A stretch of DNA of 64,000 nucleotides from Neoscytalidium dimidiatum (lineage: Eukaryota; Ascomycota; Dothideomycetes; Botryosphaeriales; Botryosphaeriaceae). The stretch spans positions 1,798,001 through 1,862,000 of the forward strand of contig CM074705.1 in the NCBI GenBank assembly GCA_037367355.1. Reading direction: 5' to 3'. Made by a program: the position numbers and the translations under genes. This document shows, piece after piece, positions 1-64,000 of this stretch. Numbering within the stretch: position 1 is the first letter of the stretch; each line of letters starts with the position of its first letter. The notes below the pieces were generated by a model. That model ran no database searches. It saw nothing but the letters and a program-made list of their open reading frames with translations, and was not told the DNA's origin.

Positions 1-774
1 ATGCCCCTGATGTTTGGCCTATCAACAATAAGAAACGTCCATGTTTCTCAACATCACCCGCAGCTGTGGGTGCTCCGATCACCATCTTTGCGCCTTTTTT
101 TTTTTTTTTCTGACGTTGAGTGTCTGGCCTTTCCGCGAGCATTGTTCTCCCCCCGTAACAGAGCACCCGTGGGTCCGTGACGCGGATTCTGGAAAACGGG
201 AGAAACACATGCGGGGTCAAGCACCCGCGGAGAATTTCGGGTGCAGGAGGATTTTTCCCGTGCGTCGCAACCACCGTATGTGTCGCACTCTTCCCCTTCG
301 CTGAAGCAGGTGGGGAACTTCTTGAAGCGGGCCGTGGGTAGGTAGTTGCTTCTGCGACAGACACGCGAAAACATAGAAGTATCCCCGCAAATTATTGACG
401 TATCATCGCTACACGTCCTGCCAGCATTCAGCTGAGTGAGATGAACGGTTATCGAGACGGGACGCGAGAACCCTCAAATTTCTTATGGACTTAGTTGAGT
501 CCCTGCGAGAGAGACGCAGTTGATTGCATTGAAGTGAACGTGTGTTGCATGCATGCCATTGTCACGCACGAGAAGCTTGAGAAAGGCCGGGCTCTCGATA
601 ATTGAAATAGGAAGTGCAAGTGTGTGCGAGAAGTCATCCAGACGTAAACACTCTGCATATCTAGGAGCACATTAACTTATGTACCTACTCTCACGTTGAC
701 CAACCCGCTGCTTGGTACTACCACAACTGCTGATACAATACATAGAACTTAATTGTTCAAATTATTCTCAATGA
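1..774. other. Intergenic, no gene seen
   Basis: Only short overlapping open frames without recognisable motifs on both strands. A poly-T run near 100-110 is the only low-complexity element. I see no coding gene before the tRNA-Gly gene that follows. Confidence 0.5.
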
Positions 775-811
775 GCGCCGATGGTGTAATGGTTAGCATT
801 AATGCCTTCCA

Positions 812-840
812 ATCTCGTGGTTCCAACTACAATATTCGTC
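812..840 (+). other. Canonical tRNA intron (position 37/38) of tRNA-Gly
   Basis: This 29-nt insertion lies one base 3' of the TCC anticodon, where nuclear tRNA introns removed by the tRNA splicing endonuclease reside. Its removal gives a seven-base anticodon loop. It has no GT-AG ends, so it is clearly different from the second insertion in the same gene. Confidence 0.8.
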
Positions 841-859
841 AGCATTAGATTCGGGTTCG

Positions 860-911
860 GTAAGTTTCAAAGTTCGAATTTTGAAGAGTGCAAATTCTAA
901 CAAGTATGAAG
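860..911 (+). other. Spliceosomal-type insertion in the T-loop of tRNA-Gly
   Basis: The insertion of 52 nt begins GTAAGT (860-865), has CTAAC at 897-901 and ends AG at 910-911, with 10 nt between branch motif and 3' end. These are the consensus signals of the mRNA introns elsewhere in this window. It lies between T-loop bases TTCG (856-859) and ATT (912-914). Removal restores TTCGATT and box B. It also contains AGTTCGAATT at 871-880, which resembles a box B. That it is spliced is inference. Confidence 0.8.
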
Positions 912-927
912 ATTCCCGATCGGCGCA

Positions 928-3900
928 TTCAATTAAAGATCTTTTTTCCATTCCGTCTCTGTATTCGAGTGTTTGAAATTTTCTTTTTTTTTTTCAAACC
1001 CCCCTATCTTTTAACCTTTAGCTAGACTCTTTGTAAGTTTTTAACATAGCTGCTGTTAAACATCTGGAACCGGCTCATTGATCCTGATGGAAAGAGTGTG
1101 TTGTTGTCCCTATCCTCGGAGACCGGCCTATCAGCAAATTTCGTCAAATGATCGAAATGACGGGGGTCTCGAAGTCCGGTGCCCTGGATCGAGCGCGAGG
1201 AGGGATTGAATCAAATAATGCGGGTCTATCATAGGTATTTTCCGACCTTACCTAGCAAAGTACCTTGAATACCGGCTTTCCGCAGACGATGTTAGCCGGA
1301 CCTGGCACCGGCTGAGCATTGAGAAGCTCTGGAAGGCCGTCAACACAATCAACGCCGCCGACAGCCTTTGTATTCCGCTTGATCTTACGCTCCCGTGAGC
1401 GCTCCAGTTCCTTATTCACGTAGCCCTTCCAATCAGTTTCAAACCACCCATCTTCGACCTTCAGGCGCTTGTATTGGGGACCGGAAAGATTCTGAGCTGC
1501 TAACTAATGTGACGCTCCCAACTCTTTCCACTTGGTATATTTCGTCGAGTTCTTGCAATAGAGGCACGATCAGCCCATTGATGAATCTTGTTGGTGTTGT
1601 AATTTCATGCGACGCTCCCAACGGAGTTTGTGTAAATAGAAGGTCCCCTCCAAATGGCGGTTAAGGCTCGCTTGGCTGGCCCAAACCTTAGTCCTGTTCT
1701 TCTCAGATACCGTCTCATCTTTTGCGCACGTTGGACAAGTTGTATGACTCTTACTCCAGGGTCCACTGTAGCCTGTGAGAGCGTTACTGATAACATTCTG
1801 CATGAACAAGGTAGCAAAGTTTTTGGATGAAAAGCTGGACGGGATTATCTATATCGCAGCAATCATGATCCAAAAGCATGACGTGAACCTAAGCTTACGT
1901 GGTCATCCTGATCCCCAGTAGACTCCTCTTCTGGGTGAAGAAGGAGGACACCCCAAATATCACTACGGCGAGCGCTGTCCACGATGTCTTCGTAACCATC
2001 GTCTTGCACCTAATTAAAAGTGTTCGGGTCATCATCGGGCTCTTCGTCGCATTCTTCAATCGGTAGCGGTTCGGCTTGACAGATAGGCAGCGGCGACATT
2101 CCCCATCCGGGCCTTCGCCGCCGGGTGGCTGCTACTGCCTAGATCACGTGAATGTACCTCGCTTATACGCACGGTCCACTTAGCTCACCTATATTAGAGA
2201 GCTCTTCTCCCGTCCTCGTCTTTTTCTCACCATACTTGTTCGTGTCCCCTCCCCCCTCCCTAACAGCCTCCCAGAGCACTCGCTAACAATTTACAGACCT
2301 TGTTGGGGCTGCCGTGATCATGAAGACGGTCGGCCTATCGGGCTGCCCTGCATTGCACAGCGCGGAGGTGGCCCGGTATGAATCTCCTTCGGGGGCTTCA
2401 CCGGCGCAATTTTTGATGGCTTCCATTGATGGAAAGATCTTTTCGTTGATGATCCTGCCTTGCGCGGGACTTCGAGGAAGAGTTTTCTCATCCGCTCACC
2501 CGCACCACCCCATCCATCCGCGCACCTGCACCAACGTCGTGGGACGGCTTTGTCAAGACGTACGGTCGGACTGTCACTCTTGCTTCATTCTGCTTCGGTT
2601 TTGGTGCCATCCTGATGGCGGCAACAAGAATTCACCCGGTACGCTTATGACGCGTGGCATCTGGTGCTTGCCGGTAAGGCTCAGCGTTCCCGACGCAATC
2701 TTGCCTCCAGGACCTCACCACGCCATTCTCCATCGGTCTGTATCCCGCACGATCATCGCCCGGCAAAGATGCTTTACCTCTGGCAATTAGGCCACTGCGG
2801 AACAGTTTCTAGAGGGCAGTCAGCAATGCAGAGGCCCTAGGCTTCGAGACGAGGCAACAATGAATGTGCGCCAACCGCAGCGCGTATCCGTTTACCTTGT
2901 TCAGGCCGCCGCTGATGAACCCAGACCACGTCCGCCACACTCGCTTGTCGTCCGCCCGCCATCGGCCGTCCCTTGCTTACTTCTCTGCCCACTGTTAGAC
3001 CCGTGGTCATCGCTGCGACTATCACCGACCCTCCCCTCCTCCGCCCTCCGCTCCTGACTGTTCCTTGGATAATTGTTGATTGGGTCCGGGTGAGCTTGCA
3101 GATATACATATGGGGGGTCCCGGCCTTTGCTGTTTCTGGGCTCTTGAATATTGTCATTGAAAGCGTATCGCTGTGGAGATCTCCACCAGGTCGATAGATT
3201 CCTGGTGGCGCAACTCCCCAATATTCAGGGGAGTTCATCTGGGACTCCGGCCAGGACTTGGTTGCGGAAACTAACCCCCAGGACCAGTTAAGGTAACTAA
3301 GACCTCAGTACACATAGCGTTGAGCCGCTGAACATATCCTACCTCTCGGCCCTCGCACTTTGCATCCCATTCTCATACTGCCAGAAACGCCGCAACTCCT
3401 CATTATCCGAGACCAGCAATGTCAACGCGAAAAACTTGCTTTTTTCCTCTTGCCTGTCACGCAGCCTCCTGCAGCTCCTTCTAACATACGACGAGAGGTT
3501 ATGGCAGAGTGCATACTGAATCAACGCATTGGAGCCACAAAGGCAGGGACGCAACGGCAAACTACAAGAGTGTGCACTCTTCCAGTGCATTGCGGGAGAA
3601 TGTACTGTGCCTACGCATGGGACTAATCAAATTTATGACCTGCATCGCCTGGTGGCCAGCTTAGGCCCCAATGCTCGCATATAAGCCATTCAACCTGGAT
3701 TTGCACAAAATCTAGTCTCATTCAGCAAATAACGACACAGCAAACGACGCCAAAGCACCAACCGGGTGAGTTGTGCAAATCTCATGTTAACGACGTGGGC
3801 TGAAGGTCGTGAGGAGGTACGGGTCCCCGCACTCTACCATGTGCCCGATCCTGTAAGCCAGGGCGGGGTTCCCAAGTGAGAATTACCTGCAGCGAAAATC

Positions 3901-4666
3901 GCTACGTAGCACATGCAAGTGCCACAGATTCAAATTCAGGAACCGGGGCTGTTGCGCATTACTATATTGCCAAGCTACCTTTATTCGTCAGCCACAAAAT
4001 GCCGATGTTGAGAACGATGTCAATCTCGATTTTACTACTTGCTCTACCAGCCTTTGCTCTACATTTTCTTACATTAAACGAGTTAAGTCTTAGTATGGAC
4101 CCAAATCTTGTATGAAATGAAACAGCTTGAGTACCCCGTGTGATACTACCCAAAATAAATGCTTGGATGGAAGTCGAGATCGCCGGCGCATTTGGACATT
4201 CCTTGGTCGCTTGTATGCATATAAGCTCCACCCTTAGCCGTACCCTAGAGCCACCTTGCATTCTACGGAAAGGTGCTGCATCCTCTGGCTAGGGGCCTCA
4301 ATTGGTGAAATGCTGAGCACATCCCTACAGTGTGATAGGCCCAGTCCTCTAGCTTTCACGATTCCTGGCCGGAGACCAGCTTCAGACGCAATGTCAAAAG
4401 CTCTTCGCACCATCCAAAGGCGGTAGCACCCTTCTGCACCCTGCAGTCATCTTTGTTCATTCTAACACTGTGTATGGTCAATCATGTTTAGGCGTGGGCG
4501 CCCTGCAGCACCAGGTCTCAGCGCATTCGGCGATGAGGCTGGAATCTGATGTAGGATCTGTTCCCGAAGGATCTATAAAGCCGGAAGCCAGTCTTTTTCA
4601 GATCCTACGAATTCAATTCTCCCATCATCTTCTCCGCCGGCCGTACTTCTTGGTGGCGGTATTCCC
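928..4666. other. Long intergenic stretch, no supported gene
   Basis: No open frame here carries a motif I recognise. Around 2310-3230 several short plus-strand frames contain hydrophobic segments, and a CT-rich leader-like tract lies at 2210-2270. A degraded or multi-intron membrane-protein gene is possible, but I could not join the frames into a credible model. Upstream of 4667, a CT-rich stretch with TATAAAG at 4571 may be the lipocalin-like gene's promoter. Confidence 0.4.
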
Positions 4667-5303
4667 ATGATGTCTCTTGGTAAAACAGCATTGAATTGCT
4701 TCGTTGGTGCCTGGGGTTTCATCAATTCCTCGCTTGTGTATGCTTCACTCTTTCCTGTTGATCCTGCTGTGGCCTGCCGTCTAATTCCCTTCTGTCCCCT
4801 TTCACTCGAGCAACCCGTTATTAAGCTAACCGCCTTACCTCAGGAACACTACAACAGGAGACTTAGTCCCGGGTGACTGGGCATACCCTGTACCCTCCGG
4901 CATGTCACTCTACACGCCCAATGGCTATTGCGCCCTTCTCGTCACCGCCAATGACACCACGAAACCGGAGCTTCGGCCCACCTACCTCGACCAGAGCGAC
5001 TACTCGTCCGGCACTGACGCTGAGTGGGCGCTGATCGGCAAGTACAGCATCGCAGGCGCCGGGCCGTACCATCTGTCCAACATCACCGCCGGAAACAACG
5101 GCACGAACAGCACGGACGGGCCGCAAGGCACAGTCACGGGCGAGTTTCTGACGGCTACGCTGCCCAGCCGCATTGGTCCGTTCGAGTTCACGTTCAAATT
5201 TTATGACGATTGCCAGGTGTGGAACCTGCACCAGAGTGTTGGTGAGGATACGGAGAGGGTGGCGTGGTATGAGAAGTTGCCCGATCAGGACGTGTATGAT
5301 TGA
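4667..5303 (+). CDS. Lipocalin-like domain protein
   Basis: Two exons, 4667-4737 and 4844-5303, give 176 residues. The 106-nt intron starts GTATGC, has CTAAC and ends CAG; splicing reads smoothly from FINSSLV into NTTTGDLVPGDW. The N-terminal FVGAWGF and the following MSLYTPNGYCALLV match the pattern of fungal lipocalin-like (Lipocalin_5 type) proteins, where a conserved Trp starts the first strand and a 'YTPDGYM'-like strand follows. A second such repeat, IGKYSIAG, begins the C-terminal half. There is no clear signal peptide. These proteins often sit near secondary-metabolite genes, but no such cluster is visible here, and the substrate is unknown. ATG 4670, one codon in, is an equally possible start. 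Confidence 0.72.
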
Positions 5304-6985
5304 AAAGATCACAGAGGGGGGGGGAGACAGCGCCAGCCTGTTCCTCGATCATGTTAATTTCAGTTTAATCTAAAGCATCCGTCACGGCCCTATATAGCCC
5401 TAACCATGCAGCACGATTTATTCATTGAACCCCGTTAGTGGACACTGAAGTCTTGCAGAGCCCGTGACTCTGCATATCGAGACGGTGATATTACGGAAAT
5501 GGACCGATTAGCTCCAGGAAAGCGGGTCCTGAGCTTGTGGCTCCCAGCGTATCCTCCATCCCGTTGTGTTGTAGATGGGGCCGAATGACCACTGCGGTAG
5601 TTAGGTCGGCTGAAACCGCGTAAAAGTACCGCCACTCGTAGGAAGTCGTAATTGGCTACAGGACCTGTGGGCTGTCCATTAAGTTCGTCAAGATAGTTGA
5701 GGCTGGGCTGGCGGATCCGTCGATGAGTGGTGCAGGAAGAATAAACGTCTCTGCATGAGGGCGGGGCGCCAGACACGTGGGTGCCAGGTATGCTGCGAGA
5801 GTCATGAGTGACCTCATTGTTGCTTCGGTTTTGAGGGTCTCGAAGCATGGGGGGTAATAATGCCTGATAATTCTGATGGGCAGGTGTCAAGTTTATGGTC
5901 GGATATACCGTCTGTCTCTCCCCTCTGTAGGTTTTTGCGAGGTGGCTGGGTAATCAGTTGTGCTGCCATCTGGTCGATGTGGGTGCAATCAAGCGAGGTA
6001 CTACTACAGTATTCTGTCACCAAAAGTTGATTTCAAAGCTATCACTTACGATTGCGATTGGTCTGCCGTATATTCCTGCGGAGCTTGCCCACTTGACGTC
6101 ATGTATACCCCAGGTCCTTCGGCTACTCACAAGCTGGGCCACGAAGAATTTTTGGAGACAATAGGCCCCGAAAAGATCGTCCTGAGCAACGGCAGTAGTA
6201 GCAGAGAGACTGAATGGCTCAAATTCAAAGGGCATTCGCTCAAGCCAAGAGCCGAAATTCGCAAGATGTCGGCCACTCAACGTAAGCTTGGCTTAGCAGG
6301 GTGAAGCTCCCCTGAACCGCCTTTCAGCCTTAGTTCGACCGACCTCGCGACGATTGCCATCTTCGCTCTAAGTTGCGGCTGGTTTGTGAATGTTACCGCG
6401 CATGGGGAGTTGCAGCATAGATTTATACTTAAATGTGCGGACAAAGTGATCACATTTGCATCTGAATGAATCCTGAGCGGTATGATATTGGGATAGTAGA
6501 ATCGATGTCGCATGAGCTATGTCATCACTGAAATTCTCTGTAGTGGAGGACGGTGATGGCAGAGGGGGAAAGGTGGTCGTTACTTGACGCATTTCCTCAT
6601 TAGGTCGCTACCTGGTCATCGCAGCAGCGGTAAGTGGTTATGCTGAAGACTTGTGAATGCAACGTGATTTCTTTGTGAATCAAACATGATTTCAATCGAT
6701 CAATTGTCAAGTGGATAGTGATGGTGGTGGTGATGATGAAGAGAAAAGACGAGTGGTTGATGGGTGATAAGCTTGGGCGGGTGGAGTGCGGCTCTGTCGG
6801 AGTCTGGGCAGGCTGGGGTCCGGTCAGCTTGACGCGCCTCGTTGCGTGCCTGGAGCCGGAGCTCATCCATCCACCATCCAAGCTCCAAACTACCGCAACA
6901 AACCTGCCTCATCTACCTCCGCATCCGTATCCCGACCGCCTCTCTCACGTTTGTTGTCCGCCTCGGTCAGATTGCACATATTGCC
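5304..6985. other. Intergenic; only doubtful open frames
   Basis: Overlapping frames of 85-150 codons occur on both strands at 5435-5890 (minus), 5960-6304 (plus) and 6017-6280 (minus). None shows a domain, signal peptide or splice pattern that would favour it. The last 300 bp are the PRE2 promoter and leader. Confidence 0.4.
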
Positions 6986-8010
6986 ATGGATTCGTTAGTG
7001 GCACAGTACAGCCAGCCGGCGCACCAGAACGAGGGCTACGGCCATGAGGAGCAGCAAGAGCTCATGGAGGTTTCTCCGCCACTCTCGCTCAAGTTCGCTC
7101 TGCCTCCTGTCGCTGCTGTATGTCAATATCCGCAGCTTTACCATGCAGCTCCCTCTGATACTGACGAATCATCAGCCCGCATCATGGCTTCGCACCATGA
7201 CCGACGATTACTCCAACCCGAACTGCCCCATCAAGCTTGCCCACGGTACCACGACTCTAGCATTTAGGTTCAAGGGTGGCATCATCGTTGCTACCGATTC
7301 GAGAGCTACTGCTGGTAACTGGATCGCCAGTCAGACGGTGAAGAAGGTGATTGAGATCAACAACTGCTTGCTGGGAACCATGGCCGGTGGCGCTGCTGTA
7401 AGCCGCCTTTCTTATACTGCCAATCTATGGATCGCGGACTGACTTAGTTTTAATAGGATTGCCAATACTGGCTTGCCTACCTTGGTATGCAGTGCCGTCT
7501 GCACGAGCTTAGGCACAAGCGCCGCATTTCCGTCGCTGCCGCATCGAAGATTCTCGCCAATCTGGTCTACTCATACAAGGGCATGGGCTTGAGCATGGTA
7601 AGCAGTCATGGAGACTAGAAGCGCCAGGGCTAGACTGATTTTTATGGTTATAGGGTACTATGTGTGCAGGTGTCACTCCTCAAGAAGGCCCGGCTCTTTA
7701 CTACATCGACAGCGACGGTACGCGCCTCGCCGGTAATCTGTTCTGTGTCGGTTCCGGTCAGACTTTCGCCTACGGTGTGCTGGACGCCGAGTACAACTAC
7801 GATCTCTCGGATGAGGACGCTCTTGAGCTTGGCCGCCGCAGTATTCTGGCAGCTACGCACAGGGACGCATTCTCTGGTGGTTACATCAACCTGTACCACG
7901 TCAAGGAGGACGGCTGGGTTAAGCACGGCTTCAACGACACCAACCCTATCTTCTGGAAGACAAAGCTGGAGAAGGGCGAGTTTTCAAACGTCACGGCGGA
8001 TCTGGAGTAG
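6986..8010 (+). CDS. PRE2: 20S proteasome beta5 subunit, chymotrypsin-like
   Basis: Four exons (6986-7117, 7176-7397, 7457-7597, 7654-8010) with GTATGT or GTAAGC donors, all phase 0, give 283 residues. This is the beta5 subunit of the 20S proteasome core in cytosol and nucleus, which cleaves after hydrophobic residues. The 68-residue propeptide ends HG|TTTLAF, so autocatalytic cleavage exposes Thr69 as the nucleophile (mature Thr1). Mature Asp17, Lys33 and the beta5-typical Met45 are all present. The sequence through [11 protein letters not shown] and [14 protein letters not shown] is diagnostic. The MDSLVA start is typical of filamentous fungi. INP1 follows on the same strand 435 bp downstream. 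The gene looks fully functional. Confidence 0.97.
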
Positions 8011-8445
8011 GCGATGTAATGGTGGGATGGCGGTGCAATAAGATTGGGCTTGTACTTCTCCACGAGCGCGGCTAGCATAGAGCTCAATTCATGAGGCAAG
8101 GATATTATACGCATGAAGATAAGGTGATAGTGGTGCTGTAGCGTTTCGCATTGCGTTTGACGAGCGGCCAATAGCGAGGTGTCGGACAGTGCTTTGAACA
8201 GCGGCTGGCTGGGCCATGCCCCTGTAGCGCAGAGCTCACGCGCATGCCGCGTGAAGGCCCGCCAGCCGCCCGCCGCAACAACCCGGTCGATCTCTCGTCA
8301 CCGGCCATTTGCTCTCTGCGCTGCCCGCCAACTCCCACCACGCCTCTTTTCCACTCAAAGAACACCACGAATCTTGCGCCTGCAGCCCAGTCCACCACCG
8401 TCCGCACCCGCGTCAGCATGCACTCCTGATTCGCCCGCATGCGCC
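8011..8445. other. PRE2-INP1 intergenic region
   Basis: A 435-bp spacer serving as PRE2 3' region and INP1 promoter/leader. The INP1 frame stays open back to 8179, but residues encoded there do not resemble the family. Confidence 0.6.
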
Positions 8446-10246
8446 ATGACCCCCCCAACCACTCCTTCCACCCCGACAGCTGCGCCGCCCACGGTTAACC
8501 GCGGCGTGCGCCGTTCCTTCACCCTCCCAACGCGCTTCAGTAGCCCGGGCACGCCCTCCGAATCGCCTGCCACTCCGGATGGGGTGGAGACCCTGTTCAA
8601 TCACAGCTTCGCCAAAGTAGTGCTGTTCACAACGGCGTCATCGCTCTCTAGGCCGTCGTCTAGCGCCAGCAATCGGACGGTTTTCAGGGACCAAGGCCCC
8701 GCAGACACCATCCCTTGGGTTTCGCCAACGGAGAGCACCGTTGCTGCTGGTACGAGCCACCTCGCAGCTGGTTTCTTGCTCCACTAACCAATGTGCAGGC
8801 CCAATAAGGATCTACCGAGTCCCCGGATCTGTCGCGTTCCTCCATTCAGGCTCGCTGCTGCACGCTATACTGCCCAGGTCGCAGTGCTGGTGTGTCGATG
8901 GCGTGTCTAAGTTTGCCATGCGCATACCCCGCCCGAACTCCTATTACCGCATAGAACTTCCTGGCGACGGAGAAGAAAACCTGGCCAAAGCGGAGGAGTT
9001 TAAATGTGTGATGGAGAAAGTTCTCCTGTATGAGAAGACTGTCTGTCCATTCACGCGCGGCTTCCACGTCGAATTGCCAGAAATCCCGGCGACGCCGCCG
9101 CGGAGGAAGAGACCTGTAACACCAGGCAGGGCCAAGAAGTGGAAGCTCGACGGGGTCTGGAAGCCGGAAGACAGTGAGCGACCGGTGAGCCAGGGAACAG
9201 AAAAATCGTTCGCGTCGGATAATAGTACCATTTCAGCCTCGTCCGATTTCTACAGACGCAGCAGCGTCTTCTCGACCACCTCCATTTCTAGTTCCATTGC
9301 CGAGGACGAGACGCCTTCCGAGGACGGCTGTTCGGAGAGCTCATCCACCGAACGCGCCATAAGATCCAGTATGAGGCCTGCTGAATGTTCGAGAGCGGTG
9401 ACGGCGCCTGCTCAGCCGCGCTTCAGGTCGGCGTCAAGTTCGTCGCTAAGCGCCTCAGCTGAAGAATCATCTGATCTTAATTCCGATGCGGCGAGCATAT
9501 CGTCCACCGCCGATTCTGCTGCAGGGTCTTTTTACTCGTTGAATAACGAATCAGGTATGAGAGATCTGCATTCCAGGCAGACATCGATGTATTTTGATGC
9601 TGCGTCGGTGCGTCGAGAGTCTCCACCAGCTCAGGCGGTGGATGGCACGTCAGACCGAGATCTGAACGCCAGCCCGGGAACGCGCCATAAGCGTGAGATA
9701 TCCGAGCTGACAATCACCGCTCATACGCACCTGAGCGAGGATGAGCGCTCGCCCTTCACACCGTCGCCTCGCGTCGAAGACCGGCCAAATTCTGCACCGC
9801 CGACGCCGACTTTGACCAGCGACTCGGATTCAGCCGTGGACATGAGCTATCCGGAGATAGAACCACCGCGCGAGTCGATCAGGCTACGCCGTCTGACGAG
9901 CACGTCTCATCTGCGGGCCTTCTCACCGATGCCCCATCCGGCGAATCTCTTCACTCCGGCCCCGTCGCATCCCAAGAAGGAGTTCACGAGCGCCATCATG
10001 CAGAAGACCATGGGCATCTTGATCGGCCCACCGGCGCACCTAGTAGCGCTGATGCTTCGCATAGCAGCTCGCATCGCAACGGGAGTGTTCACGCCGGATT
10101 CGTGGAGTCTGCGCCGGGGGAAGAGAATCCCGGGGGCATGGCAATGGAGCGAAGACGAAGCAGACGAATGGGATGAGGAAGATGATTACGGCATCCCTCT
10201 CGGCAACTACAGGAAGAGAGACACCGACGCATCAGATGTTGACTGA
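8446..10246 (+). CDS. INP1: Inheritance of peroxisomes protein 1 (Inp1)
   Basis: Two exons, 8446-8749 and 8799-10246, give 583 residues; the 49-nt intron (GTACGA...CTAAC...CAG) splits a Gly codon. Inp1 is a peripheral peroxisomal protein that tethers peroxisomes to the cortex so that some stay in the mother cell. The conserved block spans about residues 45-225: VETLFNHSFAKVVLF, then GPIRIYRVPGSVAFL, QCWCVDG and KVLLYEKTVCPFTRGFHVEL, which is the order seen in fungal Inp1 proteins. The rest is Ser-rich and probably disordered, with an acidic tail. ATG 8446 is chosen because an upstream in-frame extension to 8179 encodes low-complexity sequence unlike the family. Confidence 0.88.
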
Positions 10247-12454
10247 TTTCTTTTAGTTTCTTGTAAAGATACCCCGCAGCGAGCGCCTGGATGACGAGGC
10301 TGAATAGTCTGTTTTTTTTCCCTGTTTTTCCCTTTCTTTTTTTCTTTTTGGTCTGGGGCGAGAGCTTTGTTCGCCAGGGATCTGCTCTCGAAGCCAACAG
10401 TGGCGTTCCTTGGATAGCGAAAGTCTGACGGTGGTGGGGATGCCAGTATCCCTCCTTCGCTTTAACATATTCTGGGCGTTATGGGGTAGGGTGGCTTTGA
10501 TAATGGGCCTCAAGGATGAACGAGTGCCACACTCAGCTGGGAAGGAAGCGAGATGTGGCAAATGGTGCACGAGTAAGCGACAAGATTGGACTTGAGAGGG
10601 TGGCCTCAGTCGGCGAAGGTTTCTTTTAAAGGACAAAATTCTATGAGCGAATGGCCATCATCACGGAGTACTATACGGGTCGTGTGCTAGCACGGAAAAG
10701 TTGAGCCTTGGGCTGCGGCGCAGCCTTAACGGGCTGAGGGAGGAAAAAGGAAAGACTGGGACAGATCAGGGAGGGAGGACCGCTCATTTTCTCATGATGC
10801 CATTTCCAGCGGTAAGCAGCCCGTAAGCCGTGCATTTCCTACAACGAGGGCGATTGGCGGCGCGGACCACGTGCCGTTTTACGGTTTTGTGCAGACTGCA
10901 AAGCGTCCCGGGGCGAACGTAAATCCTCCGCTATCAGGGCGCCGTACATAGCCGCAGCCCCTACACCCACAGATGCAAGTCATCGGCTGGGTCAGGGCTT
11001 GGCGCGTCTTGGAGGGGTCTTGCAGGTAGGGCTCGCAACAGTAGAGCCCTTTTTTCCCCCCCATCCTTCCCGCCGGCTGGGTAGGTTTAGTGAGGGAAGG
11101 CCATGAGGTTGTGTCACATCTTCACATCCGATGGGGAGCCGTAAGGATCATGAGGTCTATTGTATAGCTCATCCCCACAGCTGAAGGAGCTGAATGACTG
11201 AGGCGAAGATGGGCGTTGAGGCGCCCTTTGGTGGTGTGCGGCGGTGTGGGTGGGCGATGGTGAGAGCAGAGGGGCCAGGGAAGACGAGACGAGGCGTCGA
11301 AGTAACCCTGCGTACCTGTCATCAAGGACGAGAGAAGACGGATGCTGGCGGGAGACTTGAGCAGAATTCCAAGGAGGGGGGGGGGGATGCAGCGCTCAGA
11401 AGCGGGACGAAGGAGAAGGAAGTGGAGGGGAAGGGCGACGGCGCACCAGGACAGGCTCATATGAACGAGCGTTCGATCGTGCATCTGGGACGATTCATGA
11501 CCAGCAGCAGCGAGCTCCCGGCGGCTGCAGTGTCCCGCATTCTAGCCCATTGCTTGTCTCTTCCTCCCGCTTCCCTGCAGGAGACGGCGGCGGCTGATAG
11601 GCCGTGAGTAGAGGTCGCTGGTGTTTGGTTCTGGTTAGTGATGGCCAGTCTGGACCGGGCTAGTGCGCGGGTCGGGCGGCCATGACTAAGTGGTCAGGCG
11701 CAGCGACGTCACCTGCTTCGCGACTTTCCACGACGTGGACGGTCGCCCTTCACCACCACCACCGCCCAAGAAGCCCACTGACATCAGCTTACCGAGTCCT
11801 TGTGGCCTTGCAGCCTTTCGCCGCAGCATACCAGCATTACCACCTCGTGCTGTTGCCAGAGCGTGTCTTGCTCGCGTCGTCTTGCCCGAGTGGCTGGGCG
11901 AGCGTCTGGTGGTTTCGAAACCAACCTCTTCCGCCGTTATCTTCCGGCCGCCTGCGCACCTGCATCCTTGCTCCTGAAGCCCGCCTCCAGTGGCGCTCAG
12001 CTGGTTGACCACATGCATGCATGGAAAGTCGTCCGCCCAGACCTGCCTGCCTGCCTGCCTGCCTGCCCTGCTGCGCGTCAACGGCTCGCTTGGCCGCCTG
12101 CTACCCACCCTGGTTGCCTTTTGCTGCCATCTGTGATCAACCAAGCACCAAGTACCAAAAATCGGCGTGGCAGGGCTGTGTATATAGATGATTAGAACCC
12201 ACCTCTCCCCGCCACCGCTCCTTGATTCTCTTTCTTCTTTTTCCCACCCCACTGACTGATCCTCAAGGTTGATCTCCCGTGCTGGTGCTGGTGCTCGTGT
12301 TCTCTCTAAACCCATCACCACGGGTGCGGTGTGTCTCAGTCATATTCACTTTGTTCCAATCTATTCCGCCTGAGAAAGATCATCGTGTCTTTCCCAACCC
12401 GGGTAATACATGTCTACTGTATCTACTCCCCCTACCTAATCGCCTAATCCCGTA
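10247..12454. other. Long intergenic region and leader
   Basis: No supported gene. A poly-T/C tract at 10310-10350 follows INP1, a (CTGC) tetranucleotide repeat lies at about 12042-12067, and CT-rich leader sequence occupies about 12200-12450 before the next gene. The frames at 11194-11607 (plus) and 11686-12321 (minus) are compositionally biased and carry no motif. Confidence 0.5.
12042..12067. repeat. (CTGC)n microsatellite
   Basis: About six tandem copies of a CTGC/CCTG tetranucleotide in a non-coding stretch. Confidence 0.8.
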
Positions 12455-12731
12455 ATGGACTTCATCGACGAGGAGCACCACCGTTCACCCTCTCCACCCC
12501 CTCACTTCCCGGACTTCCGCTCTACCCCTTCGCCCATCCGTCGCCGCCTCCCACGCCCTCTGCCAGACCCACCAGGAGAGCTCCCACTCTCCGCCATCTC
12601 GACTTCTTCGTCCTCCTCCTCGCTGGCCTCGTCTTCCCGATCGTCCAGCGATTCCTCTGGCCGCGAAACCGTCCTCGCCATCATCAACGAAATCGACGCC
12701 GCCCTGCACTACACCAACAGCCAACGTCGAC

Positions 12732-12765
<34 letters not shown>

Positions 12766-13135
12766 CCACCCCACCCGCCTCTTCTTGTCCTCCTCGCCCA
12801 CAAACACCGCCGCCATCCATCCACTACCACCACGACCACCAGCGCCATCCGACGCGCCTCTCAGCCCGACCCGCCAGCGCCCTCTGTCCTCTTCCTCCTC
12901 CTCCTCCTCCTCCTCCTCTTCCTGGCGCTCGTCGAGCTCGGACTGCTCCGCCTCGCCGTCCCGCTGCCCCACCCTCCGCCGCAGGTTCTCGCCGCGCAAC
13001 GAGAGCCTGCGCGAGGTGCGCGCCCGCGACTCCGACATCTGCCTGCAGCGCGTCTACGAGCGCCAGGTCCTGATGTACCTCGACGGCAGCATCTTCGCCG
13101 TCCGCCCGCTGATGCGGCAGGGCGTGCCGGGGTGA
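12455..13135 (+). CDS. Ser/Gln-rich fungal protein of unknown function
   Basis: A single-exon gene of 226 residues. Residues 1-90 are rich in Pro and Ser. A run of about ten Gln is encoded by nine CAG codons (12734-12760) plus CAA, and a Ser run of more than ten is encoded by a TCC/TCT array near 12884-12930. The last 45 residues (about 182-226) look folded: NESLREVRARDSDICLQ, then RVYERQVLMYLDGSIFAV. That tail is the likely conserved part. The long CT-rich leader fits a real transcript. I do not recognise a function. Both homopolymer runs are probably length-variable between strains. Confidence 0.6.
12734..12760 (+). repeat. CAG trinucleotide repeat, polyglutamine
   Basis: Nine uninterrupted CAG codons within the reading frame at 12455-13135. 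They are followed by CAA and CAC codons. Confidence 0.9.
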
Positions 13136-14100
13136 AAGGGAGTCCGGCCTTTCCTGGAGCTTTTTTTTTTCCCTTCCCCTTTTAAATTTGACTAATGAGG
13201 ATGGCGACGGAAGGGGAGCGCTTCGGGGAGAGAGAGAGAGGAGATGAAGAGACGGCATTTTTTTTTTTTTGGAAGCAGCGCGAGAGGTCCGGGTCCGGGG
13301 GCGGTTGCAGAGGTTAACGCCTATCCTCGCCTGAACGAGTGGGTTCTTGGTGATCTGGGCGACTGAGCCCTGCGGGAAGTCGAGCGGGCAGGCAGCTGGA
13401 TCCGAGGAACAGGGAAGGAGGGAGGTTTCTAGAACGTCGAAAGTCGTGGAAACGATTGATGGGAAAGGATTATGCGGAAGCGGAGCATGCGAGGAAGGAG
13501 ACCTGAGAGGGAGGACTTCGATGAGACTCCGAAGCAGACAAATTTGGTTGCACGGAGTTCGGGACGTTCAGTCGGACACGACTAGTGTGCAAAGCGATCT
13601 TAGTCGGGGCTGTGCGAAGGGGAGCGCAAGACGAGGACGAGGAATTACGATAACGACACGTCTGGCTAATTCTTAATAGTTTGAGCTTACGACAACTGAA
13701 AACGAATAAAAGAGAAAGAAAAAAAAGAGCATTCAAAAACTGCCTCCCATGGTATCAACCCCCAAGAGAGTGCCAAATTCCCGATAACGCCAACGTGAGG
13801 TTGATCCAAAGACAACGGTGAGGCCATCACAAGGGCAATTGAGGAAGCCACCCGGATGTGAATGCCGAAAGATGTTAGTTGCATACGTCCAGACGACTGC
13901 TTCAATTGGCCCCCCCCCCCCTCTCCTTTCGCAATCGTCTTGAAATGTACCTCATAGCCCGCCGCTTATCCTTTTTGAACCTTTCGGAAAGCCTCCATCT
14001 AATGTGCCCAGCTCATACCCTCACCCCGTCCTCGCACGTTCATACCGTAACCATCGTCAGCCGCACCTCATGACTCATCGCAGGAACGTCTCCGACCATC
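13136..14100. other. Intergenic, no gene seen
   Basis: Convergent gene ends flank this stretch. It holds poly-T (13259-13270) and poly-C (13911-13922) runs and no credible frame. Confidence 0.55.
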
Positions 14101-16209
14101 CTACAGTATGGCCTCGGACAGCACCGTCCAGTCCATCTCTACTGTATCACCGGCCTTCCCCTGCTCCACTCCACCCTCTTCCCTCTCCACCTCAGTAGCA
14201 GCAGCAGCCGCGTCCATCATCCCCTTGCCCTCCACCCCATTCTCCCTCCTGCACCTCACCTCCGCGAGCAACCCGTCCCTCAGCTCGGTAAACGCCCTGA
14301 ACACCGCGCGCGCCGTCTCGTCCCTGACCAACGCCTCGTTCACCGCGCCCTCCCCGCCCTCGCTCCGGTACTTCAGCCCGTCCTCGTGCCACCGCCGCAG
14401 CTCCCCCCTCACCCCCCTCACCAGGCCCCTCAGCCTCGCGTCCCCGATCCCGCCCAGCCCGACCTTCGGCCGCGCGAGCCGCACGTCCGGCGCGACGGGC
14501 ACGCCGTGCGCGCTCAGGAAGAAGGCGATGGCGTTGTACTTGACCGCCGCGTCGGGCGACCACGTGTCCCGGGCCGTGAGCGGGAGGTGCGAGGTCTGGT
14601 GGAGGGCGGCGGGCGTGTGGTCCGGGGAGGGGTAGGGGATTTGTGGGGAGCGCGCGCCCAGGTGCATCCACACGTCGTTGTAGCGGGCGTAGGAGGCGGC
14701 TATGTGTGTGGGTGGGGAGGCCCAGGTGCAGAATGGTGGGATCTGGTTCGTGAGGTTGGTCTCGGGGGGCGGGTTGGTGATGCGTGTGGATGATGCCGTC
14801 GATTTGGAGTGCGTTGACGTAGCCGCGGTCGTCGAACTTTCCGCGTCGGAGGGGTAGGTGGAAGGGGAAGGGGAGGTCGTGCTGTTGATGGAGGACCAGG
14901 AGGTATGGCGGTCTTGTTGCTGCTGGTCATCCGTATCCCTGTGCTTTTCCTTGTCCTTGCCTCCATGTTGATTATGTCTCCAGCTGTCATCGGGCACGAC
15001 TTTACTTCTGGGCTTGCTCCCGCTCCTACTCCGCTTTGCAGTCCCCTTTCTCCGTGATTCTTCCTCCCGAGCCGCCCGCCGCTGTTGTTGCTGGCCCTCG
15101 TAGAAGTGCCGCTTTTCCTTCTCGAAGGTCTCACGGTCCTGTTTGAGGCGCTTTAGGCCCAATCGGAGTGCGTCTTCGCGCTCTTCCAGCTGTCGCTCCC
15201 GCACTTTGACTTCGTGCCAGGCTCTTGCGAGCCTTTGAGTCTCGTTATCTTGCGTATGGGGCTGGGCTTGGGGTTCTTCTTGAAGAGATTTGACGCTGTC
15301 CTTGGCGCCTTTCTCCAAGTCTGCCGCATCTTTTATGATTGGAGCAGCATCTCTCAGCTGAGCTTCTGCGGGCGTCGGCGTTGGCGATACGGGCCTTGAA
15401 GATGGGCTCGGCGTCTCTGAGTTTGCCGACGTTGGTACATTTCGCGGCGGTCGTCCAAGTCGGTAGGACACAGAATACCTAGGCCTTAGGCAACCAGCCA
15501 CCTTCAAAGATCCGAGTCGATCGGACTTAGCAGACTCGTTATCATAAATCTGAGTACTATGGCTGGTAGAATGATTTCGAGGTGATGATGAAGATATCCT
15601 CCTAGCAGATGACGCTGACTTCCTAGGCGATGGGGATGTTCCCATCCTGGGGGCCGGAGATGGCAGCGCTTGTGCCAGAGATTCCACGACCGATGGCCCA
15701 TGTGTTGTTATCGTCGCTGCCGTGGAGCGAGGTTTCATACGTACGGATATCTTTGTGCTGCGGATAAGTGGCCTCCCATCGGTTGATCTTCGTGGACCTT
15801 TTGAGGGGCTGCGCCGGCTTGATTGTTTTGCTGGCGTCGACGAGGGCTGCGACCCTTGTGGAGACGCACCTGAAACAGAATTTGGGAATGTCTTCTGCAT
15901 AGATGGTCGCATGCGCGGAAGGACTATATCGTTGGCGAGAAGTTCGGGAATACGCGGCGTCAAGGACGATGTGGCATTGTTCTGCACGGCATCGGCGATC
16001 TTTGCGGTATATGTGGATTCAGAAGGTTCGTCAGCAGTTCCTACGTCCATGTTGCAGGATGAGTTGTCAAGGCGCGGTATTTCGGAGCTGGATGGCCGAG
16101 GAATTGGATTCCGATGTTCTGGTTGGAGGAAGCCGAGATAGTGCAGGTTCTGGGTGCGCCTGTGATCTGGAATCCTGCGCCGAGCGAGGCGTGTTTGAGG
16201 CTTCTTCAC
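14101..16209 (-). CDS. Coiled-coil protein with a degenerate J-like C-terminus
   Basis: One open frame of 702 residues with no intron needed. Residues 1-320 are basic and Ser/Pro-rich (disordered). A strongly charged coiled coil follows at about 330-395, through RERQLEEREDALRLGLKRLK and RETFEKEKRHFYEG. A second disordered stretch comes next, then a C-terminal region of about 190 residues. That region contains FCTWASPPTHIAASYARYND, KYNAIAFFLSAHGV and LRRWHEDGLKYR. In several fungal proteins an equivalent C-terminal block ends in RWHxDK, resembling helix III of J-domains; the match here (RWHEDG) is weak, so this is inference. The C-terminus is unusually GC-rich. ATG 16050 is an alternative start. 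Function unknown. Confidence 0.62.
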   Translation of the reverse strand: MKKPQTRLARRRIPDHRRTQNLHYLGFLQPEHRNPIPRPSSSEIPRLDNSSCNMDVGTADEPSESTYTAKIADAVQNNATSSLTPRIPELLANDIVLPRMRPSMQKTFPNSVSGASPQGSQPSSTPAKQSSRRSPSKGPRRSTDGRPLIRSTKISVRMKPRSTAATITTHGPSVVESLAQALPSPAPRMGTSPSPRKSASSARRISSSSPRNHSTSHSTQIYDNESAKSDRLGSLKVAGCLRPRYSVSYRLGRPPRNVPTSANSETPSPSSRPVSPTPTPAEAQLRDAAPIIKDAADLEKGAKDSVKSLQEEPQAQPHTQDNETQRLARAWHEVKVRERQLEEREDALRLGLKRLKQDRETFEKEKRHFYEGQQQQRRAAREEESRRKGTAKRSRSGSKPRSKVVPDDSWRHNQHGGKDKEKHRDTDDQQQQDRHTSWSSINSTTSPSPSTYPSDAESSTTAATSTHSKSTASSTRITNPPPETNLTNQIPPFCTWASPPTHIAASYARYNDVWMHLGARSPQIPYPSPDHTPAALHQTSHLPLTARDTWSPDAAVKYNAIAFFLSAHGVPVAPDVRLARPKVGLGGIGDARLRGLVRGVRGELRRWHEDGLKYRSEGGEGAVNEALVRDETARAVFRAFTELRDGLLAEVRCRRENGVEGKGMMDAAAAATEVEREEGGVEQGKAGDTVEMDWTVLSEAIL

Positions 16210-17795
16210 CCAGTAGAAGTGTTTCTATTGTTGTGCTGTGGCCTCAGTGCGCGAAGGATGATGCAGAGACTTGAAATACGTTAGCTTGCGACGGCTCGGG
16301 ATAATGGTATCTGTATTTAGTCAACCACGGTTTTTGGGGGAGCATGTCAGGCGGTCAGAGCTGTGCCACGCCCGCCGATAGTGCGCCATTACGCGCTTGT
16401 CAATGGAAAAGGTATATCCAACTTGTGCATTTTGCTGTAGGACACGTGGGCGCATCAAAGCGCGCAAGAGAAGGGACGGGTAGATAGAAGGATGTACAAG
16501 TGTGTCGGTTGGACGGTATCGCTCCTGGCGCCTGCAGGGTCGCCGTTGATGAAGCTGCCCATTGCACCAAGCACTTGGTACTTGGCACCAAAGCAGCGCT
16601 ACAAAGAGGACTTACCGTGCGTCGATGTGGTTTGTTGTTTGCCTTGGCCCAATGCCGTACCACAATATTTGAGAATTTATCGCACCAACCCACACCCAAC
16701 GGCGTTGGAGGGGTAGGTGATGCGCGATAGGAAAAGGAAGCAAGCAACGAGGAGCGAGCGGCGACACAGGGTCTGACAAGGGAAAGAAGGAAAGAATGGG
16801 AAACGTCGGTCGAAGATGCATTGGTTGCGCGGGGCGGTCTTGACTAAAACGCAGTAGGAATCGGGTGGAAGGTCAAACAAGTCTATCGATTCCCGGATGA
16901 GCGCCCTACGATTTTCCAAGCTGACTTCGATGATGATAATAATGCTGCTGCTGCTGCTTCGGGCCGTGGCGTGGTTGTGGTTACGTTGATGGGGCCTCGT
17001 GGGATTGCCGTGGGTCCGGGGGCTGCGACGAGTCGAGCGCCGGGAGCACGAGCACTGCTGCTGGGCATCGGCGACTGGGGTGCGTGAGATGAGGCTGGCA
17101 GCAGCGGCCGCACGGCATTTGCACGTCGCGCGGATCCACAGCTTCGGAGAGGGCGACGGCGGTGGTGTGCACAATAGGAGCCGCGTTGTTTGTTATGGCG
17201 GAAGAAGGGCGGGAGCAACAGTAACAGCATCAGCAGTAGTAGTAACGACAACAACAATAAAAGGGCCGTCTCAGCATCCCCCATCAGCTGTGCAGAAGTG
17301 AAACCATCCTTCCCGCAGCCACATTGCTCTACAAAGACACATAGCCGCTAAAAGTGTAGACTGCCCCTCCCCAAACACATGTCGCCGCTAGAAGTAAAAA
17401 CAGCCGACCGCGAACATTCTCCCTCGGCCTCACGCCTACGACCTGCCTGACGCGCATGACTAGCCAGCCACACCCCAGTGCCTGCCGACCGGAAACGGTA
17501 AGCGTGGCGGTGTTCGCGGCTCCCGGAACACCGTGCAGAACCAGGGACCCCCGAGACATGCGGTCTGAGTCGGATTGACAACGCAGACAAGAGCCCACTC
17601 CATTCTCCACTGCGCGCCGCCCATGCCCAAACCCAAAACCGCTTCCTCAACGACGCCTTGACCACCTCCGCCAGAAACACCACTGAATGCGTGCAAATGA
17701 ACAAGCATACGCACTCTCTCGCTTCACCGGTCGGCCCCGGCGAGCCAGGGATACCGCTAACCCGCGGGGAGATTCAGCCATCCAGGCCAATGCAT
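16210..17795. other. Intergenic, no gene seen
   Basis: Holds the leader of the gene at 14101-16209 and the 3' region of the DNMT5-like gene. Small trinucleotide arrays occur at 16935-16960 and 17220-17262. Frames on both strands lack motifs. Confidence 0.5.
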
Positions 17796-20700
17796 CTATG
17801 CAACGCCGCCTTCCGCGTACGTCTCCGAGAATGACGACAGGCAATTGAGCCTCTCGAGTCTCTCCGGATCCCGCTCTCCGAGCGCGAGGTCGTCCCGGTG
17901 CGCTTCAAAATCATCTCCAAGCCATGATTTGGGCACAGCCATCATGGTCCCATAAGCATTCCTGACCACCTGAACCTTTTGGTACCCCTTCTTTGCAGGG
18001 TCGTAAGGCGGCTCCATTTCCTGCATGTGCTCGCTCAACGCCTTGGTCCGCAGCTCTCTCTGTTCCAGAATGTCGACATCAACGGTATTGGGCGCAACGA
18101 CCCTGTACACATGCACCGGCCGCTTCTGTCCATATCGCCGTGCTCGTCCGATCGACTGGACCATTGCCGCTTGGTACTTTTGATTGCTGCTCGTCAGGAG
18201 CGGCGAGATGAAAATCACATGGTTAGCATTGACCAAGTTCCTGTGATGCATTAGTTTCAACTCAGAAACATCCACTGCGCGCGCTCCCCCATGACTTACA
18301 TCCCAGACGCCGATTCGTCCGCCAAATTCAGGATAAGCGCTTTGCCGAACTTCTTATTGAGCTTTGTCTTCTCGTTATCCATGTACCTCTGATTGTTGAT
18401 AAAGTCGTCGATCTTGTCCGAGGCCGACTCGGATACCCGATCAACGGCGTATGCTGTGACCCCGCGACTCTCGAGCGCCTGGTCGACCATCGACATCATG
18501 CGGTACGATTGGACGAAAATGATCGCTTGTTCGTCGTTGGGAATCTGTCTTAACAGTTCAGTCACAGCATCCAGTCTCGCGCCGAAACTCTCTCTTTCCG
18601 GGACCCTGTCTTTGCAACGAAGCAGTCTGTCGGCATCCAGAAAACTGTGTTCTCCTATCTTCATCGCACATCCGGATACGCCGCATCGCTCCTCGACTAC
18701 AGCCAAGTTTAGACAGGCCTGGCAGACGACATGGCCGCACCCAATAACCACCGCAGTAGCGGCGACTGCCGTCTTATGCATAGCGTCCCCGCGCTCACAC
18801 TTTACAGCCTCTACTCCAAGTAGAGCTTGATTGAGCCTGGGAACGGAGCGGACATACCGCAATGATCTGTGCATGCCAAGGAGTTTGCGTGTCTCTGTCC
18901 CAAGCCTGAACCGCACAAGCTTCTGTACCTCGACCGCCGCCTCAGAAGGTTTCATATCCTTCACCCGAGTACAATACTGTTCAGCTGATTTGATCATACT
19001 CTTGATGTCTTGATGAACCTCCGCGTCCTCAACTTCCTTCAAGTCGTTATTCTTGTATCGGACAATCCAATTCTTCCATTCCGAGTTGATATTCCCACAC
19101 GTTCTGGCGAGATTTGCCGCCCGGAGGATATACCTGCGGAGCGTGTTCCTTTGGTCCTCCAGTTCCTTTTCTCGTTTCTTCTCAAGCATTTGGCAGGCCG
19201 AGATATTGCCCTGTTTGACAGTTTCAATGCAGGCGCAGTGCATCAACATCTCCTCTGTAGTAGTTGAGTCTCGCACATACTGTCGCAAGCGTAATGCACG
19301 ATCGCCGGCCTCTGAGCCTGAGAGCTTTGGCATGGCCATGTTCCATCCCTTCAGGTGCATTAAAAGTTCCTCATAGATTGCACGGTGGTCGAGCGTTAAC
19401 TCCACGGGCCGCAAGGCCTCGTAGCACTTGACTTCGCCAATATCCGCAGAGTTTTGGCGGGCAAAAGCGTCTAAGAATGCTTGAGCGTGAGCATGTCGTC
19501 TCTCGTGCCACGTTGGGGAGCGTCGCTCGCTGAAGGTTTGGAATAGTTCGAAGCTGGTCTTCTCTTTACGCATTTGCTTTGAGTTCTCCTGCGTGATAAC
19601 CCCAGGCGCATCCCAATCAATGCCAAGGTTGACTCCCAAGAACGCTGCAAAACGCTTAACATCGGCGAAGTCATCGAGCGGAGGCGTTCCAGAGAGTATC
19701 CATCGTCTGTCTGCGGACAACGTGACCAGCGACGTGTACTCTCTTCCACGGGGATAATGGAATTCGTCGATAATTAAACGATTGAATTTGAATTGGTGCA
19801 ATACCGGCGACCTCATCCGACTCCAATCACTTCTCGCCACGCCAGTCTTTAGAGGAGCTGGGGCAGTCTTGCGGACAATTGGTTTGGTAGTGACCCTGCT
19901 TTCGACTGACAGCTCCTCGAAGCTCTTGTACTTAGAACCTTTGGTACGCTTCGATGGGATGATGCTTGTGAAATCCTCGTGATGCCTTATCCTTTCTAGT
20001 TCCTCGTCGAGAAGTTTCTCGAAAGAAGATATGCCTAGCTCCTTAAGCTTTTCGTTCATTTCGGGAATGCGTCTGAGGGCATAATTAAACCACGCTTCGT
20101 ATTGACGCCCATCATTCGAGGGAGTCTCTGGTAACGCTGTAAAGCGCGCCAATCGATCGGTATAGGAGTCCTTGCCAAGGAGATTGAATGGAACGATGAC
20201 AATCTTCGCTCGTATCAAGTCTTCAATCCGCGTCTCGTCTAAATCCTTGCTAGTCTTGATCATGAGTATTTCTTGAGAGCTGTACTCCGCTCTTGGTAAA
20301 CACTTCATGGCTTCTTGCTTCCACTGGTTGGGCAGGTTATTAGGGACAAGGATGAGCGTAGCCTTCAACGGGATCAGACCCATGCCATTGTTTGGAGGGC
20401 TTGGGTCTGGTTTATCGCGGAAGCTTTGATGAATAAGTGCCAAGGATGTAATCGTCTTGCCGTACGACACTTGATCAGCAACGACCCCACCCTTGATGGA
20501 GATATCCATCTCTGCCTTTGCCTCAATCTTCCAACGGATTGGTTCAACTACCTCCTCTGCGACTTCCTGGATGGTGAACCTGGCTCCTTGTTCCTGCTTG
20601 CGCATCCAGAAGAGAGATCTCCGTTGCGCAGGACGAAGATTCAACAGGAAGCCCCGCGGTTGGTCGTGTTCCGGGTCTTCAAAGTTGCTGATAAGACGGA

Positions 20701-23700
20701 AAGGTGGTAAACTGGGAGTGGATGGAGGTACGTACTCCGTAGTAAGATTCCAAGATACAGTTGGTTTGCCCTGAGAAGCTGGGAGGTGAGATAGCGCTCT
20801 GTGTGCAAGTGACACAACGTTGAGCCCAATACGCAGATGGCAGTCGCTAGACGTGTCGACGACAGCGGTCATGTCCAGGATCATTGGCCGAGATTTCATC
20901 CCTCGTTCATATCGGGCCGCTTCTCTAGGATCCTCCTGGGCTACCAGAGCGGGTTTCGATTTCTTCCGCCCAGTTTCTGTTTGGGCCCATTTTATGGACG
21001 GTGGAGTGGGCGCGCATGTACTGCAAATCCCTGAAGTTGAACCAACATCTAACGGCCGCCAAGCCTTAAGGTTAGGTAGGTGTGCGTTCGTGCCCAAGAT
21101 CCACGAGAAGTTGTTCATAAAAGAGATCTTGCCCTGTTCGTCAAAGCGATGTTGTACAACTCCGCCCGAATGTCCCTCTACGTGGAATTTGAGGCTCAAC
21201 ACTGCTAGACTCTGTGAACAGGCGTACACGATATTGTTACCCCAAGCAGGGTCGTTACCGGGCCTGTTGAGAATTAAGTTATTTTTCGGTGCACACAAAA
21301 TTGTCGTAGTACTTTTCTCTGGCGCCCAAAAGCCTCTAAGGGAGCCTTGTGTTTGAAATGAAGCCCGATTCCAAGGCCTGAAGGACGGGTCTAGTTTGAC
21401 AATAATATCTCTTTCTTCATCGTACTCCAGACGTTCGTGGTAGCGAGAAAAAACGAATGAATCCTCGTTGACAGGGCCAATTCGAGAAGGATCCAGGAAA
21501 AGGTAAAGAGGTGAGGGCTCGTCATCAACTGGATGACACGTGGTTGATGGCTTGTTCAGGAACGAAATACGACGGTACAGCGCGGAACATGCGGTCCCGC
21601 ATACCGGCAGATGTTCGTAAATCCCAGATATATCTTCATGGAAGTGCGCTGCATTACTTGCCGACATCGAAATGTGCATAGTCCGAGGGACCTTTTCGTC
21701 TTCGTAATCAATTAGTCCGTACAAAGCACGCCAGGACGAATTGGTCTCCGAGCTCGCCTCCTTGATGGAGACTGGGAAGATGTCGTTAAAAGGCACAAAC
21801 CATTCCCATTGCTCTGCCCAAGTGGTCGAGGTTGAACCTTTTCCAAAATCGAAGGCTTCCGGCATGTTGGCCCTCGCAACAGGTGATTGCAGCATTATTC
21901 GTAGAGGATCATTTCCAGCCAGATTCGCAGGAGTTTTGACCCAGAGGCGCCACTCCGCTTTTCGAGCAATCTCAAGTTGAAGGACCGCTTTGGAAGACTC
22001 GTAACGTATAGCCCATTTTGAGGTGCGCTTGAAATGTTGGAACTTGAATAGTTCGTTGAAAGCTCCTGCTACCGCGTCGAAGTAAGGTTTGCTGCAGTTA
22101 GGTGCAAGTTGGCAGCCCTCTAAAAGCTCCGACATATCTGCTTTGGTGGTAAGATACAAGGAAGCAGGAAAGACGCGTTTCCAGCGTAGCTCAAACTCAT
22201 GGGCCGTAAGCGTTCGCTTGAACAAGTTGGTCGAGTAAAGATGAGCAGGCTTGCTCTTACATCCGGCACACACAGTGTGTGCACATTTCTTACAGACTAG
22301 AACCTCCTTGTCCGTAGTTCCGAACTGACCTTCACAACGGCAGAGCCGAATGCTCTGAGAAGCATCTTCGCAAAGATGATAAAGAGAAAGGTTCTTTAAT
22401 GGGTCGATATCTTGCTCTGAAGTCTGCTGCAGTAACTTTTCGCCGCATATGGTAGTTCCTTTGTGCAATATTGTGGTTATGGGCTCGGGATGCGGAGTGT
22501 GTTGCTTGAGCATTTGCGGAGCCACAATCAAGGCAGCTAACTGTGCTACACCCACAACTGTAGAACTCATTGCATTCCCTGCCAGATCCTGCAGTTCTCG
22601 CAGCGTCTCGATCGTAAAGGAGATCTTATCCAAAGGAAGCCCTTGGAGAGCCAGGGTCTCGTAAGGTGTCAATGGGCCTCCACGATCTGTGAGGAAGAAG
22701 ATCCCGGATGGTGTGATGCAAGAACAGATTCCAAACGGCATTTCCTGTGCAAATCGATCAACGTTTTGGCTTAGCTCCATGATTGATGTCTTGTACATGA
22801 TATCGTAGCCACGAATTCCAGCACTGTGATTGTCTTTGGCGACGCGTAGGAACCGGATTTCAATGCAATCCCAGACGCGCTCCACTTGCTTCGCTAACCA
22901 TTTTTTGTGTGCATGCTCGAAAGCAAGACAGGTGCCGTTGTCAATCCAATTGGTGATAGGACGCTGGGTTCCGAGGCGATCATCTCTTCGTACCCTCTGA
23001 TGACGTTGTCGACAGGCGTCCCAATTCACGGTCCGCTCTCTACCATCGTGCCGTGACTGAGCAGATAGTTGCGCATTGAAATGATACACACGATGGTCAT
23101 CTGCAGGGAGTAGGAAAGCCGACGCTGGTGCACTTGCACGTCGTCTGAAGTCCATCATCACTTTCTTCCACTGTAACACAGCCGCAGTAGCGTCGCCTGG
23201 AAACTGCTCCTCGTGGATGCAGACCATGTATCCGCGATTACGTGTATGCGGAATGTAGTAATCTTTGGTGTCCGCCTTCACCCAGTCGGCCGCATAGCCC
23301 ACCTTTTTCGCTCGCTCTATACATTTCGGCCAGGGAGCACCCATTACGTTTTCTAGGATAATCAGCTTCGGCTTCCATTTCTTCGCGTAACTCAAGATAG
23401 CCTCAAGCGTGTCCCTAGATTCGCCTTTCTCATTCAAGGTCTTCCCCTTGTTGTTAAGGGCCGAGAAGTCGACACAGGAGAAGCCCGCAACCAGTAAGTG
23501 AATATTTCCTGGGATTGGGACCTTGGCCCCGTAGACGTTGGTAGCGCCTGCCTCGAAAGCGTCTTCTTTGGTGAGTTCGCGAATATCACGGAAGATGATG
23601 GGAGGATGGAAATTCCTCTCGATGTATGCCTGCTTTTTTGGAACGATCTCAGCGCTGAATACGTGTCTCAAGCGCAAAGGTGCAGCACCAAACTGTTCTA

Positions 23701-24658
23701 GAGCCTCGGCGACGAGCTGGAGCGCCAGGAGGGGACTCTCGGTGCCTGAGCACATCGTGGCGATACGAAGTTCTTGGCCTGAAAGCGCTTGCAACGTCTT
23801 GTGCAATCCTTTTCTGAGGGCCTTTTCCGTAATGTCACGGAATATTTCGTGGATGTTAGACAGAGGTGGAAGACTAATATCGATGCCGCGATCTATAGCA
23901 GATCTCTTGCCTCTTCCATTGCTGCTACTCTTCCTTCGGCCCTGCGATGCGTGGTCTGTCGCAGGTATCTTGGGTTCCTCTACGCCCATGGAATCTGTAT
24001 CTTCGTCCATAACTTCGAGTTCATCAAGACTGGGGTCGGATTCTGGCTCCGAGCTTGTGATTGCGATTGGATCTTTCTCATACTCATCGGCGTCTAAAGC
24101 GCAAGGTACTTCTTCGTAGTCACTGTCCTCCGCTTTTCGATAGTCGTCCTCCGAAGAGATCTCGGGATTGTCGTCTGAGGAGACAAGCAATGGCTCAGCG
24201 TACGAGACACGTCTGTTACAAGTCCTTCGGGGTAGCGGGCGGACTGCTCGTGCTGTTTCATCGGACGAAGACTCTTGCGGCGTGGGAAGAGCTACGGGTG
24301 CTAGCTCCTGCTCGAACGTGACAGCACTGGATTTGAGCCTCTTCGGCCTAACCGGGACTATGGGGACACTTTAGTATAAGAGTCTCTATTCTTGTCGAAA
24401 CTTGAGCACAAGTGATTGGGTTTGTAACGATAGGCGCGTAGGTGAATACAGCTGCAATAAAGATGTGAGCTCAAACTTACTAGCGACATGTGAAAATATG
24501 CCAATTGGACGTTTCTTCGGCCTTGCAACAATGTCGTTTTCGACAACAGCTAGCTCGTCCCCGCTAGATTCTGCTGTGGCTGGAGACATGCCGGAGGAAG
24601 ATGGCGCTGCACTGCAGCGGTGTGCACGCGTCAAATATAAACGAATATCTCGGGACAT
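17796..24658 (-). CDS. DNMT5: DNMT5-type DNA methyltransferase-SNF2 ATPase-RING fusion
   Basis: Three exons (24658-24481, 24357-18300, 18240-17796) give 2226 residues; both introns have GTAAGT donors. The acidic N-terminus leads to a C5-cytosine methyltransferase: SAM motif TMCSGTESP (about 260), catalytic motif AGFSCVDFSALN with Cys354, ILENV (about 393) and RNRGYM (about 432), then ELQDLAGNAMSSTVVG. A Cys-rich zinc module (CRCEG, then VCKKCAHTVCAGCKS) follows. The SNF2 ATPase has DQVSYGKT (about 1357), LIIDEFHY (about 1588) and SGTP. A RING-like segment (GCGHVVCQACL, about 1938) precedes the helicase C-terminal lobe with QSIGRARRYGQKRP. This order is that of the DNMT5 family, ATP-dependent CpG maintenance methyltransferases characterised in Cryptococcus. 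No catalytic element is missing. ATG 24589 is an alternative start. Confidence 0.93.
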
Positions 24659-25745
24659 TGCTGACGACGAAATCAGTGACTTGGACTGTTGACAGAGTGC
24701 TTCAGCACATGACAGAGGAGCCGCTTGTTGGTGCAGAGCAACAAGACCAATGGCATGGTGTGCGTTGTGGTTTGCGCAGCTAAGAAAAGACGCGTCGTTG
24801 CGAACAGAAGCTGGCGGAAGACGCGACGCGTTCCTGCCACCTGCCCTGCGTTGGAGTGGGGTCCAAGCGTTTCGGCGAACGAGGCGGGCCGCACCGCCGC
24901 ATAGCGGAGACGTGGGTGAGCCTTGATGAGAGGCATGGCAAAGGCACCTAGTGCTTGTGCAGTCAGATGTCACACGCGCGCATCTAAACGGTCGCGGCGT
25001 TGAAACACCTTCAATCCTGAAGATGGCCTGTCTCGTGCAAGCGTAGGGTTGAGATGCCGAACTCCGAGCTGGGAGCTGGCGGTAGCGAATTGAAGGGATA
25101 GCGGGCCCCGACCCCGCCAGGCAGGTGCCATCTCCCACGCTTCCTCTTCTCAGATATACGCCAGTCAACTTTGAGCTTGGGACGGAGAGAAGTGACGTCA
25201 GGATTCCATCAGGCAAGCTGGGAAAGTTTAGGCTCGCATACGCAACGATGGCCAGGGCGGCCTGTGAGTCAGGCCATGTGACATCTGCATACATGCCAGG
25301 GATACCCAAAGAGAGTAAGTAATTGCATGTTGCTCAGCACTTTGCACACAAGACGCGCGTAAATGGATGCTGCTTCTTGGAGCATGATCTCCAGAACGTG
25401 ACAGCATCTAGTGTAGCATACCGCAAGGGCGCAATCAAGTTTTGGTGGATCCTATGGAATCAAATAGCGAGCTCAGAGCACTCCAGGCCCAAGGTGGGCA
25501 CGTTCTGTGGTAGTGTCACTACGAACTACCTTTAATTGGCTTTTCCATCATATAGCGATTTGGGATCGATACATTAGTGAGCAAAAACGTGATCAGAAGC
25601 TCGACATCAAGTGAAATTACATCTTATTAGGATTGCATCATGAAGCATATTGTCAGGGCCTGTCAGGTAGCTTTGGTAATTTCTTTGACCGAGAAAAATA
25701 ACACAGACCCACTGGCCACATGCGGTGCGTGTGCCGACTTCGAGG
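24659..25745. other. Promoter region of the DNMT5-like gene
   Basis: No supported gene. The minus-strand frame that contains DNMT5 exon 1 stays open back to 25309 but shows no conserved sequence there. Confidence 0.5.
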
Positions 25746-26530
25746 TTAGCCTAGAACCTTATCCGCTGCGGAGACTTCTCTCGTCGTTAGTATCAATTAT
25801 TCAGCTGAAGCCACAGGCAAAAGACATACCATTAACCCCGGTGTTGTCGGGCTCGACGTGGACTTCTTTGACCTTGCCATCTTGGACAACCAGAGCGTAT
25901 CGCTTGCTGCGTTCATTGCCAAAGATAGCACGACTGTCGAAGGACAGATCTAGAGCCTTGGTAAAGGTGCCGGCAGGGTCGGCAATGAAACGGATCTGAG
26001 ATGGCATTAGTAGAAGAGCCAGACAGGACGACGCAGGCCTGATTCATACGCCACTCTTTCCAGCAGGATCAAGAACATCGCCCCACGCTTTCATTCTGAT
26101 TCGGCTAGTCAGTACGACACTGCTGAAGATTCAGCTGAAAGACAGCAACAACAGCCTTACACGAAGGGATCATTAACTGAAACAACAAAGACCTGGCCGG
26201 CACTTGCGAGCTTGGGATGAGAGATGTATCCCGGGATGTGGCTCGAGGAACACGCAGGGCTGTACGCAGCCGGCACGCCAATGATCTAGCGACCGCAATT
26301 GAAGGCGTCAGTCAACAGCGGACGAAGATTAGCGGAGGGAGACACACAAGTCCCTTGCCTTTCAACTCCTTGGCGATACTGATCTTATTGCCGGGGCTGG
26401 CCTCCATCAGCTCGACATCGGGAACAGCATCACCCACGCGCACGGCGGCGCGCGCAGAGGCGTGGAAGGCGGCGGCGGGCGCGCGCGCAAGGCGCGGGAG
26501 GGCGGCTGGAATACGACGGGCAGCAAGCAT
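25746..26530 (-). CDS. Mitochondrial-type 1-Cys/atypical peroxiredoxin (Prx5/AhpE-like)
   Basis: Five exons (26530-26348, 26285-26161, 26095-26050, 25995-25830, 25777-25746) give 183 residues. It is a thiol peroxidase reducing hydrogen peroxide and alkyl hydroperoxides. Residues 1-28 (MLAARRIPAALPRLARAP...) are Arg/Ala-rich with no acids, as in a mitochondrial presequence. VGDAVPDVEL begins the thioredoxin-like fold. GVPAAYSPACSSSHIPGY holds the peroxidatic Cys73; ADPAGTFTKALDL and VEPDNTGVNEVSAADKVLG are the classical Prx5 C-terminal blocks. The final exon is only 32 nt and is placed by the CTAAC/AG signals and the family's C-terminus. It is divergent from SKN7, a known regulator of antioxidant genes. 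Confidence 0.92.
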
Positions 26531-27660
26531 CGTGTCGACTGGTGGCGTCGGTGTTGCGAGAGCGTGGACGTCACGCAGCGCTGGGGGCCACGGAGCGTGC
26601 TGCGCCGGGAGGGGACCACTGAAGCACTAAGCGAGCCAGCTGGCAGGCAGGCAGCGCAGCGCAGCGCGCCGAGGGAGGTGCCGCGCGGTGCAGGTGGGAC
26701 GCCGGAAGTCAGGACGCATGCCGCTGACAGCAGCGGACGACATACCTGGAAATTCGATTCAGAGACGGGCAACCTAAATGAAGATCGCAGGCCGTGGCGC
26801 CCGCCTGCAGCTCTCGGGAGCGCGGCCGCGAGGTGCTACGCCGCCTCACTGGGCGAATCGGCGGCCTGCAGGTCGCCTCAGACTTTTCAGCATCGCCGGC
26901 GCGCTGGGCGATCAAATCAGGCGCGTGCAGCTTGGTCCAAGGTCCTTTCGACTGCCGCGCCGATCCCCTGGACGGCTGCCGTCGCCTTTTGGCCCGCGGT
27001 CGCGCAGTTCAGTTCAGTTCAGTTCAACTGTTCAAAACAAAGGCTCTCGCTCGACGCGCCTTCCCAGAACCAGCAGCGCTCTGCCCGATCAGCCGCCCGC
27101 CGCCTGCAGTGCGCTCCTCTCTCCTTCACGCTTCGCACGCCAAGGCCCCGCTGTGTCCCAGCCCGTCGAGTCCTCCCCGCGTCCCAAGCTCGCTCGCCAG
27201 AGAGCTGCCGCGAAGCTGAGGCCGTGTTCATCTGGTAGTGCACCTCTAGCACCGCCCGCCGCCCACCAATAGCTTGCGCCTTCATCCTCCGAGCCCACCT
27301 CATCCCTCTGAACGCCCGAATCCTCGCTCCTCAGTGCTGCATTCACCGGACGCATCGCCCGTCCCGCGCGCATCCCATCGCATCGTGACAGGCTTTGACC
27401 TCTCCAACCTTAAACCGACGAAGACGAGTCCCTGGCCGCCGGGCTCTTGACGTAAACGGCACCCCTGCCTGCGACGGCCCGTCTGCCGCAAAGACGAGAG
27501 TCGCGCCCGCCAACTCTCCTCCCCGACCCATCCAGTGCCATTGCTCTCGAGCAGCGAGGCCGCCCGAGCGTGTTGCCCTTCACGCTGGCCCACTTTGACT
27601 GTCGAAGCTGTGCTCCTCCATCCGCCGACGGCGCGCGACCGCAACTGAACCCGCGACATC
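26531..27660. other. Divergent promoter between peroxiredoxin and SKN7
   Basis: GC-rich 1.1-kb spacer without a gene. A (GTTCA)n repeat of four to five units lies at about 27006-27026. Confidence 0.6.
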
Positions 27661-29952
27661 ATGGACTCCACCAACACATCCAGCCAGGGAGGCACCGGAG
27701 GCGGAGGCGGTGGTTCCAGCAACTCGAGTGACTTCGTGAGTGGAATTTGCCTTCACGCGCCCCCGAACTTCTGCAATCCGCAACGCTAACCGCTGCACCA
27801 GGTTCGTAAGTTGTACAAGTACGTACTCCCTAGCCGATTTCTCTGCGTCAAGCAACTTGGCTGACCATTCCCGCAGGATGCTGGAAAACCCATCTGATGA
27901 GAGCGTCGTGAGATGGGGAAATGAAGGCGATAGCTTTGTCGTTTTGGAGGTACGCGCCCGCGATTTAGTCCGTAGCGCTAGAACTGACCCTGGCGCAGAA
28001 TGAAAAGTTCACCAAGCACATCCTCCCGAAGCATTTCAAGCACAGCAACTTCGCGAGTTTCGTCAGACAATTAAACAAGTATGATTTCCACAAAGTCCGG
28101 CACAATAATGAAGAAAATGGACAGTCACCATACGGCGCAGGAGTGAGTGGATCCGGTCGGTTTGGCGGAGCACGATGCTAACATCTCTGCCAGGCTTGGG
28201 AATTTAAACATCCGGATTTCAAGATGAACAACAAAGATGCTCTGGATAACATTCGAAGGAAGGCGCCCGCGCCAAGGAAGCCCAATACTAATCCCGAGGA
28301 TATGGTTATTCCGACGCAGCAGATGGACATGTTCAATACCCAGCTGATGGCAACGCAACAACAGTTGCAGCAGCTGCAAGAGCGCTATAACGAACTCAGT
28401 ATCCATCATTCTATGCTTCTCCAAGAGTTGATGGGAATGCAGAAGACTATTGTCAATCACGAGCACATCATGCAAAGCGTCATGAGTTTTCTCCACTCGG
28501 TTGATGCGCAACGACGAAGAGACAGCAGATTGGTTAATCCGTTTCCTGGAGATGGCGCTGGAGCACAGAATGGAAATATGGACCCTTCGAACCAGCAGAT
28601 GCCATCTATGGAAGATGATGCGCCGGCGTCACCTCTGCAACACGCTTCTAAGCTCCTCAGCGAAACAAACGCCGACGTTATGCTCAATCCTCGTAATCTG
28701 GAACATATGAACGAGCTAGCTATGCGCATGAATGGCACTCTCACCACGCCACCACCGGACATGCTTCGCAACGGAAACCGTCCAGCCAGTCGGGGCGCAG
28801 CGCCTCATTCCGCAAGCTCCTCAACCTCCATGCGTCTTGGTGACATCGACTCTCTTGTTTATCCTGTTGGTCAGAATAACGGTATCGATCCAATGTACAG
28901 CGAGCACATCAACAACATTCCATATCCGATGCCGACCACCAAGCCGGTTGAAAATAACGAAACTCGGTACCGGGCCCCTGAGCAGCGCAAGAAGAGTGCC
29001 CAAGTCGACCCTGGTTGGATCCGGCAACCCCAAATTCTACTCGTGGAAGACGATCATACGTGTCGGCGCATTGGAAGCAAGTTCTTGTATGCGTTCAATT
29101 GCGCTATTGACAGTGCTGTAAGTGTCCTGGATTTATTCAATTTATTCATTTTCATGTGACTAATTCGATAATCCCGATATTCAGCTGGATGGCCTGGAAG
29201 CCGTGAACAAAATGAATCAAGGCTCCAAGTATGACTTGGTCCTTATGGATATTATCATGCCAAATCTTGATGGAGTCTCAGCTTGCCATCTGATTCGACA
29301 ATTTGATTCTACCCCTATCATTGCAATGACTTCTAATATCCGTAGCGATGATATTTCCATGTACTTCCAGCATGGTAGGCCTGTATCATATCCCGTGTCC
29401 ACTCATATCTGTTAACACGTGCTAGGTATGAATGACGTTTTGCCTAAACCATTCACCAAGGAGGGGTTGCTGCAGATGCTCGAGAAACATCTTGCGCACC
29501 TAAAGAAGCCAGGCCACGGCATGGAGACCATGGTGCCACCAGCAGTACAGGCACCTCAACCTCTCCCGCAGAGCTCCAACAGGCCCTCACTCAAGGATGA
29601 AGACTCTCCTGCCAAGTCACCCACAACAGGCAGCAATTGGAATTCGCCGAGCCAACTCCCTGGCGTATCCCCTGTCGGGAGCAGCGTTACGGATGAATAT
29701 ATGAACACTGTCCCGGGCCATCCAGGTCCATACGGCGTTCCTCCCGGTGCCGCCCCGCTGCAAGCAGGCATGCAGTATAGCACCTCTCCACAAATGGCTA
29801 TGGGAGCGCGGCAGCAGGGTAATCAGCATCGGAGGCAAATATCAGAGATTTCCGGTGGGGACGACATGAACGCCCCAAACAAACGACAGCAGATGTATGC
29901 CAACCCACAGCTGCAGGCACAAGCCATGAATCAAATGCAAAGGCCACGGTAA
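27661..29952 (+). CDS. SKN7: Skn7-type transcription factor: HSF domain plus response-regulator receiver
   Basis: Seven exons (27661-27735, 27802-27818, 27877-27949, 27999-28142, 28194-29117, 29185-29374, 29426-29952) give 649 residues. The HSF-type DNA-binding domain (about 24-112) includes [34 protein letters not shown] and WEFKHPDF. A coiled coil (about 140-200) follows, then a receiver domain with LLVEDD, phospho-acceptor Asp433 in [17 protein letters not shown] and the Lys of LPKPFTK. The tail is Gln/Pro-rich. Skn7 is the nuclear output regulator of the HOG-type phosphorelay and acts in oxidative stress. Exon 2 is a 17-nt microexon inside the DNA-binding domain; skipping it would shift the frame. 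Confidence 0.96.
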
Positions 29953-30885
29953 CACTGAGCGCGGAACCCACCTTTACAAGAGTTCCTCGACATTTTAGGC
30001 GTAAGGAGTAGTTTTATGCTAGATGTTTCACGATGCATCTAGTATTTTTTTTTTCGTTTGGAACAAGCTTCATACTTCGAGTATGCCTATGCCTCTTTCG
30101 CTCCAAGAAGCGGCTCTGATGAAGACAGCCTCAGAAAGGAGTGGAAGCTTTGTCCGGCAGAGTCACAGGGCCTGCTACGGGAATGTCATGATATGGAGAA
30201 CCAAAACTTAGAGGAGGGATTGCAAATGTGCCGGATAAGGACCTCAGGCCGCCGGGAGCGGCCACATGGCTTAAGGCGTCAAACGGATCGGGCATTTCGG
30301 GGTCTTTGGCAAGCCCTTCCCATGGGAATAGGCGCCCATTGTACAATTTTGCCTTGCCCGTGCAGAGGCGGGCAATTCATGACAATTTGTTATTGACATT
30401 TTGCATGTGTAGCCTGCACCAGAGAAGCGGGTGTCTTGACGGGCTACGTGATCTGTACGAAAAGCATTGCATGCTAGGTACAGCAAGTTTAGCACATACG
30501 GAAGATTGAGCATCGCTCAGACATACCAAATAGAGACTGATATCTTTTCCGTGCGGATAATTGACACGACTCCCAAGATGCGGTTGCTTATGTATGATAT
30601 TTCGCGACTCGATTGGTCATTTGCTTTTGCCACCGAAGCCATCAAATGGCGACAAGAGAGCGCAGGGGTCTGCGGCAGGTGAGCAAGCAGTTGAGTGAGC
30701 TTGATTGCGCAGACGAGGATGGGAGTCGGTAGGAATCAGGCACAGGACGGGCATCCCCGCGCGGCGGGAAGCCGCACACCCAAATTCCGAGTCATGCACT
30801 GTGTCCCGCCGCTTTGAGTCAACCCGCGCTCTTGAAGAAAACACGACCGCGTCTTCACAACACCACACAGCGAACCTCGCACACC
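29953..30885. other. Intergenic, no gene seen
   Basis: SKN7 3' region, with a T-rich run at 30045-30055, and the GCD6 promoter. Frames of up to about 110 codons show no motif. Confidence 0.5.
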
Positions 30886-33280
30886 ATGGGTCCAAAGTCA
30901 AAGAAAGGCGCATCTAATGACAGGCAGCGATCCGCGGAAGAAGAAGTCGAGGATCCTCTTCAGGCCGTGGTGAGTACGAGCGCTGCAACGACCCTCCGCT
31001 GCGTCATACTAAGCTCGCCGTAGATACTTGCGGATCCTTTCGAGACGCGTTTCAACCCCTTCACTCTCGAACGTCCCAGGGTGCGTGTCTCTTGCCTTTC
31101 TTGATTTCCTTTCCATTGGCTGATCCCAGCCTGTGCTAGTGTCTCCTACCTCTTGCCAACACTCCGCTGATCGAATATACTTTCGAATTTCTCGCGAACG
31201 CTGGCGTCGAGGAGGTATTTGTATATTGTGGTGCCCACACAGACCTGGTTGAAGAATATATACAGTATGCCACGGATCGTCCCCCGCTAGGAAGACTTTA
31301 CGGAGATATCGCTAACGCGAAGCTCCAGGGATTCAAAATGGTACTCCCCATCGTCGCCATTCTCCAAGGTCGAGCTCGTCCGCTCAGCTTCCCACACGAT
31401 CGGTGATGCTATGCGCGATCTCGACCACCGCGGCTTCCTCGTTGGGGATTTCCTGATCGTTTATGGCGACGTAATCAGCAACTTGCCGCTCGAGTCGGCG
31501 CTAGCTGCACACAGGGCGAGGCGGGCGAAGGACAAGAATGCGATCATGACCATGGTGTTGAGAGAAGCTGGACCAGTACACCGGACCAAGGCGCAAGAAG
31601 CTCAGCCTGTCTTCGTCATAGATCCAACGAAAGACCGGTGCCTGCATTTCGAGCAGATGCACTCTCGCGAACATTCGGAAAAGCATTTTGTTAGTATCGC
31701 GCCGGACTTGTTAGCTGAGAACATGGAGCTAGAAGTCCGCACAGATCTGATTGACTGTGGTATCGACATTTGCACTCCTGATGTTCTGGCGCTGTGGAGC
31801 GACAACTTCGACTTCCAGGCTCCACGAAAAGGATTCCTGCACAGCGTATTAAAGGACTACGAATTGAACGGCAAAACTATACACACGCATATTGTGGGTG
31901 ACCATTATGCAGCGCGTGTACGGAATCTCCACGCATACGATTCGGTCAGTCAGGACGTCATCTCCAGGTGGGCATATCCGCTGTGTCCAGATAGCAACCT
32001 TCTTCGAGGTCAGACGTACAGGTTTCAAAAGGGGAACATATACAAGGAAGACGGCGTTATCCTAGCACGTTCTTGCATCATCAACCGAGGAACGGTCATC
32101 GGCAAGGACAGCAGCATCGGCGACGGTAGTGTTGTCTCGAATAGCATCATCGGCCGCATGTGCTACATCGGAAAGAACGTCACCATTGAAGGTGCCTACA
32201 TTTGGGATAATGCTGTTATCGGCGACGGCACGGTCATCAGGAAGGCCATCATTGCCAACGAGGCAAGTGTTGGCAAGAGGTGCAGTATCGAGCCTGGCGC
32301 GCTCATCTCATACGGCGTGCGGATAGCAGATGGAGTTGCGATAGATGGTTCGAGCCGGATCACCAGAGCAAAGAGCAGGAGACTAGAAGGTGAAGAAGTT
32401 GAAAGGGCAGAATCCGACTTCAAGGTAGTCGGCGAGAATGGAGATGGCATTGAATTTGTAGATGCGGAGGAGGAGGGTGCGGATGAGATTGTGGAGGGTC
32501 TCGTCCCAAAGAAGTCCAGTAAGTGCCCTCAACGACGAGGCATAAGGCTGATCACTAATTCTGTTCGAACCAGTCTACAACCTCGCGAACCTCTCGCTGT
32601 CCGCGGAATCGATTTCGACACTAAATTCTGAGTCGGATCTCTCAGAAGAGGGACTCCATCAAGAGCGATCTAGGGGCGGTAGCTTTGTCTCGATCAATTC
32701 TGATACCTCGAGTCATCATGCTGCCAATTTTGACCACGAAGCGGTTGACAGCCTGTTGGACTCGTTCCGCAAGGGTGATGATTCCGCAAACATTCAGCTG
32801 GAGCTGGCATCTCTCCGTATGACAACCAACGCATCGGAGCACCAAGTAAGACGCGCGCTTGTCATAGCTCTGGTGCGTCGAATTGCGGAAGTTGTTCAGT
32901 CCGGCCAGGGTATCAAGCAAGCCACGGATCAAGTGCTCAGCCCACACCCGAGCTTGATTTCACGAACAATGTTCGATAAGGATGCCTCAGACAAAGTCGA
33001 TCAAGTTGACTTCCTATTGCTACTGCAGGCAGATCTAACGCACCGCAATGATGGCGACAGCATTTTGCTTCACGCGTCGATGAAATTATTTGAAATGGAT
33101 GTGCTGGAGGAAGAGGCCTTCGAGCAATGGTGGGCGGACACCAAATCCAGCGAGACCGAGGCACTGCAAAAAGTGCGCGGAAAGACGCAACAGTTCATCG
33201 ACTTCTTGGCCCAGTCAGATGAAAGCAGCGAGGATGATGACGAGGACCAGGACGAGGACGAAGACGAGGATGACGAGTAG
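30886..33280 (+). CDS. GCD6: Translation initiation factor eIF2B epsilon subunit
   Basis: Five exons (30886-30969, 31024-31080, 31140-31264, 31329-32518, 32574-33280) give 720 residues. It is the catalytic subunit of the guanine-nucleotide exchange factor for eIF2 in the cytosol. The nucleotidyltransferase-like domain starts ILADPFETRFNPFTLERPR and CLLPLANTPLIEYTFEFL. VYGDVISN and IDCGIDICTPDVL follow. A left-handed beta-helix of hexapeptide repeats spans about residues 350-460 (VIGKDSSIGDGS, VTIEGAYIWDNAVIGDGT). The C-terminal W2/HEAT domain (about 560-700) carries the exchange activity and ends in FEQWW. An acidic Asp/Glu tail closes the protein. Exon 2 is only 57 nt with a GTGCGT donor. 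All parts of the family are present. Confidence 0.96.
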
Positions 33281-34001
33281 ATTAGATAGCACTGATCTAC
33301 AGCTAGACCGAGGTTCATACGAGCGTGTGCCGGGGGAGGCTGATGAAGGGTCTGTCTTGCGTGGCGACAGCCCCAAGGAATGTAAAAGAAAGGAACAGAT
33401 CCCGAAAGGCACCCGCGATAGTCGTGACTCGCATAAAGGTTTTTTATTTTTTTTTCACGCTTGACTGCGGCAGCCGGCAATGATGCCGTAGGCGGGCGCG
33501 CGGTTGCCTCCGCGCGAACACCCGGCTAGTGGCTGGCCGTGTCCGTCCATGCGTCTCTCCCGGCTTGCCGCCTATCGCTGCCCGTGCTGTCATGACCTAG
33601 GTAGCCAGCGTGTGCCTGACACCCTCCAGCGCCCCGGCTGACTCCTACCTGGAACATACCCACGAAACCGCCTTCTCTCGCCTCTCTCTGCCACACGACC
33701 TTTGCCCACGCTGCAGCCGCGCCTCTTCCACATCACGCGTGTCTGCTGACCGTCGCTTTCTCCCCACACCCTCCTCCCTTCGTCCCAGCGAGCAGCCGAT
33801 TCCGTCATTACGGCGGATTCGGCTCCTTGACCATCACCCACCACGCCTTCCGCCTCCAAGAAGCGCAAGGCCTCCGAGTCCGACGCCGCCTCGACTCTGC
33901 CCAACAAACGACCGGAGACGGTATCGACACGTCTGACCAAGCAGGCTCTCCCCGCCACGCCCCTCACCACAGCCTCGCCCCTCACCACAGCCTCGCCCTC
34001 G
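33281..34001. other. GCD6-ARI1 intergenic region
   Basis: Poly-T at 33440-33453 near the GCD6 3' end. CT-rich leader from about 33640 up to ARI1. A 17-nt tandem duplication (CCTCACCACAGCCTCGC type) lies at about 33961-33995. No gene seen. Confidence 0.55.
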
Positions 34002-35750
34002 ATGGATTCCGACGACGACTTCAACAGCCCGCAGTCCAGCGAGGACGATTTTATGGCGGACGAGGACAGCGACGTGAGCCTGCAAGATGGTATGCTTCCT
34101 TGGCCCCGCCGAACCCCTCGAGGTTTGCTCGGAATCCCGCATGCTGACACCGTGCCCCGCTCACTCCAGACTCTGACCTCGACGTCGAGGACGCGGACAT
34201 CGCTTTCGATTCACAGGACAAGGACATCAAGCCAGGAAAAAAGTCATATGAGGTCGATTTCAAGGTCTACAGCCCCGGCGACATCCAGGCCTACCAGAGG
34301 CGCGTCATAGACGAAGTCTCGCAGATCCTCGGCCAGCCTTCGGAGTCCACCGCTATCCTCCTCCGGTACGCACGATGGAACAAGGAAAGGCTGATCGAGC
34401 AGTACATGGACAAGCAGGAGGAGGTTCTCGAGGAAGCCGGCCTCGGCGACGACGTCGCTGGTTCCGCGACTATCACCAAGGCAGGTCCGGATTTTATGTG
34501 TGACATCTGCGCCGACGACGACCCTGAGTTAGAGACATACGCTATGAAGTGCGGCCATAAGTTCTGCGTCCCGTGCTGGAAACAATACCTCTATACCAAA
34601 ATAAAGGACGAGGGCGAGGCAGCACGTATAAAATGCCCTGGCACGGACTGCAATAGGATAGTTGATTCGAAATCGCTCGAGCTTCTTGTCGCCAATGACC
34701 TCAAGGACAGGTATGGCCCCCGCGTTCATAGCCCTGGGGAGTAAAGTTGAGACTTACCCCAACCTAGGTACCACACCCTGTTAACTAGGACGTACGTCGA
34801 CGACAAGGAGAACCTTAAATGGTGTCCCGCCCCCAACTGCGAATATGCCGTGGATTGTCCTGTCAAACAAAAGGACCTCTTACGGATCGTGCCTACGGTC
34901 ATCTGCGAATGCAAGCATCACTTCTGTTTCGGTTGCTCGCTAAACGACCACCAGCCCGCGCCTTGCGCTCTGGTCAAGAAGTGGCTGAAGAAGTGTGAGG
35001 ATGATTCGGAGACTGCCAACTGGATATCGGCAAATACAAAGGAATGCCCCAAGTGCCATTCGACGATCGAGAAGAATGGAGGGTGCAATCATATGACTTG
35101 CCGCAAGTGTCGCCATGAATTCTGCTGGATGTGTATGGGTGTCTGGTCCGAGCACGGCACGAGCTGGTATAACTGTAATCGCTACGAGGAGAAGAGTGGT
35201 TCCGAGGCCCGAGATGCGCAGGCCAAGTCACGGCAGTCCCTCGAACGCTACTTGCACTACTACAATCGCTACGCCAATCATGAGCAATCTGCCAAACTCG
35301 ACAAGGACATCTATCTCAAGACTGAGAGAAAGATGACACAGCTCCAGACTTCGTCCGGCATGTCATGGATCGAAGTGCAGTTCCTTGAGCAGGCCTCCCA
35401 GGCTCTCCAACAGTGTCGTCAGACCTTGAAGTGGACCTACGCTTTCGCGTACTATCTCGCCCGCAACAACTTGACGGAGATCTTTGAGGACAACCAGAAG
35501 GACCTTGAGATGGCCGTCGAAAACCTCAGCGAGATGTTTGAGAAGCCCGTCGACCAGCTCGCAGATCTGAAGGTCGAGATGATGGACAAGACTTCGTACT
35601 GCAATCGCAGGCGAGTAATCTTACTCAGCGATACGGCTGACAATCTCAAGTCAGGTAGGAATTATCTATCGCATGTGAGTTGAGTTAGCAAAATGCTAAT
35701 TAATCCGGAATATAGGTAACTGGGAATTCAACGTGGACCTCTCGAGCTGA
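34002..35750 (+). CDS. ARI1: Ariadne-type RBR E3 ubiquitin ligase
   Basis: Four exons (34002-34089, 34170-34710, 34768-35654, 35716-35750) give 516 residues. It is a RING-HECT hybrid E3 ligase. An acidic start is followed by a UBA-like region (about 60-120). RING1 begins CDICADDDPE and includes KCGHKFCVPCW. The IBR runs from YHTLLTRTYVDD through WCPAPNC and CECKHHFCFGC. RING2 is ECPKCHSTIEKNGGCNHMTC, whose GGC cysteine is the family's catalytic thioester residue, followed by HEFCWMCMG. The C-terminal Ariadne domain (KSRQSLERYLHYYNRYANHE to the end) autoinhibits RING2. The last exon encodes only NWEFNVDLSS, matching the usual terminus. Confidence 0.96.
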
Positions 35751-38395
35751 GGTCACTTTCATTCTTCAGTGTTGTTCACGAAAGTAAAAGAATGTTGTAG
35801 CAGCGACAGCTGGCAGAACAATTAGAGCGGATAAGCAGACAACAAAGCGAGCTGCATACAATCTTCTCGGTGTTTGACGTCTTCTTTGCTCTTGGCTTTC
35901 TTTCGCATGCGTTGCGAGTTTCTCCGAAGGAAAAGGGTCTATCCTCCAGCAACGTTACCATCTCTTCGGCGGTCCGTTGCTAGGAAAGTATCCTATCCTG
36001 CGAGCTTGCATTGGGTCACGATTGCGACGTGCCATCCCAGGCGAGTGTCCAAGGGCGCCTTCATCAATTTACACATATGTTTGAATCTGGTTTGATCACG
36101 GCGCTTTGGGGAAACGGGACGCATGCCAGGAGCCGGCCGGAAAGTGCTACTGGAAAGCATAGCTAGGAACCTTCCTTTTCATCATCGTAATGCTATATTT
36201 GGTCTAGCATGATGGCGTTTCTGTATCTTTAGCAGGGTTGACAGCGATCAATAGACTTGAAATTGTCGCCTTTTACCCTCAGATCAGCCGAGGACAATTT
36301 ATTTCATCAATTATGTGCAAGGGATCAAAGCTCGAACAATCCGTGGTGTCTCGATGAAATGAACTACAATCAAGGATGGACTTGTCCCGGCCACGTGAGA
36401 GTCCAGACGATTTTTGAAGATCTTCGCACTCTACCGCCGGTCATTTGGTATTCCGGTGGACGTAAGCGCCGGAGGCAACTCATGGACCTGTCCGATGTAT
36501 CCGATGCGCGCTAACGCATGATATCTAGGGTTTAGACATTGCCTGAAACCCAGCCGGGCAGCATGTTCATCATTAAACCAGTCAGTTGGGACGTTCTGAG
36601 GCAAGAAACCGAGATGACATACAGTATGTTGGTATCTATTCCCCTTGCACATAGTTGCGTCTCTAGCCTAAGTCGTGATCAAACAGACACTTACGTGAAT
36701 CCGAAGGCAGTTTTGAATGTCGAGAAAGAGTGTTCAGTGTTCTCAAGAAGATACCAAGGAGCCCAATGCGGCTATAGCATAAGTGTTCGTCTCTCTTGAA
36801 GAGCATCCTGATTAGTCACCGCGAAGGGCGAAATTCTTCGGCGAACCGAAGGTTAATACGGATGTTCCAGCATGGGAATTTCCATATCACTGAAGGCCAA
36901 AAAAAAAATGGTGCGATTCGTTTTGAAACGCCGTTCGCACACTTAGTATCCGTTCTATTAGTTCATCGCCCCACGGAAGCATCGACCGACTTCACCTTCT
37001 GCTCATATACTTTAGCTTTCCGCCCCACACTCTTTCCGCTCCGCTCAGCGTCCCCACAACCACCGCAAGCCTCTCATGGCTCCCTCTATGTAGGTCAAGC
37101 CTCAAGACCACGCCATGACAGCTGCTGCGCCCGATAGTATCTGTTGGTATCGGCAGCAAGGTGCCCCATGCTCGCAGGTCTCGGGCTGAGGAACCAAGCA
37201 ACCCGCGCTACTGTCCCATCAAACACTCTCTTTCCTTTTACAGGCGATGCCGCTGCCCGTGCAGCAGTGAGATGCGGCTGTTCTCGAGGGCCTCGATAAC
37301 ACTCTCGCATTACCAGCATGCGGCAATGGGCTTCGGAGCTGTCCAGCCAACCCCGCCCTTGTCTTGGACACGACCGAGCATCCTCAGCTCTGGTGCAATA
37401 AAGACCCTCCCCCACAGGCCCGTCCGTCCAGGATACCCCACTCCACTGCGCTATCGTACCCGAGCCCTTCGAGACGCCCATCCACCACCCTAGCAAGACA
37501 ACCGGTGCACTTCTAGGCCACACGCCTTTTTCTTTAAGGACCCCATTTTCCCTTTGCTCCGGGCTAGTGAACCGCTCCGTTCTTAGCTGCAGCGCCCCAA
37601 TCTTGCCTAGCCACCATCAGTGAGGTGTGTGGCGCGTTGGATGTCATTAAAAACGGCCGGGTTGGCCGTTTCTGCGAGTTCAGCTGGCAGCTCCCGGTGC
37701 TATTCCGAGTCTCGGCCCCCAACTTGCTGCTATCGCCTGCGCCATGGAGAAGTCGAACGACCCTGTTGGATCTTGCTCGAGAGATGCGCCAGGACCGCAT
37801 CCCTCGTAGGGTCATATAGATGCGCCGCCGAGGTCACTGAAGGTTGGTCCATGACATGTTACCACATTTATTTGTGCTTACGAAGTCTAGCGTGTTTTCA
37901 GCTTCCTTCGGCTGCTGTTCCTGTCTTTGGCGTACATGCAGGGATGGGAATCATCTGTTAGGTGAGCCCCTCAAGGTGTGAGGCTTGCATGGGATCGGTT
38001 TCGTAAGTATTGCAACGAGCTGGTATTGAAGGCATGGGAGTTAAGAAGTCATCCCTCAAGTACTTGGTGTCAGCCTATTGCAGTAACAATGAAATCGCCA
38101 ACTCAGTAGGAAACTCTTTTTTTTTTTGGACTTGACTGAGAATTCTGCAGGAATCTATGCCCTGTATTTTACAATGGAGGACCTCAAGCCCTTTTCTGGG
38201 GAACCCTGATCGTTTGGGTTGGTGTAATGGCGCAATCAACGTCTCTGGCCGAAATTTTATCAACTCTGCCCATCGCAGAGGCTCAGTATCACATATACGC
38301 TGTGCATTTCCTGATTTTCATTAAGAATATCAGATTTGCGCCCTTTTTCCGTGGATGGCCGCGCTTGCTCCGATGAATTGAAAAAAGTTCATCAC
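35751..38395. other. Gene-poor stretch
   Basis: No supported gene in 2.6 kb. Frames on both strands are short and lack motifs. CT-rich sequence at 36990-37090 resembles a leader, but no frame follows it. The TGGTGTAATGG at 38220-38230 looks like a box A but has no matching tRNA arms. Confidence 0.5.
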
Positions 38396-39424
38396 ATGGA
38401 TCCAAGGAATCACCATTCTCTGCCGCTACAGGGACTGAGAGAGGCAGGCCGGTTAACTTGGCTGGCATGGCTGGCCTTACTCGCTAGCATCCTGAGTGTC
38501 ACAGTCAATCTCATTCAGGGCGTCATCATACTCAATGATCCGAACATCTCGTTTGAATCATGGCAGTCATTCGTTACGATGACGTGTATTCTCTCCATTC
38601 TTTACATTGTCAACGTTTCCTGTTTCTGGGTTGTACCATGACTTGAACTCTTCAGCAGAACCTTCCATGTCGTGTTCTTCGTGTACATGGATGTACTCCT
38701 GGGACTCACGAAGAACAAGCATTCTGCAGATTTCATTTTCATTAGCCGTGTAGACTCGAGAGCCATTTCTGGGTGGGAAACTAGTGCAGTCCCATGGCAC
38801 CTTGGGCTGTTAACACCGACCTGGACTTCCAGTGGTTTGTCTCGAAGCGTGTCGGAAACCAATTCAGCAGCTGATCCGCACCTCTTCAGGCTTCGGCGCA
38901 GCTGTCCATCTCAGCGAAGAAACGCGCAAAGTGAAATTTGCTGTCCCACGAATAATCTTCTGGAGCATCTTCAGCAACGGTATCTTCACCATCTGCATGA
39001 TAGTTGCCACGCTTTACTGCGCCGGCAACGTTCTGGACGCGGCTCTCAACTCGCCTCTTCACTTCGTCACTATTGCCGAGCAAGCCACAGGCTCGACAGC
39101 CGGTACGACTTGGATGGGCATCGGCCCAATCTTCATGGCTTTCAACGGCAGTCTCGGGTCGTATCGCGGCCAGCAGCGCTGAGAGACTGGAATCTGGGCC
39201 GCTGGGGCACTGCGATCAACATGTGTACCATCCTGCATAGTTTTTACATGTCCTTCTGGCTGCCGTGGCCCACCTCGAAATCGACAACTGCGGTAGGTAT
39301 GAATTGGGCGGGTCCAATCACCGGCTCTATCCTCCTGGTATCGGTTTTGGCGTATCCGTACGCGAAGAGAAGCTCGCGTGGGGTTAACAAAGCAGTGGTC
39401 GAGAAGGTGGTGAGGGAATCGTAA
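38396..39424 (+). pseudogene. Broken amino-acid/GABA-type permease
   Basis: Remnant of an APC-superfamily permease of the fungal amino-acid/GABA/choline type. Readable pieces are LIQGVIILNDPNISFESWQ (about TM4), then SRTFHVVFFVYMDVLLGL, then WETSAVPWHLGLLTPTWTSSG. A retained intron (38835-38889, GTTTGT...CAG) joins this exactly to FGAAVHLSEETRK and the following TM segments. The C-terminus reads NLGRWGTAINMCTILHSF and AGPITGSILLVSVLAYPYAKR. Damage: the N-terminal TM segments are missing, an in-frame TGA interrupts at 38638-38640, and a frame change with loss of several TM segments lies near 39157-39195. The intact intron and readable pieces suggest fairly recent loss. Confidence 0.8.
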
Positions 39425-42354
39425 TGAAGGTTTATTTCAATGCAAGCTGCACGTTCTGGCGGTTTGAAGCAGCAAAATTGCGCTTCCCAGGCACGTACTC
39501 TTCAGTTATGACTTCGTCGCTCTTTGCACAACCCTGTCGACACATTTCACCATGTCAGGTAGACATATGTGGCTGCCAACATCAAATCTTCTCGTACCCT
39601 CTCAATTCTCTCTTCTCGTCTTTGGCGTTCATTAAATCTTATATCTAACTACTAGGTCGTCTCACTAGGATCTGCAGCGGAATTCTACGTAAAGTACTGT
39701 CAGTTATTCCTGCGTTCCTACCTTTCACACCGAAAGTTATAACGAGATATTGGCGTTGCTGGTGAACTTTACCGCATTGATGAGTAAATTCTCAGCCTCC
39801 CTCACTTCTCATTTTACTATTAGCTTTCGGCAGTGCAGCTGGGATGCTTATAAACCTCAAAGGCGTACTTGAATCTACACTTTTCTATCTGGTAGTGCAA
39901 GCCTAAGCTTCTAGCAAGATACCAGGTCATTCCGGAGTCAGAGGCTCCTTCGTTGCGACAACCATCGCATGATTGCCACGAGAGCCATCAACAGTTCGTA
40001 CTGGTGACAGGCTGTGGTCTTTAGCAAGGGGATACAACAAAGAATTATCCCACAAATCTTTACTCAACTCTATTTCAGTCAGCAAGATATTGTGTGATGC
40101 TCATGAAGCATGGTACTGGCAGATTCGTCCTTAAGTCAACGAGAACCCTCTCTACTACTAACCCGGCCTTATCCGGCTTTAAGACGTCTTACCCTTTTGG
40201 CCAGGCTCCGGACTACGTTCGTAGGTGCGAGACCTCGAAGTCCCATTTCTAGAGCCTTTCTGGAAGGATCGTCTAGCATCCACATTTGACAATCTTGGTG
40301 ACAACTTTCACATCGAGATAGATTACGACCAAGAAACTGTGTTCACGATGCTGAGAGACCATCTGCAAATCCGCTACGCAATCTTATTTGCAATTGCAAG
40401 CCATAGGTTGAAGGTCATTTCCTATGACGCAGACAATCTCCAGAACTTGCACCACAGCAATAAGGGCGGGCGTCTTTTCCCAGCTCATTTTCCCACGCCG
40501 ACGAGACCACAGGTAGATAGTCTGGTAAAGCACCTTGACACTTTCATCGCTGCTTCGTCTTCCACAGAGAAGAATGGTAACACCCGTGCTTTGCAGAAAC
40601 CTGGCAAGAGTCAAGAGGCTCTCAGATACGAACAAATCAAACCACGAAACGCCAGCTTACCGAAACAATACATCAACGGTTATATGGCCTCGTTCTCTCC
40701 GGACCCAAGTTGCCATAACATAGACCTCATAGAGGCAGAATGTGCCTTCTTAAGTTCGAGAATCGAGGGTCGAGGCGCTTCCCGAGCAGATTGTTCTTCG
40801 GAGACACCACAAACGGAATGCGGTTTAAGCAATGACAGCAAAAATAAGGTCATAGAAGACAGAAAGACGAAGTAAAAAAAAAAAATTACCTCGCCCTATA
40901 CATTATGTCACGGTATTTTCACTTTGAGCAAGCCCAGACGGTCAAGAGACAGCATCGAAGCATACAATCAGTCACAGCGTGTCCTTGCCCAGCCACCTGT
41001 CAAGATCTGCACGCACGCGATCATTTCCGGCTCTTCCCCAGAAACATAGATGAGGGTCAGAAATCCATTGAGCGGGTAGACTTCGTCCTAGCAATGAGCA
41101 ACATCGTGTTCAATGCCAAGCAGGTAACTACGCTGTCACCTTTGAGAATGAACAGACATCAAGGAAGATTATCTCCCATGGGCCGCATCCCGTGGCGAAT
41201 ATTGGCACCATCTCTATACGAGAGTCTAGCTTCCGCTTGCATAAGTGGTTTGGCTGTAACCGTAAACATCTTGCTCTCGACGAGGGAGGAGCTATCGAGC
41301 GCGTATGCTGTTGGCCCCAACATCGGAGTTGCACCGCATCATGCTGGCATTTCGTGCAAATTCTGCACATATGCGATTCAACTACCAGGTTCTTTCTGCA
41401 AGGGGTTAAGGACTTTGAGTGGGTTCGTGGATCAGTAGATGGTCTCTGAGCGGGTCCATCTATCTTTTTCTGTCAACACATTCCCTGCATTGGCCAATAG
41501 CCCAGATTAGCCAATTCTTGAACTAAACATAGCGCTCCTTCTCAACTTACTTTCATAACCCTACAGTTTTTCGCAGCGCCTTCCCCAAAGCAGTTCACCT
41601 ACAGAATAAGCAGCCTGTGACGGCGAAACAACTACGGCGCATCCTCAACCCACCACCCACGACCTATAAACATCCATATGAGCTCTCACAATCTAGAACG
41701 ATTCTCTTCCATCATCCTAACCCTATCACCACCTCCCATTCATCCCTCCTCTCTCAATACCGATGTGTTAACGCACACCTTATCACCCTTCCCCATCGAA
41801 CTTCAAAGGCACTTGTCCCTTTTCACGCGCTCACCGCACGCGCTTTTCGCACGAAGAAGACTAAAGCCAGAACAGGGGCTGTGCATCGTAATCTAAACGT
41901 GAGCATCTGTCTCTCCAGGGCCGAATGTGTGCAATCTACAGACAGCAACGAAGCAGGATGAGGCAGCTGTGCTGCGCTCACGAGCGGATACCGGTGAAGC
42001 GCTGATGCGGTCATCTGACTTCGAGCTGCTCTCGATGGGGAGTCGTGGCTACGAGGACGAGGTGTGCACAGCACCGTACTCCGTTACGATGACAAAAGCT
42101 CGGTATACGGCAAGGAGTGAGCTTGCGGGGCCTGGAGGTCAGCGACTGTAAGTTGATTGTAGGAGTAGTTGAACAACAACGAACACATTTGAATTTTGGA
42201 CATTCCATCATGTACAATTGATACAAAACAGTCCAGCCCGTACATCAACCGTGGTAACTCCGGTGACCCTGAGCATCCAATCCCAGACCTTAAAAAAACG
42301 CCGCCTATATGCCGAACCCGGACTGATTACACACACACAAAAAAGACATATCTC
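39425..42354. other. Gene-poor stretch with one doubtful frame
   Basis: The only sizeable frame is plus 40225-40875 (about 216 codons), which has no ATG at its beginning and contains DRLASTFDNLGDNF and LQIRYAILFAIASHRLKV. It could be the 3' exon of an unrecognised gene or a gene relic; an acceptor-like TAG ends at 40224. I recognise no domain. The remaining sequence shows nothing I can support. Confidence 0.35.
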
Positions 42355-44375
42355 TCATGCCATGTACGATGCCTCCCTCATCGCCTTCTTGTCTTTTTTT
42401 AATGGGCTGAACGTAAAGCCATCAGCAGTCGTCAGCATACCTCCTTGGGCTACGCCCTTACCCTTTAACCCCATACTCTTGTTCAACGCCCTGGCCGCAA
42501 ACAGACCACGTCCAGGGATGGGCTTTGCCGGGCGGGGATCCTCATCGTCCATATCGAAGAGCGTGGGTTTGCCGAGCACACTGTTCTCGCCACCACCCAG
42601 CCTGCGTTTCTTCTTCTTGGTTGGCTCCTCGTCGTTGAAGGTCGGGAATGAGGCCAGCGACTTCCGTAGCTGATTGGAGGTGGGCTTGATCTTTGGCTTG
42701 AGCGTTACAGGTACGGTTGTCAGGTCCTTCGCCTTCGATGCAGCAGGTTTCTCGTTCTCCTTTTGCTTCGCGGGCTGAGGTTGAGGCGGAGTGTTCTCGT
42801 GTTCTTCCTTGTCCTCGTCGCTGCATTCTTCTGCGACCTTCTCCAGGGATGGCGCAGCGGCCTTCTGGCGTCTGGATGCAGTCTTGCTGCTCGACTTATT
42901 TGTCGACACAGGTGCGAGCGGCTTAGACTTTTGAGCGGCAGACTTCTTGCCCTTCGCCTTTGATGTTGGCGTTGATTGAGCAGCAACGACTTCTTCGGTC
43001 TTGTCACCTTCGTGCTCGGAATCTTCTGCGACTTCTTGAATGGGGCTGGGTGGTGCTACGCTTGTCGTCCGGTTGAGAAACGGTGTGATAGAGAAGGTGG
43101 ATTTGTCGCCAGGAGCGGTCGTGCGAGACCTCTTCGCAGCCGGACCGTCTCCGGGTGTCCCAAGGGTAGTGGCATCGATGTCCATCTGCGCGATGCGCTT
43201 GCGAGGGTTCTTTGAAAGGTTGGGAACGTCCTCGATGCTGTTCCTCACAGTGGCCGCAGCTTGGGCTTTCTGAAGTTCGGCCTGCGTCTCCTTGAGCTTC
43301 TCCTTAGTGATCTTGAGCTTAGCTTTGTATGCTTCTGCGCGCTCGGTAGCGAGCGAAACCTGAGCCTCATTGTCCAATTGAGTCTTGTGAATTGCCTTCT
43401 CAGCCTTCTCCCGTTCTCGTTTCTCTTTGGCCATTTCTTTTTTGAGCTCCTCCATCTCACGCCGGCCTTCTGCTAGCTCCTTTCTGAGGCCATCAATCTT
43501 GGAGTTCTCCTTGGCCTCCTGTTCCGCCTTCTTCTGCTCCCTGGACTGGGCACGTTCTGCAGCCTTTTTCTCGACCTCGACCACGCGCTGGGCCTTTTCA
43601 ACCTCCTTTTCTGCCTTCTCGCGTTCGCGCTTCTCCTTGGCAAGCTGCTTCTCAAGCTCATTGATCTGGTTCTGGTGGTCGGCATCCCGTTCGCTCTGCT
43701 TCTCGGAGCGCGCAAGAGCGCGTTGGGCCGCGCGTTTCTCATTTTCCAGCTCAACTTCAAGGGTATTCAATTGGCGTTGCAGCGACAGCTTCTCAGAGAT
43801 CAGACGCTCGTGGGAAGCAGCCTGAGATCGAAGGTGGTCCAGCTCAGGCTTCAATGATGACAATTCTCGGGAAAGAGCCAGCTTCTCGGTAAGTATCTTG
43901 TTCGAGTCTGTAGAGATTGTCTCCAGAGATGCAAGTTCGGTCTAGTCGCTGTCAGCCAAGACAGTGGTTGGACTGTGAGGGATTGACAGACCTTCATGTT
44001 CTCGGCCTCGCGCACCTTCATGCGCAGCTCATTGGAGATGCGCTGAATGTCAATCTCTCTCTCGCGTAACTGGGCCAAGGCGTCGTCGAGAGTGGTCTCC
44101 AGCTTGTCCGAGCGCTGCTCTTCCTCCTGCAGCTGGTCTTGCAGGTCGTCATTCTCGTCCTCCAGCAGAAGGACTTGAAATCGGAGCTTGCGGATTTCCT
44201 CATCCTTGTTAACCGACTCGACAATGCGCTGGCTGCGCTCGAGTTCAAGTTCGCATTCGGTGGTGCGGAGGGCCTGTTGCAGCTGCCCGTCGTCAGCAGG
44301 ACCGGCAGGATGACGGACGGAGCGGGCTACCTCGAGGACATCGGAGTCTGTGTGCGCGTCCATTCTGCGCACCAT
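42355..44375 (-). CDS. Coiled-coil nuclear-type protein of unknown function
   Basis: Two exons, 44375-43992 and 43941-42355, give 656 residues; the 50-nt intron has an atypical GTCTGT donor and a TAG acceptor, and both sides read as one coiled coil (LRMKVREAENMK into TELASLETISTDSNKIL). Residues about 25-345 form a long heptad-rich coiled coil with repeated Lys/Glu blocks such as EKREREKAEK. The rest is disordered and basic (about 350-630), with KNPRKRIAQMDIDA, a DKSTFSITPFLNRTT block and GLFAARALNKSMGLKGKG near the C-terminus. The short motifs around FSITPFL and the C-terminus are probably the conserved functional parts. A kinetochore, spindle or nucleolar role is possible but unproven. It is divergent from OST3 with 269 bp between starts. 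ATG 44363 is an alternative start. Confidence 0.75.
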
Positions 44376-44644
44376 GCAAATGCAAGCTGTCGCAACGCAA
44401 AGTAGTTGCTGCGGTAAGGATAGTGCGGTGGAATTGGTGGGATGGTTTGCGGAGAGCGAGTGCGCGACGGCGACGGCAGCGTAAACAACGGGTCAAAACA
44501 AGCCGGGCCCGCCTTGCGCCGGCAACAAGCGACACCCCTGTCGATGCTGCGCTTAGTCAGGAGCTGGAGAGGACACGAAGCTGGTGACGACGCCAACAGC
44601 AACTGCGCGACACGCCCTCCGCAGCCTCCCAGAAGTCCTCGATC

Positions 44645-45780
44645 ATGCGGTTTCTATCACTCTTCACGCTGCTGCTGCTGCCGCTGTCGGCATTGGCCGC
44701 CAAAAAGATCCCCGCACAAGAACGCTTCCAGACCTTCCGTGCCCAGTCCACGCCGCTTAAGCTCGACGATGCCTCTTACAACGACTTGACCTCCGCCCCG
44801 AGGGACTATGCCATCGCCGTGCTCTTGACTGCCCTCGAGCCTCGTTTCGGCTGCGCTCTGTGCCAGGAATTCCAATCTGAATGGAATCTGCTCGCGAAGA
44901 GCTGGACCAAGGGCGACAAGGACGCCGAGAGCCGTCTGCTCTTTGCTACGCTGGACTTTGTTGACGGAAAGAGCACTTTCCAATCTGTATGGACTGCCGC
45001 TCGACCAATTGATCTGATTCAGTTGCTGATTGCGGTGCTAGCTCATGCTCCAAACTGCGCCCGTCCTTCTGCTCTTCCATCCGACGTCCGGTCCCAATGC
45101 CCGGGCTGACGTCCAGCCTAAGCGCTTCGATTTCGCCATGGGGTATGCTCCAATTCATATTCCCGGCGGCGTTTGACGCTAACCATGAGCGCAGCCCTCA
45201 ATCCGCCGATGGTATCCACGCCTGGATTTCCCGCAACCTCCCCGAGGGCCCGCATCCGCCGATTGTTCGCCCCATCAATTATGTGAAGATCGTCTCCGTG
45301 ACCACCGCTGTGCTCGGCTTGATTACCTTCGTCACTGTCGCCGCGCCCTACATTCTTCCCGTCATCCAGAATCGCAATCTTTGGGCTGCGTTCAGCTTGA
45401 TCATGGTGCTTCTCTTCACCAGCGGCCACATGTTCAATCACATCAGGAAGGTGCCCTATGTTGCTGGCGATGGAAAGGGCGGTATCAGCTATTTTGCTGG
45501 TGGTTTCCAGAATCAATTCGGTATGGAGACTCAGATCGTCGCTGCTATTTGTAAGTTTGCCTTTGCTGCTGCGTAGGTAGATATGCTAATTGCTACAGAT
45601 GGCGTGCTCTCCTTCGCTACCATCTCGCTCGCTCTCAAGGTCCCCCGCATTGCGAACCCGAAGACCCAGCAAACGGCTGTCCTTGTCTGGGGCGGTCTGC
45701 TCTTCCTGACGTACAGCTTCCTCCTCAGTGTCTTTAGGATCAAGAACGGCGGTTACCCTTTCTACCTACCTCCTTTCTAA
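44645..45780 (+). CDS. OST3: Oligosaccharyltransferase subunit Ost3/Ost6
   Basis: Four exons (44645-44986, 45042-45142, 45195-45550, 45599-45780) give 326 residues. It is an ER-membrane subunit of the oligosaccharyltransferase for N-glycosylation. A signal peptide (MRFLSLFTLLLLPLSALA) precedes a luminal thioredoxin-like domain with the redox motif CALC in FGCALCQEF. This domain is thought to hold substrate proteins by mixed disulfides. After DFAMGPQSADGIHAWISRNL come four transmembrane segments (about residues 195-320). The ending NGGYPFYLPPF is typical of the family. Length and topology are normal. Confidence 0.95.
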
Positions 45781-46212
45781 CCCCAGGAAGGGAAATTTAA
45801 ACAATGTAACATACTGTTCAGCGTATGAGATGGTTGCAGGTATCGAATTAAGAAATCGAGTCGTGACACCTTTTTGCATTGAAATTGTGACAGTTAGCAG
45901 CAGAGCCTAATCATAGGTAGCACCCGGCTGGCTCCAAGAAAAGCTAAATAGCGAATGTGATATTTTTGGAAAGGTATCTTGTGATTGAACAGTGTTCAAG
46001 CACTGCCTCGAAAGCGAAAAATCATCTCTTAATCCAAGTTTTAGTGCACTGGAACCAGCTGTAATCCAGGTTAGGAGCCAGTATATTCTGCAGCGCTTCC
46101 ACTGCGTTTATAACGCAACATGGGCTATTCGAGCAATCTTGAATTCTCGTTCCCGATCACTTTTCTTTAATATATAGTATACAGTTTTCCGAACTTATAT
46201 TATCAGCCTCAT
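45781..46212. other. Intergenic, no gene seen
   Basis: OST3 3' region, then AT-rich sequence leading to the tRNA-Ala gene. Confidence 0.55.
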
Positions 46213-46230
46213 GGGTCTGTGGTTTAGTGG

Positions 46231-46288
46231 GTAAGTTCCAACCACTAGAACATTTCCGATTAGGAAATACGCTAACCTCCAGTCCCAG
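46231..46288 (+). other. Spliceosomal-type insertion in the D-loop of tRNA-Ala
   Basis: The insertion of 58 nt starts GTAAGT (46231-46236), has CTAAC at 46272-46276 and ends CAG at 46286-46288, so branch motif and 3' end are 12 nt apart. Removal joins AGTGG to TATAATAC and gives a normal D-loop; using the earlier CAG at 46280-46282 would leave six extra bases. It begins directly after box A and leaves box B intact. That it is spliced is inference. Confidence 0.82.
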
Positions 46289-46306
46289 TATAATACTCCC
46301 TTAGCA

Positions 46307-46350
46307 CCTCCGATCCCTGCCCCCAATCAGGGTTAATTCGGGTTAATTAA
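46307..46350 (+). other. Canonical tRNA intron (position 37/38) of tRNA-Ala
   Basis: This 44-nt insertion lies one base 3' of anticodon AGC. It contains an inverted repeat (CCCTG...CAGGG) and a direct repeat GGGTTAATT at 46330-46338 and 46340-46348. It lacks GT-AG ends. Confidence 0.8.
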
Positions 46351-46386
46351 TGGGAGTGGTCCCGGGTTCGATTCCCGGCGGATCCA

Positions 46387-47769
46387 TCTTCGCTGGTTTA
46401 ATTCCAGTATTATTCCCCATTTTTTTGCACTCTTCCGGACATGGTGAAATTATGGTTGAGAATTCTTTTTCGGGAAGTTAGGTTGGTCTGTAAACATCTC
46501 CCATGGCAATTCGATAGCAATACCGGAGCTGTGGAGGACGTCTCATGTTGAACTGTCAAAGAGGTATATGCTTTTAATTATATTGCACATGCGACCCGCA
46601 TTATAGTATTTTGTATTGCCGTGTGCGGGTTGACTTTTCATGTGCCTGAATAGGGTGTAGATAAGATCAGTTCTGAGCATCTGCCTCCAACAGGAGCGAA
46701 TACAAGGGTAGGAATTTTGAGGACAGTCTTGTGCAGGAACTGAGGTGGGTAACTTCTACTAAGCAGCATCCATCGACCAGTGGTCACAGCAATATCGACA
46801 TAGGCAATGTGGTGCGACCAAGAGTTGGTCTAAAATTTGGCAACTCGGATTTACGACGGCGTGCAGGGGTAGTTCGGGACCAATCAGTTCAAAGCGGGAT
46901 AAGTGGACTGTCAAGTCAGTTACATCACACCCTTGCAGCGCCGTCATCTCTTACACTCCTTCGTCGAGTCAGTCTTTTCCCCCTTCCATATTCTCTAGCA
47001 CACCCATTCGAAAAGACGGAGCAAGACTTTGATTAACGGGTTAGCGTTAAATCAACAAGGCTTTCTCTGGACTTGTTGACCCCGCGTAGCTACGTTCAGG
47101 CGGAGTAGTGGCCGAAAAGTCGTGTCATGGCCATGCGAAGCTTTACATGCATTAGAGGTGCCGCATGTGGACAAGGAATATTGACTCGCACTCTCCGGCA
47201 CCGCCGGCCACAACAGTTGCCGGCAACAGAAACCACGGTCCGCTGTCCGCAAGCATCCGGTAAACGCAAACTTGGAACACCCTCTACTTCAGCCGCACAC
47301 CATCGCCCTTCGCTATTGTCATCCTTGTTTCTCTTAAAGTCGATTTCTACAAGCATCAATGCGGCTCTGCAACTGCCATGCCCAGAGGTGCAACAATGCC
47401 TGCTAAAGACAGAGGATCTCCGCAGTGTATGTTCTTGGCAGTTTGCCGATCTGGGTTGGTTGGAAGTTTATTTGTGTATCCGAGCACCACATTTTCTAAT
47501 GATATCCGTCGCCCTGTCCCTGGCTTAACGGCTATCACCGTAGGACCATTGCCGAGGCGGTCACTTAGTGATCAAGGAGAGTCGTATCGTTCGTGGAATT
47601 TGTGACGCCAGATTACCGGCCTAGCACCATAGCTTAATATAGGAAAGCTAATGCCAGGAACCTAAATCAGCCTAGGATGATACGAGTGCTTGATCAATGT
47701 ATATAAGGGAGATCGCTCGTCGTGTCCATCGTAGGTAGTCATTGAGTCACTTTGGCGTGCAGATCCAGA
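46387..47769. other. Intergenic, no gene seen
   Basis: Short frames on both strands without motifs. TATATAAGG at about 47699-47707 lies 63-71 bp before the next gene's ATG and could be its TATA element. Confidence 0.5.
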
Positions 47770-48913
47770 ATGTTCAGGCACGCAGGTCTTATCTTTCAAG
47801 CATACTTTTTTCTTCTAGCTAGTGGAACGTTCTTCAGACCTCTGCAGGATGACTTTGCTGCACGTAACTTTCGGACGGTGCAATCGGTCTACAACCTAAC
47901 TGTACGCTTCATCCTTGCTGGCGACTGCACCTATGATCATTGATGTTCCTTAGGTCTTCCCCCAGAATGCTCAGATCATTGCCAAAGGCGGTTCAGCCGT
48001 TCCACCAGGACTGTTTAGCCCTAACGCCACTGGCCGGATCACGCCCCTCGGTAACTTCACTGGCTTTGAAGACAGCATTGAGTACTTCTTCGGCTTGGCC
48101 CCCACGCCCCAATCTAACGCCGCTGGGCTCGGCATATATGAGGCAGATCTTGTGTCATTCTCCAGTGGATGTCCAGAGGTCGCTGCCAGTGTCGTGTATT
48201 TAAAGGCTGGTGCTGTCAACAACGTCACCGGAGGCCTACTTGAGGGGTCACCTACCACAACGCTAAAACAAGTATGTCTAGCTCTGTTTTCTCCTATTTA
48301 ACAGGCGTGTAATCCTTGGCTATACTGTCCTATTCTCTGCGGCAGCGCATAAGCTAACGCTAGTTGTTGTTTTACAGATTGCCTTTTGGAAATTTGACAC
48401 GGATGGCCTCATCCTTCAGTACGACGCCTGGATCCCGACTCTGCAACTCTGGACGCGCGTTGCAAACGGAATCGACTTTGAGAACAGGACGATCCAGCAA
48501 GGCACAGTAGCTCAGAGCCTTTGTCCAAACATCCAGCAGAGATGTACTGGCAGAGATCAGCAGTATCAAAGCGTAGAAGACTGTACATCTCAATTGCTGG
48601 CGAAAGATTTTGGCACGTTCGATGAAGTCTGGGGTGACAACATTGTTTGTCGCATCATCCACGTTTTATTGACAGCTATCCGACCGGACGTACGTATTGT
48701 ATACCCTACAGCCTACTCAAAGGCCAGCTGGTCTAAGCTCACATTTCCCAGGCCCATTGTGCTCATGTGGGGCCTACTGGTGGTGGTAAATGCGTCAATA
48801 TCGATTACCGACTAGACTACTTCGATGACGATGAGCTGTTTGGACTTCCTGAGCCATTCATGTGCCCGCAGGAGAAGGAGCAGACACAAGGCTGCCTCGG
48901 AATCATCATCTAA
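47770..48913 (+). CDS. Secreted fungal protein of unknown function
   Basis: Four exons (47770-47901, 47954-48271, 48378-48689, 48752-48913), all phase 0, give 307 residues. The N-terminus MFRHAGLIFQAYFFLLASGTFF is a signal peptide or anchor. Residues 44-240 include VFPQNAQIIAKGG, several NxT/NxS sites, SGCPEVAASVVYLKAGAVNN and FDTDGLILQYDAWIP, with the feel of a SnoaL-like fold (inference). A Cys-rich C-terminal half carries CPNIQQRCTG, FDEVWGDNIVCR and CAHVGPTGGGKCVNIDY. I recall this C-terminal pattern from uncharacterised secreted ascomycete proteins. ATG 47752 is an in-frame alternative. Clean splicing throughout supports an active gene in an otherwise sparse region. Confidence 0.78.
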
Positions 48914-50081
48914 AGTTAATAATCAGGACCTTAAAGCTCACTGGGGGTTGAGCCAATGATTTTTGGCACAATTATCGGTCATGACAAATGTAATCTAGAC
49001 GCAACCATTCCCTTTTATTGTTTGAATGAAAACGGTTTATATCTATGCCCCCCTTCTCTCCCGTTAAACTTCAGGTAACACCTTCAATCTTTCGTAGGAG
49101 AACTTGAATACCCTCAGCCTCACAGATCAAGCATGGCAGGCAGTAACTGGTCAAGGGAAACCACTAACCCGCGCAGTCTGACGGACCAAATGCCCGAAGC
49201 AAGTCGAACCCAAAAACTAACAAAATTGAGACCCAACAAGTGTTCGATGGTACCTAAGAGAGGCCCTAGAATGTCTTAAGTCCATATTGAAATTTTAATC
49301 CTACTTGTTTCCTCAGAATCCCTTCGTTTAATATATATAGGACATCTAGGTCTATTAGAACTAGGAGCCAGCCCTCAGTCGGTGTCTTTTCTTTCCCGTA
49401 GCCGATATTGCTAAAGTGCAACTATGTCATAATTTAAAGAGCCTCGTTTTTAAGCTATTAGAGTCTAGTTACTTTCTTATACTACTGACATCTACAATAT
49501 AATTACTAAAGGCGACTAAGTAGATAAAATAAATTAAGTAGAACCCACTTAGTTAATATTATCTAATTAAATCTTTTTTTCTACTAAGCGTAATATAATT
49601 TACTAAGTATATAGATTATATACGCTTTTATATATATATACTATACTCTCTATATGGTTTTAACCCTCGTAGTTAACTTCCTAAGTAATCTAGATTCTTT
49701 AGGCCTTCGTAACGTAGAGCTTAGTTACTACTTACTCTCTCCCTAGTTTTCACCCTCTTTGGTGTTTTATCTTTAGAGGTAGAGGCGGTCCGTTACATCG
49801 TGTTATTTACGACTTGCGCAGCTACTATATTGGTACTTACAGCCAGGTTTGAACATGACCACCAAATAATGTCGCCAAGGCTACGATGTCTATTGGTACG
49901 AAAGAGTATCGGAGTCTGAGATACCTTAAGGAGGTGGATGATCTAGACATTGTTGCAAATATGTATCCGGATGACGGATCTGACTCTCCGAAGGTCCGTG
50001 TTAACTCTCGAGAAGTCGACGAAAAGTCATTACACATCTGCACTGCCTCGTAGTAACCAGGTACGCAATTACATGATTCCT
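48914..50081. other. Intergenic with an AT-rich island
   Basis: No gene seen. Most of it is the TA-rich block described separately. Confidence 0.55.
49300..49790. repeat. TA-rich island, probable RIP-degraded repeat relic
   Basis: A sharp shift to AT-rich sequence dominated by TA-containing words (TATATATATA, TTAGTTA, AAGTAGATAAA). No coding capacity and no recognisable terminal repeat. The TpA excess is what repeat-induced point mutation leaves in ascomycete transposon copies. A transposon origin is inference. Confidence 0.5.
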
Positions 50082-51347
50082 TCAAGATAATCGCTTCAAC
50101 TTTCTCAATTTTCTTTTCTTCCCCTTTCCATCGACCCTTCCATTAGCTTTAGAAGCCTGGATCTCTGGATCCCGCAGTCCCTCTTCTTCCCCCGCGAACG
50201 CAAAATCGAATCCATGTTTGGTACCGGACGAGGACGAAGCTACAATAGCTAGCTCTGGCGCCTGCACACCATCGTCTTTCTCTCCCAGGCTCGGCAGCGA
50301 CCATAGCTTTAGAGCCTCGGATATCGTCTGCGAGACACCCGCCGAACCGGCTCTCCGGTCCCTCGCGCCATTCTCAAATGTAGGTTCGGGCATGGCCAAC
50401 CCCGGCGACTTCGGCTCAGCCTCCTCGAGTACGGGGTTGAGGGCGAGCGGCGACTGCACCATACCGTCTTTCGATTTCTTACGCTGGCGCGCCGAGTCGA
50501 GGATGCCATCCCAGAACTTCTCGCGGAGCTCCTTGGGTGAGAGCGGTGACAATTCACCGTGCTGGTGGCGGTCGAGGATGTCGTCGAACGTCGTGGGTGG
50601 CGTGTAGGTGGATCTCAGCGGGATGATGGTAGGCGCGGTGTCGTGACTGGGGACCGCAGGAGTCGATGACGAAGCTTGAAGCCCCTTTTCTGGAGCTGCG
50701 GGATCATCGGCTAACGGGGGCGGCAAGGGTGTCGCGTAGGCTTGTTCGCCGTACTGCGAGCGCCAGCGGCACTCGGAGGGGAAGTCGCAGCGATTCCAGC
50801 AGTCGCGATGGCGATTGCTCTTCTGCGAAGTCCTTCCCAGTCCCAATAATGTGGAAGAGCCAGACCCACTGCTGACAAAAGAATCGCTGAGCTCGGTGGC
50901 ATCGCTGAATGAGGAGTTGCGAAGGGTATCCTCGCCGCGGCGCCATTGGCCGAACGCCTTCCATGCGGTATAGTGGAACTCGCTGGGACACGCTCGGTGC
51001 TTCTTGGTCTTCTTCTTCTTCTTCTTCGGATTGACGCTGCTGCGCCACATTGTGACCGTCGTCACTCCCGAGCAGAAGTAGTGGCCGTCGTCGAGGCAGC
51101 GGCGGGTGGCGCCCAGTGGATAAGTGCGGTGGCAGACATGGCATTGCCAAACCCACGTCAGCGCAGGAGACGGCGGTGACGTTCTTGGGGAAGAGATCTC
51201 GCGCTTGTTACTGTTCATGGTAACACAATGCGTCTTTGGCGGAGGTGTAGGCGGGGTTAGTGGAAGTCGAGGAGAAAAAGGTGACGGTGGAGTAGAAAGA
51301 TTTGATGATTTGAAGGGAGCAGGGGAAATTGTAAGAGCCTTCGACAT
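50082..51347 (-). CDS. Cys-rich fungal protein of unknown function
   Basis: One exon, 421 residues. After a Pro/Ser-rich start (1-60) comes a block with several Cys: WVWQCHVCHRTYPLGATRRC, then DDGHYFCSG. A poly-Lys stretch follows, then HRACPSEFHYTAWKAFGQW, and CWNRCDFPSECRWRSQYG near residue 210. The paired CxxC and the further Cys/His residues suggest one zinc-binding module split by low-complexity sequence (inference). The remainder is disordered. The block resembles a family of uncharacterised ascomycete proteins. ATG 51347 precedes a purine/pyrimidine-rich leader. Confidence 0.72.
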   Translation of the reverse strand: MSKALTISPAPFKSSNLSTPPSPFSPRLPLTPPTPPPKTHCVTMNSNKREISSPRTSPPSPALTWVWQCHVCHRTYPLGATRRCLDDGHYFCSGVTTVTMWRSSVNPKKKKKKTKKHRACPSEFHYTAWKAFGQWRRGEDTLRNSSFSDATELSDSFVSSGSGSSTLLGLGRTSQKSNRHRDCWNRCDFPSECRWRSQYGEQAYATPLPPPLADDPAAPEKGLQASSSTPAVPSHDTAPTIIPLRSTYTPPTTFDDILDRHQHGELSPLSPKELREKFWDGILDSARQRKKSKDGMVQSPLALNPVLEEAEPKSPGLAMPEPTFENGARDRRAGSAGVSQTISEALKLWSLPSLGEKDDGVQAPELAIVASSSSGTKHGFDFAFAGEEEGLRDPEIQASKANGRVDGKGKKRKLRKLKRLS

Positions 51348-53593
51348 TTTTCTCCTTTTTTTTTTTTTGGATTACTTTTACAAAATTCGACGTAATGATA
51401 GTATTACTGTAGGCGGGAAATCTAGGACTGAGCTTTGTAATGCAAAGAGCGAGCGTATATATGAAGGCCAGCTTCGGTATTGAGATGGTCAACTAGGAAG
51501 TCTCCGAGAAGAAAGGTTCAAATAGAGGTATGGAAATGACAGGCGCGTGATCAGAACCCGGGCAGATCGATTGGAGGGTTGGAGCGATAATAAACGTTGT
51601 TAGAAGGCGAAAATACCGACAAAGGAACGTTGGGCCGTACAAGGCGCTTCCAACACAGGACCTCATTGTCCGCCAGCGTGTCCGACATTCCCACTTTCGT
51701 AAGGTCTTTGCTCATGTAGATCTATACATAGCCTCCTGTTCCAGTCCAGTGCTGTAGACCATTCGCCGGCTGTGCCACCCGGTGCCTTTTTCTTTGTTTT
51801 GATGCTTTGCCGAGACACCTTTGCCTGACCGCCACGAGGGCGGGCTCGTTTCCGACGATTGTTCTCATCCAGAGAAAGAAACATCCGTACTCTTATATGA
51901 TATCCAATCCGTTCCAACAAAAGCTGCATGGAAAGAGAAATTACTGCGAAATGGCCTCAACATTGGTGTTGAGGGAGCATGTGGAGCAGAGATGTATCAA
52001 GCGAGAACCGACGAAGGGCGATTAGACAGCTGAAACGAATGCTTGAGCCGGGGCTACCCGAACAAAGGAAAGGGCAAAAAAAAGGGTCAGCGATGGAATT
52101 TAGCTTCTTCAGGTAACAATGAAATTGAAGTATGTCCGAGTGGTGAATATAAAAAGACCTTTGCTCATAGGCAATTGTACGTCAGTCCTTGCGAGGGAAG
52201 ATTGTTTGCTACAACGATTTCTTACTCTCGCGTTAAAGTCAAGCTGCATTTGGCTTATCTGGCTTGATCAGAAGTATATAAGGAGTCGCATTGTCAATGC
52301 GCCCTCATGATGGAGACTGTTCTGGCCAACGTCAGCCGTGCCATACGATGATGCCTCCCAACAATCTGGCGACTAGATCACTTTCTTCTACGGCTTTCCA
52401 AGTACATAACTCATAAGGCTGCCTATGCTCCACCGAGTCAGTTCACTTTCATGTACCCTGCCAGTCTCAAGATAACAGTCTTTCCCTTATCTCTGCGCCG
52501 GCAAGCCCGCGGCGCCACATCCCGCTTCGCTGGGTAAACTCGCCCCGCTGAAACTTGATAGACCAGGGAGCTTAATACCGGCGGCTGGGAAAGCTAGTGA
52601 ATGGATCTACACCCCGCAAACCCACTTGGGGATTGCAGACGGTGTGCTTGCGTGCATAACGGGTAGTTATCTTCGGTGGCAGGGATGTTGAATGTTTCCG
52701 CACAGGCGCCATCCACTCCGCAATCAGTGATGTCATGATCCACTGGTCGTTCAGATGCGTTACTCCTTTTCTCTTTTCAAAGCAAGCTCCGAAGTGAAGA
52801 TAAGAAAGTGATGCTGGTTGTCGCGGTCTACTCGGTTGTTGTGCCGGGATGATCGTTGATTTCTTGGGAGATCGTACACCAAGAATACAAGAGATCAGCG
52901 AAAAGTACGGCGCAGCAAGCTTGGCGGGCGCTTATTAGCTGGCTTTGATCGAAGCTCCGGTAGTGATGGTCAGCTCAAGAGCGGCTGACTGAGGGCATCG
53001 ATAGGTAGCGTGAGTGGTGAGGGCTGATAAGGGTTTCCTTGGCGCCTTCTCCGCAAAGGACGATCTGTGATGTGTCGCTTCAAGATTGGCATTCTTGTTT
53101 TCTGATTTTACAAGAAGACATTAGAATATCGGAAGGCAACGAGGACGCCTTGGCGTTTGTGGTAGGGGTCTCGTCCTACCTGCTTGTTTGGGTGGGGGGA
53201 GGGGGTTTTCTTAATATTAACCATTTCAACGCTTCTTAACGTTTTCAGCCCTCTTAAGCGTATTTACTTGGACCCATTGTTTGGTCGTCCGACAACCTTG
53301 GATAAAGAGGGCTTGAACATGCAGCAGGTCGGTAGTGATTTCAGCTAAATCTCTATATACAATGAAGTTCGACATACTTTCATATCTAGAAAGCTGTGAG
53401 TTGCAACATATTATTGTTCAGTGCAGCCTCTGCGAAGATCAGTAAGATTCATTCTGTCGTCTCCTTTTTCCCCCAGTCCCGCTCCGAAAAGACAGTATAG
53501 AAAGTGTTCATCAAATAAGCCTCTTGGTATCCAACGCCAGTCCCTCGCTCAAATTAATGTCTCAAAAAATCACGCACACAACCCCACCGGTCA
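51348..53593. other. Gene-poor stretch
   Basis: No supported gene. Frames at 51663-51929 (minus) and 52043-52310 (plus) are short and motif-free. Confidence 0.5.
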
Positions 53594-55320
53594 TCATCTC
53601 TGCATGGCACCTTCAGCCTTCTCCTCCAAAGCGACAGCGTGCCTATCGCCAGCAACACCTGTGTGCTCGTGGCCAGAGCTCGAATCACTGGGCTCTTTAC
53701 CCTCAAGCATCTGACTGTGTTGAGAAATACCATGACGCTCGCCCTGAGGGATGTTGTGCTCCGTAGACGAAGGCTCATTCTTCGTAGGCGTCCAAGCAAG
53801 GTAGTCACGGCGGACCTCGACGTAGTCATAGGCAAATTCACCGAGCTGGTCGTCGTCCATACCCAGAAGCTCGGCTTCCTCCGACGCGCGCAGTTTAAGA
53901 CCAGGGATCTTGTCGATAACGAAGGCGATCAGAGCGGAGACGACGAAAGCGTAGCCGGTAGCGGCACAGATGTACGCAACCTGCTTGCCGAGAAGGCGCC
54001 AATCGTGATCAATCCAACCGCCAGTGAGACCAGTGTTGACACCATCCAATCCAATGATGTAGCTGGCCCCAAAGAGACCGTTGAAGAATAGACCAAGCAT
54101 GCCAGCGACGCCGTGCTCAGCGAATACATCCATAGCATCGTCAATGCGGATCCAGAACTTTACTGTAGACTCGTTAGCGAGGAATATTAACTCATGACTG
54201 GCTGCTGAGCTTACTCTTGGTGGCAAAGTTGCAAACGACGCCAGTCACAATACCCAGAACAACACTGGCCCACGGGGTAATGAACCCAGAGGCAGGGGTA
54301 GCGGCAACCAAGCCAGAGATAGTACCAGAGCACCAACCGACCATTGACCACTTGCGAGCAAGGCGCCAATCGAGGATGACCCAAGACATAGCAGCAAACA
54401 TTGCGGTCAAGTTGGAGTTCCAGCATGCCATGACAGCGCGCAGATTGGCACCGAATGCAGAACCACCGTTGAAGCCGAGCCAGCCAAACCACAGGAGGAT
54501 GGTGCCGAGAGTGATGAGCGAGACGTTGTGAGGACGAAAGTTCAGCATCATCTTCTCCTGGCGACGGCCAAGGACCCAGGAATAGGCTAGAGCAGACATT
54601 CCGGAGCAGATTTCGACAGGACCGCCACCGGCATAGTCGAGACCTCCCCAGGCAAAGAACCAGCCGTTGGCGTTCCAGGCCCAGCAGGCAATTGGACAGT
54701 AGACGAGTGTAGCCCAGACGAAGATGAAGACCATACATGGGATGAGGCGACCGCGCTCAGCAACGCAGCCCACCACGATGGCGGCGGTAACGGCGCAGAA
54801 TTGCATCTGCACTGATCAGCATACGGCTTCTGGCTCAAAGGGCACGCTCAGCTAACCTGGTAGAAGGCGTAGAGCAACTCGGGGATCAGGGGACTACCCG
54901 GGCTAGGAGCACCGAGAGTCTTCATAAGGCCAAACTTTTGTAGGTCGCCGATGAAACCGTTGGTTGCAAAGCTGCTGAAAGCCAGCGAGTAACCCCAGAA
55001 ATACCATTGAAAGGTAATGACGGAACAGGAGGCCATGCAGGCCCAGACCATAGATAGAGCGGACTTTCTCCGGGCGAGTCCAGAGTAGAGGAAACCCAGG
55101 CCAGGAACCATGATCAACACCATGGCCGAGGCCACAATGATGTAGGCCTGGTCGCCGGACTGGTACCATTGATTGAGGTTCTCGGTTTCTGCGAATGGCA
55201 TTGTTAGCAGTCGGACGACTCCCGTTGGCACGTGCTGCGAGGCGACGAACTGGAATCACCACCCAGGTCGGCATTGGTGCCGTTGAACTCGGTGGGCGCG
55301 CCAACCCACGCGTACGACAT
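53594..55320 (-). CDS. MEP: Mep1/Mep3-type ammonium transporter
   Basis: Four exons (55320-55251, 55188-54857, 54806-54215, 54162-53594) give 520 residues of the Amt/Mep/Rh family, plasma-membrane ammonium uptake. Hallmarks are GDQAYIIVASAMVLIMVPG, FLYSGLARRKSALSMVW, FQWYFWGYSLAFS, WNANGWF and DYAGGGPVEICSG. Later come GWLGFNGGSAFGAN and KIKFWIRIDDAMDVFAEHG. About eleven TM segments precede a cytosolic tail from about residue 445. The first pore His is replaced by Glu199 (PVEI), the state found in yeast Mep1 and Mep3 but not Mep2; the second pore His (FAEHG) is kept. The first donor is a non-consensus GTTCGT, so the exon 1 boundary is the least certain point. Confidence 0.94.
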
Positions 55321-55590
55321 GGCGGCAAGCGGTGGGGGTCAGTGAGCTCTGTCTGAAGATCGAATGTTGCGCCGGCGGTGGTGGTCGAGGAAGAGCGTCC
55401 ACTGGGGCTGGCGAGGAGCTGGACGACGGGCGAGGTCAGGTTGAAGTACAACAGCAGCGGACGCCTGGCTGGACCTGCGGGCTGGTGCGGGGCCGGGGTG
55501 GTATTTTAACGCGCTGGACTCGCACGACTCGGTTCTGCCGACGTATTGTGAAAACGTCAAAAGGCCCTGGGGCTCCCATCGCGCAGTCTG

Positions 55591-55596
55591 CTTATC
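55591..55596 (-). promoter_or_regulatory. GATA-factor site upstream of MEP
   Basis: GATAAG on the minus strand (CTTATC on plus), about 270 bp upstream of the MEP start. Another copy lies at 56089-56094. GATA factors of the AreA type drive ammonium transporter genes under nitrogen limitation in fungi. The function of these two sites is inference. Confidence 0.4.
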
Positions 55597-55697
55597 TCCC
55601 TGGTCGAGCCAGTTGCGGCAAATTAGACGAGGCCTCGTGGGGTTTGGCCGGGTGGCTTTTTCCACAGATCTGGAGCTCGGGGCAGCAGGAGAATCGG

Positions 55698-55733
55698 CCA
55701 GGACAGGACAGGACAGGACAGGGCAGGGCAGGG
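55698..55733. repeat. (GGACA)n / (GGGCA)n pentanucleotide repeat
   Basis: About seven tandem pentamers changing from GGACA to GGGCA units. Confidence 0.8.
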
Positions 55734-58255
55734 CTGGCCGCCCGCCGGTCGGGGATCGCTGGTTGCTGCGCCTGGATCGCACCGCGAACGGCGGCCGCGG
55801 CCCTGGTGCGCGGCTGCCCAGCCCAGCTTTTCCTGCTGCGGCCCCCGCGTGCGCCTGCCGCGCGCCAGCGCCGTGCGACCGCCGCTGTCAGCATCTGCTC
55901 AGCTCGCCCCATGCCCCCGCGCGGGCGCAGAGGGCTGGTGCTGCATCGTGGACGCGTGCCGGGCGCGCTCGGGCAGAGTAGCAGAGAGCAGACGGGAGAG
56001 CAGAGAGCGCGTCGGCCGGAGCGGAATCGGCGTCGGCTTGGCACGGGATGGGATGGATGCTGGGAGACGGCGGCCCTGCAGCGGCGCCCTTATCTCTGGC
56101 TCGCTCACAGGATATGTCATCGCCTTATGCAAGCCGCAAGCACAGTGGCCAGCGCCCACAGGGGCCCCTGCCTGCTACGGCCTAGCGCGCTTCCAGATCG
56201 CCGCCAAGCAGCGTTCCATCGAGCTTGTATGATAAGCCGGCCTCTGCCCAATCACCGCGCGCGAGCACTCTGCCCTCTCCCAGGTCGAAGTCCTCCCACC
56301 ACTGCCGCCCGCAGAGCCCAAATCTGCTTGGGTCCTGCAACGACTCGCTGCGTCCTGGCTGCCGAGCCACAACGAGGATCCAGGGTGCTTCTTCTCCTCG
56401 TGGCGTCGGTGCGCGTGGAAGACGCGCCGATGCAGTCAGCGGCACAAGCACGCCGCCATTTCGTGTACAAATACCTGCTGTCTGCTCCGCGGGCCTATCG
56501 CCTGCGCGCCGCCCACCATCCATGCTGCACATCCCTCTCTCCGTGCATCCACGCCCGCCTCGTGGGAATCGTTCCCGGAGTGCGTCAACTCGTCAAGATA
56601 GGCGCGAGGTAACGTGAGTTATCCCGTAGTGTCTGCTGAAGATGAATGCTTTTTCCAACCTCAGCTCCTCCGCCACCCCACCCGCCCGCCGCACCCCCAA
56701 TGGCTCTCGGTGTAGTTCCATCATCTGCCAGGAACCGCGCGCCAACGACCGTGGTTTCAGCCCCACGCCTTGAGGCTTCAGGGTAGACTTAGCCTTCCAC
56801 TCCTGACCACTCTACTGTGTGTTCCCATCGACCCAGCAGTGCCTGGGATCCTCTGCATATCGCGGCGTGCAGCAAATTGGCGCCGCGCCGACGCCCACCA
56901 GGCGTCTTGAGGAGCAGATGTGTGACAGAGACACGCGGTCGACGTTCCGTAAGTTGTAAACCTCGTCAGTGGCGCCAGGTTCTCCAGTTGCTCATGGGGC
57001 CACTACGGCCGTCGCCCTCGCCGAGCCTAGCTGGAAGACAAAATGGGCGCGCATGTCTGCCCGACCACTCAGCGCTGCATCGACAATCAGCCCGTGGGTA
57101 AAAACGGTCTGTCAAAGCTTTCGTTTCCCACAGCTTGCCTTGGACAAATTACACGGGGGTAAGGGGAAATTGCCGCCTGCGGTAGAGTCCAGACGTCCAC
57201 ATATGCCGTACTGCAGCCAAACTACGCCCCGAAGTCGGAGCATCGCCGGCTTGTGGCCTCTCTCCCGCGCGGAACTACCTGTTGTCCGCAACAACCCACG
57301 GACCTCATCGCCACCTGCCCGCCACCCAAGCCGCCCTTTCTTCCGTCCCCATACTGTGAAACGGTCGTCCGGAACGGTAGCTCCGGCGCAGTCAATTTCT
57401 TGCCGAAGCCGAAGGGTTACCGAACATGGCGACTGGAGCTAGTATTATTAGCCTCAAGCGCACCCGCACGTCCTCCTGTGCGTTGCTGCCAGACACCCGC
57501 TTCTGGCAAGTAGTAGAATCAGCTGCCTCGCGCCGAAGCCAGGCTGTCGTGCGTTACCTAGCGTCCATGGATGCACGCGGTTTCACCCGTCATTCTGGCT
57601 GCCCACGAAGATGGTTATTATCGAAGGCAGTGGCCCCTCCGTCGAGACATTTGACAAGCAAACTTTCGGCTCCGCACCCAGTGCCGACCCGGCCAAGAAC
57701 CCTGCAACTGCTCCAAGACATCTCCTGAGCCATCGAACGGTGAGCGGCTGGGGTATAGCGGTGGACGTTTGGTTGAGCGGACGTTCGGCTACTCGCGGAC
57801 TTTCCAGAACCCCCTGGCTCCATCATGGCAACGTGACGGCGCGTTCCGACGCGTATGGTCCACGAGCCCGGACCCACAAGTGCTGAAGGACGATGATCAT
57901 TTGATTTGATGCTGTGATCCTCAGGTACAATCCACCCGACGTGCTCTCAATCCCAGCGCAGAGTCGTGGTAAGCGTTCCATGTCTGCCAAGGCTTGGCAG
58001 CCTGAAATGGCTGCTTGTCAGGTATTATTGAGTTCCTTGGGTGTCGGGACTGTCTGCGGAGCACAGTCGCTTGAAAATGCGCATACGCGCAACTTTAATT
58101 TTCATGATTATATATAGAAACTGAATTGCCTCGACCATGGATCCGACCTCTCCGGGCAATAGTGAACAGGCCCAAAATTTCTCCGATCCTGACGCCATAC
58201 GCCTTCAGACATGCAAGTCGACTCCTACCCGGGTTCCGGCATGGACGACCTTCAG

Positions 58256-59126
58256 TCACTCCAGTTTGTCCAGGTGTTCAAGTCGAGTCAATACCACCTG
58301 CTTACTTGTCTCCTCGATTTCCCCAGCCAAGAACACCTCATCCAGGATCGCATAGACCTGCCGAAACAGCTCAGTCAGCCGGTATTTCTAGCTGTGGCGA
58401 TTTCACCACGTGAATGCATTGCCTCTGCACCGAGGATCCAATTCTACCCATCGCAATGATGTGCTCTCTGCCTCCTCGTTCCCTAGAGAAGTTCCCCTTA
58501 CCTTATAGAAGTTGAACACTAGGTCTAGTTCGCAGACGTTTCCAAAGAAGGCATCTAGGACTTCGACGAAGAAGTGAATCGCCTCAAGATAAGCGAGCTC
58601 GTTGTCGTTGGTGTCGACGCAGGCGCAGAAGAATAGCCCTGCGTACCTACGATACACGATCTTCGAGGTATTCCGGAACTCGACAAAGTTCGACTGGTGT
58701 TTCTGGTCACGCGGCGCGATCAAGCGGTGGATCTGGTGCAGAACTCGGATGTCAGGGCACGTTCGCAAAGTTCGGGCAGCTGGCGCGTGGTCACGGAAAG
58801 AGGGCAGAGCCATGTGGATGCGCCGGGCGGAACGGGACGGGGTATTGGCGCCACGAGGAGACGAACCTCGCCTTTTAACTTGACCTTCTCTTCATCCTGG
58901 AATCCGATAGTGATGTCAGCGGATGAGCCCGGAATTGGTGAGGTCAAGTCGTTGCGAACAATACGGAAAGGGTTCTTACACTGTACGGTGCATACCATTT
59001 CGCCAGGCGAGTCTTGCCCCTGCGAGGAGATAACAGGTACTTGTGAGCATCGCGGAGGTGCTGGAATGCAGAGGGACAGGGTTGGGCCTACTGCCGGTTC
59101 TGGATGAGGATAAAGGACAGGACCAT
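58256..59126 (-). CDS. APS2: AP-2 clathrin adaptor complex sigma subunit
   Basis: Five exons (59126-59092, 59019-58980, 58896-58867, 58732-58502, 58357-58256) give 145 residues. It is the small sigma subunit of the AP-2 adaptor in clathrin-mediated endocytosis at the plasma membrane. The sequence runs [45 protein letters not shown], then [38 protein letters not shown] and [20 protein letters not shown] complete it, ending [11 protein letters not shown]. This is near-identical to sigma2 across eukaryotes. Four introns cut a 438-nt coding sequence, and exon 3 is only 30 nt, so automated prediction may miss it. Donors are GTAGGC, GTAAGA, GTTCGT and GTAAGG. Confidence 0.96.
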
Positions 59127-60246
59127 GTTGACGGCGGGTGCGGAGGCTTTGGTGAAGGTCGCGGAAGGCTCCCTCTGCGTCGGCGGAAACAGACAGGGTG
59201 GTGACGGGATCGGCGGGGGATGTGCCCACTTGCGGCGGAGGTTTCTGTTGTCCGCCCTACACACAGACTCGCAAATGTTGTGGCCGCGGCTCTGTGTTGG
59301 CCACTCCACGAACACATATCCTGGATGCAACGTCGTCCAGGAACAGATACTTGTCGCCATCTGCTTTCGGGTGAATGAAAACAACCATTGCTGTGGAGCT
59401 GACTTTCCCCGATGGACCATTTGATGAGGTGTGTTACATACACATACACGGCTTCATATAACACCTCGCTCCGTTCTTTCACCTCAGTAGGCCTGGTGAG
59501 AGCCGAAGCGAAGCTTACGACTGCGCTCACATTTCCGCAGGATTGATTATTGGGGCATCCTTTGCGAATGGCCGTGGCGTTGAGCCGCGGTTCCAGCCCT
59601 CTTTTCTCAGGCCGTTTCCAGGCACATGAACCCATGCCTATGCTTCGACTTCCCAAGAAACGGGAATTATTGCAGGCTCCAAGAATCGGTAGCCGCAGAA
59701 GCATGAGTATTTGGATCGAGGCCTAGCACTTCGCGGACCTTGGAGCGCAGGTCGCGGGCAGGGAGCACGCAAATCAACGGCGCGGCAGAGCGGGTGACGT
59801 GCAGGAGATGGTGCTCAGTGACGTTTTGCGCTTGGCAGACAGCGCGGGCCAATTGCAGGCGCTGGGCGCATGGCGGCCCTTGAAATTTGAATGCAAGTCA
59901 ACACCTTGACGCTCCTCATCGCGACGAGAGCCCCCTCCCCGCGAGCCCGTCGTCCCGTCGAGTTCCCGTGGGTGCTGAGCCGCCAGTCCCCTCCTGTCGA
60001 ATGCGTGCTGGCCCTCTGCCCGTCCGCCTGTTCCGCTCCTTAATTGGCTCGCACACGTCCCTGCCGCGCCTCCCCCGGCCGCTGCTGCGTCCCCGTCCTT
60101 CGACCACCACGCTGTTTGCGCCGAGACCGTCCCTGCCCTCCTGCTTCCGCCAACACCCCACTGCGCACTCTGCCTGCATCACTTGGCGCGCCTTGAGCTT
60201 CACGTCGCAGTCGAATTCGCCTCCTCATCGCATCGCCGCAGCCGAC
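59127..60246. other. APS2-NMA111 divergent region
   Basis: No separate gene seen. The NMA111 frame stays open through the last 360 bp (from ATG 59887), discussed as a possible N-terminal extension. Confidence 0.5.
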
Positions 60247-63200
60247 ATGGACCGCAAGACCCACAACACTCGCAGCAAGCGCAAGCAACCTCCCACGCCC
60301 TCCAACGACCGTCCCATGAAGCAGCGCAGACCCGAAAGAGACGCTCAAGCTCAGTCTGGACAGGAGCAACAAACCATGAACGGCACCAACGGCAGCCAGC
60401 CGAACGGCATGGACCTCGACTGCGACTCGGACGACATGCGCTCCGTCACTCATATCGGCGCATCTGGCGATACCGTCGAGTGGCAGCGAACCATTGAAAA
60501 GGTCGTCAAGAACGTTGTCTCCATCCACTTTTGCCAGACTGCTGCCTTCGACACCGACTCAGCCTTGGCCAGCGAGGCTACCGGCTTCGTCGTCGACGCC
60601 CAGAGGGGCTACATTCTCACCAACAGGGTAGGCATTTCACGCGCAGAGACTTGGAATCAAGCTGACGACACTGCAGCACGTTGTAGGCGCTGGCCCCTTT
60701 TGGGGGTACGTCATTTTCGACAACCATGAGGAGGTATGTCGCACAAGGCTGGACGCCTCGGTTCTAAATAGACGCTGACTATCTCTTAGGTCGACGTTCA
60801 CCCCGTGTATCGCGATCCCGTCCACGATTTCGGAATCCTGAAATACGATCCCAAGGCCGTGAAGTACATGGATCTATCGGCATTAGAGCTGCGGCCAGAC
60901 CTTGCCCGCGTGGGAGAGGAGATCAGGGTAGTCGGTAACGACGCCGGTGAGAAGCTTAGCATTCTTTCTGGTGTTATCAGCCGTCTGGATCGCAATGCGC
61001 CCGAATATGGAGAAGGATACAGCGACTTCAACACAAACTACATCCAGGCTGCTGCCGCCGCCAGCGGCGGTAGTTCTGGCAGTCCCGTGGTGAACCGTGA
61101 CGGCGCTGCTGTCGCTCTGCAAGCTGGTGGTAGAGCTGACGGTGCTGCGACCGACTATTTTCTTCCCTTGGACCGTCCGCTTCGTGCTCTGCAGTGCATC
61201 CAGAAAGGCGAACCTGTAACACGTGGAACCATCCAGACCCAATGGATCCTAAAGCCTTTTGACGAGTGCCGTAGGCTGGGCTTGACTGCTAACTGGGAAG
61301 ATGCCCTGCGGAAGCAATTTCCCAAGGAGACGTGTCTCTTGGTTGCCGAAGTTATACTTCCCAACGGACCTGCGGATACCAAAATCCAGGAGGGCGATAT
61401 CTTGATCAAGGTTAATGGTGAACTTCTCACCCAATTCATTCGCCTGGACGACGTTCTTGACTCTAGCGTTGGCGGGAAGATCAACCTGCTGATTCAACGC
61501 CAGGGCGTGGATATGGAGGTGGAGGTCTCCGTCGGAGATCTTCACGCCATTACGCCTGACCGTTTTGTTTCGGCAGCTGGTGCTTCCTTCCACGACCTCT
61601 CTTACCAGCAAGCCAGGCTTTACGCCATCTCGACCAAGGGCATGGGCGTTTTTGTGTGTGAGGCATCTGGATCATTCCGTTTCGAGGGCAGTGAATCCGG
61701 CTGGCTGGTCCAGTCCATTGACCACAGAGAAACTCCAGATCTCGATACTTTCGTCAAGGTCATGAAAGAGATCCCTGGTAAGTTTCTCGTTTCTTTAGAA
61801 GTGTAGGTTGCTGACTGGGCAAAATAGACCGCAGCAGAGTTGTTGTTACTTACAAACACATTCGTGACTTGCATACTCTTAACACCAGTGTGCTAACTAT
61901 TGATCGCCACTGGCACGATAAGATGAAGCTCGCCGTCCGGAACGACGCCTCTGGTCTTTGGGATATCTCGGATCTTGCTGACCGCATCCCGCCCAAGGCC
62001 TGCGAGCCCCAGCGCGCCAATTTCATTCGGATGGACCACGCTCAGCATCCTCAGGCAGTCGACATCGTGAGGAGTTTCGTCCGGATATCCTCGTCTATGC
62101 CACTCAAGCTGGACGGATTCCCCAGGTCCAGGAAGGTCGGGTACGGCTTGGTTGTTGATGCAGAGAAGGGTCTCGTGCTCGTTTCTCGTGCAATCGTACC
62201 GTATGACCTCTGCGACATACAGATTACCATTGCCGATTCTATAGTAGTGGAGGGCAAGCCGGTTTTCCTCCATCCTCTCCAAAACTACGCCATCGTCAGA
62301 TACGATCCCTCCCTTGTCCAAGCCCCAGTTAAGACTGCCAAGCTTTCAGATAAGTTCATCAAGCAAGGCGAGGACACCATCTTTTTCGGTTTCAACCAGA
62401 ACCTACGCCCTGTTGTGGCCAAGACTGTCGTCACAGACATCACTACGGTTGCCATCCCTGCCAGCGCCGCTACGCCGCGTTATCGCGCGATTAACTTGGA
62501 TGCTGTTACCGTTGATACAAACCTCGCTGGTCAGTGTGGCAGCGGTGTGCTAATCGCAGAAGACGGTACTGTCCAGGCCATCTGGTTGACGTATCTTGGT
62601 GAGCGTTCGTCCCATAGTGGCAAGGATATGGAGTACCATCTCGGACTATCTACGCCAATGGTTGAGCCTGTGCTCCGTCAGCTTCGGAACGGCGTTCAAC
62701 CCAAGCTGCGCATTTTGAACGTGGAGATGCACACGGTCCAGATGGACAAAGCCCGTATTATGGGAGTGTCTGAAGGTACGTCGTCATCCTCTCCCTCTCT
62801 AGTGGTACCGAAATATGCTAACGACTATCAGAGTGGATCCAGCGTGTTGAACACGAGGATCCCGAGCGGCATCAGCTCTTCATGGTGCGCAAGGTTGATT
62901 CCGGTCACGAGGGTGGCCTGCTCGAGGGCGACGTCATCCTTTCGTTCAACGGCAAGTTGATCACCCGCGTGTCTGACCTCGACATTATGTACGACAATGA
63001 ATTCCTAGCTGCCGTCATCATCCGCAAGCAAAAGGAAATCAGTATCAAGGTTCCCACAGTTCCGACCGAAGACCTCGAAACTGATCGAGCAGTGCTCTTC
63101 TGCGGTGCTATCTTGCACCGTCCGCATCACGCTGTGCGTCAGCAGATCAGTAAAGTGCATTCGGACATTTACGTCTCCGGCCGCATGCGCGGGTCACCTG

Positions 63201-63541
63201 CATGTGCGTACGGGCTTGCACCAACCAACTTTCTTACTCATGTCAATGGCGTGCCGACACCCGACTTGTCTTCGTTCCTGCGTGAAGTCAAGAAGATCCC
63301 GGATAACACTTACTTCCGCCTGAAGGTCATGACGTTCGATAACGTTCCGTGGGTTGCTACGATGAAGAAAAACGAGCATTACTTCCCAACCATTGAGTTC
63401 GTGAAGGATGAAAATGAGGAGCTGCGCTGGAAGCGCATCGTGCACGAATGTGACGAAGGTGGTGCGAAAGAGATGATGAGCGTTGTAACAGACACTGCTG
63501 CTGCGGAGGAAGGAACGGATATCCCCGAGAGGCTCAAATAG
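60247..63541 (+). CDS. NMA111: HtrA-like serine protease Nma111
   Basis: Five exons (60247-60627, 60677-60733, 60790-61777, 61828-62775, 62832-63541) give 1027 residues. Nma111 is a nuclear HtrA/Omi-family protease linked to apoptosis-like death and lipid homeostasis in yeast. A basic start ([12 protein letters not shown]) may be a nuclear signal. The active protease domain has His128 (ILTNRHVVG), Asp159 (VHDFGIL) and Ser242 ([10 protein letters not shown]). PDZ-like regions follow ([20 protein letters not shown]). A second, degenerate protease domain contains [13 protein letters not shown] but lacks a clear triad. A further PDZ-like region ([19 protein letters not shown]) lies towards the C-terminus. 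The tandem layout and length match the family. ATG 60247 is preferred; the frame is open back to 59887. Confidence 0.95.
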
Positions 63542-64000
63542 ATTGCGGGTGTGTAAGCCCCTAGAGCTCTGCAAAGGGAATACGTACGCTCCTGGATACT
63601 TTCTTGGAGGATCCAGCTGAGAAGGCTGATGGTGCCTTGTATCGAAGATTCGCTAGAACGCGGTGGATGGCATTCGTAAAAGCATACCCTGGCGTCATTC
63701 GGGATAGGGAACCGAAGGAGAGTCTCTTGCATTGGACAGGAGGAATAGTAATGGATTCTGCATACAGAGGGGGAAAAAAAAGGCCCCTTCGCTTTTACAT
63801 GACGAAGGTGGCCAGCAATCGTTAACGGTCTCGAACAGACTCTGCGCCTCAGAGTGCAGGTATGTTACACACAACCTAGATAGTGCAGATAAAGACAAAT
63901 GTTTCGATTAACGCCTAGAACAAGCATATTACACCAACATGACGCTGACCCCCTTGGACTTATTGCCCAAGACAAGCCCTTGTTTCCGATTCCAGAAGGG
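63542..64000. other. NMA111 3' region, no further gene seen
   Basis: Short motif-free frames to the end of the window. Confidence 0.55.

Follow-up and report, generated by a model that had tools for sequence, protein, structure and literature searches.

A tRNA-Ala(AGC) gene at positions 46213-46386 on the plus strand of the window, which is the whole 64,000-nucleotide stretch of DNA that was analysed, is divided into three exons according to its sequence and to the comparison with its paralogues. The first interruption is a 58-nt insert at position 19/20, after G19 in the D-loop, and the second is a separate 44-nt intron at position 37/38. With a probability of about 0.85, the 58-nt insert is a U2-type spliceosomal intron in a functional gene. 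Pol III would transcribe this gene, the spliceosome would take the insert out of the transcript, and the tRNA endonuclease would deal with the 37/38 intron.

Organization of the tRNA-Ala(AGC) gene

The features of the gene and its trailer are the following.

46213..46230, plus strand: exon 1, nucleotides 1-19; from the sequence, and the same in loci L002, L003, L005 and L006
46220-46230, plus strand: A box TGGTTTAGTGG, inside exon 1 and adjoining the D-loop insert
46231..46288, plus strand: D-loop insert, spliceosomal-type intron of 58 nt, GTAAGT...GCTAACC...CAG; precisely the segment that L003 is without, with signals kept in three paralogues
46272..46276, plus strand: branch-point-like CTAAC, whose second A is at 46275, 13 nt from the 3' end of the insert
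46289..46306, plus strand: exon 2 TATAATACTCCCTTAGCA, nucleotides 20-37, with anticodon AGC; from the sequence and the paralogue comparison
46307..46350, plus strand: tRNA intron of 44 nt at the canonical position 37/38, identical in L003; expected substrate of the tRNA-splicing endonuclease
46351..46386, plus strand: exon 3, nucleotides 38-73, with the G3-U70 pair; from the sequence and from ARAGORN on the 72-mer without both inserts
46365-46375, plus strand: B box GGTTCGATTCC, intact, inside exon 3
46393..46407, plus strand: hairpin CTGG-TTTAATT-CCAG in the trailer, similar to a T-arm or B box; in five of the six Ala(AGC) loci
46420..46426, plus strand: run of seven T, resembling a Pol III terminator; from the sequence

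The tRNA begins with G1 at 46213, and G18-G19 of the D-loop are at 46229-46230. The earlier note on this DNA had described a 58-nt insert with GTAAGT, CTAAC and CAG behind the GG of the D-loop, and its borders were correct to the base; the 44-nt intron that it had distinguished at 37/38 lies where it was described and recurs unchanged in L003. Removal of both segments was said to produce an alanine cloverleaf with a G3-U70 pair, and ARAGORN indeed identifies the resulting 72-mer as tRNA-Ala(agc). The cloverleaf, the anticodon AGC, the G3-U70 pair, the A and B boxes, and the T run are the attributes of a predicted functional gene. The gene was checked against the usual A-box and B-box consensus and the G3-U70 rule for alanine tRNA. 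The trailer hairpin, which has a 7-nt loop and is positioned between the 3' end of the tRNA and the T run, is present in the window and in L003, L004, L005 and L006.

Paralogues with and without the D-loop insert

The genome (43.8 Mb in 40 contigs) was searched for paralogues at the DNA level by exon similarity, with no splice signals required. Six Ala(AGC) loci were found, including the window gene (L001). Four of the six (L001, L002, L005, and L006) contain the D-loop insert; L003 is without it, and L004 has no recognizable 5' half. The genome thus does not contain the full set of uninterrupted Ala(AGC) genes that the earlier note had named as speaking against its proposal. A purpose-built covariance model recovers all five intact Ala(AGC) genes. 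In L004 (G000:C9:1011575-1014625) the 3' half and the trailer are intact, and four motifs searched over approximately 1.5 kb upstream did not reveal a 5' half; this locus, a decayed Ala(AGC) copy, is probably a pseudogene.

The locus L003, on contig 4 and unlinked to the window gene, lacks exactly 58 nt of that gene and is otherwise identical to it over 116 nt. It retains the 44-nt anticodon intron, identical to that of the window. A single deletion can turn the window gene into L003 in two placements, one base apart, and one of these has GT-AG borders (GTAAGT...CCCAG). At the same site, the inserts of L001, L002, L005, and L006 have lengths of 58, 58, 56, and 59 nt. The isotype, boundaries, and spliceosomal appearance that had been proposed from the window alone hold, and the paralogues from the same genome support them strongly. 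Since L003 would yield the same 72-nt tRNA, the cell could in principle do without splicing the window gene.

When the mature Ala(AGC) sequences of L001, L002, L003, L005, and L006 are compared in pairs, either 71 or all 72 of their 72 nt are the same. The sole difference among these five intact copies is the change of U20 to C20, which occurs in L005 and L006 only. The similarity between the 150-nt upstream flanks and between the distal downstream flanks of these five loci is near random (alignment z -1.1 to 2.9), and the identity of the exons is therefore not the result of a recent duplication of the whole region. Gene conversion confined to the genes could be an alternative source of the exon identity.

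Splice signals of the inserts and of host mRNA introns

All four Ala(AGC) inserts start with GTRAGY (GTAAGT, GTAAGC, or GTGAGT) and end with AG, and in each of them the A of a YTAAC motif lies 11-17 nt before that end. The acceptor of L006 is weaker, as its insert ends with AAG. These signals are kept amid diverged interiors. The inserts of L001 and L002 are clear homologues, with identity at 37 of 47 aligned interior positions. When donor and acceptor are set aside, the interiors of L005 (p = 0.29) and L006 (p = 0.15) match that of the window no better than shuffled sequences do, and the comparison of L005 with L006 gives p = 0.047 in the shuffle test.

A GTNNGY start, an AG end, and a YTRAY motif whose A lies 9-17 nt before that end make up the full signature. 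Among the 1,278,800 segments of 51-60 nt in the window, 49 carry it. Taken alone, a branch motif within range is weak evidence, as it is also found in about 19-21% of shuffled inserts.

Six mRNA introns of the host are 50-64 nt long, compared to 56-59 nt for the Ala(AGC) inserts. Their donors are GTGAGT, GTGCGT, GTATGC, and GTAAGT, they end with TAG or CAG, and their branch-like motifs are CTAAC, CTGAC, CTGAT, and CTAAG. Three of these introns belong to a gene for eIF2B-epsilon, fitted to the protein of Neofusicoccum parvum, and one to HtrA; the remaining two were read by eye from the coding context of loci L246 and L247. The set excludes two uncertain candidates (84 nt in HtrA and 89 nt in eIF2B) and one of 92 nt that is an evident misfit. 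The eIF2B-epsilon gene is located at approximately 31 kb of the window; its closest named protein is that of Neofusicoccum parvum, with 90% identity over 68% of the query, and the same query has 79% identity over 78% with Diplodia seriata. These matches make a Botryosphaeriales-like ascomycete the likely host. The GT...AG ends, the distance of the branch motif, the host-like length, and the precise presence or absence among paralogues agree with a U2-type assignment of the Ala(AGC) inserts.

Inserts in other tRNA genes

Thirteen inserts of this kind were identified in 12 tRNA genes of 7 anticodons, at sites in the D-loop, at 26/27, or in the T-loop at 57/58. All 13 have GTNNGY, an AG end, and YTAAY with its A 9-17 nt from the end. 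Sites are numbered as in this analysis (15/16, 18/19, 19/20, 26/27, and 57/58). The inserts outside Ala(AGC) are in the following genes, listed together with L249 for comparison.

775..927, plus strand: tRNA-Gly(TCC) gene with a T-loop intron and an anticodon intron; the only copy found by DNA search of the genome
860..911, plus strand: T-loop intron of Gly(TCC) at 57/58, 52 nt, GTAAGT...TTCTAAC...AAG, with B-box-like GTTCGAATT inside at 872-880
G000:C7:504075-504385: Pro(AGG), L245, with three introns, in the D-loop (18/19), the anticodon loop, and the T-loop (57/58)
G000:C2:1250522-1250787: Ala(CGC), L282, with a D-loop insert at 15/16 and a whole T-loop
C1:3220833-3221113: Ala(CGC), L225, with a T-loop insert and an uninterrupted D-loop
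G000:C6:3301717-3301997: Asp(GTC), L237, with a T-loop insert
C5:3361404-3361601: Asp(GTC), L249, without a T-loop insert
G000:C2:1212126-1212391: Arg(CCG), L281, with a 56-nt insert at 26/27, between the D-arm and the anticodon stem, GTACGT...ATCTAAT...CAG
G000:C3:2873523-2873704 and 2888661-2888839: two Pro(CGG) genes, both with T-loop introns

The earlier note had also mentioned a tRNA-Gly case as independent of the alanine gene; it is real, and both genes belong to this wider pattern. T-loop inserts are present in Gly(TCC), Ala(CGC) L225, Pro(CGG) L230 and L231, Asp(GTC) L237, and Pro(AGG) L245. A pattern in which a T-arm runs into a donor, followed by CTAAC, occurs at 12 places (4 in the reversed control), all of which were examined; six are tRNAs, with complete pairing of the acceptor and T-stems, and six are not. 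Two of the latter, L246 and L247, were read as introns of protein genes. The donors of the six T-loop inserts do not provide independent evidence, because the inserts were found or chosen through donor-like patterns. In L245, the D-loop and T-loop introns both bear spliceosomal signals. The inserts of L281 and L282 came up at places matching a B-box pattern, with no splice signals required, and L282 was also found by similarity.

The Asp(GTC) genes L237 and L249 are identical in 107 of 108 bases, including the anticodon intron, and L249 is without exactly the T-loop insert, as are three further Asp copies. Natural copies with and without the insert mean that insert borders are fixed by comparison, and not by consensus alone, at three tRNAs. 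The boundaries in L281 are inferred, with no paralogue for comparison. Genome searches in which only the best candidates were scored did not find an uninterrupted copy of Gly(TCC), Pro(CGG), or Ala(CGC). The two Pro(CGG) genes are approximately 15 kb apart in opposite orientation and are 96% identical.

It is likely that spliceosomal introns have colonized a class of nuclear tRNA genes in this fungus, of at least seven anticodons and with 13 introns identified in 12 genes. For a share of the tRNAs, among them the product of the only Gly(TCC) gene found, the spliceosome would then be needed as well as the tRNA endonuclease; the majority of these introns would be adapted to Pol III, and the three introns of Pro(AGG) would be of two mechanistic kinds.

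Predicted Pol III promoters of the interrupted genes

An intron at the T-loop site interrupts the B box (GGTTCG^ANYCC). All six T-loop introns contain a B box of the TTCGA type, which starts at intron position 12-16. Four of these internal B boxes match GTTCRANYC; that of Gly(TCC) is GTTCGAATT, and that of Pro(AGG) is ATTCGATTC. The motif TTCGA is found in 3.8-5.7% of shuffled interiors per T-loop intron and in none of the seven other inserts. In Ala(AGC) and Pro(AGG), the letters of the A box run on uninterrupted next to the D-loop insert. The D-loop insert of L282, at 15/16, breaks these letters, so respect for the promoter is not universal among the inserts.

We read the substitute B boxes and the unbroken A boxes as probable signs of selection for Pol III transcription. 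Such selection would fit functional genes and not dead copies. Pol III genes of this fungus are not interrupted in general, as the U6 gene in this genome matches over its full length and no intron was found in it.

Proposed maturation of the transcript

In the proposed mechanism, Pol III would read the window gene from the A box, which ends exactly at the 5' border of the intron, and from the intact B box. The nuclear spliceosome would recognize GTAAGT, CTAAC, and CAG and join G19 to U20. The tRNA-splicing endonuclease and ligase would afterwards remove the 44-nt intron at 37/38. That Pol III transcribes the gene, that the spliceosome takes out the insert, and that the two reactions follow each other in this order is what we infer from the gene's sequence. 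The locus L003, which has the anticodon intron and no D-loop intron, fits this order if it originated from partly spliced RNA; gene conversion or ancestral absence of the intron would also do.

Alternative explanations of the D-loop insert

An improbable alternative is that the tRNA-splicing endonuclease excises the D-loop insert through a bulge-helix-bulge fold, which would make the insert an ectopic tRNA-type intron like those of the red alga Cyanidioschyzon merolae or of archaea. D-arm and T-arm introns of that kind occur in tRNA-Ile(UAU) of C. merolae, at 12/13 and 53/54 (PMC9602550). The nucleomorph of Guillardia theta is described as having many ectopic tRNA introns with no defined bulge-helix-bulge (PMC3978253), so the absence of the motif does not exclude the endonuclease. 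In our set, a strict bulge-helix-bulge was found in 0 of 13 inserts, and the 37/38 introns of four Ala(AGC) genes, used as a positive control, fail this definition too, which makes the fold a weak criterion. When the best-scoring bulge-helix-bulge at the GT-AG placement is considered, a 4/4 central helix is formed by 3 of 13 inserts, compared to 5.3% in random sequence. The three are T-loop inserts (Pro L230 and L231, and Asp L237), which favors the endonuclease, whereas none of the four Ala(AGC) inserts has such a helix at the GT-AG placement and one of the four (L005) has it at the other placement. Furthermore, the endonuclease does not need GTAAGT, CTAAC, and AG, yet these are kept while the interior diverges, and the insert is at 19/20 and not at the canonical 37/38.

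The sequence GAA is frequent at the 3' ends of T-loop introns (L230, L231, L237, L245, and window 860-911), and the TTC of the T-loop is a potential pairing partner for it. For L230, L231, and L237 this pairing gives the 4/4 central helix resembling a bulge-helix-bulge. T-stem pairing may have a part in these three T-loop inserts.

It is very improbable that the insert-bearing Ala(AGC) genes are pseudogenes, with L003 as the only functional copy and a splice-like appearance that arose by chance. The absence of the D-loop insert from L003 and the decay of L004 would agree with such a history. However, the exons of the four insert-bearing genes are identical in 71-72 of 72 nt despite flanks of near-random similarity and diverged introns, the splice signals are the parts of the inserts that were kept, and neither the A and B boxes nor the T runs are damaged. 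The lack of an uninterrupted Gly(TCC), Pro(CGG), or Ala(CGC) gene among the best candidates scored also argues against dead copies.

There is hardly any likelihood that the insert is not an intron and is retained in an unusual mature tRNA or as a structured regulatory element. Local hairpins are possible for the insert in the folded precursor, but the near-random interiors of the paralogues and the existence of L003 without exactly the insert contradict a conserved retained structure, and a D-loop with 58 extra nt would part G18-G19 from the rest of the loop. A group I or group II intron was rejected, as 58 nt is too short and Rfam gave no match to such a family in the window at gathering score or in the gene surroundings at E up to 10; an assembly error was rejected in view of independent copies at distinct loci, and chance in view of the rarity of the full signature (49 of 1,278,800 segments), its recurrence in three paralogues, and the existence of L003.

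Detection by gene finders

In the full 64-kb window, ARAGORN with default settings reports 0 genes, and no Rfam match reaches the gathering score. When introns of up to 200 nt are allowed, ARAGORN calls the window Ala(AGC) locus Ser(aga). With the D-loop insert alone removed, it reports Tyr(ata), as it does for the natural L003, because it misplaces the 37/38 intron. The earlier note expected that standard tRNA finders would probably miss or mis-score this gene, which is true of the window copy with the defaults of ARAGORN and Rfam. Such genes are not always missed, since the insert-bearing L005 (36.1 bits) and L006 (36.4 bits) reach the Rfam gathering score, compared to 49.1 bits for L003. 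At this score, Rfam accepts three of ten natural insert-bearing loci (L005, L006, and L281). A miss by Rfam is not specific to inserts, because L249, which is without the T-loop insert, is also missed.

ARAGORN finds no gene in the natural sequences of five loci with T-loop inserts (Gly(TCC), L225, L231, L237, and L245). Once the T-loop insert is cut out, and from L245 the D-loop insert as well, it names them Gly(tcc), Ala(cgc), Pro(cgg), Asp(gtc), and Pro(agg). The Arg(CCG) gene L281 is called Val(cac) in its natural form and Arg(ccg) when the insert is cut out.

Comparison with known systems and significance

Nuclear rRNA genes of ascomycetes hold spliceosomal introns. These resemble the tRNA inserts in being short, of the mRNA type, and located in non-coding genes of filamentous ascomycetes; they differ in that their host genes are transcribed by Pol I and have no tRNA internal promoters.

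The nearest precedent is the U6 gene of fission yeast, which is transcribed by Pol III and holds an mRNA-type intron (PMC10484740). Like the window gene, it combines a spliceosomal-type intron with a short non-coding RNA made by Pol III (PMC10484740). U6 is a spliceosome component, and its intron is thought to have originated from reverse splicing near catalytic bases (PMC10484740). In the present genome, by contrast, the introns interrupt tRNA genes, which belong to seven anticodons and have further introns at 37/38, and the U6 gene is intron-free. Nuclear tRNA genes of C. merolae are alike in having introns in the D- and T-arms besides 37/38, and their D and T introns are supposedly removed ahead of the anticodon intron (PMC9602550). 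The introns of C. merolae and of nucleomorphs differ in that they are discussed as endonuclease substrates with bulge-helix-bulge motifs (PMC4090602, PMC3978253). The sites in tRNA-Ile(UAU) of C. merolae are 12/13 and 53/54, whereas those of the present set are 15/16, 18/19, 19/20, 26/27, and 57/58, with spliceosomal consensus signals.

Among the papers listed in a literature search, judged by title and the opening of the abstract, none describes spliceosomal introns in nuclear tRNA genes. Judged from this search, the novelty lies in ordinary-looking spliceosomal introns in a class of genes for which no precedent was found. Introns of tRNAs and of mRNAs are taught as separate worlds with separate machines. 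If the spliceosomal reading is correct, the internal promoters of Pol III genes do not keep spliceosomal introns from invading these genes and persisting there, translation is directly tied to pre-mRNA splicing, and tRNA annotation tools overlook or misname functional genes. The genes would offer a test of spliceosome action on Pol III transcripts, which presumably have no cap and no poly(A) tail, and the replacement B boxes suggest selection for both transcription and splicing of one molecule. The pairs of genes with and without the insert are a natural set for studies of intron gain or loss.

Pattern searches and tRNA census

The list of tRNA genes of this genome is incomplete; in the Rfam tRNA search, 63 of 1020 candidates were scored. 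Two genome patterns for D-loop introns right after G19 gave 14 matches (16 in the reversed-pattern control) and 53 matches (control 59). All 14 and 50 of the 53 were examined, the remaining three being Ala(AGC) loci already found, and the four Ala(AGC) genes were the only tRNAs. These patterns are blind to introns at 15/16 or 18/19, which occur in L282 and L245.

The B-box pattern had 260 matches and its control 268; most of the matches are therefore due to chance. Among the 100 B-box places listed, 14 were tRNAs already known, and 80 more were examined, which yielded nine tRNAs. A GT-AG insert outside 37/38 is present in 2 of the 23 tRNAs at the B-box places examined (L281 and L282). A T-loop intron is invisible to this pattern, because it splits the B box. 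A further pattern gave 132 matches (control 247); among the 100 listed, the 20 with GTAAGT or GTAAGC were examined and included four tRNAs. Another pattern gave 20 matches at 19 places (control 10), with five tRNAs and six places examined. The intronic B-box pattern GTTCRANYC had five matches (control 1), which are four tRNAs and the place C9:666237.

Outside the fungus, the D-loop-junction patterns matched 85 stretches in bacterial and archaeal genomes and 10 and 7 in viral contigs, all of which were taken as chance. A structural scan of these 102 stretches gave one match, L191, with 6 of 7 acceptor pairs; it spans a long bacterial stretch that was judged to be coding and was rejected as a tRNA. 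In 17 viral loci, the tRNA model found four weak matches, with 15.8-18.3 bits compared to 47.8-49.1 bits for the five Ala(AGC) genes, and three of the four are at the pattern sites in L220, L222, and L224.

The contig G000:C40 has a mitochondrial appearance and contains its tRNAs twice, approximately 176.85 kb apart, which suggests that a circle was assembled twice.
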